A DNA stretch of 64,000 bases from Thermococcus sp. (lineage in GTDB: Archaea > Methanobacteriota_B > Thermococci > Thermococcales > Thermococcaceae): positions 1-64,000 of the forward strand of contig NZ_JAMOQU010000103.1 of NCBI RefSeq assembly GCF_027063845.1, read 5' to 3'. The position numbers were made by a program, and so were the translations under genes. This document shows positions 1 to 64,000 of this stretch, piece by piece (the stretch's first letter is position 1; each line of letters opens with the position of its first letter). The notes under the pieces were generated by a model. It saw only the letters and a program-made list of their open reading frames with translations, made no database searches and was not told the DNA's origin.

Positions 1-224
<224 letters not shown>

Positions 225-315
225 TTCGGACTTCATCCAATAACTTAATAAGGGCTCAAAACGACTCACCCACAAACTAAAGTTACACTTAGCTCCACGA
301 GCGAGGGGATTAACT

Positions 316-834
316 ATGATGTCGCTGGAGTTCGAGGTCCCCGTGAAAAGGCTCAACAATGTTATGGACGTCATACTTAGGGAGGACTCTAAGCTCCAGT
401 GGGTCTACTACCGCGAGGATACGCAGAGCGTCGTCGTCCGAACAACGGTATCAAGAAACGCTCTACAGACGTTCCTGCTGAGGCTGGCCTCCGCTGTGGA
501 CGTGCCAGTAGAAGTCACAATAGTGGATGAGCGAGAAACGGGCAGGGCAATCCACGAGGCGTTCCTCCTAAGAGTGGACGTTTCAGAGGGCTCTTATCCC
601 GTGGTTATACTGCTCCTCTACAACGTCAGCAAATTTTACCCGGATACAATAATAGTTGGCACATCTTCCGATGCCCCTCAGGAACTCGTTGACACCGTGC
701 TTAAATTGACAATCGGCAAGGTCAACCTCCTTGAAACCGAGAAGGTTAGGAGCTCAATCGTTGATGGTGGGCTCTTCATCCAGCTCAGGGCAAACGTGCC
801 CAGCTCCCCCGACAAAGAGATAGTCCTCGTCTGA
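316..834 (+). CDS. conserved hypothetical protein, 172 aa
   Basis: I do not recognise a family. ATG at 316 is preceded by GAGGGG at 303-308; a second ATG follows at 319. The product is soluble, of mixed alpha/beta character, without Cys, signal peptide or membrane segment. It has two stretches rich in beta-branched residues (VEVTIVDERE near residue 75 and VVILLLYNVSKFYPDTIIVG near 95), suggesting a small domain fold. It stands alone between the DUF190 gene and coaBC. Codon use (AGG/CGC Arg, GAG Glu) matches the neighbours, so I take it as a real gene of unknown function. Confidence 0.75.
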   Translation: MMSLEFEVPVKRLNNVMDVILREDSKLQWVYYREDTQSVVVRTTVSRNALQTFLLRLASAVDVPVEVTIVDERETGRAIHEAFLLRVDVSEGSYPVVILLLYNVSKFYPDTIIVGTSSDAPQELVDTVLKLTIGKVNLLETEKVRSSIVDGGLFIQLRANVPSSPDKEIVLV

Positions 835-893
835 GCCGTTGGTTAAGTCAGAAGTTTCTTAACCTCTCTCTCCAACTATTCTCGGTGGTCTCG

Positions 894-2099
894 ATGCTTC
901 ACCACGTCAAGCTGATTTACGCCACGAAAAGCCGGAAGCTCGTTGGCAAGAAAATCGTTCTCGCGATTCCGGGCAGTATAGCCGCTGTCGAGTGCGTCAA
1001 GCTCGCGAGAGAGCTCATAAGGCACGGCGCTGAGGTTTACGCGGTGATGAGCGAGAACGCCCAGAAGATAATCCACCCCTACGCTATGGAGTTCGCCACC
1101 GGGAATCCTGTCGTGACCGAGATTACGGGCTTCATAGAGCACGTTGAGCTCGCTGGGGACCACGAGAACAAGGCCGACCTGATTCTCGTCTGCCCCGCGA
1201 CGGCGAACACCATAGGCAAGATAGCCTGTGGCATAGATGACACACCCGTCACAACCGTTGTAACGACCGCCTTCGCCCACACGCCGATTATGATAGCTCC
1301 TGCCATGCACTCAACGATGTACGAGCATCCAATAGTCGTTGAGAACATCGAGAAGCTCAAAAAGCTGGGCGTCGAGTTTATCGGCCCCCGCTTCGAGGAG
1401 GGGAAAGCCAAGGTCGCTTCGATAGACGAGATAGTCTACCGCGTCATCAGGAAGCTCCACCCCAAGAGCCTCGAGGGGAAGCGCGTTTTAGTTACGGCAG
1501 GCGCGACGAGGGAGTACATAGACCCGATTCGCTACATCACCAATGCGAGCAGTGGCAGAATGGGAGTTGCCATAGCCGAAGAGGCGGACTTCAGGGGGGC
1601 GGAGGTTACACTCATCAGGACTAAGGGGAGCGTCCCGAGCTTCGTCGAGAACCAGATTGAGGTAGAAACTGTTGAGGAGATGCTGGAGGCGATAGAAAAC
1701 GAGCTGAAGGCCAGGAAATACGACGTCGTGGTTTTAGCCGCCGCCGTAAGCGACTTCCGCGTTAAGAACAGGGCAGATAAAAAAATCAAGAGCGGAAAGG
1801 GCCTTACCCTCGAACTCGAGCCGACGCCGAAAATAATAGACCGCGTTAAAGAGCTTCAGCCAGACGTATTCCTCGTGGGCTTCAAGGCCGAGACAAGCGA
1901 GGATAAGCTCATCGAGGAAGCCAGGAAGCAGATTGAGCGCGCGAGGAGCGACCTCGTCGTTGCAAATACCCTCAAAGCGTTCGGAAGCGAGGAAAACGAA
2001 GTGTTCCTCGTCACCCGCGATGAGGTTAAGAGACTGCCGAGGATGAACAAGCGCGAGCTTGCCGAGAGGCTCTGGGACGAGGTCGAGCGCCTTATCTAA
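894..2099 (+). CDS. coaBC: bifunctional phosphopantothenoylcysteine decarboxylase / phosphopantothenate-cysteine ligase
   Basis: This enzyme (Dfp) performs two consecutive steps of coenzyme A synthesis: ligation of cysteine to 4'-phosphopantothenate, then FMN-dependent decarboxylation. Of 401 residues, the N-terminal flavoprotein half (about 20-185) has the IPGSIAAVE start of the FMN fold, an Asn in CPATANTIGK and the PAMHSTMY segment. The C-terminal CoaB half (about 195-401) begins RVLVTAGATREYIDP and carries ITNASSGRMG near residue 216 and KIKSGKG, a nucleotide-binding Lys region. ATG 894 is chosen because GGTGGT lies at 884-889; a GTG at 885 overlaps that SD. Single gene with its own promoter. 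Confidence 0.95.
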   Translation: MLHHVKLIYATKSRKLVGKKIVLAIPGSIAAVECVKLARELIRHGAEVYAVMSENAQKIIHPYAMEFATGNPVVTEITGFIEHVELAGDHENKADLILVCPATANTIGKIACGIDDTPVTTVVTTAFAHTPIMIAPAMHSTMYEHPIVVENIEKLKKLGVEFIGPRFEEGKAKVASIDEIVYRVIRKLHPKSLEGKRVLVTAGATREYIDPIRYITNASSGRMGVAIAEEADFRGAEVTLIRTKGSVPSFVENQIEVETVEEMLEAIENELKARKYDVVVLAAAVSDFRVKNRADKKIKSGKGLTLELEPTPKIIDRVKELQPDVFLVGFKAETSEDKLIEEARKQIERARSDLVVANTLKAFGSEENEVFLVTRDEVKRLPRMNKRELAERLWDEVERLI

Positions 2100-2163
2100 C
2101 CCGAATCTTTTTAAGTCCTTTTTCCCACCTTTCTTGATAAAACTTCGTATGGAGGTCGTTGGT

Positions 2164-2970
2164 ATGATGAACCTAAACCAGGCGCTCCCCTACGTTGGGG
2201 TGACGCCGTTTCAGCTGATTTCTGTCCTCGCAATTCTCATCGTGGGTTACGTCATTGCGAGAGCCCTCGTTGGGGCCTTCAAACGTGCCCTCAGAAAGAC
2301 CAAGCTCCCGCCGCTGGTCGTCGAGTTCCTCGGCAGGTTTCTGGCCATTGGCCTCTACCTGATAGTCCTCATCGTGGCCCTGGGGGCCGTTGGAATCTCA
2401 ATATCTCCCATAATCCTTGGCCTGTCTGCTGTGGTGGGCCTAATCCTCGGCTTCGGCCTGCAGGACACGATGACCAACCTCGCCGCGGGAGTGTGGCTCG
2501 CCGCACTGAGGCCTGTTGACATAGGGGAAGTTGTGGATATAGCTGGCAAAACTGGCAAAGTACGTGACATCGGTTTGATGGGAACCGAGCTCTTAACTCC
2601 CGACAACACGCTCATAACGATTCCCAACAAGCTCGTCTGGGGGAGCGTCATAACCAACTACACGCGGATGCCCACGAGAAGGGTCAGCGTTGATGTTGGC
2701 GTTGCATATGGAACCGACCTTGACAGGGCGATAAAGCTCGCGATGGACCTCATGAAGGGCCACCCGAAGGTTCTCAATGAGCCGGAACCGAGCGTCGTCA
2801 TAACGGCCCTTGCGGACTCCTCGATAAACCTCCAGCTCAGGGCCTGGACGAAGACCGAGGACTATGGAACCGTTAAAGGAGACCTAACGAGGGGAATCTA
2901 CGAGCTATACACCCGGGAGGGCATAGAGATTCCGTTCCCACAGCTCGACGTCCACCTGAAGAACGAATGA
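2164..2970 (+). CDS. mscS: small-conductance mechanosensitive channel, MscS family
   Basis: Predicted pressure-relief channel of the cell membrane, 268 aa. Three hydrophobic segments lie near residues 13-33, 60-80 and 85-105. The third is the Gly/Ala-rich pore helix (ILGLSAVVGLILGFGLQDTM), followed by the MscS beta domain (GEVVDIAGKTGKVRDIGLMG, then TPDNTLITIPNKLVWGSVITNYTR) and the alpha/beta C-terminal domain. ATG 2164 has GGAGGT at 2151-2156 with a 7-base spacer; the in-frame ATG at 2149 overlaps that SD and is less likely. A box A-like TTTTTAAG lies at about 2107-2114. Confidence 0.93.
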   Translation: MMNLNQALPYVGVTPFQLISVLAILIVGYVIARALVGAFKRALRKTKLPPLVVEFLGRFLAIGLYLIVLIVALGAVGISISPIILGLSAVVGLILGFGLQDTMTNLAAGVWLAALRPVDIGEVVDIAGKTGKVRDIGLMGTELLTPDNTLITIPNKLVWGSVITNYTRMPTRRVSVDVGVAYGTDLDRAIKLAMDLMKGHPKVLNEPEPSVVITALADSSINLQLRAWTKTEDYGTVKGDLTRGIYELYTREGIEIPFPQLDVHLKNE

Positions 2971-3021
2971 TTTTCGGGTTCTCGCCCGTTTTCTACGTTT
3001 TTGTAAACTTTTTCCTTCACT

Positions 3022-3047
3022 AACCTTTCGTTCTTAACCAAAAGGTT
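3022..3047. repeat. inverted repeat upstream of the racemase gene
   Basis: AACCTTT at 3022-3028 and AAAGGTT at 3041-3047 form a perfect 7-bp inverted repeat separated by 12 bases, about 40 bases before the racemase start. It could be a regulator site or weak hairpin. The preceding T-rich tract (2994-3018, runs of T4-T5) probably terminates mscS transcription. Confidence 0.4.
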
Positions 3048-3083
3048 GATAGTGGGGCCGACCCACTACATCCGGTGAGTGCT

Positions 3084-3764
3084 ATGAGGAAGATAGGCCT
3101 CGTCGGCGGAACGAGCCCGGAATCAACACTCTACTACTACAAGAAATACCTTGAGATAAGCCGCGAAAAGTTCGGGCCCTACGTTTACCCAGAGCTGATA
3201 ATCTACTCGATAAACTTCAAGGAGTTTATCCACAACCCGAACGGCTGGGAGGGGAGAAAGGAGATACTCATAAACGCGGCGAAGGCCCTTGAGCGGGCCG
3301 GGGCGGAGATAATGGCCCTGACCGCGAATACACCCCACATAGTCTTTCCCGACGTCCAGAAAGCGGTAAACGTCCCGATGGTCAGCATAATAGACGCTCT
3401 CATCGAGGAGATGGGAAAGAGGGGGGTTAAAAAGGTTCTCCTACTCGGAACGAAGACAACCATGACCGCGGACTTCTACAAGAACGCCCTCCGCGAGGCA
3501 GGCTTTGACGTGGTCACTCCAAGTGAGGAGGAAATCGAGAGGCTCGACAGGATTATCAAGGAGGAGCTCATGTTTGAGAACTTCGCCAGCAGGAACTGGG
3601 TGGTCGAGCTAATCAATCGCTACATAGAGAGGGAAGGAATTGAAGGCGTAATCCTCGGCTGCACCGAGCTTCCGCTCATAATCAAGCCTGGCGACGTCAA
3701 GGCGGAGGTCTTTGACACCGTTGAAATCCACATGCGGAGGCTCATTGAGGTAGCGAGCGAGTGA
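3084..3764 (+). CDS. aspartate/glutamate racemase family protein
   Basis: PLP-independent Asp/Glu racemase superfamily, 226 aa, beginning IGLVGGTSPEST. These enzymes normally use two Cys on opposite faces of the substrate. The second is present (GCTELPL, Cys193). The first motif, usually CNTxH, reads TANTPH (Thr80-His85), so the aligned Cys is Ala81. Asymmetric Thr/Cys pairs are known in some members such as E. coli YgeA, so activity is possible but substrate cannot be called. ATG 3084 has GGTG at 3074-3077; the GTG at 3075 is part of that SD. Monocistronic, convergent with the carbamoyltransferase gene. Confidence 0.85.
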   Translation: MRKIGLVGGTSPESTLYYYKKYLEISREKFGPYVYPELIIYSINFKEFIHNPNGWEGRKEILINAAKALERAGAEIMALTANTPHIVFPDVQKAVNVPMVSIIDALIEEMGKRGVKKVLLLGTKTTMTADFYKNALREAGFDVVTPSEEEIERLDRIIKEELMFENFASRNWVVELINRYIEREGIEGVILGCTELPLIIKPGDVKAEVFDTVEIHMRRLIEVASE

Positions 3765-3766
3765 TT

Positions 3767-5377
3767 TCATTCTTTTTTCCACACCGCGAACCCCTCAACT
3801 ACCAGAACGTCCAGTTCAGCTTTTCTAAACGTCCTCAGCGCGTCCTCCGGTGAGCAGACTATCGGCTCGCCGTGCATGTTGAAGCTCGTGTTCAGAACGG
3901 CCCCGATGCTGGTTCTTCTCTCGAAGGCCTTAATGACTTCGTAGTAGCTCGGATTTACCTCTTTCCTCACGGCCTGAGGCCTCGTCGTGCCATCCACGTG
4001 AACGACCGCTGGAGCGATTTCCCTAAATGCTTCGCTCGCGGTGTAGCTCATCGTCATAAACTCGTTTGGCCGACCTTCAAGGTCTTCGAGGTATTCCCCG
4101 GCCTTCTCCCAGAGCAAAGAGGGCGCGAAGGGCTGGAAGACATCCCTTTTGAGCGCCAGATTAAGCCGCTCCTTGACGCTCTCGTCGGATGGATTGGCCA
4201 GAATCGAGCGGTTGCCTAAAGCCCTCGGCCCGAACTCCATCGCCCCCTGGAAGAAGCCGACGAGCTTCCCCTCGCTCAGAACGTCGGCAACGAACTTTTC
4301 GTCAACCTCCTCAAACTCGAGACTCTCTTTCCTCAGAAACTCCTCAATGTACGCCTTATCGTAGGACGGGCCGAGATAGACGTGTTCAAGCTTGAAGGGC
4401 TTCCATTTTCCGTCGAGCCTCTCGAACTGGGCTTTGGCGAAGATTGCCGCGCCAAACGCTAATCCCCCGTCGTCCATCGCGGGGAAGACCCACAGGTTAT
4501 CGTCCCCGAAGATTTTTCTCAAAACCGCGTTGGCCTTGACGTTTTGGGCCACACCACCTGCGTAAGCTAAAGGAAGGCCCCTAGAGCGGAGCTTAACGCC
4601 GAGCTCTTCGAGGAGCTTCTCAAGGTGCCTCTGCGCGCTCGCCGCTATCTCGATGGCCGTCCTCTGGAGCTCGCCGTCGAGCTTCCCGCGCTTCATTTGG
4701 TTCGCTATCTCCTTTGCCCTTGAGAGAGGATAACCGAAGAACTCGGCCAGCTTTTTGGTCGCCTCGACGCCGATGACCTTGAGATGGTTTTCAAAGGTCA
4801 GTCCGTTGAGCTCGATTATAGCGCTCAAATCGTAGGTCGGCCGTCCGTAGGAGGCAAGGCTCATTACCTTTCCCTCGTGGCGCATTGGCTTGAAGCCCAG
4901 AAGCTCCGTAACCGAGGCGTAGAAGTCGCCGAGGGAGTCAATGTAGGTGCTCTGAGCTATCCTGACCATCTCGCCGTCCCTCGCCACGTAAATCGAGGAG
5001 CTCAGGCCGTCTCCAGCCGCGTCGATGCTAACAGCTAAAGCTTCGCGCCAGCCCGAGGTGTAGTAAGCTGATGCGGAATGAGCTAAGTGGTGCTCGACGA
5101 AGAGTACTTTCCTCTTGAACTCCGGGCCAAAGATGGCCTTCAGCCTCTCCTCAAGCTCCAGAAGTCTCTTCTGCTTCCTGAAAATCCCGGCAACGGCTAT
5201 TACATCAACGTCCTCTGGGCTTGCCCCAGCCATTTCGAGAACGGTTTTGATGCTGAGCTCTGGAAAGCCCCTGTATTTCTTGACACGGTTTAGGCGCTCC
5301 TCGTTGACAGCGAAAATCCTCTCGCCGTCTATCAGAACCGCCCCGGCGTCGTGGCCGTCGTGGACTCCGAGAATCAT
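3767..5377 (-). CDS. carbamoyltransferase, NodU/CmcH (TobZ) family
   Basis: 536 aa. The N-terminal Kae1/ASKHA-like domain starts ILGVHDGHDAGAVLIDG and contains the metal-binding histidine cluster EHHLAHSASA (His96, His97, His100), which forms carbamoyladenylate in the characterised TobZ. The C-terminal domain (about residue 375 on) has the family signature EFGPRALGNRSILA and ends with NTSFNMHGEPIVCSPEDAL. The family transfers a carbamoyl group to a hydroxyl, often on a secondary metabolite or sugar; the acceptor here is unknown. The ATG overlaps the stop of the upstream ATPase gene as ATGA (5374-5377), so they are co-transcribed. Confidence 0.92.
   Translation of the reverse strand: MILGVHDGHDAGAVLIDGERIFAVNEERLNRVKKYRGFPELSIKTVLEMAGASPEDVDVIAVAGIFRKQKRLLELEERLKAIFGPEFKRKVLFVEHHLAHSASAYYTSGWREALAVSIDAAGDGLSSSIYVARDGEMVRIAQSTYIDSLGDFYASVTELLGFKPMRHEGKVMSLASYGRPTYDLSAIIELNGLTFENHLKVIGVEATKKLAEFFGYPLSRAKEIANQMKRGKLDGELQRTAIEIAASAQRHLEKLLEELGVKLRSRGLPLAYAGGVAQNVKANAVLRKIFGDDNLWVFPAMDDGGLAFGAAIFAKAQFERLDGKWKPFKLEHVYLGPSYDKAYIEEFLRKESLEFEEVDEKFVADVLSEGKLVGFFQGAMEFGPRALGNRSILANPSDESVKERLNLALKRDVFQPFAPSLLWEKAGEYLEDLEGRPNEFMTMSYTASEAFREIAPAVVHVDGTTRPQAVRKEVNPSYYEVIKAFERRTSIGAVLNTSFNMHGEPIVCSPEDALRTFRKAELDVLVVEGFAVWKKE
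3771..3780 (+). terminator. T-rich terminator after the racemase gene
   Basis: T6 run at 3773-3778 directly after the stop codon. It lies inside the last codons of the convergent carbamoyltransferase gene. Archaeal RNA polymerase terminates on T tracts without a hairpin. Confidence 0.5.
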
Positions 5378-6756
5378 TTTAGCACCTCCATATCATCAAG
5401 GTCCCACACGAAGCCAAGCTCCCTTAACTCTTCTTTGGATTCAACTCTCCTGGCGATTATTCCGAAGTGGAACCCCCATCCGTCCAGACCGATGAGCTTT
5501 GACTTCCTATCGAGCCCCTCAAAGACCTTCCTGGCGTCCCTCTCACTCAGGTGCCTCCACTTAACCTCTATCAGGAGGGCCTTCTTCTCAACTTCGTCTA
5601 TCGCAACGAGGTCAATCTCCTCGCCCTTCCGCCACCACCTGCCAACCCTCGTCGGTTTCAGAGGAAGTTTCTCCCTAATTTTCAGCAGAAACTGTCTGGC
5701 AACGTCTTCAAAAATCCTTCCGACGTGTTCATCCAAATCCTTCATGACGAGCCTCGTGAGCATGTCGCCGTTTCCGGTCTCGATTAAATCGGCGTTGGGG
5801 TGGACGTATCGGAACCAGAACGAAAAGTAGGGGTCGTCGATGTAGTACCGTCCCTTTCTGCTCTTTTTGCTCTCAGTTACCGGAACTTCCCGCCTCACGA
5901 TTCCGAGGTTCATCAGAACCGAAAGGTACTTCCCGACCGTCCCCCTCTCGAGGCCTGTCTCGTTCATTATTTCGCCGAGGGTCGTTCTTCCCCTTGCAAT
6001 CGCCTCGAGAACGGCAAAGTAGAGCCTCGGCCTCTCAAGCTCCTCCCTCAGGACGAACTCGGCGTCGCCGTAGAGGAGGCCCTCCTGTCTGAAGTAGTTC
6101 TCGGTGAGGTTCTCCTCAACGCTGAGCCCATCGTCGAACTCAAGAAGGTACGCGGGGGTTCCGCCGAGAATTGAATAGGCCCTCACGAAATCCTCCATTG
6201 AAAAATGAGGAAGGAATTCCCTCGCGCTGAAGAAGTCGAGGGGCTTTACCTTCAGCTGGCCGGTTCTCCTGCCGTAAAGCGGACTCTTGTATCCGAGAAG
6301 CCCCTCCATCATCGAAACGCTTGAGCCGCTTATTATCAGGTAAAGCTTTCCCTCTGAGAACTTGGTATCCCAGTAGTCCTGAAGAATAGATGGAAGGCTT
6401 TTGTTTGAAAGGACGAGGTATGGGAACTCGTCTATTGCCACGATTAACCTTTCTTCCCTGCTTTTTTGATGGAGGTACTCAAATAGAGCATCCCAGTTGC
6501 GGAATGGATTTTTGAGAAGGACGTCGTCTCCGAAGTAAGCGGCAATCCTCTCCGAGAACCGCCTGAGGTTCTCAAGCTCGCTCGTTTCCCTCGCGAGGAG
6601 GTATATACCCCCGTGTCTCCTCAAAAACTCGGTTATTAGGGCAGTCTTCCCGACCCTTCTCCTTCCGTAGATTACCACGAACTCTGCACTCTCGCTCTCA
6701 AGTCTCTTCTCAAGGAGCCCAATTTCCCGCTCCCTATCTATGAACCTGCGAGACAA
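5374..6756 (-). CDS. archaeal ATPase with C-terminal DUF234 (PD-(D/E)XK-like) domain
   Basis: Predicted P-loop ATPase of the archaeal ATPase family (STAND-like), 460 aa. Walker A is GRRRVGKT (residues 31-38), Walker B LIVAIDEF (Asp109, Glu110). A winged-helix region follows near 260-320, then DUF234, whose EIDLVAI ... LIEVKWR pattern resembles a PD-(D/E)XK nuclease core. The start is uncertain: TTG 6756 gives SRRFIDREREIG with GGTGG five bases upstream; GTG 6765 is the alternative. A long extension into proS lacks coding character. An 8-bp-arm palindrome lies just upstream. The family is variably distributed and of unclear function; overlap with the carbamoyltransferase gene is notable. Confidence 0.88.
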   Translation of the reverse strand: MSRRFIDREREIGLLEKRLESESAEFVVIYGRRRVGKTALITEFLRRHGGIYLLARETSELENLRRFSERIAAYFGDDVLLKNPFRNWDALFEYLHQKSREERLIVAIDEFPYLVLSNKSLPSILQDYWDTKFSEGKLYLIISGSSVSMMEGLLGYKSPLYGRRTGQLKVKPLDFFSAREFLPHFSMEDFVRAYSILGGTPAYLLEFDDGLSVEENLTENYFRQEGLLYGDAEFVLREELERPRLYFAVLEAIARGRTTLGEIMNETGLERGTVGKYLSVLMNLGIVRREVPVTESKKSRKGRYYIDDPYFSFWFRYVHPNADLIETGNGDMLTRLVMKDLDEHVGRIFEDVARQFLLKIREKLPLKPTRVGRWWRKGEEIDLVAIDEVEKKALLIEVKWRHLSERDARKVFEGLDRKSKLIGLDGWGFHFGIIARRVESKEELRELGFVWDLDDMEVLK

Positions 6757-6769
6757 TTTACCCACCAGT

Positions 6770-6789
6770 AATTTACTTTGCAGTAAATT
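6770..6789. promoter_or_regulatory. perfect inverted repeat at the ATPase gene promoter
   Basis: AATTTACT (6770-6777) and AGTAAATT (6782-6789) are exact inverted copies with a 4-base centre. On the minus strand the box A candidate TTTTAAAC (about 6790-6797) lies directly upstream, so the palindrome covers the expected transcription start. This is the geometry of a repressor operator. Confidence 0.55.
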
Positions 6790-6818
6790 GTTTAAAAGAG
6801 TAGCGGAGGGAAAAAGAA

Positions 6819-8270
6819 TCAGTAGGTCCTCGCGAACCTCGCCACGAACTTCGCTTCCCTTCCGCAGACCGGGCACTTCTTGCCTTCGATGCCTTCCCTG
6901 GCTTTCTCCTCAGGGTAGGGCGTTCCGAGCATCTTTGCGTCGAGCTCCTCTTCCATTTTAAGCCCGCACTCCTCGTCACCGCACCAGGGAATCTCGACTA
7001 TGCCACGCCTGTCCTCGAAGACTGCCTTGGCTTCCTCAATCGTGTCAACGCGCTTGATGTGGCTCTCAAGGAACTCCTTGGCGCGGTTGTAAAGGTTCTC
7101 GTGAATCGCGTCGAGGGTCTTCTTCACTTCCTCGACGATTGCATCTCTTTCCACGGTTACCTTCTCGAAGGTGTCGCGCCTCGCGAGGACGGCTTTCCTT
7201 CCCTCGACGTCCCTTGGGCCGACCTCTATCCTCAGGGGAACGCCCTTCAGCTCCCAGTCGTAGTACTTCCTTCCAGGCCTTATGTCGCGCTCGTCAACGT
7301 GGACGCGGAAGCCAGCCTTCCTCAGCTCCTCCGCTATCTCCCTCGCGTAGGCGAAGACGTCAACATTAGCGTCTTTCTTCGGAATGGGGACTATGACCAC
7401 CTGAATCGGCGCTATCGTCGGCGGGAGAACCATTCCGCTGTCGTCGCCGTGAACCGCTATAACTGCCGCGAGAAGCCTTTCGCTCATTCCGAAGGTCGTC
7501 TGGTGGACGTACTCATGGTCGCCCGTCTCGGTCTCGTACTGGATGTTGTAGGCCTTGGCGAAGTTCTGCTTGTAGTTGTGCATCGTGCCAATCTGGAGCG
7601 TCCTCCCGTCGGGCATCATTATTTCCGCTCCCAGTGAGTAGAAAGCTCCGGGGAACTTGTCCCAATCGGGCCTCTTTGAGATGATGTAGGGCAAAGCAAG
7701 GAACTTTGCGAGGCGGTCGAATATCTCGAGGTCCTCCTTTATCTGCCTCTCGGCGTCCTCGAAGTCAACGTGAGCTGTATGCGCCTCGAAGAACCTGCTG
7801 ATTTCCCTAACGCGGATGAGGGGCCTCGTGTGCTTGGTCTCGTAGCGGTAGACGTTGACTATCTGGTAGACCTTGAAGGGCAAATCCGCGTGGGAGCGAA
7901 TCCAGAGGGAGAACATCGAGTACATAGCAGTCTCACTCGTTGGACGGAGGATGAGCCTCACGTCGAGCGGGTCGAGGCCCGCATGCGTTACCCAGTAGAC
8001 CTCGTCCTCGAAGCCCTTTATGTGCTCGGCCTCCTTCTGGAACTCGGTCTCAGGAATGAGCGCTGGAAACAGAACCTCCTCGTGGCCAGTTCGGGCCATC
8101 TCGGCCCTTATGAAGGCCTCGATGTTGCGCATGATTTTCAGCCCGTACGGAAGCCAGACGTTCATTCCCTTGACGGGGTAGCGCTTGTCGATTATTCCAG
8201 CGGTTTCCAAGAGCTCGTTGTACCACTCGCTGAACTCGTTGCTCCACTTCTCACGCTTTACCTTCCCCAT
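6819..8270 (-). CDS. proS: prolyl-tRNA synthetase
   Basis: Charges tRNA-Pro. 483 aa, the archaeal/eukaryotic-type class II ProRS without the bacterial editing insertion. Recognisable are the class II motifs ([30 protein letters not shown], then [19 protein letters not shown]), the anticodon-binding domain ([10 protein letters not shown] onward) and a C-terminal zinc-binding extension with Cys in CGDEECG and CPVCG. The end FARTY carries the usual terminal Tyr. ATG 8270 is chosen; GGTGGT at 8275-8280 precedes it. Confidence 0.97.
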
Positions 8271-8387
8271 CTGCACCACCTAAAGGGAGAACTGGAAGGA
8301 GTTTTTAAGCTTTCTCAGGTGGTATTCGCCACTTTGCCAGGAGAAACCTTATTAGGTTCGTTTCGATATGGGTCTTAAGGTGATAGC

Positions 8388-9389
8388 ATGAGGCCTAAGG
8401 TGGCCGTCCTCTTCAAGATGAAGAGCAAACCCCTTGAGGAACTCAAGAAATGGGCGGACGTTGACGTTATCCTCTACCCGAGCGTTGAGGAGCTTAAAGA
8501 GGTCATCGGCAAATACGATGGGGTGATTATTTCCCCGACAAATCCCCTCCCGAAGGAAGTCCTTGAGAGGGCCGAGAGGCTGAAGGTCATAAGCTGTCAT
8601 TCAGCGGGCTACGACCACGTTGATATTGAGACCGCAACCAAGAAAGGAATCTACGTTACCAAGGTCTCTGGAGTCCTCAGCGAGGCCGTTGCCGAGTTCG
8701 CCGTTGGCCTGACCATAGACCTCCTCAGAAAGATTCCCTACGCGGACAGGTTCCTAAGGGCAGGAAAGTGGGAGTCACACAACACCGTCTGGAGCGGTTT
8801 CAAGGGGATTGAGACGGTCTACGGCAAGAAAGTCGGAATCCTCGGAATGGGCGCGATAGGAAAGGCCATAGCGCGGAGAATGAAGGCTATGGGCACGGAG
8901 ATACTCTACTGGTCGCGCTCGCGGAAGCCAGACATTGAGAATGAAGTGGGTGCGAAGTACCTCCCGCTCGACGAGGTTCTGAAGGAGAGCGACATCGTTA
9001 TTTTAGCCCTCCCCGCGACCAAGGAGACGTACCACATCATCAACGAGGAGAGGCTGAAGCTCCTTGAGGGGAAGTACCTGGTGAACATCGGGCGTGGAAC
9101 GCTGGTGGACGAGAAAGCCCTCACAAAGGCCATCGAGGAAAGAAGGCTGAAGGGATACGCTACTGACGTCTTCGAGAACGAACCCGTGCAGGAGCACGAG
9201 CTTTTCGACTACGAGTGGGAGACTGTCCTAACGCCCCACTACGCGGGCCTCTCGAAGGAAGCGATGGAGGACATGGGCTTTCAGGCGGTTAGGAACCTCC
9301 TAACAGTTCTGCGCGGTGAGGTTCCGGAGACGCTCGTTAACCGTGAAGTCCTGAAGGTTCGTCCGCCCGAGGAGGTAAAGATGCTCTGA
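8388..9389 (+). CDS. D-2-hydroxyacid dehydrogenase (glyoxylate reductase-like)
   Basis: NAD(P)-dependent D-isomer-specific 2-hydroxyacid dehydrogenase, 333 aa. The Rossmann motif is GILGMGAIGKAIARRM near residue 155. The catalytic Arg (NIGRGTLVDE, near 236), Glu (DVFENEP, near 265) and His (LTPHYAG, near 284) are all present. The exact substrate (glyoxylate, hydroxypyruvate or another 2-oxoacid) cannot be read from sequence. ATG 8388 follows AAGGTGAT. The next gene starts 10 bases after the stop, so the two are probably co-transcribed. Confidence 0.93.
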   Translation: MRPKVAVLFKMKSKPLEELKKWADVDVILYPSVEELKEVIGKYDGVIISPTNPLPKEVLERAERLKVISCHSAGYDHVDIETATKKGIYVTKVSGVLSEAVAEFAVGLTIDLLRKIPYADRFLRAGKWESHNTVWSGFKGIETVYGKKVGILGMGAIGKAIARRMKAMGTEILYWSRSRKPDIENEVGAKYLPLDEVLKESDIVILALPATKETYHIINEERLKLLEGKYLVNIGRGTLVDEKALTKAIEERRLKGYATDVFENEPVQEHELFDYEWETVLTPHYAGLSKEAMEDMGFQAVRNLLTVLRGEVPETLVNREVLKVRPPEEVKML

Positions 9390-9399
9390 GGTGGTTTGA

Positions 9400-9858
9400 A
9401 TGGAGTGGAGGGAAAGGCTGAAGGGCCTTCTCGAACCCTACGGCGAGGTTATCGAAACCGAGAAGGGGTTAATCTTCGAGTTCGGCGACGACGAAGGGGA
9501 CTTCTCCGACAGGCTCGCCTTTGTCATCGAGAAACCTGAGGAGTGGCCGCTGGTGGAAGTTGCGGTAAAGGCGATAGCGGATTTAACCGACCACGACGTC
9601 CCTGGGAGGAACCTCTTCGCCTTCGGCTTCGAGCCCGACTTCGAGGGAACGCTCATCAGGCTCGGCATTCTGGATGGGAAGCCCGGGGAAGGGCCGGTAA
9701 TCGGGGATGTTCCCGAGAAAGTCGTTAAGATAGCGGAGCGCAACGGCATCAAATACCAGCGCGGGGACGGAGAGGGAATCGGCCTTCCAAAGGACTTCAC
9801 GGAGGAGGACTTTGAGGCCCTGATAAAGCTCGTGGAGGCCGTTGCCTTCGAGTGGTGA
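9400..9858 (+). CDS. conserved hypothetical acidic protein, 152 aa
   Basis: I do not recognise it. Strongly acidic soluble protein starting MEWRERLKGLLEPYG, with a GDDEGDFSDRLAF segment and a C-terminal helix. No Cys, signal peptide or membrane segment. It follows the hydroxyacid dehydrogenase by 10 bases (AGGTGGTTTGA SD overlapping the stop) and precedes the first TauE gene by 4 bases, so it belongs to a three-gene transcription unit. Confidence 0.75.
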   Translation: MEWRERLKGLLEPYGEVIETEKGLIFEFGDDEGDFSDRLAFVIEKPEEWPLVEVAVKAIADLTDHDVPGRNLFAFGFEPDFEGTLIRLGILDGKPGEGPVIGDVPEKVVKIAERNGIKYQRGDGEGIGLPKDFTEEDFEALIKLVEAVAFEW

Positions 9859-9862
9859 TGGC

Positions 9863-10627
9863 ATGCTGAAGTACCTCTCCTACTTCGCGGTTGGAATCTT
9901 CATCGGCATCCTCGCGGCACTGTTCGGCCTCGGAGGGGGCTTTTTGGTGGTACCCGTTCTCAATTTACTCGGCATTGAGATGCACCACGCGGTCGGAACC
10001 TCAAGCGCGGCCGTCGTCTTTACCTCCCTCAGCTCGGCGATAGCTTATTCACGGCAGAAGAGGATACACTACAGGGTCGGCCTCCTGCTGGCCTCGACGG
10101 CTGTTATAGGCGCTTACATAGGGGCATGGCTCACCTCGTTCATCAGCGCCTCACAACTAAAGGTCATCTTCGGGTTAGCACTCATCGCCGTTTCTGTAAG
10201 GATATACCGCAAGAAGACCGCAGAACCGAGCGAGGTCAGGCTTGAGGACGTTAAGGTGAACTACAAGCTCGTTCCTGTCGGTGGATTCTTTGCGGGAATC
10301 GCGAGTGGCCTGCTCGGCGTTGGTGGTGGGATAATCAACGTGCCGTTCCTGACTTACCTAGGCTTACCAATACACTACGCCGTTGCCACATCAAGCTTTG
10401 CGATTGTTTTCACTGCTTTAGCAGGAGCGCTCAAGCACTACGCGATGGGCAACGTGGAAACGCAGTGGCTCGTCCTCCTCGTTCCTGGCCTTATAATCGG
10501 GGCCCAGCTCGGGGCGGGGATAGCAAGGAGGACGAAGGCGAGCAGTCTAAAGAAGACCTTCGCCATCGTGATGTTTCTCCTGGCCCTGAGGATGATTCTG
10601 AAGGGCCTCGGCTTTGGAATCCCGTGA
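9863..10627 (+). CDS. TauE/SafE family permease (first of tandem pair)
   Basis: Membrane protein of 254 aa with about eight hydrophobic segments in two homologous halves. Each half carries the family's Gly-rich motif: FGLGGGFLVVPVL (near residue 23) and LLGVGGGIINVPFL (near 158), each followed by HxAVxTSS (HHAVGTSSAAVVFTSL; HYAVATSSFAIVFTAL). TauE/SafE proteins export sulfite, sulfoacetate or related anions; the substrate here is unknown. ATG 9863 is supported by GGTGATGG. The next gene is a paralogue. Confidence 0.9.
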   Translation: MLKYLSYFAVGIFIGILAALFGLGGGFLVVPVLNLLGIEMHHAVGTSSAAVVFTSLSSAIAYSRQKRIHYRVGLLLASTAVIGAYIGAWLTSFISASQLKVIFGLALIAVSVRIYRKKTAEPSEVRLEDVKVNYKLVPVGGFFAGIASGLLGVGGGIINVPFLTYLGLPIHYAVATSSFAIVFTALAGALKHYAMGNVETQWLVLLVPGLIIGAQLGAGIARRTKASSLKKTFAIVMFLLALRMILKGLGFGIP

Positions 10628-10658
10628 GGTTTTTAAGAAACCCCCTCAACCTTTTCCC
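10628..10658 (+). promoter_or_regulatory. promoter giving a probable leaderless mRNA
   Basis: Box A candidate TTTTTAAG at about 10631-10638 is centred roughly 25 bases before the ATG at 10659, and no SD precedes that ATG. Transcription would start at or next to the start codon. Confidence 0.55.
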
Positions 10659-11390
10659 ATGCTCCAGTACCTCCTTGATTTTGTACTCGGCCTCGGCATT
10701 GGATTTATAGCGGGTCTCCTCGGTGTCGGGGGTGGCTTCCTGATAGTGCCGACCCTCGTCCTCCTCGGCGAGCCGATACATCTCGCTATAGGCACAAGTT
10801 TAACATGCATAGTCCTCAGCTCTCTTTCTGCTTCAATAACGCACATTCGGAGGGGTGCCGTCCTCTACCGCGTCGTTCTCCTGAAGGAGATTTTTTCCGT
10901 CCCCTTCGCGGTTCTTGGTGCTTACCTCTCATCCAGACTCCCTGAGAGGGGGCTCAGGCTGGTCTTCGCGTTCCTTCTCCTTTACCTCGCCTATACAATG
11001 GCCAGGAAGAAATGCAGACCTCACGACGAAGAGGGCGCGGTTCACTACTCCCGCGTTCCGGTTGTGGGAATCCTTTCGGGCCTTGTGAGCGGGCTCTTGG
11101 GCATAAGCGGCGGCGTTCTCAACGTTCCGCTCTTCCACACCTTCGTGGGCATACCTATGAGGTACGCCGTTGGAACCTCGAGCTTTGCCCTCTTTTTCAC
11201 GGCCTTGGCCGGAGCCTTCGAGCACTACCGCCTCGGACAGGTTGATTTACACATGGCCTTCCTCCTCGCCCCGGGGCTCATAATCGGGGGCAGGCTCGGT
11301 GCCTTAACGGCCCACAGAGTTCACCCCAAAACCCTCAGGAGGGCCTTTGCGGGAGTTCTAATCCTGGTCGCGCTCAAGATGCTCCTGTGA
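10659..11390 (+). CDS. TauE/SafE family permease (second of tandem pair)
   Basis: 243 aa, paralogue of the preceding gene with the same two-halved layout: LLGVGGGFLIVPTLVLLG near residue 20, HLAIGTSLTCIVLSSL, and LLGISGGVLNVPLF / RYAVGTSSFALFFTAL in the second half. About seven or eight membrane segments. ATG 10659 is chosen because it opens on the first membrane helix (MLQYLLDFVLGLGIGF); an upstream in-frame ATG at 10614 would overlap the previous gene and run through the promoter. Despite tight spacing it appears to have its own promoter. Confidence 0.9.
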   Translation: MLQYLLDFVLGLGIGFIAGLLGVGGGFLIVPTLVLLGEPIHLAIGTSLTCIVLSSLSASITHIRRGAVLYRVVLLKEIFSVPFAVLGAYLSSRLPERGLRLVFAFLLLYLAYTMARKKCRPHDEEGAVHYSRVPVVGILSGLVSGLLGISGGVLNVPLFHTFVGIPMRYAVGTSSFALFFTALAGAFEHYRLGQVDLHMAFLLAPGLIIGGRLGALTAHRVHPKTLRRAFAGVLILVALKMLL

Positions 11391-11431
11391 AGGTTTATTA
11401 ACTCCGGCATTAAGTCCCAGCGGTGGAAGCT

Positions 11432-11704
11432 ATGGAGGAGCTCGTGGAAAAGGTTCGCGAGAAGTTCGACCTTGAGGTTAAAGATATGGCCGACGCCTGG
11501 AGGCTCGTTGAGTGGCTTGAGGAAAAGGAGTGGGTCATCTACATCATAACGGCCAAGGACAGAAAGCAGGTCGATGCATGGCACCCGCGCTACGGAACGC
11601 TCTTCGCCCAGTTCGGGGAGGTTCCGAACTTTGGAAGCATTTTAGAGGGTATTTTGACCGTTGCACTATTAGCCAGAGAGCTTGAGGAAAAAGGAACGAT
11701 TTGA
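11432..11704 (+). CDS. conserved hypothetical protein, 90 aa
   Basis: Small acidic protein starting MEELVEKVREKFDLEVKD, with aromatic-rich KEWVIYIITAKDRKQVDAWHPRYG. No recognised family, no membrane segment. ATG 11432 has GGTGG at 11422-11426. A TTTATTAA box A candidate lies at 11394-11401. The stop overlaps a perfect 16-bp palindrome (11702-11717). Codon use is normal for the window. Confidence 0.7.
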   Translation: MEELVEKVREKFDLEVKDMADAWRLVEWLEEKEWVIYIITAKDRKQVDAWHPRYGTLFAQFGEVPNFGSILEGILTVALLARELEEKGTI

Positions 11705-11717
11705 AACGCGCGTTTCA
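11702..11717. promoter_or_regulatory. perfect 16-bp palindrome upstream of cassette copy 1
   Basis: TGAAACGCGCGTTTCA equals its own reverse complement. It starts on the stop codon of the preceding gene and lies 48 bases before the first gene of the duplicated cassette, just upstream of an A/T-rich box A candidate (about 11726-11733). Candidate regulator site. Confidence 0.5.
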
Positions 11718-11765
11718 GCGAAGTCCTCAAATATGTCAAACCCGTAGTGCCAATCGGTGATTTCG

Positions 11766-12974
11766 ATGGTGAGCGCGAAGTTGGGGGCGTTTGCCCTCGT
11801 CCTGTTGCTGATTGGAAGTGCCGTCCCAGTGGCCCTGGCCGAGGGCAACACCACCGCAGACCAGGGGTACGGGCCCTCCACGGACGACGGCTCCAGAGAA
11901 AAGGCCATAGCTGGCCAGCTGATTAGCCAGCTCCAGAGGCTCAGCGGGTTCGCAGAAAAGAGGATAGGGCCAATAAAAGACAAGTTACCTGAGAACTCAA
12001 CGATACTGACCCACTACAAACTCGCCGAGGAATACAAGGAAAGGGCGGTAAGTGAATACGAAGCTGGCGACTATTATAATTCGATACTGGATGGCCTCAC
12101 CGCCATGCACCACTACAGGATTGCCCTCTCTGCCCTCAAGGAAACCAGAGACAAGGTCAAAACGGCAAGAGAACGCATGAGGCTTGAGACCGAGCGCATG
12201 ATGGAGTACTTCAGGTTCGTCGAGAAGACCATAAGACTGGCGGAAAACCAGGGGATAGACGTAAGCAACCTGACCATTCTCTACAAGGAGACAAAGGATG
12301 CCTACGAAAAGGTGATGTGTGACCTCAAAGCCAGAGATTACGAGAAGGCAAAAGAGGACTATGAAATCGCCAGAGAGAAGAAAGCCCTCCTTGACGAAGA
12401 ACTGAGAGAGGTTCGCGAACAGCTCGCCTACGCAAACGCCGACAAAATCGTCAGGGACTTCCTGATTAAGGGAGAGAAGGAGATGGAGATGGCCCAGAAG
12501 GCAATAGAGATTGGCATGGAGAAAGGCTACAACGTAACGGAGCTCCAGGAGAGGCTCAACGCCTTCTCAGAGGTTTACGAGGAAGTCACGACTCTCGCCA
12601 ATGATGGCAGGTGGGAGGACGCCCTCACCGTCCTGAAGGACAACAGGCAAACCATAGCCGAGTTCCACAGGGCCGTTAGGTTCATACTCAAAAAGGTTCG
12701 CGAGAGGGAGCTCGATGGCAAGCTTAAGGACGTCCGCGCATTCCTCAGGGAGATGAACGACAGGATTGGAAAGGACAGAAAGGCCCTGATGGAGCTCAAG
12801 AAGAGGGGCATCAAAACTACGAGGGCCGAGGTTCAGCTAAGGGTTGCGGTTCAGGAGCTGAAGGTTGGTGTTGAACTCCTCAGGGCGAAAAAACCCATCC
12901 AAGCCAAGGCCCACTTTGCGGTGGCACTGGACATGCTCCACAGGGTGGAAGACTTCATACTCGCCCACTCCTGA
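11766..12974 (+). CDS. secreted/surface alpha-helical protein (cassette copy 1, component A)
   Basis: 402 aa. Signal peptide: VSAKLGAFALVLLLIGSAVPVALAEG has a hydrophobic core and an ALA-E cleavage-like site. The mature part is almost entirely charged alpha helix, with long Glu/Lys/Arg heptad-like stretches and TPR-like short helices (YKLAEEYKERAVSEYEAGDYYNSILDGL near residue 80). The motif DYYNSILDGLTAMHHYRIAL is echoed by the paralogue at 13988 (KYNETIKEAILAMHLYRMAI). No catalytic motif seen. ATG 11766 has GGTGAT at 11756-11761. The next gene follows after 28 bases, so the pair is one operon. Function unknown; a scaffold or sensor outside the membrane is an inference. Confidence 0.82.
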   Translation: MVSAKLGAFALVLLLIGSAVPVALAEGNTTADQGYGPSTDDGSREKAIAGQLISQLQRLSGFAEKRIGPIKDKLPENSTILTHYKLAEEYKERAVSEYEAGDYYNSILDGLTAMHHYRIALSALKETRDKVKTARERMRLETERMMEYFRFVEKTIRLAENQGIDVSNLTILYKETKDAYEKVMCDLKARDYEKAKEDYEIAREKKALLDEELREVREQLAYANADKIVRDFLIKGEKEMEMAQKAIEIGMEKGYNVTELQERLNAFSEVYEEVTTLANDGRWEDALTVLKDNRQTIAEFHRAVRFILKKVRERELDGKLKDVRAFLREMNDRIGKDRKALMELKKRGIKTTRAEVQLRVAVQELKVGVELLRAKKPIQAKAHFAVALDMLHRVEDFILAHS

Positions 12975-13002
12975 CCTTTCTTTTTCACAGGGAGGGGGTC
13001 AA

Positions 13003-13857
13003 ATGGGGCTCAGAGAGGTTGCGGTCACACTCATTGTTGCCCTAACTCTTCTGCAGGGGGTTAGTGCTTACACCGTTTCATCGCTGGTTTTGGTTGTTTA
13101 CAGCGACGGTTATGTAAAGGTAGAGTACGAGCTCCTGCCCGAGGAATACTCCACCCAGATTGAACTTCCCCTTCTCGGGGACCATTACGAAAACGTCATC
13201 GTTGAGGATGAAGACGGGAACCCCCTGGATTTCAGGCTTGAGAACGGAACCCTCTTCATTTATCAAGGAAACGCCGAGTTGGTTAGGGTCTCGTACTACA
13301 CCCCAGACCTGACATCCAAGAGTGGAATAGTATGGACAGTTAACGTATCCACAGAGGTTCCCTTCGACGTCGTTCTCCCCAACGACACTATCATAGTTGA
13401 TTTGAGCGATATACCGCTCCAGATAAACGGAACGGCTATAACGATGCCCCCAGGAAATCAGAGCGTCTCCTACATCATCGAAGACCACCAGAGCTTTCCT
13501 TCAGAGGAAAGCAATGAGAACAGCGACTTAAGGCCTCTCTATGCCCTTAGTGGGGCCGTTCTCGTTGCATTGGGAGTGTTCGTGTGGTGGAGGAGTAGAC
13601 GACAAAATGGTGAAGATGAAGAAGACGGGGCGAACGTCATCGAGAGGGCCCTTGAAAGCGACGAGCTGAGGGAGGAAGAAAAGCTCGCGCTGAAGTACCT
13701 GCTGGAGCACGGCGGACGGGCCAGTCAGGCAGAGATAAGGGACGCGCTCGGAATTCCGAAGACCACCGCATGGAGAATGTTCAGGCGCCTCGAAGAGAGG
13801 GGGCTCGTTAGAATCATCCGGGGGAGGAAAGAGAACTGGGTGGAGATAAGACGTTAG
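13003..13857 (+). CDS. membrane-anchored winged-helix protein (cassette copy 1, component B)
   Basis: 284 aa. N-terminal signal/anchor (LREVAVTLIVALTLLQGVSA), an extracellular beta-rich domain of about 190 residues, a single membrane helix (LYALSGAVLVALGVFVWW), then a cytoplasmic winged helix at about 220-284 (AEIRDALGIPKTTAWRMF RRLEERGLVRI). Such proteins are thought to pass an outside signal directly to DNA. The extracellular domain shares DLSDIPLQINGTAITMPPGN with the paralogue at 14913. ATG 13003 has GGAGGGGG at 12991-12998. Confidence 0.85.
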   Translation: MGLREVAVTLIVALTLLQGVSAYTVSSLVLVVYSDGYVKVEYELLPEEYSTQIELPLLGDHYENVIVEDEDGNPLDFRLENGTLFIYQGNAELVRVSYYTPDLTSKSGIVWTVNVSTEVPFDVVLPNDTIIVDLSDIPLQINGTAITMPPGNQSVSYIIEDHQSFPSEESNENSDLRPLYALSGAVLVALGVFVWWRSRRQNGEDEEDGANVIERALESDELREEEKLALKYLLEHGGRASQAEIRDALGIPKTTAWRMFRRLEERGLVRIIRGRKENWVEIRR

Positions 13858-13948
13858 AGAAAATGTTATATCCCCTTTATTCCCAATTCTATCCGCCTGA
13901 AATCGAAAGGAACCTGCGGAAACGTTTTAAGTCATTCGTCCCACCGCT

Positions 13949-13962
13949 TCCCTAATTAGGGA
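13949..13962. promoter_or_regulatory. perfect 14-bp palindrome at predicted start site of cassette copy 2
   Basis: TCCCTAATTAGGGA is self-complementary. A box A candidate (GTTTTAAG, about 13924-13931) lies about 25 bases upstream, so the palindrome covers the expected transcription start of the gene at 13988. A GAAACGTTT element (13919-13927) just upstream resembles half of the palindrome in front of copy 1. Confidence 0.5.
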
Positions 13963-13987
13963 TGAGCCGTAACCTAAAGCGGTGATA

Positions 13988-14893
13988 ATGGTGAGGAGAA
14001 TCGCGTTCATGATTATCGGGATACTGCTCGTCTCACTTGTTCCGGCAGTCGGAGGGGTTAGCTCTGAGACCGTCTTCGCTTCAACACGAGCAAACGGACT
14101 GCTCCTTGCATTGGACAGGCTCGCCAACTACACTCACTCCATTAACTGCACCTCCGAGCAGGCCGACGCCCTTCGTGAAAAGGCCTGGGAGCTCTACAGG
14201 GCCGAAAAGTACAACGAGACAATTAAAGAGGCAATACTGGCAATGCACCTTTACCGTATGGCAATAAAGGTCTGTCAGGTTGGGGGAGAGGAATTGGCGG
14301 AGAAAACCGACTGGATTTCAATCGCTGAAACAGAAGTGGCCATCGCTGGGAACGTTCTGGAATATGCCAGGAAGCTAATTGAATCGGGCGAGCTGAGCGG
14401 AGAGGAGCTGAGGGAACTCGAAGCCGAGTACAACCAAACTCTCTGGGTCTACGAGGGACTGAAAGAATCCCTTGAAGAGAACGATACTCAGGACATAGTT
14501 CACAAGGTGGCGTTCCTTCGGACGTCGAGGCTGAAGCTCGAGAAGGCCCTCAACAAGGTGGTTCACAACTCAGTCAGGGCAAAAGCCAAGCTCCTGGGAC
14601 AGGCTCAGCTACGCAGGATTGATGAGCTTATCGAAATGGGCGCTAACGCAACCGAACTCCTAATCCTAAGGGCAGAGCTCGAGAACGCAATCAAGAATGG
14701 AAACAGTGAAGAGGTTCTTCGGTTGCTCGGGGAAATCCCCAAGGTCTTGGTGGAACTGGAGAGGAGGGGCAAAATACGGGGAATTACCCACACAATCCCA
14801 GGACGTCCATCGTTCCCTGGAAGTTCCGTTGAAGGCGTTCCAAATACGCCACCAAAGAAGGCCCCGAGAAAAGGTTCGGGAGGCAAGAGATAA
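13988..14893 (+). CDS. secreted/surface alpha-helical protein (cassette copy 2, component A)
   Basis: 301 aa, shorter paralogue of the gene at 11766. Signal peptide (RIAFMIIGILLVSLVPAVGG), then charged helices with the shared KYNETIKEAILAMHLYRMAI motif near residue 75 and a C-terminal low-complexity basic/proline tail (PKKAPRKGSGGKR). Two Cys in the mature region (INCTSEQ and IKVCQVG). The start is ATG 13988 or GTG 13991; the SD GGTGAT at 13981-13986 fits GTG 13991 slightly better by spacing. Component B follows 19 bases after the stop. Confidence 0.8.
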   Translation: MVRRIAFMIIGILLVSLVPAVGGVSSETVFASTRANGLLLALDRLANYTHSINCTSEQADALREKAWELYRAEKYNETIKEAILAMHLYRMAIKVCQVGGEELAEKTDWISIAETEVAIAGNVLEYARKLIESGELSGEELRELEAEYNQTLWVYEGLKESLEENDTQDIVHKVAFLRTSRLKLEKALNKVVHNSVRAKAKLLGQAQLRRIDELIEMGANATELLILRAELENAIKNGNSEEVLRLLGEIPKVLVELERRGKIRGITHTIPGRPSFPGSSVEGVPNTPPKKAPRKGSGGKR

Positions 14894-14912
14894 CGTGGCC
14901 GGAGGGAACACC

Positions 14913-15929
14913 GTGAAAGGTTACTTGGCACTGGTGCTTTTGTTCCTTACACTTCCCATAGCCCTTGGACAGGCAACGGTTGAAACCGTTTTAGTTGAAG
15001 TGTACGATAGCGGATACGCCAAGGTAATCGAAGCGGCGACTCCCTCGAACTATTCAGTGGCCATTGAAATTCCACTTCTGAGTGAAGACATCACGGGGCT
15101 CTCTGTGTTCGATGAGAATGAAAATCCCCTCCTCTTCGAGAAGAACGGGAGCGTTCTCACTGTTTATGTCCTTAATTCGACGACTAAAATTATTGTCACG
15201 TACTTTACGGCCTCGCTGACCTCAAAAGAGGGGGAACTCTGGAACCTGACATACGTCTTCCCATACCCCGTTACGATAAAGCTCCCCCCAGGGGCCATGG
15301 TCGTTGATTTAAGCGATGTTCCCCTCAAGATAACCTCCGACACAATAACCATGCCTCCGGGAAACCAGAGCGTTTCCTACATCTTACCCCTCCCAGTTAC
15401 CACGACACCATCTCAATCCCCAACATCAACCACATCGACCACGACAACGAGGGCATCAAGCTCGGATACACAATCAACGACTTCTTCAATTCCAGTTAGT
15501 ACAGTTCCGAGCATGCCTACTTTAAGTTCCCCAGCGACGACCTCCAAGAGCACCGCTCCCGAGAATCTGACCACATCAACGCCCTCCAGCCGGGGAGGTT
15601 TACCATTGCTCCCAATGCTCGGCATCCTGGCGGTTATTGGCATCCCAGCAGTCGCATACTGGACTAAGAAGAGGAGAAACCCTGGGAACCTGCCCCTTTC
15701 AAGGGAAGAATTTAGAGAAAAGCTCGAAGCGATGGGTCTCACCGACGAGGAAATCAATGCGCTCCTTTACGTCTATGACCAGGGCGGAAAGGCCAAGCAG
15801 GCCGACGTCAGGAAAGCCCTCGGGATTCCCAAAACGACAGCATGGAGAATGTTCAAGCGCCTTGAGGAGAAGGGACTCGTGCGGGTTTACAAGAGGGGAA
15901 AGGAGAACTGGGTGGAGCTGGTGTTTTAG
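14913..15929 (+). CDS. membrane-anchored winged-helix protein with Ser/Thr-rich stalk (cassette copy 2, component B)
   Basis: 338 aa, paralogue of the gene at 13003. Signal peptide (MKGYLALVLLFLTLPIALGQ), beta-rich outer domain with DLSDVPLKITSDTITMPPGN near residues 132-151, a Ser/Thr/Pro-rich stalk of about 65 residues (about 165-230, resembling glycosylated S-layer-proximal linkers), a membrane helix (LPMLGILAVIGIPAVAYW) and a cytoplasmic winged helix (RKALGIPKTTAWRMFKRLEE) at the end. The stalk is absent from copy 1. GTG 14913 is chosen for GGAGGG at 14901-14906; earlier in-frame codons overlap the preceding gene. Confidence 0.85.
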   Translation: MKGYLALVLLFLTLPIALGQATVETVLVEVYDSGYAKVIEAATPSNYSVAIEIPLLSEDITGLSVFDENENPLLFEKNGSVLTVYVLNSTTKIIVTYFTASLTSKEGELWNLTYVFPYPVTIKLPPGAMVVDLSDVPLKITSDTITMPPGNQSVSYILPLPVTTTPSQSPTSTTSTTTTRASSSDTQSTTSSIPVSTVPSMPTLSSPATTSKSTAPENLTTSTPSSRGGLPLLPMLGILAVIGIPAVAYWTKKRRNPGNLPLSREEFREKLEAMGLTDEEINALLYVYDQGGKAKQADVRKALGIPKTTAWRMFKRLEEKGLVRVYKRGKENWVELVF

Positions 15930-16081
15930 CGACGCCAGCTTCTCTGGAACCCTTTCTGCTTTTATGAAAAGTTGTTGGCCAGGTAATACCCGCGCTATAA
16001 CTTTTGTCGTTGACCTCCAGAAGCACAATGCCGTTTGAAGAGTGAAAGAGCACAAACAAAAGGCAGAAAAGAAAAAGAGAC
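15930..16081. other. convergent intergenic region
   Basis: Between the winged-helix gene (+) and metG (-). On the minus strand 16058-16079 is T-rich (T5 and T4 runs) and probably terminates metG. No further gene or RNA motif was recognised. Confidence 0.45.
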
Positions 16082-18310
16082 TCACCTAATCCTCGCGCCG
16101 AGCTTTACCTCCTTGTCGGGCATGAGCAGGGCGACGTTCTCGCCGTCATCAGCGGCCAGAAGCATTCCCTGGCTCTCTACTCCCCTGAGCTTCTTGGGCT
16201 CAAGGTTCGCTATGATGACGACGGTCTTGTTTAGGAGCTCTTCGGGCTTGTAGTACTTCTTAAGGCCAGCCACCAGCTGTCTGACCTCGTCGCCCAAATC
16301 AACCTTGACCACGTAGAGCCTGTCGGCGTTCGGGTGGTCCTTGACCTCGATTATCTTTCCAACGCGGAGGTCGAGCTTCGCGAAGTCGTCAAAGCTGACG
16401 TACTCCATGCTTTCACCACCTTTTTCCTTCTTTACCTTCTCCTTCTTGGAGGCCTTTTCGGCCTTCTCAGACTTGGCCTCGATTTCATCCCCGTAAATGC
16501 TCTTAAGGATTGCCACCGCCTCTTCCCTGCGCTTTTCGCCGAACTTTTCGAGGGTCACCTTCACAACGTCATCCTTCTTGTAGTACTTGTCGAGGAGTAG
16601 CCTGGCGCTCTCCGGGTTGCCCCTGGTTATGTAGTTGACGATGAAGTAGATTATGTCCTCGTCGGTGACCTTCCTGAACATCGGCGTTGCCTTCCTGACG
16701 CGGTGTCCCGCGGGAATCTCGGTGAACTCCCAGCGCTTCAGCTCTTCGAGGTTGAGCAGGTGCCATATCTTCTCGCTGGCATCGGGCAGGAACGGCTCAA
16801 GGAGGATTCCGAGGGCCTTAACTATCTGGAGCGAGACGTTGACCGTTGTGGCCGTCCTCTCGCGGTCGGTCTTTGCCGTCTTCCAGGGCCTCTGGTGGTC
16901 GAAGTAGCGGTTGCCGAAGATGGCCAGCTCCATGACCCTTCTGAGGGCATCCTTGAAGCGGTACTGGCTTATGAGCTCGCCGACCTCCTCGAAGGCCCTC
17001 TCAATCTCTTCGAAGGCCTGTTTGTCCAGCTCGTTCAGCTCGCCCCTCTCAGGCACGATTCCGTCGAAGTAGCGGTTCACGAAAGTGAGAGCGCGGTGCA
17101 CGAAGTTTCCGAGGTTGTTCACCAGCTCCTCGTTTATCTTCACCTTGAAGTCGGCGAAGCTGAAGTCGCTATCGCGAGTTTCGGGCATTATCGCGGTGAG
17201 GTAGTAGCGCAGGTAGTCTGCTGGAAAAGCGTCGAGGAACTCGTGAACCCAGATGGCCCAGTTTCTGCTCGTTGAGAACTTTTTGCCCTCGAGGTTGAGG
17301 TACTCGTTGGCGGGAATGTCGTATGGGAGATTCCACTCGGCTTCGACTTCCTCGTCCTTATACTTGCCGTAGGCCATCAGGAAGGCGGGCCAAAATATCG
17401 CGTGGAAGGGTATGTTGTCCTTGCCGATGAAGTGTATTACTCTGGTCTCGCCGTCGAGGTTAAGCCAGAACTTCTTCCACTCCTTCTCCTTTCCAGCCCT
17501 CTTGAGGGCCTCGATTGTTATGGAGATGTATCCTATTGGTGCCTCAAACCAGACGTAGAGCACCTTGCCCTTGACGTCTTCGTCGTCCAGAGGGACTGGA
17601 ATTCCCCAGTCGAGGTCGCGTGTGATGGCCCTCTCCTCCAGCCCCTCGTTAATCCAGCCGAGGACGGTGTTCTTGACGTTGGGCTTCCAGGGCCTGCTCT
17701 CAACCCACTTCTTGAGCTTCTCCTCGAAGTCCTGCATTTTGATGTAGTAGTGAGCTGAATCCTTGAAGGTTATCGGGTTGCCACAGATGTTACAGCGCGG
17801 GTTGATGAGGATTTCCGGCGTTAACGGCCTTCCGCAGACCTCACACTGGTCGCCACGCTGGTTTTCGGCACCGCAATAAGGGCAGGTTCCGATGACGTAC
17901 CTATCGGGCAGGAACATCTTGTCGTGCTCGCAGTAGGCCTGCTTGGTGACCTTCTTAACGAGGTGGCCGTTTTCCAGGGCCTTTAAGAAGAACTCCTGGC
18001 TCACGCGGTAGTGAACGGGCAACTCCGTCCTTCCGAAGTAATCGAAGCTTATCTTAGCCCTCTCGAAGGTCGTCTTTATGTGCTCGTGGAACTCGTCAAC
18101 GATTTCCCTCGGGCTCCTGCCTTCCTTGAGCGCGCGGAAGGTTATCGGCGTGCCGTGCTCGTCGGTTCCGCAGATGAAGAGCACTTCTTCGCCCTTGAGC
18201 CTCAGGTAGCGAACGAATATATCGGCCGGCAGATACGCTCCCGCCAGGTGGCCCGCGTGAATCGGCCCGTTCGCGTAAGGGAGTGCCGAGGTCACCATGT
18301 AGCGCACCAT
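16082..18310 (-). CDS. metG: methionyl-tRNA synthetase with C-terminal tRNA-binding domain
   Basis: 742 aa. Class I synthetase: HIGH-type motif HAGHLAGAY near residue 17, zinc Cys pairs CPYCG, CEVCG and CNICG (about 140-175), and KMSKS-type motif KKFSTSRNW near 335. The C-terminal EMAP/Trbp111-like OB domain starts at YVSFDDFAKLDLRVGKI (about 635), after a Lys/Glu-rich linker; in some archaea this domain is a separate protein. ATG 18310 is preceded by GGTGGT (18315-18320); upstream in-frame codons run through the promoter. Confidence 0.97.
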   Translation of the reverse strand: MVRYMVTSALPYANGPIHAGHLAGAYLPADIFVRYLRLKGEEVLFICGTDEHGTPITFRALKEGRSPREIVDEFHEHIKTTFERAKISFDYFGRTELPVHYRVSQEFFLKALENGHLVKKVTKQAYCEHDKMFLPDRYVIGTCPYCGAENQRGDQCEVCGRPLTPEILINPRCNICGNPITFKDSAHYYIKMQDFEEKLKKWVESRPWKPNVKNTVLGWINEGLEERAITRDLDWGIPVPLDDEDVKGKVLYVWFEAPIGYISITIEALKRAGKEKEWKKFWLNLDGETRVIHFIGKDNIPFHAIFWPAFLMAYGKYKDEEVEAEWNLPYDIPANEYLNLEGKKFSTSRNWAIWVHEFLDAFPADYLRYYLTAIMPETRDSDFSFADFKVKINEELVNNLGNFVHRALTFVNRYFDGIVPERGELNELDKQAFEEIERAFEEVGELISQYRFKDALRRVMELAIFGNRYFDHQRPWKTAKTDRERTATTVNVSLQIVKALGILLEPFLPDASEKIWHLLNLEELKRWEFTEIPAGHRVRKATPMFRKVTDEDIIYFIVNYITRGNPESARLLLDKYYKKDDVVKVTLEKFGEKRREEAVAILKSIYGDEIEAKSEKAEKASKKEKVKKEKGGESMEYVSFDDFAKLDLRVGKIIEVKDHPNADRLYVVKVDLGDEVRQLVAGLKKYYKPEELLNKTVVIIANLEPKKLRGVESQGMLLAADDGENVALLMPDKEVKLGARIR

Positions 18311-18717
18311 TTCAACCACCGTTGGCCGTTGTTTCTGGCGCTTATAAGGCCTGCGGGTTTTAAGCATTACGGTGGGTTATTAAGTTATAGGCTAAATATG
18401 TATAGTCTGATATAAAACCAGCTGGTGTCGTTTCCGCTGGTATTATCAGGATGAGAGCGGACAGAGCATCGAAGGGCCCCGTCATAGTGGAAAATTCAAA
18501 ACGAGCGGGCGGAAGAAGCTGTTGGAAATCGGATTTTGCAAATCTCAAAATGCAACATAATGTTTCAGAATTTTAGTTAAAATGTTACAGAATTTTTTCG
18601 AAGTGAATAGATTAGATACGAGCGAAGAGCTTTCCATTGGAACCCTAATGGGGTCCACTCATTCCGCCAGACAAAACCAAAACTGCTTCAAAACTTGTAT
18701 CAAAGCACTCTCATGAG

Positions 18718-18830
18718 TCTGGAAATCCCACCGGTGCCCCCGTGTCAGGCATGAGAACGATACCCCAATCCCCGCGAGGGACAACGTGACGGTCAGCACG
18801 ACCGAGCCGTGGTAAACGCAGGTTTCCAGA
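18718..18830 (+). ncRNA. candidate structured RNA or DNA element in CRISPR leader
   Basis: TCTGGAAA (18718-18725) and TTTCCAGA (18823-18830) are exact inverted copies enclosing 97 mostly G/C-rich bases in an otherwise A/T-rich leader. Such a closing stem with a G/C-rich interior suits a structured RNA. It may equally be a conserved leader element bound by integration or regulatory factors. Strand is unproven. Confidence 0.35.
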
Positions 18831-18834
18831 AAGG

Positions 18835-18843
18835 CTTAAATAT
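18835..18843 (+). promoter_or_regulatory. CRISPR array promoter (box A)
   Basis: CTTAAATAT preceded by AAAGG (purine-rich BRE-like). Transcription would start near 18865, about 28 bases before repeat 1. Confidence 0.6.
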
Positions 18844-18892
18844 TCCGGCGTTCTTATTTCTCCACTGGACGAAAGGGCGAGTTTCGCGCCCT

Positions 18893-20058
18893 GTTGCAAT
18901 AAGACTCGAAGAGAATTGAAAGTTAGTAGCCCTCCAGCTCAACCTTCGAGAACGGCGGGTTGCAATAAGACTCGAAGAGAATTGAAAGGAGGATAAAGAT
19001 GGAAAGGAAGTAAACCCCTGTGGGTTGCAATAAGACTCGAAGAGAATTGAAAGCAGGCCTGAGACCATGCCACGTTAAGAGGCTCTCCCGTTGCAATAAG
19101 ACTCGAAGAGAATTGAAAGTTCTTCTTCCCTATTCTCATTTCGCCATCCCTCCTAGTTGCAATAAGACTCGAAGAGAATTGAAAGATAGACTGAAGCCCA
19201 CACCAGGAGGCCTGGAATCGTGGTTGCAATAAGACTCGAAGAGAATTGAAAGTGGGGCCTCATCATCTGGCTTGGGCTTCCGATATTGGTTGCAATAAGA
19301 CTCGAAGAGAATTGAAAGGAAAGGCATCTTTGGTAACTCGGATTGGATCATCGGTGTTGCAATAAGACTCGAAGAGAATTGAAAGCGAAAGTGGGTATTT
19401 CGGGAGTGGAAGTCTCTAAGGTGTTGCAATAAGACTCGAAGAGAATTGAAAGTATCACCTCCTCAACTGTTGCGGCTGAGAGATGAAGGTTGCAATAAGA
19501 CTCGAAGAGAATTGAAAGTGGGCTGGGCGAGAAGGCCGAGCTTCCGGAATCAGTACGAGTTGCAATAAGACTCGAAGAGAATTGAAAGTGTTAGGGCTGT
19601 TGAGGACCTCCTCGACGACATGGATGTTGCAATAAGACTCGAAGAGAATTGAAAGTCGGAAACATCTTCTTTGAGAGCAAGTAACCCATATCGTTGCAAT
19701 AAGACTCGAAGAGAATTGAAAGGGTGTTTAAAGATAAAGGCCGCTTCGTCGTCGTAAATCGTTGCAATAAGACTCTAAGAGAATTGAAAGGGGAGAATGG
19801 AATGAGGTTGTGGTATCTTGGGGGGTTGCAATAAGACTCTAAGAGAAGAGAATTGAAAGTTTTAAGTCATCATCATTCTCTGCCTCGATGATTTCGTTGC
19901 AATAAGACTCTAAGAGAATTGAAAGATAGTTCTTTCGTGTAGTTCAAGCCGACGATGGTGTGTTGCAATAAGACTCTAAGAGAATTGAAAGTAGCATCAC
20001 CCGATAAGAATAAGCTGGGTGGGTATAAGTTGCAATAAGACTCGAAGAGAATTGAAAT
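18893..20058 (+). CRISPR. CRISPR array, 18 repeats and 17 spacers
   Basis: Repeat unit is 30 bases, starting GTTGCAATAAGACTCGAAG and ending AGAATTGAAAG. Repeats start at 18893, 18959, 19024, 19090, 19156, 19223, 19289, 19356, 19423, 19489, 19559, 19626, 19693, 19761, 19825, 19896, 19962 and 20029. Spacers are 34-40 bases. Repeats 1-13 are identical; repeats 14-17 read CTCTAAG instead of CTCGAAG; repeat 15 carries a 5-base duplication (35 bases, 19825-19859); repeat 18 has G again but ends GAAAT, the usual decayed terminal copy. The 3' ATTGAAAG is the standard crRNA 5' handle, so transcription is left to right. No cas genes are in the window. Confidence 0.98.
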
Positions 20059-20123
20059 AAGTTTGAATTCCCCGCTTGCAGTATCAAGTTAAACGCTACA
20101 ATAAGAACAAGGAAAAGGAAACC

Positions 20124-21554
20124 TCAGACCTTAACCCTTTTCCAGACCGTTCCCTGCGGTGTGTCCTCCAGCTGGATTCCGAGCTTTCTCAGCTCTTCCC
20201 TGATTTTGTCGGCCAAATCGAACTTCTTCTCCTTCCTGAGCTGGGCGCGGACTTCAACGAGCAGGTTTATGAGTTCCTCCTCGTTTCCGGCCTTCTGCTC
20301 CTTAAAATAGTCCTCGAACAGGCCAAAGACCTCGCCAACGTCCTTGAAGAACTCCCAGGCCTTCCTTAGAATGCTCTCCTTCGGCTTTTCAACCTCGGTG
20401 AGGTAGCGGTTGACCACGTTGCTGACCTCGAAGACCGCCTTTAAAGCCTCGGCCGTGTTGAAGTCGTCGTCCATCGCTTCGTAGAACTTCCTCCTTGCGT
20501 CCCTTATGGCCTCGTAGGCCCTGAACTCGGGCTCGTCCCAGCGGAAGGATATTTCAGCCCGCTTCATCGCAACGCGGATGTTCTCAAGCGTGTTGTAGAG
20601 CCTCTCAAGGTTGTTCTTGGCGTGCTCAATGCCCTCCTCGCTGTAGTCGAGAGGCGAGCGGTAGTGCCTCTGGAGGACGAAGAGCCTTATAACCTCTGGA
20701 TTGTAGCGCTTGAGGAGCTCTCTAACGGTCACGAAGTTGCCCAAGCTTTTGCTCATCTTCTCGCCGTTCACCATCAGGAAGCCGGTGTGCATCCAGTAGT
20801 GGACCCACTCGTGGCCGAAGCAGGCCTCGCTCTGGGCTATCTCGTTCTCGTGGTGCGGGAAGATTAGGTCGTTGCCCCCGCCGTGGATGTCGAAGCTCTC
20901 GCCGAGGTACTTACTGCTCATCGTGGAGCACTCTATGTGCCAGCCGGGTCTTCCCTCTCCCCAGGGGCTTTCCCACTTCGGCTCTCCTGGTTTGGCCTTC
21001 TTCCAGAGGGCAAAATCTTCGGGGTTCCTCTTCCCCTCGCCTGGCTCGACGCGCGCGCCCTTCACGAGGTCCTCGAGCTTTATCTTGCTCAGCTTTCCGT
21101 AGTCCCTGAACTTCCTGACCTCGAAGTAAACGCCGTCGCTACCTTCGTAGGCGTAGCCCTTTTCCTGGAGCTTTTTCACGAAGTTAATGATGTCGTCCAT
21201 GTGCTCGGTGACGCGCGGGTAGACGTCGGCCGGCTTGACCTTCAGGGCCTTCATGTCCTCAAGGAAAATCCTCAAAAAGCGCTCCGCGAGCTCCTTTGGG
21301 TCTTCCCCTGTCTCGTTGGCGCGCTTGATGATTTTATCGTCTATGTCCGTGAAGTTCATCACCATGAGAACCGTGTAGCCCTTGTGCTCAAGGTAGCGCC
21401 TTATGACGTCGAAGGCGATGTAAGTTCTCGCGTGGCCGAGGTGGGGGTAATCGTAAACCGTCGGGCCGCAGACGTACATTCTAACCTCGCCTTCGCGAAG
21501 GGGCTTGAACTCCTCTTTCTGCCTCGTAAGGGTGTTGTATATCCTAATCGCCAT
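20124..21554 (-). CDS. cysS: cysteinyl-tRNA synthetase
   Basis: 476 aa, class [20 protein letters not shown] contains the zinc Cys and HIGH motif (residues about 27-45); further zinc ligands are in HIECSTMS and [14 protein letters not shown] is near residue 266. The C-terminal DALR-type helical domain ends [15 protein letters not shown] 21554 ([12 protein letters not shown]) is preceded by GGTGGGG; the long upstream extension in the same frame is antisense to the FKBP gene. Confidence 0.97.
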
Positions 21555-21665
21555 CCCCACCACCGGGGCCTTTTGGGAGGGCCTTTTTATTAGCTTATCG
21601 TTGCGGGAAAGCTTAAAAACCAACTCCACAACTCCGGTTAGAGCCTGAAAAAGGGGGTTGTAAAG

Positions 21666-22700
21666 ATGGTCAAGGTTGAGAAGGGAGACGTCATAAAGCT
21701 CCGCTACACCGGAAGGATTAAGGAAACCGGCGAGATTTTCGACACCACCGATGAAGAGATAGCCAAGCAGGCTGGCATTTACAAGGAGAACGGCGTTTAC
21801 GGTCCGGTCCCGATAGCGGTCGGTGCCGGCCACGTCCTCAGGGGCCTTGATGAGGCCCTGGAGGGCCTTGAGGTCGGTAAGAAGTACGAGATTGAGGTTC
21901 CGCCCGAGAAGGGCTTTGGAAGGCGCGACAGGAAGCTTATCAAGACCTTCACCCTTGGCCAGTTCAGGAGGCAGGGCATAATCCCGTTCTCCGGAATGCC
22001 GATTGAGATTGAGACCGAAAACGGACGCAAGCTCAAAGGAAGGGTCCTCACCGTCAGCGGAGGTCGCGTTAGGGTTGATTTCAACCACCCCTACGCAGGC
22101 AAGCACCTCATCTACGAAGTTGAGATAGTCGAGAAGGTCGAGGACCCCATAGAGAAGGTCAAGGCCATGATTGAGCTCCGCCTTCCGAGGGTTGACGCCA
22201 ACAAGGTCATCATCGAGGTTGGCGAAAAGGACGTCGTCGTTGACTTCACCCCTGTCAAGGACGAGGTTGACAGGGGAACCCTCGCCCTCGGTGAGATACT
22301 CCTCGAGAGCGACCTCAAGTTCCTTGGCTACGAGGAGATAACCTTCAAGCCGAACGTGGAGGAGCTTCTCAAGCCTCCGGAGGATGCAGAAGCCGAGGAA
22401 GAGGTCATTGAGGAAAAGGTTGAAGAGGGGGAGAAGACCGAAGAGGTCGAGCCTGCTGAGACTACTGAAACCACCGAGGAGACCACCGAGACCACTCAGG
22501 AAGAGAAGCCTACCGAGGAGAGGGAAGAGGGTGAGGAGCCAAAGGAAGAAGCCGAGAAGGTCGAGGAGAAAGAGGAGAAGCCCAAGAAGAGAACCAAGAA
22601 GAGCACCAAGGGCAGGAAGACCCGGAGGACGACCACCAAGAAGACCACCAGCAAGAAGAAGACCAAGGCCGTTGAGGAGAAGGAAGAGAAGTCTGAGTGA
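21666..22700 (+). CDS. FKBP-type peptidyl-prolyl cis-trans isomerase with long charged tail
   Basis: 344 aa. FKBP fold interrupted by an IF/chaperone insert as in SlyD (residues 1-155: KLRYTGRIKETGEIFDTT, VGAGHVLRGLDEALEGLEVG, HPYAGKHLIYEVEIVE), then a second alpha/beta domain to about 237 as in archaeal long-type FKBPs. The last 107 residues are extreme: an acidic Glu/Thr-rich stretch (241-308) followed by a histone H1-like Lys/Arg/Thr stretch (about 309-335). A role as folding helper is expected for the catalytic domains; the tail may contact nucleic acid or ribosomes (inference). Box A-like CTTAAAAA at about 21612-21619; SD GGGGG at 21655-21659. Confidence 0.93.
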   Translation: MVKVEKGDVIKLRYTGRIKETGEIFDTTDEEIAKQAGIYKENGVYGPVPIAVGAGHVLRGLDEALEGLEVGKKYEIEVPPEKGFGRRDRKLIKTFTLGQFRRQGIIPFSGMPIEIETENGRKLKGRVLTVSGGRVRVDFNHPYAGKHLIYEVEIVEKVEDPIEKVKAMIELRLPRVDANKVIIEVGEKDVVVDFTPVKDEVDRGTLALGEILLESDLKFLGYEEITFKPNVEELLKPPEDAEAEEEVIEEKVEEGEKTEEVEPAETTETTEETTETTQEEKPTEEREEGEEPKEEAEKVEEKEEKPKKRTKKSTKGRKTRRTTTKKTTSKKKTKAVEEKEEKSE

Positions 22701-22744
22701 AGTTTTTAACCCCCAACCATCATCTTTTTTCTTAGGGGGTGCGC

Positions 22745-23647
22745 ATGGCGAGTCGCTTTGAAATTCTCCTCCAGGACTTGGGAAGCAGGTTCACCCAGGA
22801 TGACATACCCAAGATTAAGGACGCCCTTTTAGCCCTCAGGCGCGTTATGGAGATTCCAGTGTCGTACCTCAACCCCTCGAGCGGTTATCATCCCGTCGTC
22901 ATCTTCAAGAAGCGCTTTGGCAGGGTTCAGAAGGAGGTTCCCGTTTCGATACTCGACCTCAGAATCCTGAACCGCTACAACATGCCGGGCTGGAGAAGGG
23001 AAGTGGAGTTCTGGCTCGACAACGATGTGGTCATCCAGGAAAACCTCTACGGAATGGAGGCCCTCCTAATCGGGGACCCGCGCGGGCTTAACCGGCTCTC
23101 GGACATCATAAGGAGGCTTGCCCAGTACATGCCGGTTCGCCCGTCGAGGCTCGTGCTGTTCTACAACACGATTTACATGGACTATAGTGGGGGAAGGTAC
23201 ATCCAGCTCCTCCTCAGGGGCAACGACCTTGAGGTCAGGCTCATAAGGATGAAGCTCAGCGAGGCCGCGAACTACCTCGGCAAGGCCATCGAGTACATGG
23301 ACTCGGCCTTCGGCAACAAGAACATAGACTTTTACAAGCTCCTTTTCGCCCACGCCTCAGAGACCTACAGCTCCTTCGACTGGTTCTTCCACCGCTACCT
23401 ATACCCCCGGCTAAACCCGGAGCAGAGGGAATTCTTAGAGGAGATGCAGGACTACCGGAACTTCCTCAGACTGCTCTACGACCACATCAACAGGCTCAAC
23501 AAGGACAGAATCGGCGACGAGGTCGGAATCCGCGTCATCAGGAGGGCAAATCCCAAGAGGCCCCTTGAGATAGGAATAGCCTTCACAAACCGCGGAATCG
23601 AGGTCAGGCGCTACGCCAACACGGTCCAGATAAGCTTCATGGTGTGA
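22745..23647 (+). CDS. conserved hypothetical protein, 300 aa
   Basis: I do not recognise a family. Soluble, Arg- and aromatic-rich, no Cys, starting MASRFEILLQDLGSRF. Features include YHPVVIFKKRFGRVQKEVPV near residue 44 and the sequence GGRYIQLLLRGNDLEVRLI near 153, then helices to the end. ATG 22745 is preceded by GGGGGTG; a GTG at 22739 is possible. The next gene starts 4 bases after the stop. Confidence 0.75.
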   Translation: MASRFEILLQDLGSRFTQDDIPKIKDALLALRRVMEIPVSYLNPSSGYHPVVIFKKRFGRVQKEVPVSILDLRILNRYNMPGWRREVEFWLDNDVVIQENLYGMEALLIGDPRGLNRLSDIIRRLAQYMPVRPSRLVLFYNTIYMDYSGGRYIQLLLRGNDLEVRLIRMKLSEAANYLGKAIEYMDSAFGNKNIDFYKLLFAHASETYSSFDWFFHRYLYPRLNPEQREFLEEMQDYRNFLRLLYDHINRLNKDRIGDEVGIRVIRRANPKRPLEIGIAFTNRGIEVRRYANTVQISFMV

Positions 23648-23650
23648 GAA

Positions 23651-24241
23651 ATGGACAGAGCTTTGCTTTTCTACGCCCTCCTCTTTCCCCTGAGCTTCGT
23701 CCCCTGGTTAATCCCCGCCTCGTTCTGGGGGCACGTTCTGATTGTCCTCGTTGCCTATCTCCTTATCCCCCTGGCAATCTCTACGGCCCTCGGCTTCAGG
23801 TTGAGTGAGCTGGGGCTCAAACCACCGAACCGCAAGGGCGTCAAGCTGTTCCTCCTGCTCTTCGCCCTCTCGATTCCGCTGAGCCTCTATGGGATGACAG
23901 TCCCCTCAATGAGGAACTACTACCCGGTCTTTCCCTACTCGGGCCCGGGGAGCTTCCTCTTCGGGGAGCTCGGCATGGGACTTATAATGCTCGCCCACGA
24001 GGCCTTTTACAGGGGATTTCTCCTCTTCCCGCTCGCCAGAAAGAACGAGCCACTGGCGATAATCCTCCAGGACATCCCCTACACGCTCGTCCACATAGGG
24101 AAGCCCGGAATAGAGGTGCCCTACGCTTTGGTGGCAGGAATCATCTTCGCAAAAATGGATTTGGAGGGAGAGAGCTTTCTCCCGAGCTTCCTCCTCCACT
24201 GGCTCGGCTCAGCGTTTTTCGACGTCCTTTGCGTTCTTTAG
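23651..24241 (+). CDS. CPBP family membrane protein (CAAX protease-like)
   Basis: 196 aa with about six hydrophobic segments. The CPBP family are intramembrane glutamic proteases with motif 1 EExxxR, motif 2 FxxxH and a third His. Here motif 1 is His116-Glu117-AFY-Arg121 (AHEAFYRG), motif 2 is YTLVH (His148), and the third is HWLGSAFFD (His183). The first Glu is therefore His, so peptidase activity is uncertain. It is the second gene after the hypothetical at 22745 and overlaps the convergent GNAT-ABC gene by 33 bases. Confidence 0.82.
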   Translation: MDRALLFYALLFPLSFVPWLIPASFWGHVLIVLVAYLLIPLAISTALGFRLSELGLKPPNRKGVKLFLLLFALSIPLSLYGMTVPSMRNYYPVFPYSGPGSFLFGELGMGLIMLAHEAFYRGFLLFPLARKNEPLAIILQDIPYTLVHIGKPGIEVPYALVAGIIFAKMDLEGESFLPSFLLHWLGSAFFDVLCVL

Positions 24242-26122
24242 CCTCGCCGTTCCGTAGCCCACGAAGAGCACCCTGTCCGGGTCGAGGGCCTTCAGCACTT
24301 CTGGCCTGTGGGTGATTATCAGGGCAGTTATGCCGGCCTCGCGGATTATCTCAGCAACTTTCTTGGCGACGCGCATCGCCGTCAGCGTATCGAGATGTGC
24401 CGCGAACTCGTCAATGAGGAGCAGGTTGGGCTTTTCCGCTAAAAGCGAAGCTATCCTCGCCCTCTCCTTCTGCCCCGTGCTCAGCTCGCCGTACTTCGCC
24501 CTGTAGAGGACGGCGTCGCTCAGGCCGGCCCTGTTGAGTATTTCGACCGCTGCATTGAGGTCGCCTATCTTCCTGTAAACGTGCTCCAAGATGCTCTCCG
24601 TCCCGAAGGTCGGCTCGAACTCACCGGGTATCATAACTGAAACCTTGGCGTTGTCAGGAACCTTAATCTCACCCTCCGTTGGTCTAAAGCGCTCCTCCCA
24701 CCAGCCGTTGGCCGCTCCAAGGATGAGCCTCAACAGTGTCGTCTTTCCGGCCCCGCTCGCGCCGACAACGGCTATAAGTTCTCCAGGCTGGATTTCGAAG
24801 TTCAGATTCCTCAGAACGGGCCTCTGAATAATGCGGTGCCTAACGCCAAAGGCCTTGAGCAGTTCTTGGATCTCCTCTGGCAGGCCCTTGATGTCAAGCT
24901 CGCTCTCGAAGACCTTGCTTACGTTCTTGAAGATTATCGGCCCAGCTAAAGGCTCAACCTTCCCGTAGCTCGGCCTCCAGAGCTTACCCTCAGGAGGCGC
25001 GTAGGGGTCTTCGCGAAGGAAGCGCTCGATGTACTCCTTAGCTTCTTCCGTCAGCGGGTAAAAGAGGACGGGCCTTCCGCTCGCGGTCTCCCAGAGGAAC
25101 TTGAAGCCGACCTTCTCGAAGAACGGGTTGTAGCGGGCCATCTGGGCTATGGTCTCGACTATGTGCTTCCTCTTCCTCATCTCGGGAATCCTGCGCTCGG
25201 CTATCCACTCGAGGGCAGACTTGACGCTTAACTGTCCCAGCCCGTCGGAGCGGTAGTCGGGGTGGACCACAACCCTCGCAATCCTCGCGCCCGCCGTGTT
25301 GGTCTCTGCTAAAGCTTTCCACTTGGCCTGCTCCCAGAGGTAGGAACGAGCTATTCTCCTCTTCCCGTACTTCCTCTTCAGTTCCTCGTAGAGTTCCTTC
25401 ATTATGCGCTCCGGCCAGAAGGCGGGGTGGAACCACTCCTCCGGAAAGACCTTTTCGCGGATGTTCTTCTCGATTTCGCCATTCGGCAAGCGGCGGTGCA
25501 TGAGCGGTATCGGCGGGTCAACGCGGACGTAGCTGAGAATCCTCGGCTCGTATTCTTCCCTCTCGACGAGCTCGAAGATGAGGAAGCGCGACGCTGGAGT
25601 TGAGCCCTTTATCTCGAGTATGTGGCTTTCAGCCCCGCAGATTGGGCACCTCTGCCTGGTGTTGGCCTCGAAGATGTGGCCGTTCTCACAGCGCCAGAGG
25701 GCTACTTTCTCCTTCTGGCTCGCGTAGTGGTACTGCTCCAGCTCGGCTATCGCCTCGAAGTCGCTCTCGTATTTCGCCTCGCGGGCGCGGATTTTGTAGG
25801 TGTAGAGGAGCTCCCCTGTCAAAGGTGAGTAGCGCTTGGCCTCAACGGTTTTCTCAAAGAGGGGCCACACAGGAATCCTGTCGCCCTCGTAGAACTTCCA
25901 CAGCTTATAACCGTCGAAGTCGAGAACCTTAACGCCGTCCTTCTCATTCGGTTTGTTGAGGATTTCAATTTCCACCTCATCGCCAGTCAAAAACCACTGG
26001 GCGACGTTGCCCGTCATGTAGAGGCGGTATTTCTCCCCCTCGGCTTCGACTTCGAGGATTCCGAACCAGCGGTGCTTGAAGCGCGGGATTTCGTTACCGA
26101 CGACCCTTCCCCTTATGAGCAT
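24209..26122 (-). CDS. ABC-type ATPase fused to GNAT acetyltransferase-like domain (COG2401 type)
   Basis: 637 aa. N-terminal beta-rich region (1-130), a zinc ribbon (CENGH ... CPICG, about 144-163), a GNAT-like domain with the acetyl-CoA loop region RIARVVVHPDYRSDGLGQLS (about 275), and a C-terminal ABC ATPase (about 395-637): Walker A GASGAGKTT, signature STGQKERARIAS, Walker B LLLIDEFAAH and switch His ITHRP. No membrane segments, so it is not a transporter. COG2401 combines these two domains in several archaea; its substrate is unknown. SD GGTGGT precedes ATG 26122. Confidence 0.9.
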   Translation of the reverse strand: MLIRGRVVGNEIPRFKHRWFGILEVEAEGEKYRLYMTGNVAQWFLTGDEVEIEILNKPNEKDGVKVLDFDGYKLWKFYEGDRIPVWPLFEKTVEAKRYSPLTGELLYTYKIRAREAKYESDFEAIAELEQYHYASQKEKVALWRCENGHIFEANTRQRCPICGAESHILEIKGSTPASRFLIFELVEREEYEPRILSYVRVDPPIPLMHRRLPNGEIEKNIREKVFPEEWFHPAFWPERIMKELYEELKRKYGKRRIARSYLWEQAKWKALAETNTAGARIARVVVHPDYRSDGLGQLSVKSALEWIAERRIPEMRKRKHIVETIAQMARYNPFFEKVGFKFLWETASGRPVLFYPLTEEAKEYIERFLREDPYAPPEGKLWRPSYGKVEPLAGPIIFKNVSKVFESELDIKGLPEEIQELLKAFGVRHRIIQRPVLRNLNFEIQPGELIAVVGASGAGKTTLLRLILGAANGWWEERFRPTEGEIKVPDNAKVSVMIPGEFEPTFGTESILEHVYRKIGDLNAAVEILNRAGLSDAVLYRAKYGELSTGQKERARIASLLAEKPNLLLIDEFAAHLDTLTAMRVAKKVAEIIREAGITALIITHRPEVLKALDPDRVLFVGYGTARLKNAKDVEKR

Positions 26123-26160
26123 GGGACCACCGGGATAAATAGGAAAAAGGAGTTAAAACG

Positions 26161-27444
26161 TTAGCCCAAGAGCTTCCGCACCCTCTCCACGACCTCCCCC
26201 GCGTCCCGCCCAAAGACCAGAACCATCGGCTCCTTTCCCCAGTCGCCGAGGTGGTAAACCACGTCGGGCCTTTTTCCAGCCCTCTTTACGGCGGTCTCGA
26301 TGCCCCACTCCATCGTCCCTCTCTCTGACCTTTTCACCTCCTCGGGCTCCTCCCTGCGGTCGTAGAACGAAACGACGAGGCCGAGTTCCTCCGCCTTCTC
26401 TATCAGCTCCTCCGAGTAGCGGAGGTTCAGAACCGCCTTAATCTCTGGATAAAACTCGCGCATCTTGAGGAGGGCTCTCCTGAGATGGTCGCTGGCGTTG
26501 AGCTCAACTGGGCCAACGGGCTTGATAGTCTGACCATAGCGGACGATTCTGCCTTTAACTGCAAAGACCTCTCTGAAGGGCGTCGCAAGGGCGAAGTTCG
26601 TTCCCACCTCGGGAACGTGCGGGTTGAGCCTCTCCCCAAAGGTCACCAGCTCTTCAACCGCTTTTTCAAGCTCTTCCCTGACCCTCCAGCGGTAGGCATC
26701 TCTCTCCAGTTCCCAGAGTGGATTCACCGCTTTAGATTCTGCCTTTGAGAACCTGATAGAGTTTTCAACGAAGCGCTTGGCCCTCTCAACGGCTTTAGGG
26801 AGCTCAAGTCCTTTGGCAAGGAACGTCGCCAGAGCCGAGGAGAAGGCACAGCCGGTTCCGTGCGTGAAGCCCTCAGCCTTTTCTCCCTGGAACTCGTAGA
26901 ACTTCCCGCGCCAGTGGAGGACGTCTGTGAGGTCAAGGTGTCCCCCTTTAACGACCGCGCCCTCGGCGCCAAGCTCTTCAACAAGAACTCTCGCAGATTC
27001 CTTCATATCTTCCACAGAGCGGATTTCAATGCCTGTCAGCGCTTCGGCTTCCGGGACGTTGGGAGTGACTATCGAACCGGGAATGAGTGTCTTGAGCGAC
27101 TCAGCGTCGTCAATGAGCTTTCTTCCGGTGCTTGAGGCAATCACGGGGTCGAAAACCCGGGTTAGGCCTTCAGTCTCTTCCCTCACGACCCGGGCAACCT
27201 CACCGCTCCCGAGCATCCCGATTTTGACCGCTTTAACCTCAAAGGCCCCTTTAACGGCCCGTATCCCCTCCCCCACGACTTCGGGCGGAAGGGTGTGGTA
27301 ACCCCTTACCTCCGAGGGGTTCTGGTAGGTTATCGCCGTCAGAACCGGGAGCGGGTGCTCGCCCAGAGCGGAGACTGTCTCGATGTCTGCCTTCAAACCC
27401 GCCCCGCCACCCGTGTCGAGGCCCGCTATAATTAGGACGGCCAT
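26161..27444 (-). CDS. thiDN: hydroxymethylpyrimidine (phosphate) kinase fused to thiamine-phosphate synthase ThiN
   Basis: 427 aa. Residues 1-250: ThiD ribokinase fold (LIIAGLDTGGGAGLKADIET, KIGMLGSGEVARVV, GTGCAFSSALATFL), phosphorylating HMP and HMP-P. Residues about 255-427: ThiN domain (PEVGTNFALATPF near 285; GPVELNASDHLRRALLKM; DVVYHLGDWGKEPMVLVFG), which joins HMP-PP to the thiazole and replaces ThiE in many archaea. It follows thi4 by 4 bases (SD GGTGAT), so thi4-thiDN is an operon. Confidence 0.95.
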   Translation of the reverse strand: MAVLIIAGLDTGGGAGLKADIETVSALGEHPLPVLTAITYQNPSEVRGYHTLPPEVVGEGIRAVKGAFEVKAVKIGMLGSGEVARVVREETEGLTRVFDPVIASSTGRKLIDDAESLKTLIPGSIVTPNVPEAEALTGIEIRSVEDMKESARVLVEELGAEGAVVKGGHLDLTDVLHWRGKFYEFQGEKAEGFTHGTGCAFSSALATFLAKGLELPKAVERAKRFVENSIRFSKAESKAVNPLWELERDAYRWRVREELEKAVEELVTFGERLNPHVPEVGTNFALATPFREVFAVKGRIVRYGQTIKPVGPVELNASDHLRRALLKMREFYPEIKAVLNLRYSEELIEKAEELGLVVSFYDRREEPEEVKRSERGTMEWGIETAVKRAGKRPDVVYHLGDWGKEPMVLVFGRDAGEVVERVRKLLG

Positions 27445-27448
27445 TCCA

Positions 27449-28201
27449 TCACCTCAGCTTCTCAAGGATTTCGAGGGCCGCTTTCCTACCGCTCAGGAAC
27501 ATTCCGCCGAATATCGGCCCCATCCTCGGCGCTCCAGCGATAGCATTGGCGGCCATTCCCGTAACGTAGAGGCCGGGGAAGACCTCCCTCGTGTGCTTTA
27601 CGGTGAGCTCTTCCCCCCTCTCGGCCCACATCGGCCCCTCCCCGGGAACCTGGAGGAGGTCGCGCCTGACGAGGTGTTGCGTAACCTGCGCCCCGTGGCC
27701 GGTGGAATCAACCACAAAGCGCGCCTCGACCGTGAGGGGGTCAACGTGAAGGCCCGTTATCATCACAGGCGTCCAGTTGATCACTATTCCCGCGACGCGG
27801 TCCTCCTTGAGAACCAAATCCTCAACCTCAATCATGTTGAAGAACTTCACACCGGCCTTCACAGCTCTGCTCGCTATCGTCGTTGCCGTCTCGATGGCGT
27901 CGGCAACGTAGAGGCCGTTCCCGAAGGGCCTGTAATCTATCCCGAACTCGTCGAGGATTCCCCTCGCCTCCTCCTGAACGACGATTTTGTTGAAGCCCAT
28001 CGCACCGCCCCAGATTCCGCCCCCGATTGAGAGCTTCTTCTCGAAGATTGCCACCTTCGCACCGTTCTTCGCGAGGTAGTAGCCCGCTACCATCCCAGAG
28101 GGGCCAGCCCCTACAATAGCGACGTCGAGGCTCAGGCTTTCGAGAAGCTCGGCGGTGTAGGCCTCTATTATCGCCCTGCTTATCTCTATCTCCCTCAGCA
28201 T
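27449..28201 (-). CDS. thi4: Thi4-type thiazole synthase (sulfide-dependent form)
   Basis: Makes the adenylated thiazole precursor of thiamine from NAD, glycine and sulfur. 250 aa: FAD/NAD motif VAIVGAGPSGMVAGYYLAKNG (near residue 28), GGGIWGGAMGFNK, and C-terminal GAPRMGPIFGGMFLSGRKAA. Yeast Thi4 sacrifices its own Cys as sulfur donor; this protein contains no Cys at all, so it must use free sulfide, as shown for methanogen homologues. ATG 28201 has GGTGGT at 28206-28211. Divergent from thiC. Confidence 0.95.
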   Translation of the reverse strand: MLREIEISRAIIEAYTAELLESLSLDVAIVGAGPSGMVAGYYLAKNGAKVAIFEKKLSIGGGIWGGAMGFNKIVVQEEARGILDEFGIDYRPFGNGLYVADAIETATTIASRAVKAGVKFFNMIEVEDLVLKEDRVAGIVINWTPVMITGLHVDPLTVEARFVVDSTGHGAQVTQHLVRRDLLQVPGEGPMWAERGEELTVKHTREVFPGLYVTGMAANAIAGAPRMGPIFGGMFLSGRKAALEILEKLR

Positions 28202-28231
28202 CCCGACCACCCAAAACCTTTTAAGTTCCGC

Positions 28232-28284
28232 TCAAAACTGAGTTTTGAAATTTAAAAACTTTGTTATAAACTGGTTTTAAAACC
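28232..28284. promoter_or_regulatory. divergent thi4/thiC promoter region with two palindromes
   Basis: TCAAAACTGAGTTTTGA (28232-28248) is an exact inverted repeat around one G; GGTTTTAAAACC (28273-28284) is a perfect 12-bp palindrome. Box A-like A/T sequence (about 28249-28257) lies between them and could serve both directions. Palindrome 1 lies downstream of box A for thi4, palindrome 2 at the expected thiC start. Candidate sites for a thiamine regulator. Confidence 0.55.
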
Positions 28285-28295
28285 GGGTGATTAAG

Positions 28296-29576
28296 ATGAC
28301 CCAGCTTGAGGCCGCGAAGAGGGGAGAGATAACAGAGGAGATGAAATTCATCGCCGAGCGGGAGGGAATAGACCCTGAAAAGCTCAGGAGGAGCGTGGCA
28401 AAGGGGCACACGGTGATATTCAGGAACGTCCGCCACGACTGGGTTAAGCCTGTGGCAGTTGGCAATGTCGTCCGCGTTAAGGTCAACGCCAACATTGGAA
28501 CGTCGCGCGACATAGTGGACGTTAAGGCGGAGATAGAGAAGGCCAAGGTCGCCGTGAAATACGGCGCCGACACGATAATGGACCTCTCCACCGGGGGCGA
28601 CCTCGATTCGATAAGGAAGGCCATCATGCACGCCGTTGACGTGCCCATCGGCACAGTTCCAATCTACCAGGCCGCTGAAGAGATGTTAGCCAAGGGGAAG
28701 GCCATCATCGAGATGACCGAGGACGACATGTGGAATGCCGTCGAGAAGCACTTCAAGGACGGTGTTGATTACACGACCATTCACGTCGGGGTTACGAAAG
28801 AGGTTGTCGAGAAGATGAAGCGCGTTAAGCGCGTCGTCGGCATGGTCTCGCGCGGTGGGACCTTCCTCGCGGCGTGGATACTCCACTGGGGCAAGGAGAA
28901 CCCGTTCTACAGGGACTACGACTACCTGCTTGAACTCGCCAAGGAGTACGACGTTATTCTGAGCCTCGGCGATGGACTTAGACCAGGTGGTCTTCCAGAT
29001 GCGGGCGACGAGCTTCAGATTGCCGAGCTTTACACCCTTGGAAGGCTCGTCAGGAGGGCGAGGGAAGCCGGAGTCCAGACGATGGTCGAGGGTCCCGGGC
29101 ACGTGCCCATCGACCAGATTCCGGCACAGATAAAGCTCGCGAAGGTTGCCACCGACAACGCGCCCTTCTACGTCCTCGGCCCAATCGTTACAGACATCTT
29201 CCCGGGCTACGACCACATCACGTCCGCCATAGGAGGAGCGATAGCGGCTTTGAACGGCGCGGACTTCCTGTGCTACGTTACTCCAGCGGAACACCTCGGA
29301 CTGCCGACGGTCGAGCACGTCCGCGAGGGAGTTATAGCGGCGAAGATAGCCGCCCACGCGGTCAATTTGACCCAGTTCGAGGCCGACTTCAAGAAGGACT
29401 ACCTGATGAGCCTCGCGCGCGGAAGGCTCGACTGGGCGAAGCAGTTCGAGCTGAGCCAGGACAGGGAGAAGTTCATCGAGATAAGGAAGGAGAGACCGAC
29501 GAAAACCGAGGCCTGCTCGATGTGCGGTGATTTATGCGCGATAAAGCTCATCAACGACATGCTCAGGAAGGGGTGA
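28296..29576 (+). CDS. thiC: phosphomethylpyrimidine synthase
   Basis: Radical SAM enzyme that converts 5-aminoimidazole ribotide (AIR) to HMP-P. 426 aa, the short archaeal form. Hallmarks: KVNANIGTS (near residue 66), ADTIMDLSTGGDLDSIR, GDGLRPGGLPDAGD, VEGPGHVPIDQIPAQ, and the C-terminal cluster CSMCGDLC (CX2CX3C, about 411-418) where bacterial ThiC has CX2CX4C. ATG 28296 follows GGGTGAT. The TTG start of purC lies 4 bases after the stop, so thiC leads a thiC-purC-purP-purO unit. Confidence 0.96.
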   Translation: MTQLEAAKRGEITEEMKFIAEREGIDPEKLRRSVAKGHTVIFRNVRHDWVKPVAVGNVVRVKVNANIGTSRDIVDVKAEIEKAKVAVKYGADTIMDLSTGGDLDSIRKAIMHAVDVPIGTVPIYQAAEEMLAKGKAIIEMTEDDMWNAVEKHFKDGVDYTTIHVGVTKEVVEKMKRVKRVVGMVSRGGTFLAAWILHWGKENPFYRDYDYLLELAKEYDVILSLGDGLRPGGLPDAGDELQIAELYTLGRLVRRAREAGVQTMVEGPGHVPIDQIPAQIKLAKVATDNAPFYVLGPIVTDIFPGYDHITSAIGGAIAALNGADFLCYVTPAEHLGLPTVEHVREGVIAAKIAAHAVNLTQFEADFKKDYLMSLARGRLDWAKQFELSQDREKFIEIRKERPTKTEACSMCGDLCAIKLINDMLRKG

Positions 29577-29580
29577 GAGC

Positions 29581-30240
29581 TTGAGGCTCATCTATTCCGG
29601 CAAGACGAAGGACGTCTACGAGGACGGGCCTTACCTCATCTTCCACTTCAAGGACACGGTTCTTGGCAGGGAAGGCAGGGAAGACAGCGGGGGCAACGAG
29701 GTTATAGGAGAAAAGGAGGGAAAGGGAAGCCTCGTTTTGAAGCAGACAGAGTTCTTCTTCAGGCTCCTTGAGAGGAACGGTGTAAAGACGCACTTCGTGG
29801 GGAGGATTGACGAGAGGAAGGCCCGCTTCCTGAAGGCCGAGAGGATTCCGCTGGAGGTCATCTACCGCGAGCTGGCCTACGGTAGCTTCCTTCGGCGCTA
29901 CAAAGGCTGGGCAAAGCCGTTTCAGAGGCTCGGGATAGTGGAGTTCACTCTAAAGGACGACTCGCTCGACGACCCGCTCATAGCGGAAGAAGCAATCACA
30001 GCCCTCGGAATCGCGGGTAGGGAAGAGGTCGAGGAAATGAAAGAGACAACCAGAAAAGTCGCCCGGGTTTTAAGGGACTTCCTCTCATCGAAGGGCCTCC
30101 AGCTCGTTGATTTTAAGCTCGAGTTCGGCAGGCTTGACGGCGAGCTAATCGTCATAGACGAGCTGAGCGGAGATACCATGCGCGTTGCGAAAGGTAACAG
30201 GATTCTGACGCGCGAGGAACTCTCGGAGGTGATTGGATGA
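29581..30240 (+). CDS. purC: phosphoribosylaminoimidazole-succinocarboxamide synthase
   Basis: SAICAR synthetase, ATP-dependent addition of aspartate to CAIR. 219 aa, starting LRLIYSGKTKDVYE, with EVIYRELAYGSFLRRYKGW near residue 100, and ending with VDFKLEFGRLDGELIVIDEL and SGDTMRV, the conserved C-terminal region. The start is TTG at 29581 with GGTGA just upstream; no ATG is nearer. Its stop overlaps the purP start as ATGA (30237-30240). Confidence 0.95.
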   Translation: MRLIYSGKTKDVYEDGPYLIFHFKDTVLGREGREDSGGNEVIGEKEGKGSLVLKQTEFFFRLLERNGVKTHFVGRIDERKARFLKAERIPLEVIYRELAYGSFLRRYKGWAKPFQRLGIVEFTLKDDSLDDPLIAEEAITALGIAGREEVEEMKETTRKVARVLRDFLSSKGLQLVDFKLEFGRLDGELIVIDELSGDTMRVAKGNRILTREELSEVIG

Positions 30241-31169
30241 TAATCTCGACGATAGCGTCTCATTCCTCCCTCCAGATTCTCCTCGGGGCTAGAGACGAGG
30301 GGTTCAGGACGAGGCTCTACGTGAAGCCTGGGAGAAGGGCCTTTTACGCCTCCACGAGGCTCGCGGACGAGCTTGTGGTTACAGAGAACATGGGCGCGAT
30401 TCTCGACGACGACGGAATAGTAATCCCTCACGGCTCCTTCGTGGCCTACCTCGGCCTTGAGAGGATAGAAAGAGCTAAGGCAAAGTTCTTTGGCAACAGG
30501 CGCTTCCTCAAGTGGGAGACAACCTTTGAACTGCAGGATAAAGCCCTCGACGAGGCGGGAATCCCAAGGGTGAGGGTCATCGAACCCGATGAAGTCGAGC
30601 CAGATAAGTTCTACTTCGTCCGCCTTGAGGGGCCGAGGGGAGGAAGCGGGCACTTCATAGCGCGCGGGGAAGAGCTTGAGGAAAGGTTAGGGGAGCTTAA
30701 GGAACCCCACAGGATAGAGGAGTTCGTCCCGGGCGTTTACCTCTACGTCCACTTCTTCCACTCGCCGATTCTGGGAAGGCTTGAACTCCTCGGCGTCGAC
30801 GAGCGCGTCGTCATAGCCGATGGAAACGCCCGCTGGCCGGTGAAACCGCTCCCGTACACGATAGCGGGGAACGTTGGCGTCGCTTTGAGGGAATCGCTCC
30901 TTCCGAGGCTCTACGACTACGGTCTGGCGTTCGTGGAAGCTATGAAAAAGCTTGAACCGCCCGGAATCATCGGCCCCTTCGCGCTCCACTTCGCTTACGA
31001 TGGGAGTTTTAGGGCGATAGGCTTCGCCTCGCGGATAGACGGAGGTTCCAACGCCCTCCACTGGTACGGAAGGCTCTACTGGGACGAGCCCATGAGCGTC
31101 GGGAGGAGGATAGCGCGCGAGATTAAGCTCGCCATTGGGGAAGACAGGCTCGAGGAGGTGGTAACGTGA
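30237..31169 (+). CDS. purP: FAICAR synthetase (formate-dependent AICAR formyltransferase)
   Basis: Archaeal enzyme that formylates AICAR with formate and ATP, replacing the folate-dependent PurH step. 310 aa, ATP-grasp fold. N-terminal STIASHSSLQILLGARDEGF is typical, with FYFVRLEGPRGGSGHFIARG in the nucleotide region (near 125-145) and C-terminal GPFALHFAYDGSFRAIGFAS and RIDGGSNA, the metal and substrate region. Overlaps purC (ATGA) and purO (GTGA). Confidence 0.95.
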   Translation: MIISTIASHSSLQILLGARDEGFRTRLYVKPGRRAFYASTRLADELVVTENMGAILDDDGIVIPHGSFVAYLGLERIERAKAKFFGNRRFLKWETTFELQDKALDEAGIPRVRVIEPDEVEPDKFYFVRLEGPRGGSGHFIARGEELEERLGELKEPHRIEEFVPGVYLYVHFFHSPILGRLELLGVDERVVIADGNARWPVKPLPYTIAGNVGVALRESLLPRLYDYGLAFVEAMKKLEPPGIIGPFALHFAYDGSFRAIGFASRIDGGSNALHWYGRLYWDEPMSVGRRIAREIKLAIGEDRLEEVVT

Positions 31170-31759
31170 CCTACACGGGCAGAACCCTCGGGGTCGGACT
31201 GATGAACGGCAGGCCCTTCGCCTTCTATCTCCTCTGCTCCCGTTCCTTCCCGAGGAGGAGGGCAATCGTGAGGGAAAACGCCGTTTACATCGAGAACCTA
31301 ACGGAGACCGATAACCCCTACGTCAGCTACCCTGTCGTGAGGCTCCTCGATGAGTACGCCGTCGTCACGAACGGCCTCCAGACGGACTTCATAGCTCAGG
31401 CCCTCGAGTGGGAAAGCCCAAAGAAGGCCCTAATCCACGTTCTTGATGCCCTCGACTACGAGAGGGACGCCTACAGCACGCCGAGGATAGCCGGGATAAT
31501 AGGGAAAGACGGAAGGGGCTGGCTCGGCTTCGCTGGAAAGGACGAGTTTTGGGTAAGGGAGCTGGAGCTGAAAGAAGGCAAGGCCTTCGTCACGGCCACG
31601 TACAACCTCGCCTTTACCGAGCTTGAGTTCCCGGCCTTCGAGAGCGCTGAGGAGCTTGCGAGAAAGGCTTTGGAGCTCCCCTTAGAAAAGAAGGTGCTCG
31701 CCATCGGAGTTGTAAAAGGGAAAAATGAGTGGAGCGTTGGCTTCATTCCCTTTCTTTGA
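31166..31759 (+). CDS. purO: archaeal IMP cyclohydrolase
   Basis: Closes the FAICAR ring to IMP, the last step of purine synthesis in archaea lacking PurH. 197 aa; Ntn-hydrolase-like fold. Diagnostic segments: YTGRTLGVGLMNGRPFAFYL and SRSFPRRRA near the start and YSTPRIAGIIG near residue 105. GTG start at 31166 overlaps the purP stop. Its 3' end overlaps the convergent ribH gene by 17 bases. Confidence 0.93.
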   Translation: MTYTGRTLGVGLMNGRPFAFYLLCSRSFPRRRAIVRENAVYIENLTETDNPYVSYPVVRLLDEYAVVTNGLQTDFIAQALEWESPKKALIHVLDALDYERDAYSTPRIAGIIGKDGRGWLGFAGKDEFWVRELELKEGKAFVTATYNLAFTELEFPAFESAEELARKALELPLEKKVLAIGVVKGKNEWSVGFIPFL

Positions 31760-32213
31760 ACCTTTTCATAAGGTTCGCCATCTCGAGCGCGGTCATCGCG
31801 TACTCGAAGCCCTTGTTGCTCTTCACTCCCGCCCTGTTGAAGCCCTGCAGTTCGTCCTCGACTGTTATGACGCCAAAAATCACAGGAACGCCTGTGTCGA
31901 GAGAGACCTTCGCGACACCCTTCGCGACTTCGTTGGCAACCAGGTCGAAGTGCTTGGTTTCTCCCCTCACGACCGCCCCCAGAGCTAAAATCGCATCGTA
32001 CCTGCCACTCTCGGCCATTCTCTTCGCCACCAGAGGAATCTCGAAAGAACCGGGGACTTTGACAACATCAACCCTCTCAACGCCGTGCCTCTCGAAGCAG
32101 TCGAGTGCCCCCTTCAGGAGCTCCTCCGTGAGCAAATCGTTGAAGCGCGCAACCACTATTCCTATCCTCAGGCCAGCTCCGATAAAACCGCCCTCAACCG
32201 TTCTTACCTCCAT
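31743..32213 (-). CDS. ribH: 6,7-dimethyl-8-ribityllumazine synthase
   Basis: Penultimate step of riboflavin synthesis. 156 aa; GLRIGIVVARFNDLLTEELL near residue 15, VPGSFEIPLVAKRMAESGRY near 50, ALGAVVRGETKHFDLVANEV near 76 including the catalytic His, and GVITVEDELQGFNRAG, the 5-fold interface loop. ATG 32213 is preceded by GGGGGTG. Last gene of the rib operon. Confidence 0.96.
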   Translation of the reverse strand: MEVRTVEGGFIGAGLRIGIVVARFNDLLTEELLKGALDCFERHGVERVDVVKVPGSFEIPLVAKRMAESGRYDAILALGAVVRGETKHFDLVANEVAKGVAKVSLDTGVPVIFGVITVEDELQGFNRAGVKSNKGFEYAMTALEMANLMKRFKERE

Positions 32214-32224
32214 AGACACACCCC

Positions 32225-33385
32225 CTAAACCTCGAAAGGAAGCTTGTGGCCGAGTTTCTCCACTTTGACCTTTAAGTACGGTCTGTTGTGCTCCGTGACC
32301 TCCCCAGGGGCAGGAATAACCTCGACCACCTCAATCCCGAACTCCTCCAGGGCCCTGGCCTTCGCCGGATTGTTGGTTATGAGCCTTATCCTTGAAACGC
32401 CCAGCGCGCGAAGCATCTGGAAGGCCGCCTCGTAGGTCCTCTCGTCGGCCTTATGACCGAGGGCCTCGTTGGCTTCAACGGTGTCTAAGCCCTTATCCTG
32501 GAGCTCGTAGGCCTTAATCTTCTCCTTTAGGCCAATTCCCCTACCCTCCTGGTCCATATAGAGCAGTATTCCGCCCTCCTGCGCTATCATTCTAAGTGAA
32601 TTTGCCAATTGACTTCCGCAGTCGCACTTGAGGGAGGCGAGCGTGTCTCCGGTGAGGCACTTCGAGTGCACCCTGACGAGCGGAACGTCGCCGTAGGGCT
32701 CCTTGACTATGGCCACGTGCTCCTTGAAGTCTAACTCATTATCGAAGGCGATTATCCTGAACTCCCCATACCTTGTTGGCAGTCTCGCGTTGGCGTAGAC
32801 TCTAATCAGCTGCTTCCTCTTCACGAACTCCTTCCAGACGTCGTCCGTCGTGATAACCGGCAGGCCGTGCTCCTCGGCGAACTTGAGGGCATACTCGCGG
32901 TTGTGGGAGTCGCCCTTATCGTCGAGAATCTCGATTATCAGGGCGTAGCGCATGAATCCAAGGAACTCCATGAGCTCAAGCGAGCTCTCCGTGTGACCTC
33001 GACGCCTGTTGAGCCCTATCCCGCCGAGGAGGTGCAGATGCCCGGGGTAGCGGAAGGCCTCAACACCCAGACCCTCGGCGAGCTTTCTTGCCGTTAAAGC
33101 CCTCTCTTCGGCGGTTATGCCCGTGAATGTCTCTTTATAATCGACAGGTATCAGGAAGTTTGTCTCACCTTCCTTACTCGGCAGGCGGAAGAAACCCTTC
33201 CTCAGGGCTTCGTCCATGTCCATCGTGAGGCAGAGGAGGCCCTTAGCGGAAAGCATGAAGTTCACAACCTCGGCAGAGGCAATCTCGGCCGGATAAATCA
33301 AATCTGCCTCGAATTCTCTCCTGTCATCTATCAGCACGACGGGTTTTCCCTCAAGGATTGCCCTTCTCAGCTCTTCAAGGTTCAT
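32225..33385 (-). CDS. ribBA: bifunctional 3,4-dihydroxy-2-butanone-4-phosphate synthase / GTP cyclohydrolase II
   Basis: 386 aa. N-terminal RibB domain (1-200): VVLIDDRREFEADLIYPAE with the acidic metal site, RYPGHLHLLGGIGLNRRRGHTESS. C-terminal RibA domain: VRVHSKCLTGDTLASLKCDC carries the three zinc Cys (near 262-275), then MDQEGRGIGLKEKIKAYELQ and LITNNPAK. This fused bacterial-type enzyme is unusual among archaea. ATG overlaps the ribE stop (33382-33385). Confidence 0.96.
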   Translation of the reverse strand: MNLEELRRAILEGKPVVLIDDRREFEADLIYPAEIASAEVVNFMLSAKGLLCLTMDMDEALRKGFFRLPSKEGETNFLIPVDYKETFTGITAEERALTARKLAEGLGVEAFRYPGHLHLLGGIGLNRRRGHTESSLELMEFLGFMRYALIIEILDDKGDSHNREYALKFAEEHGLPVITTDDVWKEFVKRKQLIRVYANARLPTRYGEFRIIAFDNELDFKEHVAIVKEPYGDVPLVRVHSKCLTGDTLASLKCDCGSQLANSLRMIAQEGGILLYMDQEGRGIGLKEKIKAYELQDKGLDTVEANEALGHKADERTYEAAFQMLRALGVSRIRLITNNPAKARALEEFGIEVVEVIPAPGEVTEHNRPYLKVKVEKLGHKLPFEV

Positions 33386-33939
33386 ACTCCCGCCTCCATG
33401 ATGCGCTTTACATACCTCGCCAAGACGTCAATCTCGTAGTTTACCCTATCTCCTGGCCTAAGGTGGCCGAGGTTCGTCACCTCGAGCGTGTAGGGAATGA
33501 CCTGAACCCAGAAGCGGTTGGCTTCGACCCTTGCAACGGTGAGGGAGACGCCGTTGAGCGCTATCGAGCCCTTCTCAGCTATTCCCCACCTCTCGCGGGG
33601 CATCTCGAAGGCCATCCAGGTGGTGTTCCCGCTCCTCCGCGCGGTGATAAACCTGATTGTCCCGTCCACGTGGCCCGTAACTATGTGGCCATCCAGGCGG
33701 TCTCCAAGCTTCAAGGCCCTCTCGAGGTTCACGAGCCTTGCCTCGCGCAGGTTGGTCCTACTCAGGGTCTCCTCGCCGACGTCGAAGACGGCTGTTTTTC
33801 CGTCGAACTCGACAACGGTCAGGCAGGCCCCGTTCACCGCGACGCTGTCGCCCTGTTTAACCTTGAACGGGAGCTCTACGTAAAGCTTTCCCGCCGAGTA
33901 GCGGGCTTTGCCTGTTCCCTCAACGATTCCGCTGAACAT
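33382..33939 (-). CDS. ribE: riboflavin synthase, bacterial alpha-subunit type
   Basis: Dismutates two lumazines to riboflavin. 185 aa with two lumazine-binding barrels, each opening with the MFSGIVEGTG / LDGHIVTGHVDGTI type motif. The first carries GDSVAVNGACLTVVEF and the second KGSIALNGVSLTVARV. ATG 33939 has GGTGGT upstream at 33944-33949. Most archaea use a lumazine-synthase-like RibC instead, so this form supports acquisition from bacteria. Start overlaps ribD by 20 bases. Confidence 0.95.
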   Translation of the reverse strand: MFSGIVEGTGKARYSAGKLYVELPFKVKQGDSVAVNGACLTVVEFDGKTAVFDVGEETLSRTNLREARLVNLERALKLGDRLDGHIVTGHVDGTIRFITARRSGNTTWMAFEMPRERWGIAEKGSIALNGVSLTVARVEANRFWVQVIPYTLEVTNLGHLRPGDRVNYEIDVLARYVKRIMEAGV

Positions 33940-35002
33940 CTTCACCACCGGGGTAGGCCGTTACGAGGAAGCTCTCGCCGAGCCTCTCGATTGAGTCAAT
34001 CCTCAGCAGCGGTGCCTCGTTCGCGTTCTCAACCTTCAGGCACTCGAAGGGCTTGATTCCCCTCCCGAAGAGCTTCGGCCCGTAGAAGAGGTAGAACTTG
34101 TCCGCATAGCTTAAAAACTGGCAGGCTATCCTCCCACCCTCAATCAGGACACTGTCGATGCCGAGTTCACCGAGCTTCCTGAGAATCTCCCCGGGCTCGG
34201 TTATAGGGTAGGCCTCCGCTATTCCTTCGAAGAGCTCCGGCCTCTCTGTAAAGAAGATGACCCTGCCGTCCTCAAAAAGCCGGAACTTCCTCCCAGACTT
34301 CATTGCCTCAGCGACTCTGCCAGAACGGTCGAGGACTACCTTGACCTTCTCGGGGCAGTTCTCCAGCCTGCAGTTGAGCCTCGGGTTATCGGCCAAGACC
34401 GTTCCAGAGCCGACCATTATCGCCATGTGCCTCCTCCTGAGCTCCTGAACTTTGAGCCTCGCCATCTCGCCGGTAATCCACTGGGATGAACCGGTCTCCG
34501 TCGCGATGAAGCCGTCCAGGGTTAGGGCGAGCTTGATTGAAACGAAGGGCGTCTTAGTAGTCACGTACTTAATGAAAATCTCGTTGAGCTTTCTTGCCTC
34601 GTCCTCGAGAACGCCAACCTCGACCTCGATTCCAGCCTTTTTCATCTTCTCGATTCCCCTTCCCGAGACGAGCGGATTGGGGTCCACCATCGCAACTACA
34701 ACCCTCTTGAAGCCCTCCCTGATTATCCTGTCGGCGCATGGAGGTTGCTTCCCCCAGTGGGAGCAGGGCTCGAGCGTCACGTACATAGTTGCGCCCCTAA
34801 CGTCGTGTCCCCTGCTCTTCGCGTCCTCTATGGCGTTGACCTCCGCGTGCTTCTCGCCGAAGTGCCGGTGCCAGCCGACGCCTATTATTTCCCCGTCCTT
34901 GACGATAACTGCCCCTACCATCGGGTTCGGGTTGACCCAGCCCTCACCGCGCTTCGCCAGCTCGAGTGCCCGGCGCATGAACCTCTCATCTTCACTGCTC
35001 AT
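33920..35002 (-). CDS. ribD: bifunctional riboflavin deaminase-reductase
   Basis: 360 aa. N-terminal zinc deaminase: KHAEVNAIEDA (His-Ala-Glu near residue 48) and TLEPCSHWGKQPPC (Cys ligands near 75-85). C-terminal reductase domain (about 145-360): FVSIKLALTLDGFIATETGS, VGSGTVLADNPRLNCR, DSVLIEGGRIA. First gene of the ribD-ribE-ribBA-ribH operon. No SD precedes ATG 35002 and a box A lies about 24 bases upstream, so the mRNA is probably leaderless. Confidence 0.96.
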   Translation of the reverse strand: MSSEDERFMRRALELAKRGEGWVNPNPMVGAVIVKDGEIIGVGWHRHFGEKHAEVNAIEDAKSRGHDVRGATMYVTLEPCSHWGKQPPCADRIIREGFKRVVVAMVDPNPLVSGRGIEKMKKAGIEVEVGVLEDEARKLNEIFIKYVTTKTPFVSIKLALTLDGFIATETGSSQWITGEMARLKVQELRRRHMAIMVGSGTVLADNPRLNCRLENCPEKVKVVLDRSGRVAEAMKSGRKFRLFEDGRVIFFTERPELFEGIAEAYPITEPGEILRKLGELGIDSVLIEGGRIACQFLSYADKFYLFYGPKLFGRGIKPFECLKVENANEAPLLRIDSIERLGESFLVTAYPGGEDVQRNR

Positions 35003-35012
35003 GGTTGGGCAT

Positions 35013-35055
35013 TTGTTCCGAAACTTTTAAGGTTTTGTTCCGTTTGGGGAACGAA
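35013..35055. promoter_or_regulatory. rib operon promoter with repeated TTGTTCCG element
   Basis: TTGTTCCG occurs at 35013-35020 and 35035-35042, 22 bases apart (about two helix turns), and a near inverted copy GGAACGAA at 35048-35055. The ribD box A on the minus strand (CCTTAAAAG, about 35024-35032) lies between the first two copies, so the first covers the transcription start. Candidate operator for a flavin-responsive regulator; archaeal RbkR is known to regulate riboflavin genes, but I cannot assign this motif to it. Confidence 0.5.
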
Positions 35056-35096
35056 CTCTTTTTATCAACCACTTCAACGTTGAGATGGTGATTTTC

Positions 35097-36944
35097 ATGG
35101 AGGATCCCTACATCTGGGCCGAGAACCTAAAGGACGAACGCGTTCTTAAGCTCGTCGAGGAGGAGAACAGGAGGTTTAGAGAGTTCATAGGAGAGCTGAG
35201 CGAAGAGCTCTTCCCCGAGGTCTGGGAGTACTACTCGATTCCTGTCTTAACGGGCGCGAAGCTAACGGAGAAGGGCGTTGTAGCGATGTACCGCGAGAGG
35301 GACAGGCAAATCATCAGGTGGCTCAGCGGAGAAACCATAGCTGACTCGAAGGAGCTTGAAAAGGAATTTAACGACGAGGTTCTCCTGCAGGGCTTCACCG
35401 TCGATGATAAGGGCAGATTTCTGGCCTACAGCTTCTCAATAGGGGGTGCCGACGAGGGGATAACGAGGATAATAAACCTCGAAACCGGCGAGCTAATCGA
35501 AGAGTTCAGGCCGTCGGTGTGGAACGTCACATTCCTCGAGGACGGCTACTACTTCGCCCGTTTCTACAGGCACGGGGAAACGCCCGACGGCGTTAAGGCT
35601 CCCGCCGAGAGATTCTTCCGGAAGGATGCGAGCGGAGAAAAACTAGTCTTCGGAAAGGGCCTCGGGTCGGGCTACTTCATCTCGCTGAGGAAGAGCACAG
35701 ACGGAAAGTGGGCGATGGTTACGGTAACGTTTGGCTGGAACAGCGCGGAAATCTACGCTGGTCCGATAGACGAGCCCGAGAAGTGGGAGAAGGTTTACTC
35801 AGCGGACGTTCCGGTTGAGCCGGTTGACGTCCGCGACGGCAAACTCTACCTCCTGACGAGGGAAGGGAAGGGCTTAGGGAAGCTCATCGCGGTCAGGGAC
35901 GGAAAAATTGAAGAGGTAATCCCCGAAGGTGAGTTCCCGCTGGAGTGGGCTGTCTTAGTTGGGGATAAAATCCTCGCGGGCAGGCTCGTGCACGCGAGCC
36001 ACAGACTTGAGGTCTACTCGCTCGACGGAGAAAAGCTCGACGAGATGACCTTCGACCTCCCTGGGAGTGTTTACCCGCTCGACACCGACGGGAAGAAGGT
36101 TTTGCTCCGCTACGAGAGCTTCACCGTCCCGTACAGGCTCTACGAGTTCGATGGAGAGCTTAAGCTCGTCGAGGGGCAAGAAATCGAGGGGAACTTCAGG
36201 GTCGAAGAGGACTTCGCGGCCTCGAAGGACGGGACAAGGGTTCACTACTTCCTCGTTAAGGGCGAGAAAGATGAGAAGAAAGCCTGGGTCTTCGGATATG
36301 GAGGCTTCAACATCTCCCTGACGCCACGCTTTTTCCCGCAGGCGATTCCCTTCATAAAGCGCGGGGGAACCTTCGGGATGGCCAACCTGCGCGGTGGAAG
36401 CGAGTACGGCGAGGAGTGGCACAGGGCCGGGATGAGGGAGAACAAGCAAAACGTCTTCGACGACTTCATAGCCGTCCTTGAGAAGCTGAAGGGTGAAGGC
36501 TACAGGGTAGCGGCGTGGGGAAGGAGCAACGGTGGCCTCTTAGTCTCGGCAACCCTCGTCCAGAGGCCGGACGTAATGGACTCGGCGCTGATAGGCTACC
36601 CCGTCATAGACATGATGCGATTCCATAAACTTTACATCGGCAGCGTCTGGATTCCGGAGTATGGCAACCCAGACGAACCGAGGGACAGGGAGTTCCTCCT
36701 GAAGTACAGCCCCTACCACAACGTCAGGCCGGCAGAATACCCGCCGACGCTCATCTACACCGGCCTCCACGACGACCGCGTGCACCCGGCCCATGCAATA
36801 AAGTTCTTCCTGAAGCTGAAGGAGGTTGGAGCGCCGGTTTATCTCCGCGTCGAGACAAAGAGCGGGCACATGGGCGCTTCACCTGAGACGAGGGCGAGGG
36901 AGCTGACCGATTTGCTCGCCTTCGTCCTCAAGACCCTCTCGTGA
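35097..36944 (+). CDS. prolyl oligopeptidase (S9A family)
   Basis: Cytoplasmic serine peptidase cleaving after proline in short peptides. 615 aa: N-terminal MEDPYIWAENLKDERVLKLV, a seven-bladed propeller region (about 60-340), then the alpha/beta-hydrolase domain. Catalytic triad: Ser in WGRSNGGLLVS (near 474), Asp in GLHDDRVHPAHA (near 558), His in KSGHMGASPE (near 591). ATG 35097 is chosen with GGTGAT at 35087-35092; no signal peptide. Divergent from the rib operon. Confidence 0.95.
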   Translation: MEDPYIWAENLKDERVLKLVEEENRRFREFIGELSEELFPEVWEYYSIPVLTGAKLTEKGVVAMYRERDRQIIRWLSGETIADSKELEKEFNDEVLLQGFTVDDKGRFLAYSFSIGGADEGITRIINLETGELIEEFRPSVWNVTFLEDGYYFARFYRHGETPDGVKAPAERFFRKDASGEKLVFGKGLGSGYFISLRKSTDGKWAMVTVTFGWNSAEIYAGPIDEPEKWEKVYSADVPVEPVDVRDGKLYLLTREGKGLGKLIAVRDGKIEEVIPEGEFPLEWAVLVGDKILAGRLVHASHRLEVYSLDGEKLDEMTFDLPGSVYPLDTDGKKVLLRYESFTVPYRLYEFDGELKLVEGQEIEGNFRVEEDFAASKDGTRVHYFLVKGEKDEKKAWVFGYGGFNISLTPRFFPQAIPFIKRGGTFGMANLRGGSEYGEEWHRAGMRENKQNVFDDFIAVLEKLKGEGYRVAAWGRSNGGLLVSATLVQRPDVMDSALIGYPVIDMMRFHKLYIGSVWIPEYGNPDEPRDREFLLKYSPYHNVRPAEYPPTLIYTGLHDDRVHPAHAIKFFLKLKEVGAPVYLRVETKSGHMGASPETRARELTDLLAFVLKTLS

Positions 36945-37076
36945 TTCCTACTGAGGTTAGTTGTGACTTTCCCGTCCACTCCCTTTTTCAAAGTTCTTTC
37001 GAAGGGTATTCGGTGTTCCCGGAGGAAGAATAAGCTTTATATGGGAAACGCCGTTAAAGGTTATGGCTGAGAGGCG

Positions 37077-37775
37077 ATGGTCGCAGGAAGGATTTCAACC
37101 GGGGTCCCTGGGCTTGACATAATGCTTCACGGTGGATTGATTCCCGGAAGGGTTTACCTCGTCAAGGGTTCACCCGGAACCGGAAAGACGACCCTGGCCA
37201 TGCACTTTGCGATGGCGGGGGTTGCAAACGGGGAGAGTGTACTGTATATAACCCTTGAAGAGCCCGCCGAGAACATAAGAGAGGACTTCGGGAGGATGGG
37301 CTTCGACGTTTACCACGAGGATTTCACCCTTATTGACGCCACCCCAACAACTGAGCACTACGTCTTGGTTGAAGACTTCTTCGAGACCTTCGCCAAGAAC
37401 CTCAACAAGCTTACCGAATCAATAAAGGAGCAGTTCCGGGTCAGGCGCTACTCAAGGGTAGTCGTTGACCCGATAACGATGCTGAAGCTGGCCACAAAGG
37501 ACGAGATTGACTACCGCAGGGCGTTTCTGACGTTCGTCAAGAGCATGATGCGTCTCAAGGTAACTGTTCTCATAACGTCTGAAGTCGAGAGGACCGACAT
37601 CGAGGAGTATCTCGTGAGCGGTGTCATCGAGATGAAGCTCCTCGAGCGCGATGGAAAGCTGATGAGGGCTATTAAGGTCACCAAGTTCCGCGGAAGCGGC
37701 TTCGACAACGTCATAAGACCATACGAGATAACCGAGACCGGCATGGTGGTTTACCCCGACAGAACCGTGCCGTGA
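37077..37775 (+). CDS. KaiC-like RecA-superfamily ATPase
   Basis: 232 aa, one KaiC/RadA-type domain. RISTGVPGLDIMLHGGLIPG is the KaiC start, Walker A is GSPGTGKTTLAMHF (near residue 31), and VVDPITMLKL near 130 is Walker B-like. C-terminal MKLLERDGKLMRAIKVTKFRGSG matches the family. Archaeal KaiC-like single-domain proteins are probably signalling ATPases, not clock proteins. Box A-like CTTTATAT at about 37035-37042. The following aIF2B-like gene begins 9 bases after the stop, so they form an operon. Confidence 0.9.
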   Translation: MVAGRISTGVPGLDIMLHGGLIPGRVYLVKGSPGTGKTTLAMHFAMAGVANGESVLYITLEEPAENIREDFGRMGFDVYHEDFTLIDATPTTEHYVLVEDFFETFAKNLNKLTESIKEQFRVRRYSRVVVDPITMLKLATKDEIDYRRAFLTFVKSMMRLKVTVLITSEVERTDIEEYLVSGVIEMKLLERDGKLMRAIKVTKFRGSGFDNVIRPYEITETGMVVYPDRTVP

Positions 37776-37784
37776 GGGTTCGAA

Positions 37785-38612
37785 ATGCTTCCCCCCGAGG
37801 TCAAATCCGTTCTTGAAGAACTTCGCGCCGAGAGGATACGCGGTGCCAGCTGGATGGCCAGACGGGGGGCGGAAGCTTACCTAATTCTGGCAGACCTTCT
37901 TGAGGGTGACGAGCTGAGAAAGGCCCTCATCGAGCTTAGACACGAGCTTCCAAGGATAAACCCCACAATGGCTTCCCTCTACAACCTCTCGCGCTTCATT
38001 CCGGTAACGGACAACTCCCTCCTCGTCAAGTCTCGGGCGGAAGAGTTCCTCCGTCTGATTGACGAGGCAAAGAAGACAATCGGCAACATCGGTAGCGAGC
38101 TGATAGAGGACGGCGACACGGTTATAACGCACTCCTTCTCATCGGCGGTCTTTGAGATACTCAGGACGGCAAAGGCCAAGGGGGTAAACTTCAGGGTAAT
38201 CCTCACCGAGAGTGCCCCTGACTACGAGGGAATAGCGCTGGCGAGCGCTCTCGAACGGGAAGGAATCCGCTTCGAGGTCATAACCGATTCTCAGCTCGGT
38301 CTCTTCGCGAGGAACGCCACGATAGCCCTTGTGGGAGCAGACAATGTGACGCGCGACGGGGCGGTTGTGAACAAAGCCGGCACATACCTCTTAGCTTTGG
38401 CGTGCCACGACAACGGCGTTCTCTTCTACGTCGCAACCGAGAGCTTCAAGCTCCACCCAGAACTTAAGAGCGACGAGGTCGAAATCCTCGAGAGGCCCTA
38501 TGCGAGGCAGGGCTACCGCGTGAGAAACTTCCTCTTCGACGTTACCCCTTGGCGGTACGTGAGGGGCATAATAACGGAACTCGGAATTCTCGTCCCGCCC
38601 AGGGAAATTTAA
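37785..38612 (+). CDS. aIF2B / ribose-1,5-bisphosphate isomerase family protein
   Basis: 275 aa, eIF2B alpha/beta/delta-like fold: an N-terminal helical domain, RINPTMASLYNLSRFIPVT near residue 44, and a Rossmann-like part with ITHSFSSAVFEILRTAKAKG, ESAPDYEGIALA, VGADNVTRDGAVVNKAGTYL (near 185) and LFDVTPWRYV near the end. The family includes translation factor-like proteins and ribose-1,5-bisphosphate isomerases of archaeal AMP metabolism. The latter are usually longer (about 320 aa), so I favour aIF2B alpha-like. Specific role undecided. Confidence 0.85.
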   Translation: MLPPEVKSVLEELRAERIRGASWMARRGAEAYLILADLLEGDELRKALIELRHELPRINPTMASLYNLSRFIPVTDNSLLVKSRAEEFLRLIDEAKKTIGNIGSELIEDGDTVITHSFSSAVFEILRTAKAKGVNFRVILTESAPDYEGIALASALEREGIRFEVITDSQLGLFARNATIALVGADNVTRDGAVVNKAGTYLLALACHDNGVLFYVATESFKLHPELKSDEVEILERPYARQGYRVRNFLFDVTPWRYVRGIITELGILVPPREI

Positions 38613-38626
38613 GAAAAGGAAGGAAA

Positions 38627-40726
38627 TCAGCTCTCCTCACCGACGAGCCAGAGGAGAGCACCCTTGATGAACGGCCAGTTGCTCTTGATGTACTTGCTGT
38701 AGTAGGCATCGCTGAGGGCCTTGCTTGAACCGTAGACCACTATCCTGCCCTTTCCGAAGGTTACCGCCGCGGCAACGACGGGCTCGCTTCCCTTCTCGTA
38801 TACGGTGTTGCCCTCGGCGTCAACTGCGTAGGCGCTCTCGTAGCCCCTGATTACCCACTTCGCGTCGCCGGTAACCTTGAGGGTGTCGCCGTTGTAGTAC
38901 ATCGTCCAGTTCTCGGGAATGTACTTGGTGATGGCGCAGTCCCTGTTGTAGATTCCGACGAACGGGTAGTACGGCCTTCCGCTGTTCTTTTCATCGTCCA
39001 TGAGCTCGGTCTTCTCGAACTGGATACCGGTGCCTTCGAGGAGTACGTTGAGGCTCTCGCTGAGGTACTTATACCAGTCACCGGCCACGAAGAGTGCTCC
39101 TCCCTCCTCAACGTACTTTCTGAGGGCGCTTATCTCCTCGTCGCTCAGATTCGTCTTGGGGTTGGTGAGTATAACCACATCGTACTTCTTCAGCTCGTCG
39201 TAGGTGAGAGGGGCGTAGGTGACGTTAACCTCCCAGCCGAGCCCCTCTATGTTCTCCTGGAGGCCGGTGAAGCCGTATTTGGTGAAGTAGTACTGGCCGT
39301 GGGAGAGGTCTATGAGGGCCTTGGTGATGTGAATCGTGTAGTTGACCATCGTCTGGTTTGTCATGGTTCCGTTCGAGGGCGCGGTCACGTTTCCGGCCGT
39401 CTGGTTCGTCTGGGTCTGGTTGGTCTCGTTCACCGGCGGGTGGCAGAGGGGCTCGACTTTGACGAGCGTCTCCTGGAGTATTGGGAGAACCTTTTCGATT
39501 CTCTCAACAACGTCCCGCGCAAGGAAGCGGGCCTTCCTTATGTGAACCATGACGGAGTAAGTGTAGAGCCTGTTTCCAGAAAGGAAGAGCGCCGTTCTGT
39601 TCTTCATCTCAAGGAACTTGGCGTACTCGGCCTTGGTGAGGTTGTAGTTGGTTTCAATCCACTTGACGTCGTCGGAGAGGTCGCCGAGGTTCACACCGCA
39701 TTTCTGGAGCTCCTGAACAGTGGCGGTCAGATTCTCGTAGAGCTCATCGAGCTGGGGTGCAATCCTGTTGTAGCCGTTCTCGTAGAGGTACGTGAGGCTG
39801 TAGAACAGCCTATACGGGTTAACGTAAACCTGAACCTGCTTGGTGATGAAGTCGTTGATTCCATCACCGACGACCTCTGCGGTGACGTTGTATTCTCCTT
39901 TGGCCATCGGAATCCAGGTCTTCTCAAGGGTCTCGGTGCTCTTTGGTCCGAGGGTGAGGTTCTCGGTGTAGAGCGGAACGCCGTTTATCTTGAGGTAGAA
40001 TGTGATGTTGGTCTCGGCATTTCCGCTGTTGGTGATACTGACGTAGATTTTGCTCGGAATTCCTGAATAGAGGGGTTCGTTTATTTCGAGGGACTTAATT
40101 GCGACGGGAACGTAGTACTCGATTATAAGCTTGGGGTGTTCATCCTTAAACTTGCTGTCCTTGGATGTGAAATATATGTAGTCCTTGACTTTGACATGGC
40201 TTAGGTTCGAGTGAAGGTAGAAGCTGACGACGCCATCGGTCTCAAACTGCTCCCTGACGAACTCAGTAACGTTCCATGTGAAGTCTGCATTGACGTTGCC
40301 GTTGGGAAGCGAGATGACCCTCCAGTCAAGGGGACCAACGGCATCGGTGGGCTGATTGTCCCATCTGAGGGTTTTCTCATCCCAGCTGTCGTCGAGCACT
40401 CCATAAATAGAGACGTTGTGGGTGCGGTAGCCGTAGTGGTTGTAGGCGTGGAGCCAGATAACTGCGCTGACTATTACAGCACCCTTGGGTATTTTCCCGT
40501 TGAGGTCGAACTTTAGGTAGGGCCTCTGTTCCTTACCCTTGTAGGTTCCAACCCTGAGCCTGTACGTTTTGTAGTCTACCCATCCGCCTTCATCAATCCA
40601 CGTATCGTCGGTCGGCTCTATTGAAACGGTCTTTGTAACGTGGGTATTGCTTGCCCCGACAGGAAACGACGTCGGAATCAGCCCTACCAAGAATAGTAAT
40701 ACGATTGCAACCGCCAGGCGCTTCAT
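38627..40726 (-). CDS. secreted multidomain surface protein (DNRLRE, CARDB-like, GATase-like)
   Basis: 699 aa. Signal peptide (MKRLAVAIVLLFLVGLIPTSFPVGA). Residues about 32-210: DNRLRE/CBM96-like beta domain (DDTWIDEGGWVDYKTYRLRV, RPYLKFDLNGKIPKGAVI, DDSWDEKTLRWDNQP). About 215-305: CARDB-like beta sandwich (IKSLEINEPLYSG ... GEYNVTAEVVGDG). About 310-440: helical segment. Then a short Asn/Thr linker and, from about 470, a glutamine amidotransferase-like domain (YDVVILTNPKTNLSDEEISA, VEEGGALFVAGDW). The N-terminal domains suggest binding or adhesion; no catalytic triad could be assigned. Monocistronic. Confidence 0.82.
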   Translation of the reverse strand: MKRLAVAIVLLFLVGLIPTSFPVGASNTHVTKTVSIEPTDDTWIDEGGWVDYKTYRLRVGTYKGKEQRPYLKFDLNGKIPKGAVIVSAVIWLHAYNHYGYRTHNVSIYGVLDDSWDEKTLRWDNQPTDAVGPLDWRVISLPNGNVNADFTWNVTEFVREQFETDGVVSFYLHSNLSHVKVKDYIYFTSKDSKFKDEHPKLIIEYYVPVAIKSLEINEPLYSGIPSKIYVSITNSGNAETNITFYLKINGVPLYTENLTLGPKSTETLEKTWIPMAKGEYNVTAEVVGDGINDFITKQVQVYVNPYRLFYSLTYLYENGYNRIAPQLDELYENLTATVQELQKCGVNLGDLSDDVKWIETNYNLTKAEYAKFLEMKNRTALFLSGNRLYTYSVMVHIRKARFLARDVVERIEKVLPILQETLVKVEPLCHPPVNETNQTQTNQTAGNVTAPSNGTMTNQTMVNYTIHITKALIDLSHGQYYFTKYGFTGLQENIEGLGWEVNVTYAPLTYDELKKYDVVILTNPKTNLSDEEISALRKYVEEGGALFVAGDWYKYLSESLNVLLEGTGIQFEKTELMDDEKNSGRPYYPFVGIYNRDCAITKYIPENWTMYYNGDTLKVTGDAKWVIRGYESAYAVDAEGNTVYEKGSEPVVAAAVTFGKGRIVVYGSSKALSDAYYSKYIKSNWPFIKGALLWLVGEES

Positions 40727-40815
40727 AGCATCACCCTCAGTTCTTTCACGGTCACCCTAAAAAGCTTTCCGGAAGCCTAATAAACATGGGGATGTTAAAC
40801 ACACCGGTGATGCGA

Positions 40816-41331
40816 ATGCCGATAACCACCAAAACAGGCGATAGAGGTTTAACCGGCCTCTTTACTGGCGACCGTGTTGTAAAGTACTCGCCGATAATGG
40901 AAGCGAACGGAACGATTGACGAGCTCGACAGCTTCCTCGGGGAGGCAAAGCACTACGTGCCGGAGGAGATGGTCGGAATTCTTGAGAGGGTTCAAGTCCA
41001 GCTCTACGACCTTATGGCGGAACTCGCGAGCAAAGGAAAGTACGCCAAGGTGGGCGACGATGAAGTCCGCTGGCTTGAGGATCTCACTAGGAAGTACGAG
41101 GACGAGCTCCAGCTCCGGGCATTTGTTCTGCCGGGGTCAACGGTGGCGAGTGCGAAGCTCGACGTGTGCAGGGCGATAGCGCGAAGGGCCGAGCGGAAGG
41201 TCGCGAAGCTCTACCTTGAGGCCGGCATAGGAGAAAAGGCGCTCGTCTACCTCAACAGGCTCAGCGACCTGCTCTTCGTGATGGCGCGCGTCATAGAGAA
41301 GCGCGAGGGAAAGCTGAAGGAGGTCAAATAG
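40816..41331 (+). CDS. cob(I)alamin adenosyltransferase, PduO type
   Basis: Transfers adenosyl from ATP to cob(I)alamin to make coenzyme B12. 171 aa. ITTKTGDRGLTGLFTGDRVV is the ATP-binding N-terminal motif (residues 3-22), followed by EANGTIDELDSFLGEA (near 33) and the C-terminal AERKVAKLYLEAG, then VYLNRLSDLLFVMAR (near 148). ATG 40816 is chosen with GGTG at 40806-40809; ATG 40810 is a near alternative. It overlaps the convergent gene at 41324 by a few bases. Confidence 0.93.
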   Translation: MPITTKTGDRGLTGLFTGDRVVKYSPIMEANGTIDELDSFLGEAKHYVPEEMVGILERVQVQLYDLMAELASKGKYAKVGDDEVRWLEDLTRKYEDELQLRAFVLPGSTVASAKLDVCRAIARRAERKVAKLYLEAGIGEKALVYLNRLSDLLFVMARVIEKREGKLKEVK

Positions 41332-41683
41332 AGCGCCGGTACTCCTCCATTGCCTCCTCATAGCGGTCGCTGAGGAGCTCGTTTGCCCTGCTTTCCACGT
41401 CTTTCAATGCCTTCTCGGCCTCTTCAAGGCTCGGGCTGACGACGGCAACTCCGAGCCCGCCGATTCGCTTTATCGCTATCACCTTCTTCCCGTTGCGGAT
41501 AAAGACCTCCACACCCTCCTCAAGGCCCAGCGCTTCAGCCTTCTTCTCGATGTAGTGCAGAATGTCCTCTATGTGCGCCCCGAGCCTCTCGTTGCCCTCA
41601 AGGCTGAGGCCGTCCTGGGTGATGACCATCTCATAGATTTCTGGCTTGTCCTTCCACAAAAAGGAAAGGAGGCGAATGGGCAT
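41324..41683 (-). CDS. hypothetical protein downstream of Roadblock gene, 119 aa
   Basis: No family recognised. Alpha/beta protein starting MPIRLLSFLWKDKPEIYEMV, with VEVFIRNGKKVIAIKRIGGLGVAVV near residue 55 and a charged C-terminal helix. ATG 41683 has GGTGGT at 41687-41692. The upstream Roadblock gene ends at 41694, 10 bases before this start, so they are co-transcribed and may form a complex (inference). Confidence 0.75.
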   Translation of the reverse strand: MPIRLLSFLWKDKPEIYEMVITQDGLSLEGNERLGAHIEDILHYIEKKAEALGLEEGVEVFIRNGKKVIAIKRIGGLGVAVVSPSLEEAEKALKDVESRANELLSDRYEEAMEEYRRSI

Positions 41684-41693
41684 GACGACCACC

Positions 41694-42062
41694 TCAGTAG
41701 AGCATCTCCTCGAGCTTCGGAAGGACCTTCCTGAGCTCAAGCTTCATCCTGCCGAGGTTGAGGTCGGCGTCGCCGATGACTATCAGGTAGTAGTCCCCTC
41801 CAATCGGGTTGATGAACATTCGGGCGTTCTTGAACTCGAGGATGGCCTCCTTGAGCTCCCCTGCTCCGAACTGGTCGCCCATCAGCTTTATGGCAGAAAC
41901 GAGCTCGTGGAGGACCCCGGCGATGGCCTCGCGGTCGAGGTTCTTCTTCATCGCCGACTCGATGACGAGGCCGTCCTTGTCGACCACTATCGTCCCTATC
42001 ACTCCGTCGATTTCCAGCATATCCGTGAGTATTTTACCCATTACGAGGTCCACCGCGCTCAT
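41694..42062 (-). CDS. Roadblock/LC7 domain protein
   Basis: 122 aa, single Roadblock domain: KILTDMLEIDGVIGTIVVDKDGLVIESAM, helix GVLHELVSAIKLMGDQFGAG, and beta strands MFINPIGGDYYLIVIGD. The order DGVIGTIVVDKDGLVIES is the MglB/Roadblock signature. These proteins regulate small GTPases (MglA type) in bacteria and archaea. No GTPase gene is adjacent. Box A candidate CTTTTAAATAC is at about 42100-42110 on the minus strand. Start ATG 42062 follows a GGGGGTGGTAAA SD. Confidence 0.88.
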   Translation of the reverse strand: MSAVDLVMGKILTDMLEIDGVIGTIVVDKDGLVIESAMKKNLDREAIAGVLHELVSAIKLMGDQFGAGELKEAILEFKNARMFINPIGGDYYLIVIGDADLNLGRMKLELRKVLPKLEEMLY

Positions 42063-42115
42063 TTTACCACCCCCACGAGCTCGTCAACAAAAGTTACAAA
42101 AAGTATTTAAAAGTT

Positions 42116-43384
42116 TTACGCCCCCGGATTCCTCACTTCTACAGCTAGTGGCCCGTCAACGTCTTTTAGAAGAACATCCCGGTATTTCACCCAGTAGTAG
42201 GCTACCACGACGGCCATTCCAATCCAAAGGCCAAGGGCAACGAGCCACGCGGGATAGAGGTTCAGGAGTGGGCCAACGAGAACGAGACCGAGGGGAGTGG
42301 CAATCCTCGTGAGTATTCCGAGGGCCGAGAAGACCCTGCCGCGAACCTCGCTCGGAACGGCCCGCTGGAGCTTGGACTGGATGGGGATGTCTATGAACGT
42401 TTCAGTTACTCCCCAAATCACGGCAACTGCACCAAGGAAGAAGAATGCAGCATTTCTGTCGAGGCTCGAAAGGGGTGAGATAACCCATATGAAAGCTATT
42501 ATCATCATTCCATCCAAAACCATCGCCCCGAACAGGAACTTCCCCGCCTTTTTGCCGAACTTCACCGCTATGAGAAGGTTTCCGAGCAGGGCCCCGCCCA
42601 TGAAGAAGCTCTCCATTAGACCGAACTGGACGCTCGTGAACTTCAGAACCTCTCTCATCGCATAGGGGAGCAGAACGGCACCGAAGGGTGCACTAAAGAT
42701 ACCCAAGAATATCGCAAAGGTCATCAGCGTCTTCAGGTAGTGGTGTTTAAAGATGAAGCGGACACCCTCCTTTATGTCGCTGAAGACCTGACCGAGCCCC
42801 TCAATCGGTTTTGCCTTCCACTCGTAGCGGATTAGCATCTCAAAGAGGCCCGAACCGAAGAAGCTGACCGCGTTTATCAGGATGGCAAGCCTAATCCCGC
42901 CGATTCCGTAGATTAAACCGCCGAGGGCCGGTCCAGCGAGGCGGGCCAGTATCGTGAAAGAAGACACCGTTGAGTTTGCCTTTTCAAGCTCATTGGGTTC
43001 CACGAGGTCGGGAAACATCGCCCCCGTTCCAGCAGCAAAGAACGAGCCCAGAACCGCCATAACTACCTGAACTGCCAGAAGCTGGTAGATGCCGAGGAAG
43101 TTGAAGGTTATGACACCGAAGAGGAGAACCCCCCGGATTAGGTCAAATCCAACCATGAGCCACTTTCTGTTATACCTGTCGCCGACGACACCTGCGAATG
43201 GCATGACGATTAGGGAAGGGATTATCTCCGCCAAGATGAACGCCGTCATCATCGAACCGCTGTGGGTCTTGTCCAGCACGTAGAGCGGTAAAGCTACATC
43301 CTGCACCGCCCAGCCGAGCTGGGAAATGAAGCGGCCGATGGCAAAGAGCCAGAAGTTCCTGTTGAGGCCCTTGGAGCTTTTCAT
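42116..43384 (-). CDS. major facilitator superfamily transporter
   Basis: 422 aa with 12 predicted membrane helices. MFS loop motif GDRYNRKWLMVGFDLIRG after helix 2 (near residue 64) is the classic motif A. The second half repeats the pattern (GRVFSALGILTRIATPLGLV). Sequence suggests a drug-exporter (DHA1/MFS_3 like) family; substrate unknown. ATG 43384 is chosen with GGTGGT upstream; an extra in-frame GTG lies 9 bases earlier. Confidence 0.9.
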   Translation of the reverse strand: MKSSKGLNRNFWLFAIGRFISQLGWAVQDVALPLYVLDKTHSGSMMTAFILAEIIPSLIVMPFAGVVGDRYNRKWLMVGFDLIRGVLLFGVITFNFLGIYQLLAVQVVMAVLGSFFAAGTGAMFPDLVEPNELEKANSTVSSFTILARLAGPALGGLIYGIGGIRLAILINAVSFFGSGLFEMLIRYEWKAKPIEGLGQVFSDIKEGVRFIFKHHYLKTLMTFAIFLGIFSAPFGAVLLPYAMREVLKFTSVQFGLMESFFMGGALLGNLLIAVKFGKKAGKFLFGAMVLDGMMIIAFIWVISPLSSLDRNAAFFFLGAVAVIWGVTETFIDIPIQSKLQRAVPSEVRGRVFSALGILTRIATPLGLVLVGPLLNLYPAWLVALGLWIGMAVVVAYYWVKYRDVLLKDVDGPLAVEVRNPGA

Positions 43385-43446
43385 ACCGACCACCGTTTTT
43401 GTTTGGCTCTTTAATTGCTGAATTGCGTAATCAAAGAATTAAAGAA

Positions 43447-44103
43447 TTAAACAATCTCGACCCTCACGTCGCCGTTCACTGTCTTTATCCTGATGGGGAA
43501 CTCGCCGGTTCCGATGATTCCGTCGGGAATCCCGATTAGCTCAACGTCGCCGTTGACCTTCTTTGCCTCGATTCTCGCGTCGCAGAACTCGGTGAGGCGA
43601 ATAGTTACGTCCCCGTTGACGCAGTTCACGTTAACGTCTCCTTCAAGTTCCTCGATGGTTACAGTTATGTCCCCGTTCACGGTAGAAACTTCCAAAGGTC
43701 CCGCAACCCGAAGGTGAGCATCTATCTCGCCATTCACGCTCTTCATCAGCTCGGCCTCGCAGTTCCTCAGCGTTATCTCCCCGTTTACGGTGGTAACGTC
43801 GGTAAAGCGGATGCCATCAGCTATGAGCTCCCCGTTCACGTTTCTTGCATTGACTGAAACTCCCCTCGGAACCTTGAGCTCCATCTCGACCCAGCCATCC
43901 TCCGCTTTGATTATACCCAAAAAGCGGAACTTTCGCCTTGGCTTTTCATTGATAACGAGCTTTCCGCCCATGTTCTCGACTATCAGGTCAACCTCGCCGT
44001 GTTTTGTGTAGCTCACCTCGACAGCGTCCTCATCCCATGCGGAGACATTAACCATCCCGTTGACGAAGTTCAGGTGAACTTCCCTGACGTCCTCAAAGAG
44101 CAT
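43447..44103 (-). CDS. DUF4097-like beta-repeat protein
   Basis: 218 aa, almost entirely short beta strands with the recurrent VNGxI/VNGDV unit (VNGELIADG, VNGEITLRN, VNGEIDAHL, VNGDITVTI, VNGDVTIRL, VNGDVELIG, VNGDVRVEI), a DUF4097/adhesin-like beta-solenoid pattern. No signal peptide or membrane helix. It begins 4 bases after the stop of the membrane protein gene, in an ArsR-led operon. A surface or envelope stress role is inferred from similar operons elsewhere. Confidence 0.88.
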   Translation of the reverse strand: MLFEDVREVHLNFVNGMVNVSAWDEDAVEVSYTKHGEVDLIVENMGGKLVINEKPRRKFRFLGIIKAEDGWVEMELKVPRGVSVNARNVNGELIADGIRFTDVTTVNGEITLRNCEAELMKSVNGEIDAHLRVAGPLEVSTVNGDITVTIEELEGDVNVNCVNGDVTIRLTEFCDARIEAKKVNGDVELIGIPDGIIGTGEFPIRIKTVNGDVRVEIV

Positions 44104-44107
44104 AGGC

Positions 44108-45391
44108 TCACCCCACGAACTTCATCAGCTCGTCGAGGAGCTCCCTAACGCGCCTGCCGAGCATCGCCCTGTCCACACCGAGGCCCTCTATGAGGCCCGC
44201 GCTCTGCTCCTCCACTATCTCCTTCGCCTTCCGCATTACGAGCCGGTAGGCTTCCTCGTTCTCTATGGTGTGAGTCCTTCCACCGGCCCTTATCCTTACC
44301 ACCCCGTCCTTAGCGGAGATTACAACGTCCTCGATGCGTATCTTCGCCCTTCCCCTGCCGACCGTGACGGATATGTCGCCGGAGCGGAGCGAGACAGCTT
44401 CGCCAAGGCTTAGCGTTTCGTTTCCGCTCCTGTAAACGACCCTGTTCCCGTCGACTTCGATGGAGAACTCATCGGTCTGAACCTTCAGCCTGTCGCCGAC
44501 CTTGGTTAGCTGGAAGCCGTTGCGGAGCTCCCTGATGGTGAGCATACCCTCTGGCTTCTTCGGATTGCCCTCGTGAATCCTGAAGGGCCCGATTTTCACT
44601 TCCTCACCGTGCGGCGTCTCTATTACCTCAACGAACGGAACCTTGACGTACTCGAAGTCCTCGCCCTCGTAGACCTTGATTATGCCCAAATCCACTACGC
44701 TTTCGCCCTTCGTCTTTCTGTAGAGCCTGTCAGGGTTTATAAGGCGGTTCGCTTCCTCAACGAAACTATCGTCCGCTTTCGCCTTCTTTCCAACTCTCAG
44801 CTCGCCCCACACTGCCACAGGACTTGAGAGGGCCTTTCTAATCGTCCCTATCGGCGTTTCAGCCTCCACCTCAATCTCGCCGTCTATCACCCAGCCAACA
44901 CGCTTTCCGCCGACCTTCACTGGATATGCCTTCCCCTCTCCCCTCAGCCTCACGTCGCCGAAGTCGGCCCCATTGAACTCGTAGGCCTTCTTCTCGACAC
45001 GCCAGCTGAAGCTCCTCTTTTCCGACCTGCCAACGAGCAGTCCCGCGATGGTCAGCACGACTGCGTAGGCGAAGGCCCTTCCAGCCAGATCGTGAAGATC
45101 CTTCGGCATGCCGAGCCAGCCACCGAAGTACAGGAAGACGCTCGTCCACAGGAAGCCCTTGGCAAGCGCGAAAATTACCCCGCTTACTGTAACTCCGAGC
45201 CACCTGCCGACGCTCAACAGCTCGAAGGCAAAGATTAGCGCGATTATCGCGTAAACGAGGTAGCGGTTGTATTGTTCGAGGCCGAGGTAACCCTTGAAGA
45301 GCCAGACTATCAGCAGGACGGCTGTTATCTTCTTCAGATACTCCGCGATTTTGAAGCGCGGGCTTTCCTCAGTATAAAACGGATAGCTCAT
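44108..45391 (-). CDS. membrane protein of ArsR/DUF4097 operon, 427 aa
   Basis: No family recognised. Four hydrophobic helices in the first 125 residues (ITAVLLIVWLFKGYL, LVYAIIALIFAFELLSV, VTVSGVIFALAKGFLWTSVF, AYAVVLTIAGLLVG) followed by a large soluble part. The latter holds beta-rich segments with repeated G/V patterns (RSGDISVTVGRGRAKIRIEDVVI, VVRIRAGGRTHTI, similar in rhythm to DUF4097) and a final helix. Start overlaps the ArsR stop (45388-45391, ATGA), so one operon. Confidence 0.8.
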   Translation of the reverse strand: MSYPFYTEESPRFKIAEYLKKITAVLLIVWLFKGYLGLEQYNRYLVYAIIALIFAFELLSVGRWLGVTVSGVIFALAKGFLWTSVFLYFGGWLGMPKDLHDLAGRAFAYAVVLTIAGLLVGRSEKRSFSWRVEKKAYEFNGADFGDVRLRGEGKAYPVKVGGKRVGWVIDGEIEVEAETPIGTIRKALSSPVAVWGELRVGKKAKADDSFVEEANRLINPDRLYRKTKGESVVDLGIIKVYEGEDFEYVKVPFVEVIETPHGEEVKIGPFRIHEGNPKKPEGMLTIRELRNGFQLTKVGDRLKVQTDEFSIEVDGNRVVYRSGNETLSLGEAVSLRSGDISVTVGRGRAKIRIEDVVISAKDGVVRIRAGGRTHTIENEEAYRLVMRKAKEIVEEQSAGLIEGLGVDRAMLGRRVRELLDELMKFVG

Positions 45392-45798
45392 TCTTCCACC
45401 CCCTCCAAAGCGGTTATAATCTCAAGCAGGCGCAAAAACAAACGGCCGTCGGGCGAGATTTCGTACTTGTCTCCCTTGCGAACCATCCCGGTTTTGAGGA
45501 GGAGCTTGAGATGGTGCGAAACAGTCGGGCTTTCAACGCCAAGGGCTTCCTTAATCTCCTTGAAGCCCATCGGCTTTTTGGACAGCATCTTGAGGATTCT
45601 AATCCTGTCTGGATTCGCGAGTGCTTTGAGGGTCTTCGCAGCTTTCTCTTCGTCGAGTTCCGGAAGCTGGCCGTCGCTCAGCTTCTTCCTGAGCCTCTCC
45701 TTTATGGAGAGCATGACCTCGTCAACCGGGTCAACGCTCTCCTCAAGCAGGGCCAGCTTCCTCCTCAGTTCCTCAAGCTGGGCCTTCAGCTCGTCCAT
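45388..45798 (-). CDS. ArsR family transcriptional regulator with N-terminal coiled coil
   Basis: 136 aa. N-terminal heptad-like helix (ELKAQLEELRRKLALLEESV), then the winged helix: AKTLKALANPDRIRILKMLS, KEIKEALGVESPTVSHHLKL (recognition helix), wing KGDKYEISPDGRLFLRLL. No metal-binding Cys seen. It leads the operon with the membrane protein and DUF4097 gene, so it is the likely local regulator. SD GGTGGT precedes ATG 45798. Confidence 0.9.
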   Translation of the reverse strand: MDELKAQLEELRRKLALLEESVDPVDEVMLSIKERLRKKLSDGQLPELDEEKAAKTLKALANPDRIRILKMLSKKPMGFKEIKEALGVESPTVSHHLKLLLKTGMVRKGDKYEISPDGRLFLRLLEIITALEGVEE

Positions 45799-45823
45799 GC
45801 TACCACCAGGTACAGACTTTTGT

Positions 45824-45841
45824 AGTACAATTTTCTGTACT
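45824..45841. promoter_or_regulatory. inverted repeat at ArsR promoter
   Basis: AGTACA (45824-45829) and TGTACT (45836-45841) are exact inverted copies. On the minus strand a box A (CTTTTATATA, about 45858-45867) lies about 26 bases upstream, so the repeat covers the expected start site. Probable autoregulatory operator. For the divergent AEC gene, a TTTTAA box A at about 45897-45902 would give a leaderless mRNA at 45926. Confidence 0.55.
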
Positions 45842-45925
45842 TAACTTGCGCAATGGGTATATAAAAGTTTATCGGTTGTTGGTTGTTGCCAAAAACGTTT
45901 TAACGCTTAAACCTCAGTCTCAACC

Positions 45926-46804
45926 ATGAACATCGCCGAGATGCTCGCGCTCATTGCTCTGGGCTACGTTCTCAAAAGGCTGATTAAATCGGAAAAGCCC
46001 TTCGATTACCTCAGGATTCTTGTCAACGACGTTCTGCTTTCCCTGTTCATCTTCGGCAACGTCGCGAGCAAGGATTTGACCTATCTCCTCAGCATAAAGA
46101 CGGTCTTTCTCTACGTCTTCCTCGTCATCGGCATAAGCCTGTCCACGTCCTACCTCTATGGTCGCTTTAAGCTCAAAGACGACCCCTGGGCCGGCGCGCT
46201 GATGGTGCTCTCGATTTACCCGAACACGGCCGCGCTGGGCTTTCCGATAGCGAGCCTCTTCCTCAGCGACATCACGCCTGCGATACTCTACTCGACGACT
46301 AATTCGATGATAGTCATTCCTATTGTGACTTTCATAGCGGCACACTACTCCAGTGGGGGCGCGAGCATTAGGGAGAGCCTTCTGAAGGCCCTCAAGTTCC
46401 CGCCAACGCTGGCTAATCTACTCGCTTTGGCCCTTGTTATAGCGGGGGTAAGACTTCCCGCTGAAATCATTGAGCCGATAAAAACCATCGGCTGGCTCAG
46501 CATACCGCTCCTCCTTATCTACTTCGGCTCGAGGATAACACTGAGGGCCTTCGACCTGAGAAAGCTCCTGGAGGTCGGGGCCTTCAGGATTGCGATTCCC
46601 TTCGCCTTCGTTTTCCTCACCCTCCGCTGGGCGAAACCCGAGGTTTTTTACTCCGTCCTTGTCGAGGCGAGCATGCCCCCGGCAATAGCTGCCAACGCGA
46701 TTCTGGCCCAATACCGGCTAAAGGCCGAGGAAGCGATAAGCGTAACCTTCGTTCTCACGCTCCTCGTCATAGGGCTCTTCGTCGCCCTGCGCTTTCTGAT
46801 TTGA
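45926..46804 (+). CDS. AEC (auxin efflux carrier/malate permease) family transporter
   Basis: 292 aa with about ten membrane helices in two halves. Family-type segments: NIAEMLALIALGYVLKRLI at the start, LSIYPNTAALGFPIASLFLS (near 97; Asn-Thr-Ala-Ala-Leu-Gly-Phe-Pro is the conserved crossing motif) and VEASMPPAIAANAILAQYR (near 250). Substrate probably an organic acid, undetermined. No SD before ATG 45926, consistent with a leaderless message. Confidence 0.9.
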   Translation: MNIAEMLALIALGYVLKRLIKSEKPFDYLRILVNDVLLSLFIFGNVASKDLTYLLSIKTVFLYVFLVIGISLSTSYLYGRFKLKDDPWAGALMVLSIYPNTAALGFPIASLFLSDITPAILYSTTNSMIVIPIVTFIAAHYSSGGASIRESLLKALKFPPTLANLLALALVIAGVRLPAEIIEPIKTIGWLSIPLLLIYFGSRITLRAFDLRKLLEVGAFRIAIPFAFVFLTLRWAKPEVFYSVLVEASMPPAIAANAILAQYRLKAEEAISVTFVLTLLVIGLFVALRFLI

Positions 46805-46807
46805 GAA

Positions 46808-46821
46808 TTAGGGCACCCTAA
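46808..46821. repeat. inverted repeat after AEC gene
   Basis: TTAGGG (46808-46813) and CCCTAA (46816-46821) with a 2-base centre, just after the AEC stop codon. It could aid termination or act as a regulator site for the gene at 46901. Confidence 0.4.
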
Positions 46822-46900
46822 GGAAAGGATAATATATCCCTTGAGCAAGAGTAGTTTTAATACAGGTGCAGGTACAGTTTAGTTCTTTGGAGGGCCTCTC

Positions 46901-47203
46901 ATGGGAGCGGTACTAATGGTGAGGACTGTCAGTCAGGTTGTCCGGGAGGCGGTTCCTAAAAAAACGGTGGAAATGCACCCTCAAGAGTCGGAGCCCGTAA
47001 TTGCTCCTACCAAGGGTCTGGATAGTCTGGACTTGGAATCGCTTTTTTCTGGATTAATAAAGGGACTATTACCCAAACCTCTGTGGGTTTTATCAAACGA
47101 GGCGCGACGGAGGGAAGTTCTTAGCCTTCCAGCTGAGAGCTTCGCAGGTTCTATGGGTATAAATAGTCAAACCCGTGGGGGGTTCTTCAGATTGCCCATC
47201 TGA
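46901..47203 (+). CDS. possible small protein of unknown function, 100 aa
   Basis: A strong SD (GGAGGG, 46889-46894) sits six bases before ATG 46901, and a box A-like GTTTTAATA (46854-46862) is correctly placed. Against it: codon use is unlike neighbours (CGA, CGG and GGT common) and the last third reads over a TATA-like element. Product starts MGAVLMVRTVSQVVREAVPK; no motif, signal or membrane segment. Could be a recently acquired or decaying gene. Confidence 0.45.
   Translation: MGAVLMVRTVSQVVREAVPKKTVEMHPQESEPVIAPTKGLDSLDLESLFSGLIKGLLPKPLWVLSNEARRREVLSLPAESFAGSMGINSQTRGGFFRLPI
47157..47203 (+). promoter_or_regulatory. promoter for surface operon, with inverted repeat
   Basis: GGTATAAATAG at 47156-47166 is one of the best box A matches in the window. 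About 25 bases on, TCAGAT (47187-47192) and ATCTGA (47198-47203) form an exact inverted repeat at the expected start site. Transcription would run into the operon starting at 47323 with a leader of about 135 bases. That leader contains GGTGATG followed by a nine-codon reading frame (GTG at 47213, stop at 47240-47242), a possible leader peptide. 47260-47322 shows nothing else clear. Confidence 0.5.
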
Positions 47204-47322
47204 GGTGATGCCGTGAAGGGGAAAGTAAAAGGCCAATCATAGAGTGTAGAGCGTCTTTGACTCAAACTGTCGGAGTTACGAACCTTTCTTTTTTGTAGCC
47301 AAAGCTTGAGAGGGTGAGTGAG

Positions 47323-47748
47323 ATGGGGTTTATGGATTCCCTGAAGAAGGCAACCTCAACAATCGTGAAAAACATACGGCATAAGGAGTTCAAGCTCAGG
47401 GCCGGCGAACTCGCGGAGAAGTGGAACGTTTTGAGCAGGTACCGGCCGGAGATTAAGGTGAGAAGTGGGAATATGGACCAGTGGTGGGAGATTTCCAGGG
47501 TCTACGTGGCGGAGAAGGAAGTCGGCCTCATTCGCAGGTCGAAGGTGAAGAGGGTCTTCATCGAGTACATCGAGCACTACGAGGACTACTACGACGAGGA
47601 TGAGGAGGAAGAGCGCGGTTGGTTCGACTACCGAAAAGAGAGCGACCTCGTGAAGATGGACAAGGACCCCAACGACAAGGTTGAGATACGGCTGACTCTC
47701 GCCAACTACGAGAAGATGCTTGAGCGCGAGGGGGAGATTCTGAAGTGA
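47323..47748 (+). CDS. surface operon gene 1: soluble hypothetical protein, 141 aa
   Basis: Not recognised. MGFMDSLKKATSTIVKNIRH begins an amphipathic helix; a central beta-rich part (WWEISRVYVAEKEVGLIRRS) precedes a very acidic loop (EDYYDEDEEEE, near residue 87). No signal peptide, so it is cytoplasmic. ATG 47323 has GGGTGA at 47312-47317. The stop overlaps the GTG start of the lipoprotein gene (GTGA), showing tight co-translation with exported partners. Confidence 0.8.
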   Translation: MGFMDSLKKATSTIVKNIRHKEFKLRAGELAEKWNVLSRYRPEIKVRSGNMDQWWEISRVYVAEKEVGLIRRSKVKRVFIEYIEHYEDYYDEDEEEERGWFDYRKESDLVKMDKDPNDKVEIRLTLANYEKMLEREGEILK

Positions 47749-48356
47749 GGACGATAAAGCTTCTGCTCGTGCTTCTCATCGCGGGCGTTCTCGTTGCGAG
47801 CGGTTGCACTGACCAAAGCCCGGCAACTGGAACCCCCGGCGGGGGGCAGGGCACGACCGGAACGAGCTCATCGAGCACACCTTCCGTTTCAACCGAGGCC
47901 TGCGGACAGACACAGACGGGAGAAACACCGGCAGAGGTTGAGGAAAAGCCCAGCGGGGTCGTGACGGCGGAGGTCTTCAACAAAACCTTCGCGGTGAACG
48001 CCTCCCTCGTCCCGGATTCCACCTTTGAGTGCCTGTCAAAAGGTCCCGATGTCATAAAGACCTACTACTCCGCGGTCAAGGACAAAAAGAACGTCAGCGA
48101 TTTTTTTGACCTGAGCGTTGTGGACAAGGGCTCTCTCCTCGAGCTACACGAGGCCCTCTACCGGGCCGTTGACTTCAAGGAGCTCCAGATAAGCGAGCCC
48201 AAATGCTCGGTCGTCAGCACGAACCTCGTGGCCTGCTCCTACCACTACCATGCTGTTCTTATCAAAGAAGGCCATGAGAAGACCATAGAGAGGGACTACG
48301 TAACGTTCCTTGCCGGTGACTCCTGCAAAATCGTCTGGACGGAGGAAGGAAAATGA
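47745..48356 (+). CDS. surface operon gene 2: lipoprotein, 203 aa
   Basis: Signal with lipobox: KLLLVLLIAGVLVASGC, lipid-anchor Cys at residue 21, then a Gly/Thr/Ser linker (TGTPGGGQGTTGTSSSSTPS). The folded part (about 65-203) has Cys in FECLSKG, PKCSVVS, VACSYHY and DSCKIV, which may form disulfides outside the cell. GTG start at 47745 overlaps the preceding stop; ATGA overlap (48353-48356) with the next gene. No enzymatic motif seen. Confidence 0.85.
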   Translation: MRTIKLLLVLLIAGVLVASGCTDQSPATGTPGGGQGTTGTSSSSTPSVSTEACGQTQTGETPAEVEEKPSGVVTAEVFNKTFAVNASLVPDSTFECLSKGPDVIKTYYSAVKDKKNVSDFFDLSVVDKGSLLELHEALYRAVDFKELQISEPKCSVVSTNLVACSYHYHAVLIKEGHEKTIERDYVTFLAGDSCKIVWTEEGK

Positions 48357-51001
48357 AGAGGGTACTCATCTTAATCTTCATTCTCATGGCGTCACTGGCC
48401 CAGCCGATGCCCGCAGTCGCTGATTCTTCGGCCTACCTCGATACCGACGGGGACGGTCTGAGCGACGCCTTTGAGCTGGCCTATAACGAGACCCACTACG
48501 GTATGGTTTACCACCTCAACCCGGCCAACCCAGACAGCGACGGCGACGGCCTCTCCGACGGCTTCGAGCTGAGGTTCGGGAGCAGTCCGTTTCTGAGCGA
48601 CACCGATTTCGATGGCCTGGGCGATGCCATCGAGGCATTCTACGGGACGAACCCGAGGAGTCCAGACACCGACGGCGACCACCTGAGCGACAAGTTCGAG
48701 GTCTACGGCGATTTCGGCGTCAAGTTGCCCCCGTCGGACCCAACTTCCTGGGACACCGACGGAGACGGGATAGACGACTACTTCGAGGTTCAGATGTCCA
48801 CAAGCTGGAACGGAGCAGAGGAGAGACCGTTCTACCTGAATCCCGACTGGGACGGCGACGGAATAGTTGATGGCAACGAGATTCTGCCCTACGATGGCTC
48901 ATATCACCCAACGGTTGACCCTTATTCGGCGAATGAATGGGACGGGGATTCCCACCCAAGCCCCCTACTCAACGGCCAGAAGTTCTACATCTGCTTCACG
49001 AGCCCGGACTGCGACGGGGACGGGCTGAACGACGGGGACGAGCTAAAGGCCGGGGCGAACCCGGTGGAGATAGACTCCGACGATGACGGCCTCTACGACG
49101 GCTGGGAGGTCAGGCTCGGAACTGACCCAACGAAGTCAGATACCGATGGCGACGGGCTGAGCGACTTCAAGGAGGTAATACCCGAGCTCGCGTATTACGC
49201 CTACCACAACGCAACTCCAGCCTGGATCGTTGTAACCGACACACTCGCGTATTACTACAACTGGACACTCGATTACAGCATGACGTTGGGTATGGTCTGC
49301 GCCCAGAACTACGACTACCTGCTCTCCTACTACCCTAAAACAATCATAGGCGATTCCTACTTTGAGTACAATGGGCAGGTGTGCTTCATTAAGCCATTCC
49401 TAGACCCGCGTTCACCCGACACCGATGGGGACGGGCTAAGTGATGGGGAGGAAGTGAACTTTAGGTATATCTATTTCCTCACGAAGAACATTACGGGGCT
49501 GGGTCTCGTTCACCTCAATCCATCAAACCCGGACACCGACGGTGATGGTATTCCCGACTCAGCTGATATCGTCCCAGTGGTTCCAGAGGGGGTTGATGAA
49601 GTTTACAAGTCCTCCGTTGGCTCGCCAAGTGCACAGGACCTCGATGAGGACGGCCTAATCGAGAGCGACTTCTGCGCTTACTACAATGACTGCGATGGGG
49701 ATGGAATAAGCGACAGCGCTGAAGTTACATGGTGGCACACCGACATGAGAAAGCCCGACACCGACAACGATGGACTGACCGACTTCGAGGAGATTTCGAT
49801 AGGGACGAACGCAACGAAACCAGACACCGACGGCGACGGGTTCTCGGACTTCGTGGAGTGGAAGGAAGGAACGAACCCGACCGACTCGTGGTCACATCCA
49901 AAGGAACAGCCCGCTGTAGAGGTGCCTGAATACAAGGAAGTGGAACCCCCGTCTACGGAACCCCCACGGCCGAAAACCAAGCGCACCGTCAAGTTCCTGC
50001 TGAACGGAAAGGAAATAGAGCCCAACAGGTTCATAACGGTGATTCTTGACGGGGACACCGCTGAGTTCAAGGTCGAGGCATCCCCTGTTACGGTTGTCTA
50101 CCCCGATGGAAAAAAGGAAACCCATGGCATTAGCCTCATTGACGCTTATGGCGAGGACGGCGACTACATTGAGGGAAGCAACGGCACTTACACAATAACG
50201 TTCTCAAACCTCACCAAGATAGGATTTTCCTTCGTCTCCTTCTACATCGAGCTGGACTACAGCGACTGGAAGAGGTATTACTACACTTTCAACATCGAGG
50301 CAAAGTACAAGGCCGAGCCACTCGTAAAGCTCCTTAACGCCACGTGGGATGAGAACCTCGACGTTGGAAAGCTGAGGTTTGAGTGTCGCTTCTGCAAAAA
50401 CGTGACGATAACGGTTCCAGGGGCCCTCGTCAACGGGAGGGAGAAGAGGACGATTAACTTCGGAACCACGAGGAGTTTAAGGTTCTTCTACGCGAGAATC
50501 ATACCCCACCGCTACACCGTCCCGGGTGAGAGCGACGTCGGAACCATCTACACGAAGTACGAGGACAGCGTCGAGGTTATGAAGACGGGGAAGGACATCG
50601 GCGTCCTGACCGCGAAGATGGTGGAGGCGAGGAGTGTAGGCTCAAAAATCGTTTACGGCATGGTCGCAACGGCCAAGGGGATAAAGACAATCGTTGGCGG
50701 TGTTGAGGCGTTCATTCCGGAGGACGAGGACGTGCCGGCGGAGGAGGGCATTGACGCGCGCGACTCCAAGAAGTTCTCGAAGGAGGCCTTCAAGAAGGGC
50801 CTGCTCGACTGGGTCAAGGAGAAGCTCGTTGATGCAACCTTCGACTACGTCACCGAAAAGGCCGTCAAGTACGCCGACGCCAAGGAGCTGGAGGCAAGGA
50901 GACACGAAACGACCTACCACGTGACGGTTAAAGCGTGCAACGACTTCGGCTGCAAGGTTTACAGCTTCTCCGTCAGGGGGTATGCATATGAGACCGATTG
51001 A
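48353..51001 (+). CDS. surface operon gene 3: secreted protein with about 15 calcium-binding (TSP3-like) repeats
   Basis: 882 aa. Signal peptide (MKRVLILIFILMASLAQPMPAVA). Residues about 28-500 hold about 15 DxDGDGxxD units of the thrombospondin type 3/EF-hand-like loop (DTDGDGLSDAFE, DSDGDGLSDGFE, DTDFDGLGDAIE, DTDGDGIDDYFE, DCDGDGLNDGDE and so on), each expected to bind Ca2+. About 535-700: beta-sandwich-like region (VKFLLNGKEIEPNRFITVIL). The end (about 745-882) is helical and basic, with paired Cys (CNDFGCKV). No terminal anchor, so attachment through the neighbouring lipoproteins is plausible (inference). Confidence 0.9.
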   Translation: MKRVLILIFILMASLAQPMPAVADSSAYLDTDGDGLSDAFELAYNETHYGMVYHLNPANPDSDGDGLSDGFELRFGSSPFLSDTDFDGLGDAIEAFYGTNPRSPDTDGDHLSDKFEVYGDFGVKLPPSDPTSWDTDGDGIDDYFEVQMSTSWNGAEERPFYLNPDWDGDGIVDGNEILPYDGSYHPTVDPYSANEWDGDSHPSPLLNGQKFYICFTSPDCDGDGLNDGDELKAGANPVEIDSDDDGLYDGWEVRLGTDPTKSDTDGDGLSDFKEVIPELAYYAYHNATPAWIVVTDTLAYYYNWTLDYSMTLGMVCAQNYDYLLSYYPKTIIGDSYFEYNGQVCFIKPFLDPRSPDTDGDGLSDGEEVNFRYIYFLTKNITGLGLVHLNPSNPDTDGDGIPDSADIVPVVPEGVDEVYKSSVGSPSAQDLDEDGLIESDFCAYYNDCDGDGISDSAEVTWWHTDMRKPDTDNDGLTDFEEISIGTNATKPDTDGDGFSDFVEWKEGTNPTDSWSHPKEQPAVEVPEYKEVEPPSTEPPRPKTKRTVKFLLNGKEIEPNRFITVILDGDTAEFKVEASPVTVVYPDGKKETHGISLIDAYGEDGDYIEGSNGTYTITFSNLTKIGFSFVSFYIELDYSDWKRYYYTFNIEAKYKAEPLVKLLNATWDENLDVGKLRFECRFCKNVTITVPGALVNGREKRTINFGTTRSLRFFYARIIPHRYTVPGESDVGTIYTKYEDSVEVMKTGKDIGVLTAKMVEARSVGSKIVYGMVATAKGIKTIVGGVEAFIPEDEDVPAEEGIDARDSKKFSKEAFKKGLLDWVKEKLVDATFDYVTEKAVKYADAKELEARRHETTYHVTVKACNDFGCKVYSFSVRGYAYETD

Positions 51002-51018
51002 GCTTTCTTTTCTTTTTG
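51002..51018 (+). terminator. T-rich tract after calcium-repeat gene
   Basis: CTTTCTTTTCTTTTTG directly after the stop. It may partly terminate transcription between operon genes 3 and 4; an SD and start follow within 27 bases, so read-through is likely. Confidence 0.35.
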
Positions 51019-51043
51019 CCCCTCTGAGGGGAGGTGATGGAGG

Positions 51044-53596
51044 ATGAGAAAAGCCCTAATCGCCCTGTTAATAATAGGAGTGATGTTTGTTGGAGGATGT
51101 ATAGGCGGAACGAGCGAGAAGTCCACCGGGGGAGGGCAAACTGGAACTTCCCCGCAAACAACGGCCGGAGGAAATCAAGGTACATCGGGAGGAACTGGAG
51201 GAACATCAACAGAGGAGAAAATCAGCAACCTCGAAGAAATCGGCCAGAGGGGACACGTTGAGCTATTCAACGAGAACGACCTCAAGGGGATAAAGGTTCA
51301 CGTTGACGGCTCTTCATGGGTGAGCAACGGCAACGCCTACAACACGCTCTTTGACTACGCCCCAATGTTCTACTCGGGAGGGAACCTTTACATTTACCAG
51401 TACGCAGACGAAAGCTTTTCGCAGGTGTACACGGACGGCACCTTAGAGGTCTACCCCTTCATCGTGCTCAAGATGCCAGTCAACGGGGTGGAGTTCACCT
51501 TCGCCGGCCCGCGGGACTCAATACTGGCCGTTGGCGCCGACGGAAAGCTCTACCTCATCGTGTACGACCTGGACGAGAGGAAAAACTGGCCGAGCGACGA
51601 TGACAGGAAGGCCGTCTACTTCTACAAGACCAAACGGGTCGAGAGCTGGGATTTGAACGTTAAACACGTGGCGGCGGGTTCCGAAAAGGACGATGAGTAC
51701 GTCTACTACGTCGCATGGAACGGCAACGAGGTTTACGTAATCGGCTGGTCTTCGGAAGACCTGTTCGATTATACGAAGGGAGAAGGTCAGAAAGCCGAAG
51801 CCAAAAGGTTCTCCTTTGACAACGTAAGGGACGTGCTGATTGGAAAGCAGGGCATCTACGTCCTGGGTGGCGGAAAGCTCTACGTCATAAACACCGTTGA
51901 TGGCCCGGAGGGAGTTAAGGTCTCAGCGGAAGTTAACGTCGGTGAAAACGCCCAGCTATCGCTTGATGAGGGAGGTGACTACGACCTTGTTTCGGTCTAC
52001 GACGGGAAGACCCTCAAGCTGATGGTCTTCGAGGACGGAAAACTCGACGATGATTATCAGGCTGAGATTAAGCTCGAAGGGTACGAGAGCGTTTACGTCT
52101 ACCTCCCGAGCAGTGGGGTTGAATTCGTGGCGCTGAAAGGGAACAGGGCTTACTTCTATACCTTCAACTTCGGTGATTTCACTACGACTCTGCTCGGGCA
52201 CCTCGACCTCCCAGTCAAGCCGGTGTGGGCCTCCGGTCACATTGACGGCTGGGACGTGGGGGTCATAACCTTCTGGGGCGACGATGGGAAGTACTACAGG
52301 CTGTTCGAGGTTCTAAAGACGAGCGAGGGTGAATCTCAGAGTGGTGAATCCGGAGGTACGGCCGGAGAGTCAGGGGGCTCAGGAACTTCATCCGGAACTT
52401 CAGGAGAATCAGGGGGGAGCACTTCAACAGGAACTTCGGAAAGCGGGCAGGGAACAGAGGCTTCTTTTGAAGACCAGCTCAAGCACTTCCTTGAAAACGC
52501 CTACACGGTGGAAGGGCTCGTTTACGCCAAAGAGGGCTACAGCTACAGGGGAATAAAAATAAGCCCAAGGATAGGCAGGCTCTACTACTTCCCGTACGGC
52601 TATGAAAACACCTTATTCCTCCTTGACGGTGATAAGGTTATCCGGATAGTCCCCTGGGACCAGGACTTTTTCGACGGGAAAACGGATAACCCCAACATAG
52701 ACCCGCACGATACCGGGAGTGTGAGGATAACCCTCCTCCCCGCAAAGGCTAAACTCTACTACGCGATACCGAACGGAGACTACGCGGTTATGGTTGACGA
52801 GAACGGAAAGCTCCATATACTCGTCGGACTTGACTGGCATCCCGGGGAAGATATTGGCTGGTGGACCTTCAAGAGCGACGTCGTTTACGACTTTGACGCG
52901 GAAGGAGCTTCCATAAGCAAATACTACGACTATGCGTACATAGTCTGGAAGAACAATGAGCTCAGAATTTACATCTATGACTCCGATACCCACTACAAGA
53001 TGTGGGACGAAGGCGCGAACATAACGGTCGAGCCAAGGGTTTACACACTACCTGAGAATATCAGAGAGGTCAATCCATACTTACCATATGACTTCATCGT
53101 CGTTCTAACGGAGGGAGGAACGTACCTCATTCCAGATCCCCTCGGGCACTACAGTGAAGACACCAACGTTTACAGGATAGACGACCGCGTGGATTTAATC
53201 GGGGCTTATGGATACTGGTATCTGGACGAACTGCTCGCATACTCAAACGGCAAGCTCTACGGCCTCGCGGTTGATTACTCAAGCGACAAGAGGACAGTAA
53301 GCGTTGAGAAGGGACCCTACGTTTCCATATCAAACGTCGTTGGCCTCTACGGGGACTACGGTAGTGAAGAATTCATAGCACTGTCCCTCAGCGATGGAAC
53401 GTTCCTGGTTTACCAGCACGCTTGGAACGGCCAGAAACAGACCTATGAGTTCGCCCTCAGGAAGACGTTCTACCTCCCGGCACCGCTCGTGAAGTTCACC
53501 TTCGACTACAGGCCGGAATGGGACTGGATTAAGGTTCTTGGCCTGGGAGCTGATGGCTCCTTCTACAACTTCGAAATACAAGGAGGTGGTAGCTGA
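51044..53596 (+). CDS. surface operon gene 4: large lipoprotein with propeller-like repeats
   Basis: 850 aa. Lipobox signal LLIIGVMFVGGC (Cys19), then a Gly/Thr/Ser-rich linker. Two large beta-rich halves (about 75-430 and 480-850) are separated by a Gly/Ser linker of about 50 residues. Both halves are rich in Tyr/Asp/Trp and repeated short units such as GNLYIYQYAD, DGKLYLIVYD, NGNEVYVIGW, ENGKLHILVG and NGKLYGLAVD, typical of beta-propeller blades. No catalytic residues identified. SD GGAGGTGATGGAGG precedes ATG 51044. TGATG overlap with the next gene. Confidence 0.85.
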   Translation: MRKALIALLIIGVMFVGGCIGGTSEKSTGGGQTGTSPQTTAGGNQGTSGGTGGTSTEEKISNLEEIGQRGHVELFNENDLKGIKVHVDGSSWVSNGNAYNTLFDYAPMFYSGGNLYIYQYADESFSQVYTDGTLEVYPFIVLKMPVNGVEFTFAGPRDSILAVGADGKLYLIVYDLDERKNWPSDDDRKAVYFYKTKRVESWDLNVKHVAAGSEKDDEYVYYVAWNGNEVYVIGWSSEDLFDYTKGEGQKAEAKRFSFDNVRDVLIGKQGIYVLGGGKLYVINTVDGPEGVKVSAEVNVGENAQLSLDEGGDYDLVSVYDGKTLKLMVFEDGKLDDDYQAEIKLEGYESVYVYLPSSGVEFVALKGNRAYFYTFNFGDFTTTLLGHLDLPVKPVWASGHIDGWDVGVITFWGDDGKYYRLFEVLKTSEGESQSGESGGTAGESGGSGTSSGTSGESGGSTSTGTSESGQGTEASFEDQLKHFLENAYTVEGLVYAKEGYSYRGIKISPRIGRLYYFPYGYENTLFLLDGDKVIRIVPWDQDFFDGKTDNPNIDPHDTGSVRITLLPAKAKLYYAIPNGDYAVMVDENGKLHILVGLDWHPGEDIGWWTFKSDVVYDFDAEGASISKYYDYAYIVWKNNELRIYIYDSDTHYKMWDEGANITVEPRVYTLPENIREVNPYLPYDFIVVLTEGGTYLIPDPLGHYSEDTNVYRIDDRVDLIGAYGYWYLDELLAYSNGKLYGLAVDYSSDKRTVSVEKGPYVSISNVVGLYGDYGSEEFIALSLSDGTFLVYQHAWNGQKQTYEFALRKTFYLPAPLVKFTFDYRPEWDWIKVLGLGADGSFYNFEIQGGGS

Positions 53597-54093
53597 TGGA
53601 AGCGCAACTCATAGTCCCTGTGCAGGAGATAGCAAGGGGAAAGCCCAAGTTCGGAATATGGGCGGTAGTAGGGGACAAGGTCTACTACATCAGGATGAAG
53701 GAAGGGACGTGGGGCGACGCCCTCAAAAGGGGCCTGATGTACGGGGGAGTGTACATCTCAACCTACACCGCCGCCAAAGCAAGGGAAGAATACGAAGAGG
53801 CCGTCAGGAACTATCTCTCCTCCCTTGAGCTTCCCCCAAACTTCGTGGAGCACATAGACGACTACGCTAGGGAGAGCGATAGAAGCTTTGTGGCAAGAGT
53901 TGAAGAGACCTCAGTAAAACGCGGAAAAGGGTTCCTCGGCAACGAGGCCAACGGCCAGACCCCGGTCGAGCTTAAAGCTCCCAACGGCTCAGTGAAGTTC
54001 TACGTCGCCACGGAAACGTTTGAGAAAATAAAACCAACGCTCCAGGCAATACCTTTCAAGGAGTACAAGGAGGCAAGGATTTGGATTTTTTAA
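53596..54093 (+). CDS. surface operon gene 5: soluble hypothetical protein, 165 aa
   Basis: Starts inside the stop of the lipoprotein gene (TGATG, 53594-53598) with GGAGGTGG upstream, so translation is coupled. No signal peptide: MEAQLIVPVQEIARGKPKFG. Alpha/beta protein with YISTYTAAKAREEYEEAVRN near residue 54 and a C-terminal KEYKEARIWIF. Unrecognised. Like gene 1 it is cytoplasmic, so the operon has soluble proteins at both ends and exported ones between. Confidence 0.8.
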   Translation: MEAQLIVPVQEIARGKPKFGIWAVVGDKVYYIRMKEGTWGDALKRGLMYGGVYISTYTAAKAREEYEEAVRNYLSSLELPPNFVEHIDDYARESDRSFVARVEETSVKRGKGFLGNEANGQTPVELKAPNGSVKFYVATETFEKIKPTLQAIPFKEYKEARIWIF

Positions 54094-54115
54094 ACGTTCT
54101 TCTCCTTCTTTATAA

Positions 54116-54198
54116 TTTTTAAACCCCTCAATTGCCCGTCAGAATTGTCCGGCAGGAGTTTTTATGGGCAAAGGTTTTTAAATCCCTCCTCAATTCCC
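54116..54198 (+). promoter_or_regulatory. duplicated promoter upstream of rps15
   Basis: TTTTTAAACCCCTCAATT... (from 54116) and TTTTTAAATCCCTCCTCAAT... (from 54175) are near copies 59 bases apart, each with a box A. The second predicts a start near 54206 and a leader of about 43 bases. A third T/A-rich element (about 54158-54164) lies between them. Confidence 0.5.
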
Positions 54199-54208
54199 AA
54201 CGCGAAGG

Positions 54209-54232
54209 GGCGGCTGGCGGGAGCTGGCCGTC
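54209..54232 (+). promoter_or_regulatory. stem-loop in the rps15 mRNA leader
   Basis: CGGCTGGC (54211-54218) pairs with GCTGGCCG (54223-54230) over eight positions (two wobbles), closed by the GNRA-type loop GGGA; two more pairs extend it to 54209/54232. It lies just before the SD GGGAGGTGG. Candidate autoregulatory site for S15. Confidence 0.5.
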
Positions 54233-54248
54233 ACCGGGAGGTGGTTGT

Positions 54249-54704
54249 ATGGCAAGGATGCACGCGAGAAAGAGGGGTAAGTCAGGCTCAAAGAAGCCTC
54301 CGAGGACCGCTCCGCCGACCTGGGTGGAGTACACCGCTGAAGAGGTTGAAGCTCTCGTTGTCAAGCTCAGGAAGGAAGGCTACAGCACTGCTATGATAGG
54401 AACGATTCTCCGCGACCAGTACGGCATACCGAGCGTCAAGCTCGTCACCGGCAAGAAGATAACCAAGATTCTCGAGGAGAACGGCCTCGCGCCCGAGATT
54501 CCCGAGGACCTGATGTTCCTCATCAGGCGCGCGGTCAACCTCAGAAAGCACCTCGAACAGCATCCGAAGGACAAGCACTCAAGGCGCGGTCTTCAGCTCA
54601 TCGAGAGCAAGATTAGGCGCCTCGTCAAGTACTACAGGAGAACCGGGAAGCTTCCGGCGAAGTGGCGCTACGACCCGGAGCAGGCAAAGCTCCTCGTTCG
54701 CTGA
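54249..54704 (+). CDS. rps15: 30S ribosomal protein S15
   Basis: 151 aa, archaeal/eukaryotic S13e-type protein. N-terminal [17 protein letters not shown] extension, then [19 protein letters not shown], the S15 helix bundle [20 protein letters not shown] and [18 protein letters not shown] with [23 protein letters not shown] 54249 is preceded by GGGAGGTGG; an in-frame upstream ATG lies before the leader hairpin and is not used. Confidence 0.97.
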
Positions 54705-54735
54705 CCCTCTCCTTCTTCTTCCTTGGTGATGCCCC

Positions 54736-56154
54736 GTGGACAGGGAAGCCTTTCTGGAGAGGGTTCGCGAGGGAGCCGAGCTTATTAAGATGCACATCGA
54801 GTTATGTCACACCATAAGGCTAATCTCGCACCGCGACGCGGACGGGATTACCGCCGGTGCTATTCTGGCCAAAGCGGTAGCAAGGGAAGGCGGAAGTTTT
54901 CAGCTCAGCATCGTCAAGCAGGTCAGTGAAGAACTCATTGACGAGCTCGCGCGGGAGAACAGGGAGATATACGTCTTCAGCGACCTCGGAAGCGGTTCAA
55001 TTGAGCTGATTCAGAAAAAGCTCGACTTTGCGACCGTCGTCGTTGCCGACCATCACCCGCCGGAGGGCGACTTTTCGAGCGAGTCCAAGGTCCTTGTAAA
55101 CCCGGTTCCCTTCGGGGCCAACAGCGTCCGCGATTTGAGCGGTTCCGGCGTCGCCTACTTCGTCGCGAGGGAGATGAACGAGAAGAACAGGGATTTGGCC
55201 TACATTGCGACCGTTGGCGCGGTCGGCGACATGCAGGAGATAGACGGCACCTTCCACGGCCTCAACCTCGAAATCCTCGAGGACGGCAAGAAGCTTGGAA
55301 TCCTTGAGGTCAGGAAGGAGTTGAGGCTCTTCGGCAGGGAGAGCAGACCGCTCTACCAGATGCTGGCCTACGCGACCAATCCAGAGATACCAGAGATTAC
55401 CGGCGACGAGAGGAAGGCAATAGAGTGGCTCCGCGCGAGGGGCTTCGACCCAGAAGTCCACTACTGGCAGCTCCGCGAGGAAGAAAAGCGGAAGCTCCAC
55501 GAAGCGCTTCTCGTTCACATGATAAAGCACTCCGCGCCGAAAGAAGCTATAGACAGGCTCATAGGCGACGTTGTCGTCAGCCCGCTCTATCCTGAGGGCG
55601 ATGTCAGGCACGAGGCGAGGGAATTCGCGACGCTCCTCAACGCGACCGGTCGCTTGAACGCGGGAACGCTCGGAGTGGCAATATGCCTCGGCGATGAGGA
55701 TGCCTACAAGAAGGCCCGGAAGATGCTCGAGGACTACAAAAGGGAGCAGATAGAGGCAAGGAAGTTCCTGATTCAGAACTGGAGCATGGCCGAGGAAGGC
55801 GAGCACGCCTACGTCTTCTACGCAGGCAAGAACATAAGAGACACGCTCGTGGGCATAGTGGCTAACATGGCCATCAACGCTGGCCTGGCCAATCCCGAGA
55901 AGCCCGTCGTCGTCATAGCGGACAGTGAGGAAGATGAGAACCTCGTTAAGGCCTCCGCCAGAACGACCGAGAAGGCCCTGAAGAAGGGCTACCACCTCGG
56001 TGAGGCCCTGAAGGAGGTCGCCGAGAAGCTCGGTGGTGAAGGCGGTGGCCACGCTATCGCTGCGGGCATAAGGTTCCCCAAGGGCAGGATAGACGAGTTC
56101 ATAAAGCTGTTCAATGAGGCACTGGCGAAGCAGGTGAAGAGCAATGAGGATTGA
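54736..56154 (+). CDS. RecJ-like DHH exonuclease (GINS-associated nuclease, GAN)
   Basis: 472 aa. DHH phosphoesterase motifs: [14 protein letters not shown] (motif I, near residue 32), [16 protein letters not shown] (DHH, near 98) and [10 protein letters not shown]-terminal DHHA1 domain with [16 protein letters not shown] (near 435). In Thermococcus this protein (GAN) binds the GINS complex of the replicative helicase and degrades ssDNA 5' to 3'. GTG 54736 with GGTGAT at 54725-54730. Overlaps pcc1 by 11 bases; placed between ribosomal genes as in other archaea. Confidence 0.95.
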
Positions 56155-56404
56155 TGCGAACGTTGAGATACGGTGGCACTACGGTGATGAGCTCAGGGCT
56201 AAAGCAATAGCCGAGGCGATAGAGGTTGACAACGAGGCCATGCCCGGTCAGCTAAAGAAAAGTTTAAATGTGCGAACCCGATGGGTTGATGGAGACGTCA
56301 TAACAAAGGTTAAATACTCGGGTGAGATTGAGACACTCATCAAAGCGCTCGATGATTTGGTGTTTTCGGTCAAGGTCGCCGAGGAAATGACCGAAAAGGT
56401 GTGA
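56144..56404 (+). CDS. pcc1: KEOPS complex subunit Pcc1
   Basis: 86 aa. Small alpha/beta protein with the Pcc1 pattern: [18 protein letters not shown] followed by strands and [19 protein letters not shown]. Pcc1 is the dimerisation subunit of KEOPS, which makes t6A in tRNA with Kae1 and Bud32. Starts 11 bases inside GAN; S3Ae follows after 15 bases. Confidence 0.88.
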
Positions 56405-56419
56405 ATTGGAGGTGTTAAG

Positions 56420-57022
56420 ATGGCAAGGGGTAACCCAAGGCGTAGGGCAGCCGCTACCAAGGATAAGTGGAAGATGAAAGAGTGGTTCGTGATTTACGCT
56501 CCGGAGTTCTTCGGAAGCAAGGAGATTGGCCTCACCCCGGCCGACGAGCCGGAGAAGGTCATTGGAAGGGTTATCGAGACGACCCTTAGGGACCTCACCG
56601 GCGACTTCACCAAGAGCCACGTCAAGCTCTACTTCCAGGTTTACGACGTAAAGGGCCAGAACGCGTACACCAAGTTCAAGGGCCACACCCTCGCGAGGAG
56701 CTACATCCGCTCGCTCGTCAGGAGAAGGACCACTCGCGTTGACGGAATCTTCAACATCACCACCAAGGACGGCTACAAGCTCCGCGTTATGGGCATGGTC
56801 ATAGCCTACAGGCGCATTCAGACCAGCCAGGAGAGGGCCATAAGAAAGATAATGCAGGACATCATCTACAAGAAGGCCGAGGAGCTCAACTTCGCCGACT
56901 TTGTTCTCCAGTCCGTCAACGGCCAGATTGCCCAGGAGATTGCCAAGGAAGCGAGGAAGATATACCCGATTAAGCGCGCTGAGATTAGGAAGATTAAAGT
57001 CCTCGCCGAGCCGGAGGCCTGA
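56420..57022 (+). CDS. rps3ae: 30S ribosomal protein S3Ae
   Basis: 200 aa, archaeal S3Ae/S1e. [80 protein letters not shown] and C-terminal [29 protein letters not shown] at 56408-56414. Last gene of the S15-GAN-Pcc1-S3Ae series; downstream T-rich TCTTTT (about 57049) may terminate. Confidence 0.97.
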
Positions 57023-57127
57023 TGGCCTCCTGAAAAATCTCTTTTAATACACCCATCGCGTTCTCTAACGCGTTTCTGAACGACTAACCTTTTTAAAAGC
57101 CCTTCCAACTCCAGAGGGGTGAGAAGG

Positions 57128-58180
57128 ATGAAGTTCCTTGTCAAGACCCAGCGCGACATGGAGGCCGTTGCCGGCAACTACATCAGGGAGGCAATTCCAG
57201 AGGCAGAGGTCTGGATTGCTCCGATGGGGTACACGGGATTGGTTCTGGTCGAAGCCGACGAAAAGGCCCTTGAAAAGCTCCTTGAGATTCCCGAGGTCGA
57301 GAGGGTGATTCCGGTTCTGGTCGAGACTGAGGCCGACCTCGATAAGATAGCCGAGAGTGCCGAGAAAATTGCGCACCTCATCGGCGAGAACGAGACCTAC
57401 GCCGTCAAAACCAAGAGGCGCGGGAAGCACGACTTCTCGAGCATAGATGTGAACCGGGTTCTCGGGGCCAAAATCAAGGAGCTCACCAACGCCGACGTGA
57501 ACCTCAGCTGGCCTGACAAGGTCGTCCAGGTCGAGATAATAGGTGACAGAGCCTACATCTCCGTCCTTCCGGGAGAGGAGTACAGGAAGTACACCCCAGA
57601 CAAGATTGACGCGAGGAAGCTCTTCAGGAAGCTGACGATAGTCCAGATGCCCTACTGGGGCGATTATAAAGCCTGCAGGAAGTTCGGTGAGAAGATTGGC
57701 AGAGCGGCACAGGCCTTCGAGGTCAAGGAGCTCATAATAGCACCCAAGGAGAAGATGGACGCCTTTGAGCTGATGGAGTTCCTGAGGGGCGTCAAGGCAG
57801 GCCAGGAGAGCCGTTACAAGATACAGCGCGAGGCCTATCCCTGGAAGGTGGAGAAGGTTCCCGTCTCGCTCTGGGACCTCTACCAGGTGATTCGCGACAA
57901 AAGGAGGAACAAGAGACTGCTCATAATCACCGACCCCAAGGGGCCAACCCTGGCCGAGGTCAAGGATAAGCTCGCCAGGGACATGCACCACGCGAGGGAG
58001 GTGGTAGTCTTCATCGGCTCGCGCGAGGGAATCCCGCGTGGTCTGTTCCGCTTCGCAGATTACGTCGTTGACTTGGCCCCGTACATGACCTTTGCCACCG
58101 AGCACGGCATTCCAGCGACGCTCGTTTCCCTCTGGGAAGTTTACGAAGAGTTCCTGAGGGAAAACGAGAAGGGGGAGTGA
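57128..58180 (+). CDS. THUMP/SPOUT-domain RNA methyltransferase-like protein
   Basis: 350 aa. N-terminal THUMP-like region (KFLVKTQRDMEAVAGNYIRE; LVETEADLDKIAESAEKIAH; ETYAVKTKRRGKHDFSSIDV; VQVEIIGDRAYISVLPGEE) to about residue 150, then a SPOUT-like C-terminal domain with FIGSREGIPRGLFRFADYVV (near 295) and ATEHGIPATLVSLWEVYEEF at the end. COG1818-type archaeal protein; the modified RNA position is unknown. ATG 57128 follows GGGGTGAG; box A CTTTTTAAAAG at about 57088-57098. Confidence 0.88.
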   Translation: MKFLVKTQRDMEAVAGNYIREAIPEAEVWIAPMGYTGLVLVEADEKALEKLLEIPEVERVIPVLVETEADLDKIAESAEKIAHLIGENETYAVKTKRRGKHDFSSIDVNRVLGAKIKELTNADVNLSWPDKVVQVEIIGDRAYISVLPGEEYRKYTPDKIDARKLFRKLTIVQMPYWGDYKACRKFGEKIGRAAQAFEVKELIIAPKEKMDAFELMEFLRGVKAGQESRYKIQREAYPWKVEKVPVSLWDLYQVIRDKRRNKRLLIITDPKGPTLAEVKDKLARDMHHAREVVVFIGSREGIPRGLFRFADYVVDLAPYMTFATEHGIPATLVSLWEVYEEFLRENEKGE

Positions 58181-58196
58181 CCCATTTCCTTTTTCT
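58181..58196 (+). terminator. T-rich terminator after SPOUT gene
   Basis: ATTTCCTTTTTC after the stop (T5 at 58190-58194), bordering the C/D RNA gene on the other strand. Confidence 0.4.
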
Positions 58197-58255
58197 GGCG
58201 TCAGACCCTAAGGTCGTCCTCACCGCTCGGGAATCCGCCGTAGTCATCATCCGCC
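58197..58255 (-). ncRNA. C/D box guide RNA
   Basis: On the minus strand: C box ATGATGA (58250-58244), 13-base guide (58243-58231), D' box CCGA (58230-58227), 3-base spacer, C' box GTGAGGA (58223-58217), 12-base guide CGACCTTAGGGT (58216-58205), D box CTGA (58204-58201). A 4-bp terminal stem joins 58255-58252 with 58200-58197. Spacings fit archaeal C/D RNAs guiding 2'-O-methylation. The target nucleotide of the D guide pairs with the A five bases upstream of box D. Lies between convergent genes. Confidence 0.8.
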
Positions 58256-58285
58256 GTCTAGGGTTTGAGAAGAGGTTCTTAAAGC

Positions 58286-58999
58286 TCACGAAAGGATGTA
58301 GAATATCCCTGCTCCTGCGAGGCCGCCGAGCAGGCTCGCGAGGAAGTTCGTTGAGTTGTTGTCGGTGATTTCCCTGTTCTCAAGCGTCGCCCCAATAAGG
58401 CTGTCGAGGTTGACCCCTATGAAGCCCCCTATAATGACCGCTATGAACATCTGAAGTTTGTGCTGGGTCAGGGGAAGGGCGAAGAGCACTATCACCAGGC
58501 AACCGAGGAAGGCGAAGAGCTCGCCGGCGAGCGAGATTGCGCCGTTGGTTCCTGGTCTCGCTGGTTTGAAGTTTGTGATTAGCCGTGGCTTCCTTCCGAA
58601 GACCTTTCCGAGCTCACTCGCAAGGGTGTCACCGTTTACCGTAGCGATGCTTGCAAAGGTCGCCGCCCAGAAGGTGTCCATCATTGAGAGCTTCTCGAGG
58701 ACGAGAAAGAGAACCACCGCGAGACCGTTACCGAGAACGTTGCCCCAGCTCCTTACCCCGCCGTTAGACTGGGCAACGCCGTTCTTCCGCTTTTCATTGT
58801 ATCGGTATTTGGTTGCCAGGACTCCGAGAACCACGAAGGCGAGGAGCGCGAGGAACGGGTAGATACCACCGAGTTCAATGACAGCCAGTCCGAGAAGTGC
58901 AGCTGAAAGGGCACCCTTCCCGTCGAAAGCCCTCAGCTTGTAGGAACCAGCGCCGAGCACTGCAACGATTGCAACGTCAGTGATGAGCCTTTCGAGCAT
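58286..58999 (-). CDS. DUF92 family integral membrane protein
   Basis: 237 aa with about six membrane helices. DUF92 segments: GAGSYKLRAFDGKGALSAAL, FWAATFASIATVNGDTLASE, GTNGAISLAGELFAFLGCLV and GFIGVNLDSLIGATLENREI. Plant and cyanobacterial members (VTE6) are phytyl-phosphate kinases; an isoprenoid-phosphate kinase role in archaeal lipid metabolism is an inference. ATG 58999 with AGGTG at 59006-59010. Confidence 0.88.
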   Translation of the reverse strand: MLERLITDVAIVAVLGAGSYKLRAFDGKGALSAALLGLAVIELGGIYPFLALLAFVVLGVLATKYRYNEKRKNGVAQSNGGVRSWGNVLGNGLAVVLFLVLEKLSMMDTFWAATFASIATVNGDTLASELGKVFGRKPRLITNFKPARPGTNGAISLAGELFAFLGCLVIVLFALPLTQHKLQMFIAVIIGGFIGVNLDSLIGATLENREITDNNSTNFLASLLGGLAGAGIFYILS

Positions 59000-59065
59000 C
59001 TCTGACACCTGGGCTGAATTATGGATGGAGTTTATTACGCTTTCCCTTACGAAGTGGAAGAAAAA

Positions 59066-59515
59066 TCAGAGGGCTTCAAACTTGACCGTCTCAGTAATGA
59101 ACGTTATGTCAAGGTGCTCTATGCCCGGTATCTTCTTGGTGACCTCTGCTATAATCTTCTCGAGCTCCCTCATGTCCTTCGGGCCGATTATGTGGATGAC
59201 GAGGTTGTGGGAACCGAGGGCACGCTGGATTATCTTGACGTTCTCGTCCTCCTTGAGGGTTTCTATTATTTTATCGATGTCCTTCTCAGGCCTAATGGTG
59301 ACACCGAGAATGACATAAATGTAACCGAGGGCATCGTAGTTCGGTATGACGGTGTACTTTAATATAACCCCGTTCTGCTCAAGCCTGTTCATCCTCCTCG
59401 AAATCCTCTGCCTGGTCGTGCCGAGAAGCTCGGCAAGCTCCTTGTAAGTAAGGCGGGCGTTCTTAGCAAGCAACTTCAAAATCCGAAGGTCAACAGCGGT
59501 TATTTTATCGCTCAT
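59066..59515 (-). CDS. Lrp/AsnC family transcriptional regulator
   Basis: 149 aa. Helix-turn-helix (TAVDLRILKLLAKNARLTYK, ELAELLGTTRQRISRRMNRL) and the C-terminal RAM effector domain (YIYVILGVTIRPEKDIDKII; IQRALGSHNLVIHIIG; HLDITFITETVKFEAL). SD GGAGGTG at 59520-59526. The A/T-rich box A on the minus strand is near 59560-59570. The effector amino acid is not predictable. Confidence 0.94.
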   Translation of the reverse strand: MSDKITAVDLRILKLLAKNARLTYKELAELLGTTRQRISRRMNRLEQNGVILKYTVIPNYDALGYIYVILGVTIRPEKDIDKIIETLKEDENVKIIQRALGSHNLVIHIIGPKDMRELEKIIAEVTKKIPGIEHLDITFITETVKFEAL

Positions 59516-59687
59516 CCGCTCACCTCCGTTTTAGTTAGTGGAGAAATTTGCCAACATCTATAAAAATATTTCGTTCTCAAAAACTTTTTCGGGTCATTCG
59601 GTTATTCTAAAGCGCCAGGGCTTGGGCAAAGCTTGGGAAAAATGTAGAACAGGATGTTAAAAATAACACGCGGTTACTTCTGAATAA
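59516..59687. other. intergenic region between MazG and Lrp genes
   Basis: A/T-rich; the part near 59516-59575 is the Lrp promoter. No RNA gene boxes or coding sequence recognised in 59576-59687. Confidence 0.4.
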
Positions 59688-59990
59688 TTACCAAGTTTTC
59701 GAACTCACTGATTTGGAATCCCTAAATCTGTATTTCTCAACGCTCACCTTGAGGGCTTCCCCCGCGTCTATCCCGTAGTGGTTGGCTATGCAGAGGATGG
59801 CGAACAGAACATCGCCGAGCTCCTCGCGGAGTTTTTCCTCGTCGGCCTTTCCCTTGATTCCCTCGTAGCCAAGCATTGCATCCGCCAGCTCACCCAGCTC
59901 TTCCATCAGGGCCGCGAGCATCTCAAAAGGACCCCAGTATCCGCCGAGCTCCTGAATGAGCTCATCCACGAGTTTCTGCCACTCATTCAC
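59688..59990 (-). CDS. MazG-like nucleotide pyrophosphohydrolase
   Basis: 100 aa. MazG EExxE ... EExxD pattern: MEELGELADAM (near residue 31) and KLREELGDVLFAILCIANHY (near 55). The family hydrolyses (d)NTPs to monophosphates. GTG 59990 is chosen because it opens NEWQKLVDELIQELGGYWGP and overlaps the ArsR stop by 8 bases; in-frame codons further upstream lie within the arsR gene. Confidence 0.88.
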   Translation of the reverse strand: MNEWQKLVDELIQELGGYWGPFEMLAALMEELGELADAMLGYEGIKGKADEEKLREELGDVLFAILCIANHYGIDAGEALKVSVEKYRFRDSKSVSSKTW

Positions 59991-60372
59991 CGAAGAGCTC
60001 CCCCCTGACCTTGGCGAGATACTCCTCGATAACGTCACGCTTCGCCCTGTAGAAGCGCATCCTTCCCTCCTTCCTTTCCTCGACGAGGCCAAGGGACTTG
60101 AGCGTCCTCAGGTGGTGGCTTATGAGGGTCTGGTCCTGCTGAAGCGCCTCGGAGATGAGGCAGACGCAGAGCCACTGGTCGCGAAGGAGCTTCAGAATCG
60201 CAAGCCTGAGCGGGTTCGACAGAACCTTGAGGAACTTCACACTTTCATCGTCAACTTCTGGCTCTATCTCAGCCTCCAGTTCGGGGATTCCACACCTCTC
60301 CACACACCGCATAACGGTCTTCTTCTGCCTTTCGTCGAGTTTTTCAAGGAGCTCCCTGACCTTCACGTGCAT
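59983..60372 (-). CDS. ArsR family regulator with Cys-containing motifs
   Basis: 129 aa. Winged helix: VKFLKVLSNPLRLAILKLLR, LISEALQQDQTLISHHLRTL, wing GLVEERKEGRMRFYRAKRDV. Cys in MRCVERCGIP (N-terminal) and LCVCLIS (helix 3 start, as in metal-sensing ArsR/SmtB) suggest a metal or redox site (inference). Start ATG 60372 or GTG 60366; a TTTTATTAA box A near 60397-60405 favours a short or absent leader. Overlaps the MazG gene, so one operon. Confidence 0.87.
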   Translation of the reverse strand: MHVKVRELLEKLDERQKKTVMRCVERCGIPELEAEIEPEVDDESVKFLKVLSNPLRLAILKLLRDQWLCVCLISEALQQDQTLISHHLRTLKSLGLVEERKEGRMRFYRAKRDVIEEYLAKVRGELFGE

Positions 60373-60408
60373 CACCGAGAAAGAATAACGTTGAGGATTA
60401 ATAAAACT

Positions 60409-60420
60409 TTTCATATGAAA
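60409..60420. promoter_or_regulatory. 12-bp palindrome upstream of ArsR promoter
   Basis: TTTCATATGAAA, perfect palindrome, directly upstream of the arsR box A and next to the stop of the JAMM gene. Possible activator site or BRE-overlapping operator. Confidence 0.4.
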
Positions 60421-60421
60421 C

Positions 60422-60790
60422 TTAATCCACAATCTCCATGGGCAACTCAACGCCGTCGCTCGAGTAGGCCCTCACGCTTTCCTCCGTGAAGGGCCAGGCT
60501 ATTATGAGATGAACCCCACCGAACTTTGAGAAGAACTCCAAATCGCCCTCAGAGGGCCACGGAGCAGGGCCCGGATGTGAGTGAACCGTTCCTTTAATGC
60601 TCTCATCGTAGGGAAGCATCCACGTGTCGAAGAATACACTTCTCGGCCCCGCGTGCTGGTTTGGAGCTATTAGAACCTCCTCGAAAATTCCATCCTTCTC
60701 CCTCAGGAAACCCGCGAACTCGTTTGGGTAGGCGTTTCTCGCGAGCTGGAGAAGGTACTCAAGGAGCTCGCGTCTAATCCTTACCTTCAT
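60422..60790 (-). CDS. JAMM/MPN+ metalloprotease
   Basis: 122 aa, archaeal single-domain JAB1/MPN. The metal motif is complete: Glu in NEFAGFL (residue 24) and HSHPGPAPWPSEGD (H-x-H-x10-D, near 71). Archaeal JAMM proteins such as the Pyrococcus enzyme remove ubiquitin-like SAMP modifiers; this is the likely role. No SAMP gene in the window. SD GGTGG upstream of ATG 60790. Confidence 0.92.
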   Translation of the reverse strand: MKVRIRRELLEYLLQLARNAYPNEFAGFLREKDGIFEEVLIAPNQHAGPRSVFFDTWMLPYDESIKGTVHSHPGPAPWPSEGDLEFFSKFGGVHLIIAWPFTEESVRAYSSDGVELPMEIVD

Positions 60791-60814
60791 GCTTCCACCT
60801 CAAAAGGAAAAGAA

Positions 60815-61201
60815 TCAGAGGACGGCGATGCATTCAATTTCGACCTTAACACCCTTGGGCAGGTTGGCCACTTCAACAACCGCCCTGGCGGGCTTCACCT
60901 TTGAAAAAAACCTCTCGTAGACCTCGTTGAATTTGGGATAGTCGTTGATGTCGCTGAGGAAGGCAGTGACCTTAACGATGTTCTCAACGCTTCCTCCCGC
61001 TTCTTCCACAATCGCCAGCATGTTCCTTATGGCCCTCTCGGCCTGTTCCTCGATGGTTTTGCCCACTATCTCCCCTGTCTCAGGGTCAATCGGTATCTGG
61101 CCGGAAACGAACAGGAACTTCCCGCCCTCAACCAGTATCGCCTGGCTGTAGGGCCCTATCGGCTTGGGGGCCTTCTCCGTGTAAACAACCCTCTTCTCCA
61201 T
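60815..61201 (-). CDS. ridA: RidA family (YjgF/UK114) deaminase
   Basis: Hydrolyses reactive enamine/imine intermediates from PLP enzymes to 2-oxoacids. 128 aa: EKAPKPIGPYSQAILVEGGK, VSGQIPIDPETGEIVG, and near the end KPARAVVEVANLPKGVKVEI with the conserved Arg and Glu. ATG 61201 has GGAGGTGA at 61207-61214. Confidence 0.95.
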   Translation of the reverse strand: MEKRVVYTEKAPKPIGPYSQAILVEGGKFLFVSGQIPIDPETGEIVGKTIEEQAERAIRNMLAIVEEAGGSVENIVKVTAFLSDINDYPKFNEVYERFFSKVKPARAVVEVANLPKGVKVEIECIAVL

Positions 61202-61212
61202 CCCAATCACCT

Positions 61213-61271
61213 CCGTCAGCGAAGCGAAGATTCCTCATCGTTTCCTCGGGTGTCCTCGGCTTCATCATCCT
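61213..61271 (-). ncRNA. C/D box guide RNA overlapping the DUF2666 stop codon
   Basis: On the minus strand: C box ATGATGA (61268-61262), 12-base guide AGCCGAGGACAC (61261-61250), D' CCGA (61249-61246), 7-base spacer, C' ATGAGGA (61238-61232), 12-base guide ATCTTCGCTTCG (61231-61220), D CTGA (61219-61216). The C box contains the TGA stop of the upstream gene (61267-61265), and box D lies beside the ridA SD. Both 12-base intervals match the archaeal standard. Confidence 0.78.
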
Positions 61272-62056
61272 TTCTTTTCGAGGTACTTTTCGAGGGATTT
61301 AGCGGGAACGTCAAGGGGGAGGCCTATTTTATCGAGCGCAATCCTGAGGGCGTAAACCCTCGCGTGCTCCTCGAAGGGCTCGTCCGCGTAGAGTGAAGGC
61401 TCGAACGCCTCGTAAGCCTCAATGACCTTTGGAATGTCCGATTTCTTGACCTTCTTGAAGGCCGAGAACTCCTCCTCGATTCCCCCCAAGTCTATGTCCG
61501 CGTAAACGGGGAGCTTAAGGGTGGCGGTTTCGTTTATGCTCGCGAGCAGTCTCGCCACGTCGAGCATCGGGGTCTTCTCGTCTATGATGAGCCTCTTAAC
61601 GACTATCCAGCGCCCGTGCTTCGCGGTGAAGTTGACGTGCTCGTCCTCGAAGGGAAACTCCACGTCAACGCCCTCGAGGATTCCTTCTGGGTAGTCAATG
61701 GGAACGAGGGGCCTGAGCGTCCCCCTAACGAGGTAGGCTTTGGCGACATCCACGAGGAGCTTCCTGAGCTTCTTGTCGGTCTCATTCACGAGGTTGCCGA
61801 GCTTCCTCGCGGTTCCGGGAGACTTGAGGGCAACGACGGTATCTGCCAGCGAGTCCTTCCTGAGCTCCTCCGCGAGGGTCTTCACACCCTCAACGTCTAT
61901 TGCATCGCTCAGGTAGCCACCAATCCTCGCGTTGACCGTGTTTGAAACTCCGGCCAAAAAGTGCGCTATTCCTTCGTTCTCCATATCGGTCAGCTTTTTG
62001 GCGACGTTCCAGTCCCCGTGTTTGGCTGTAAACGCGACGTGCTCCTCAACCTTCAT
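61265..62056 (-). CDS. DUF2666-like archaeal protein with internal duplication
   Basis: 263 aa. Two copies of a motif EHVAFTAKHGDWNVAKKL (residue 5) and EHVNFTAKHGRWIVVKRLI (near 138), each beginning a half of the protein, which indicates an internal duplication of about 130 residues. Soluble, no Cys, no known activity. Resembles the archaeal DUF2666 family. The stop codon lies inside the C box of the adjacent guide RNA. Confidence 0.78.
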   Translation of the reverse strand: MKVEEHVAFTAKHGDWNVAKKLTDMENEGIAHFLAGVSNTVNARIGGYLSDAIDVEGVKTLAEELRKDSLADTVVALKSPGTARKLGNLVNETDKKLRKLLVDVAKAYLVRGTLRPLVPIDYPEGILEGVDVEFPFEDEHVNFTAKHGRWIVVKRLIIDEKTPMLDVARLLASINETATLKLPVYADIDLGGIEEEFSAFKKVKKSDIPKVIEAYEAFEPSLYADEPFEEHARVYALRIALDKIGLPLDVPAKSLEKYLEKKG

Positions 62057-62151
62057 ACTCTCACCTGAGTTGAGTTCTTGCCCGGGCTTTTATCTTTTTC
62101 CACCGCCGTCGAAAAAGGTTATAAATCAACCGGGGCTCATTGGTCTTAGAG

Positions 62152-64000
62152 ATGAGAGAGGGAAAGGAGATGGGCGAGGAGGAGAAGGTTAGGGAAAAAC
62201 CCCTCCCGAGCGAGTACGGGGAAAAACTGGACCTCGGCGTCGAGTTCGAGACGACCGAGGAAATCAAGGTTCCCGAGAAGCTCATAGACCAGGTCATCGG
62301 GCAGGACCATGCGGTCGAGGTCATAAAAACTGCCGCAACTCAGAGAAGGCACGTTCTCCTAATCGGCGAACCGGGAACGGGCAAGTCCATGCTCGGTCAG
62401 GCGATGGCGGAGCTCCTTCCAACAGAGAACCTCGAAGACATTCTCGTTTTCCCGAACCCTGAAGACGAGAACATGCCCAAAATCAAGACCGTTCCGGCGT
62501 GCCAGGGGAGGCGGATAGTTGAGAAGTACCGCGAGAAGGCAAAGAGTCAGGAAAACGTGAAATCCTACATACTACTGCTCGTCATGTTTACCGTCATGTT
62601 CGCCCTATTTCTGCAGTTCACGGCAACGACGCTCCTCATGGGAATCTTCGTCATAATCCTCACCATGATGGCGCTCTCGAACATGCGCTTCAGGAACACC
62701 GTCCTCGTTCCCAAGCTCCTCGTTGACAACTGCGGAAGGACCAAGGCCCCGTTCATAGACGCGACGGGAGCGCACGCAGGTGCACTACTTGGCGACGTAA
62801 GGCATGACCCGTTCCAGTCCGGAGGCCTTGGAACTCCAGCCCACGAGCGCGTTGAGCCGGGAATGATACACCGCGCCCACAAGGGTGTCCTGTTCATAGA
62901 CGAGATAGCCACACTTTCCCTTAAGATGCAGCAGAGCCTCCTGACGGCAATGCAGGAGAAGAAGTTCCCGATTACGGGTCAGAGCGAGCTCTCAAGCGGA
63001 GCCATGGTGAGGACCGAGCCAGTTCCCTGTGACTTCATTCTCGTTGCCGCTGGAAACCTCGACACGATAGAGAAGATGCACCCTGCTTTGCGTTCGAGGA
63101 TTAGGGGCTACGGTTACGAGGTTTACATGAGAACCACGATGCCGGACACGATAGAGAACAGGAGAAAGCTCGTCCAGTTCGTTGCTCAAGAAGTTAAACG
63201 CGACGGCAAGATTCCGCACTTCACTCGCGAGGCCGTCGAGGAAATCGTTCGCGAAGCCCAGAAGAGGGCCGGCAGGAAGGGTCACCTCACGCTCCGCCTC
63301 CGCGACCTCGGCGGTATAGTGAGAGCCGCCGGAGACATTGCGATAAAGAAGGGCAAGAAGATTGTCGAGCGGGAAGACGTTCTTGAGGCACTCAAGCTCG
63401 CGAAGCCCCTCGAAAAGCAGCTCGCGGACTGGTACATCGAGAGGAAGAAGGAGTATCAGGTCATAAAGAGCGAGGGAAGTGAAATCGGGCGCGTTAACGG
63501 CCTAGCCGTCATCGGCGAGGAGAGCGGTATCGTACTGCCGATTGAGGCCGTTGTTGCCCCCGCCGCGAGCAAGGAGGAAGGAAAGATAATCGTCACAGGA
63601 AAGCTCGGAGAGATAGCGAAGGAGGCCGTTCAGAACGTCTCGGCCATAATCAAGCGCTACAAGGGCGAGGACATCAGCAGGTACGATATCCACGTCCAGT
63701 TCCTCCAGACCTACGAGGGTGTCGAAGGTGACTCCGCGAGCATAAGCGTTGCCACCGCCGTCATCTCGGCCCTTGAGAACATTCCGATAAGGCAGGACGT
63801 TGCCATGACCGGCTCGCTCAGCGTCCGCGGTGAGGTCCTGCCGATAGGCGGTGCGACGCCGAAGATTGAAGCTGCCATCGAGGCTGGCATAAAGAAGGTC
63901 ATAATCCCCAAGGCCAACGAGAAGGACGTCTTCCTGAGCCCGGACAAGGCTGAGAAAATAGAGATTTACCCGGTCGAGCGGATTGATGAGGTGCTCGAGA
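62152..64000 (+). CDS. lonB: membrane-bound ATP-dependent protease LonB, C-terminus outside window
   Basis: 616 residues visible. AAA+ domain: Walker [13 protein letters not shown] (near residue 75); two membrane helices inserted ([35 protein letters not shown]; about 140-180), typical of archaeal LonB; Walker [11 protein letters not shown] (near 245). Protease domain with the catalytic Ser528 (GDSASIS) and Lys571 ([10 protein letters not shown]). Main quality-control protease of archaea. ATG 62152 lies about 30 bases after box A TTATAAAT; ATG 62170 (GGAAAGGAG before it) is a possible alternative. Confidence 0.96.

Follow-up and report, generated by a model that had tools for sequence, protein, structure and literature searches.

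Two tandem gene pairs in a Thermococcaceae genome, each encoding a secreted helical protein (A) and a membrane-anchored regulator (B), probably represent a form of Thermococci signalling that operates without a kinase. The anchored B would activate the A-B operon through a predicted operator, and the secreted A would feed back on it. Both cassettes lie across positions 11766-15929 of the window, the 64,000-nucleotide stretch of DNA analysed here, and the A-B cassette contains no kinase gene. The operator predicted from sequence in the promoters of type I A genes, GRAACG-nn-CKTTYC, is newly described here, and searches of the literature on DUF7343 and on the operator sequence found no paper on the A-B system.

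All four genes are on the forward strand. A1 (11766-12974) encodes an exported all-helical protein of 402 amino acids, of the lineage named here type I, with a signal peptide followed by helical residues 41-401. B1 (13003-13857, 284 amino acids) consists of a signal peptide, a beta ectodomain (residues 23-159), a membrane helix (178-202) and a winged helix (209-282). A2 (13988-14893, 301 amino acids, type II) is again exported and helical and ends in a basic low-complexity C-terminal tail; B2 (14913-15929, 338 amino acids, type II) starts with GTG and has an ectodomain, a stalk, a membrane helix and a winged helix. The preliminary description of this locus as two consecutive pairs with the same architecture agrees with the gene limits and with the AlphaFold2 models of A1 and B1, and the motifs it named, MPPGNQSVSYI and VDLSD in B and an AMHxYR-type helix in A (AMHHYR and AMHLYR), are all present in both copies. 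Beyond B1 and B2, no further full B copy was found in the window's genome.

The cassettes are preceded by two tandem TauE/SafE permease genes and a 93-aa ORF, and followed by a convergent metG. The permease genes (9842-11390, immediately 5' of the cassettes) keep their order in many relatives; a possible link between them and A-B was considered, and the association is restricted to the main locus. The 93-aa ORF (11423-11704), whose last codons and stop overlap operator 1, has relatives at 8 of the loci compared, and no convincing family was found for it. A CRISPR array lies between metG and a cysS-like gene (18893-19672), with 12 copies of the 30-nt repeat GTTGCAATAAGACTCGAAGAGAATTGAAAG spaced about 66 nt apart.

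B1 and B2 are paralogues (BLASTP E value 8e-41, 32% identity). The AlphaFold2 model of B1, built with an alignment of its relatives, reached a pLDDT of 87.8 and runs in the order ectodomain, disordered linker, membrane helix, winged helix, so that outer, membrane-spanning and DNA-binding parts lie in one chain, the layout that marks a transmembrane transcription regulator. The signal peptide of B1 looks cleavable, and basic residues come after the membrane helix. Sequons occur at 2.31 per 100 residues in the outer part of B versus 0.13 in the inner part, an asymmetry that supports the predicted topology. Taking a score over the curated Pfam cut-off as membership, the winged helix of B1 belongs to DUF7343 (PF24034; 32.0, cut-off 27.6), MarR_2 (34.1, cut-off 27) and TrmB (33.4, cut-off 25.6), and each of the 27 B proteins in the alignment matches them at E<=0.1. 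Pfam families reach just this domain of B; the ectodomain and protein A have none. The winged helix is intact, and its recognition helix, IPKTTAWRMF, is identical in B1 and B2 and near-invariant among A-linked relatives.

A search of the PDB by sequence found no relative of the B ectodomain. By fold, the best PDB matches of the B model were to the N-terminal beta domain of M1 aminopeptidases (E about 1e-4, probability 1.0), at a sequence identity of about 6-15%. The likeness concerns that beta domain alone: B has neither the catalytic zinc peptidase domain nor any Pfam peptidase match, and its identification as an M1 aminopeptidase was rejected.

The AlphaFold2 model of A1 (pLDDT 85.8) is all-helical past the signal peptide, and the sequence contains a weak internal repeat. 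As single sequences A1 and A2 match weakly (22% identity, E 7e-7). The two families are nonetheless homologous lengthwise, with an hhalign probability of 100% and an E value of 1.4e-44 over 305 columns, and intermediate sequences also bridge them. In the A copies scanned the signal peptide is the sole hydrophobic helix, with no membrane anchor, and N-glycosylation sequons occur at 1.92 per 100 residues. No Pfam or PDB relative of A1 was found, and Foldseek returned no match of the A model with E < 0.1. Matches to designed helical proteins in the PDB sequence search look compositional and were set aside; weak Pfam matches of individual members (YfdX, MIT, TPR, EzrA) were inconsistent among members and were discarded.

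As the preliminary description anticipated, A and B co-occur in other genomes, adjacent across three families and with congruent trees. B1-like proteins are present in 89 of the 94 family genomes (72 of the 74 good ones) and A1-like proteins in 83 (68 of the good ones). With A1 alone as query, an A match lies directly upstream of B at 123 of 148 B places, and many of the remaining places hold an A too diverged for this query, such as A2. The pair was seen at all 23 named loci with enough flanking sequence. In two further families of the same class, f2 and f4, adjacent pairs were found in 4/4 and 4/5 genomes, respectively. For 80 pairs the A and B trees are congruent, with a Mantel r of 0.74 against a best value of 0.26 in 999 permutations.

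Two lineages can be distinguished among the pairs. Type I, the first copy in the window, has a short B linker and an A that ends in an HRVEDFILAHS-like helix. Type II, the second copy, has a Ser/Thr-rich B stalk of 38-84 residues among its members (74 residues in B2, 54% of them Ser or Thr), and nearly all of its A proteins carry a low-complexity charged tail. The two copies fall in separate clades in the A tree and in the B tree alike and so split long ago; the tandem duplication reported in the preliminary description therefore holds as a layout, found in 22 of the 94 family genomes (and inverted in two), and not as a recent event. Its Ser/Thr stalk of copy 2 is likewise real, although it was not acquired locally, since it is common to the type II lineage.

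Upstream of A1, the predicted operator 1 (11693-11716, forward strand) reads GGAACG-ATTT-GAAACG-CG-CGTTTC, that is, a direct half-site followed by the perfect palindrome TGAAACGCGCGTTTCA (11702-11717). A predicted TFB/TATA element, TCCTCAAATA (11724-11733, forward strand), starts 7 nt past the 14-nt palindrome core. The A1 promoter is the sole exact match to operator plus promoter in the window's genome, and a like site with like spacing precedes the A genes of most related genomes. The distance between operator and TCCT/TATA is fixed at 7 nt; on inspection by eye, several orphan A copies have 18 nt, which adds one helical turn. Among 114 A-upstream regions compared with GAAACGnnCGTTTC, 55 matched with <=1 mismatch and 71 with <=2, against 0 and 0.6 in shuffles. 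In type I promoters of Thermococcaceae a third half-site lies 10 nt upstream, whereas the sites of f2 and f4 consist of the palindrome alone. Type II promoters instead have direct half-sites, two or three in number and repeating every 10 nt (13 of 15; shuffled, 0.01). The predicted operator 2 upstream of A2 (13909-13924, forward strand) is of this kind, GGAACC-TGCG-GAAACG, and is weaker than operator 1; its last half-site, GAAACGTTTTAAG, could instead belong to the core promoter.

It is the position of the palindrome that is enriched, not its abundance. The bare exact palindrome occurs at 25 sites genome-wide versus about 35 for the reversed control and is not over-represented, yet 15 of the 25 sit just upstream of A genes. 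Within a promoter context the operator was found at 129 sites in 115 genomes, versus about 31 in the control, and its strong operator-promoter core at 96 sites, 77 of them directly upstream of A genes (two of these, on a check of coordinates, precede broken A copies). Strong sites are present in 68 of the 99 genomes with B and in none of the 16 without; the associated p of 1e-7 ignores relatedness, and the 0/16 is not an independent count, as the B-less genomes are in the main either incomplete or members of a single other family, and A too is missing from most of them. Direct repeats alone were not specific in the window's genome (7 sites versus 5 in the control). No further targets were found there, <=3 mismatches giving 65 sites versus 42 in the control. 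That the palindrome acts in RNA, as a hairpin or terminator, is disfavoured by its 2-nt loop and its position upstream of the TATA element.

Operator and promoter were also found together before a LamG-like membrane-anchored protein (three genomes), a GH39 secreted protein, a DrrA-like ABC exporter (two genomes) and, in a weaker form, a PMT-like membrane protein. Most of the other site-bearing genes encode envelope-type proteins. In several species the arrangement precedes part of the members of a ~106-aa family. This uncharacterised family (FLFKxGxLxGVY motif; L257:1383-1703, relatives L301-L329) occurs in 33 of the 94 genomes.

We propose the following mechanism. The B ectodomain would face the pseudoperiplasm, with one helix spanning the membrane and the C-terminal winged helix on the GRAACG half-sites. 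B most likely senses the extracytoplasmic state together with the secreted A, which would act on its ectodomain. In archaeal promoters, an operator lying immediately before the TFB element accords with activation, and B on the palindrome most likely activates the A-B operon, on which A would close a feedback loop; in some species B may activate other cell-surface genes as well. Type II cassettes would read the same half-site as direct repeats, their stalk lifting the ectodomain, and the 10-nt phasing would put the half-sites on one face of the DNA, which would suit a membrane-tethered protein. Activation rather than repression, contact between A and B, and a signal from the state of the envelope are what we infer here. 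The shared site suggests that B switches on its own partner and that outside events reach genes with no kinase between. The one-component route from the outside to DNA put forward in the preliminary description is in keeping with the adjacency, the congruent trees, the intact winged helix, the kinase-free cassette and the conserved operator in the A promoter, which fits direct DNA output. The role of A as sensor partner is complicated by the operator standing before almost every type I, short-B and orphan A gene: A counts as the main regulated product no less than as a putative sensor.

A wider reading is conceivable, and we hold it tentatively: the secreted A and the tethered activator B would be a new kind of envelope sensor, an outside receptor that controls the A family and other surface genes by reading, next to the membrane, GRAACG half-sites set in helical phase. 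Duplicated cassettes, sharing one recognition helix, would then have come to differ in how far they reach (stalk, tail) and in whether their operators are inverted or direct repeats.

The same operators could point to a different division of labour. A might act as co-sensor or stabiliser, or else as an inhibitor that can be titrated. CpxP is an inhibitor in the bacterial Cpx system, and by analogy A may be a secreted feedback inhibitor titrated by envelope damage, so that B senses and A resets it. A is exported and all-helical, and as the main regulated product, with the operator before even orphan and short-B copies, it would suit this role; no known inhibitor sharing sequence or fold with A was found, and we regard the proposal as plausible but somewhat doubtful.

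The exceptions to the A-B pair bear on what A does. About 14 genomes have, after A, a short B of about 190-200 amino acids that ends past the membrane helix and has no winged helix. Short-B loci include L093-L102 (for example L093:4312-4896 and L100:4546-5112), where one tail matches the sorting domain CGP-CTERM just below the cut-off. Ten genomes have an A with no neighbouring B, and most of the cases inspected adjoin leuS and a dipeptidase gene. In Pyrococcus-like genomes, a gene of the B branch is directly downstream of, or overlaps, a DUF134 gene, with no A (L115, L116, L119, L120, L123, L125, L127, L195 and L196); this arrangement is possibly a second coupling of the same membrane regulator. 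From these cases together it follows that A and the ectodomain can occur in the absence of DNA output, as B can in the absence of A. The A genes with no B, or with a B that has no winged helix, argue that A has some role besides DNA output. A and the B ectodomain could then form a surface structure, such as a spacer from membrane to S-layer, whose assembly the winged helix reports as a secondary function. Short B proteins, with at least one CGP-CTERM-like tail near the cut-off, the solitary A genes and the surface proteins among the other site-bearing genes would all suit such a structure. The winged helix and its near-invariant recognition helix are kept in most pairs, however, and we consider a primarily structural role unlikely.

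The palindrome might also be owned by another regulator, with B acting elsewhere. The absence of A from most B-less genomes would allow for this, but across three families the site follows B, and it vanishes where the recognition helix differs. IPKTTAWRMF accompanies GRAACGnnCKTTYC in the operator-bearing Thermococcaceae lineages, and f2 and f4, with near-identical recognition helices, keep the palindrome; the f4 B (IPKTS-WRM) goes mostly with GGAACGnnCGTTCC. As far as these groups were examined, the palindrome was not found with the Pyrococcus-type A-B (LPKTTVWRMI/V), with the DUF134-linked B (IPRTT-WRI) or with f5 (IPKTSLSKL). Nor was any other regulator gene seen to be constant in the neighbourhood, which makes a foreign owner of the site quite improbable. 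From this co-tracking, a correlation between sequences, we infer that B binds the predicted operator. That A and B are mere syntenic neighbours without a functional link, as the conserved order TauE-TauE-ORF-A-B-metG at the type I locus might suggest, is very hard to believe, as the pair stays adjacent at unrelated loci and, in other families, amid different neighbours, with overlaps or short intergenic gaps between A and B and congruent paralogue trees.

The closest parallels to the proposed kinase-less A-B system are the co-component systems. In the VtrA/VtrC superfamily, whose regulator and partner form an obligate outer heterodimer, the DNA-binding domain is N-terminal, cytoplasmic and OmpR-type, whereas the winged helix of B is C-terminal and MarR/TrmB-like. 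VtrA/VtrC and ToxR/ToxS of enteric bacteria pair a kinase-less regulator with a lipocalin-like partner (PMC9214523). The likeness lies in an adjacent, often overlapping gene pair, a partner acting outside, no kinase, and a regulator with outer domain, single membrane helix and DNA-binding domain in one protein. Unlike the lipocalin-like, tethered partner of VtrA/VtrC, A is all-helical, exported and without a membrane anchor or a PDB fold match. The differences in partner fold, partner anchor and DNA-binding domain position and type place A-B outside the VtrA/VtrC superfamily. Thermococci are enriched in membrane-bound one-component transcription regulators according to a survey of archaeal transmembrane transcription regulators, which B resembles in this respect; the passages searched in that survey mention neither an exported partner nor an operator for the Thermococci proteins (PMC10269533). 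ArnR and ArnR1 of Sulfolobus have their helix-turn-helix in the N-terminal region (PMC13286277), unlike B with its C-terminal DNA-binding domain. A-B is best read as a transmembrane regulator of archaea that works without a kinase and has an exported partner; it resembles the co-component systems and is unrelated to them.

To our knowledge, little is known about how information passes from the surface to the genes in Thermococci-type archaea. The comparison suggests that the co-component plan of enteric bacteria arose independently in archaea. The series of recognition helices and operators (type I, type II, f2, f4, Pyrococcus-type and DUF134-linked) amounts to a natural experiment in DNA specificity and in how membrane-bound regulators read inverted versus direct repeats. 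Nearly every genome of the family has the two-protein A-B system, and its predicted DNA site is precise, so that the system can be tested in genetically tractable Thermococcus strains.
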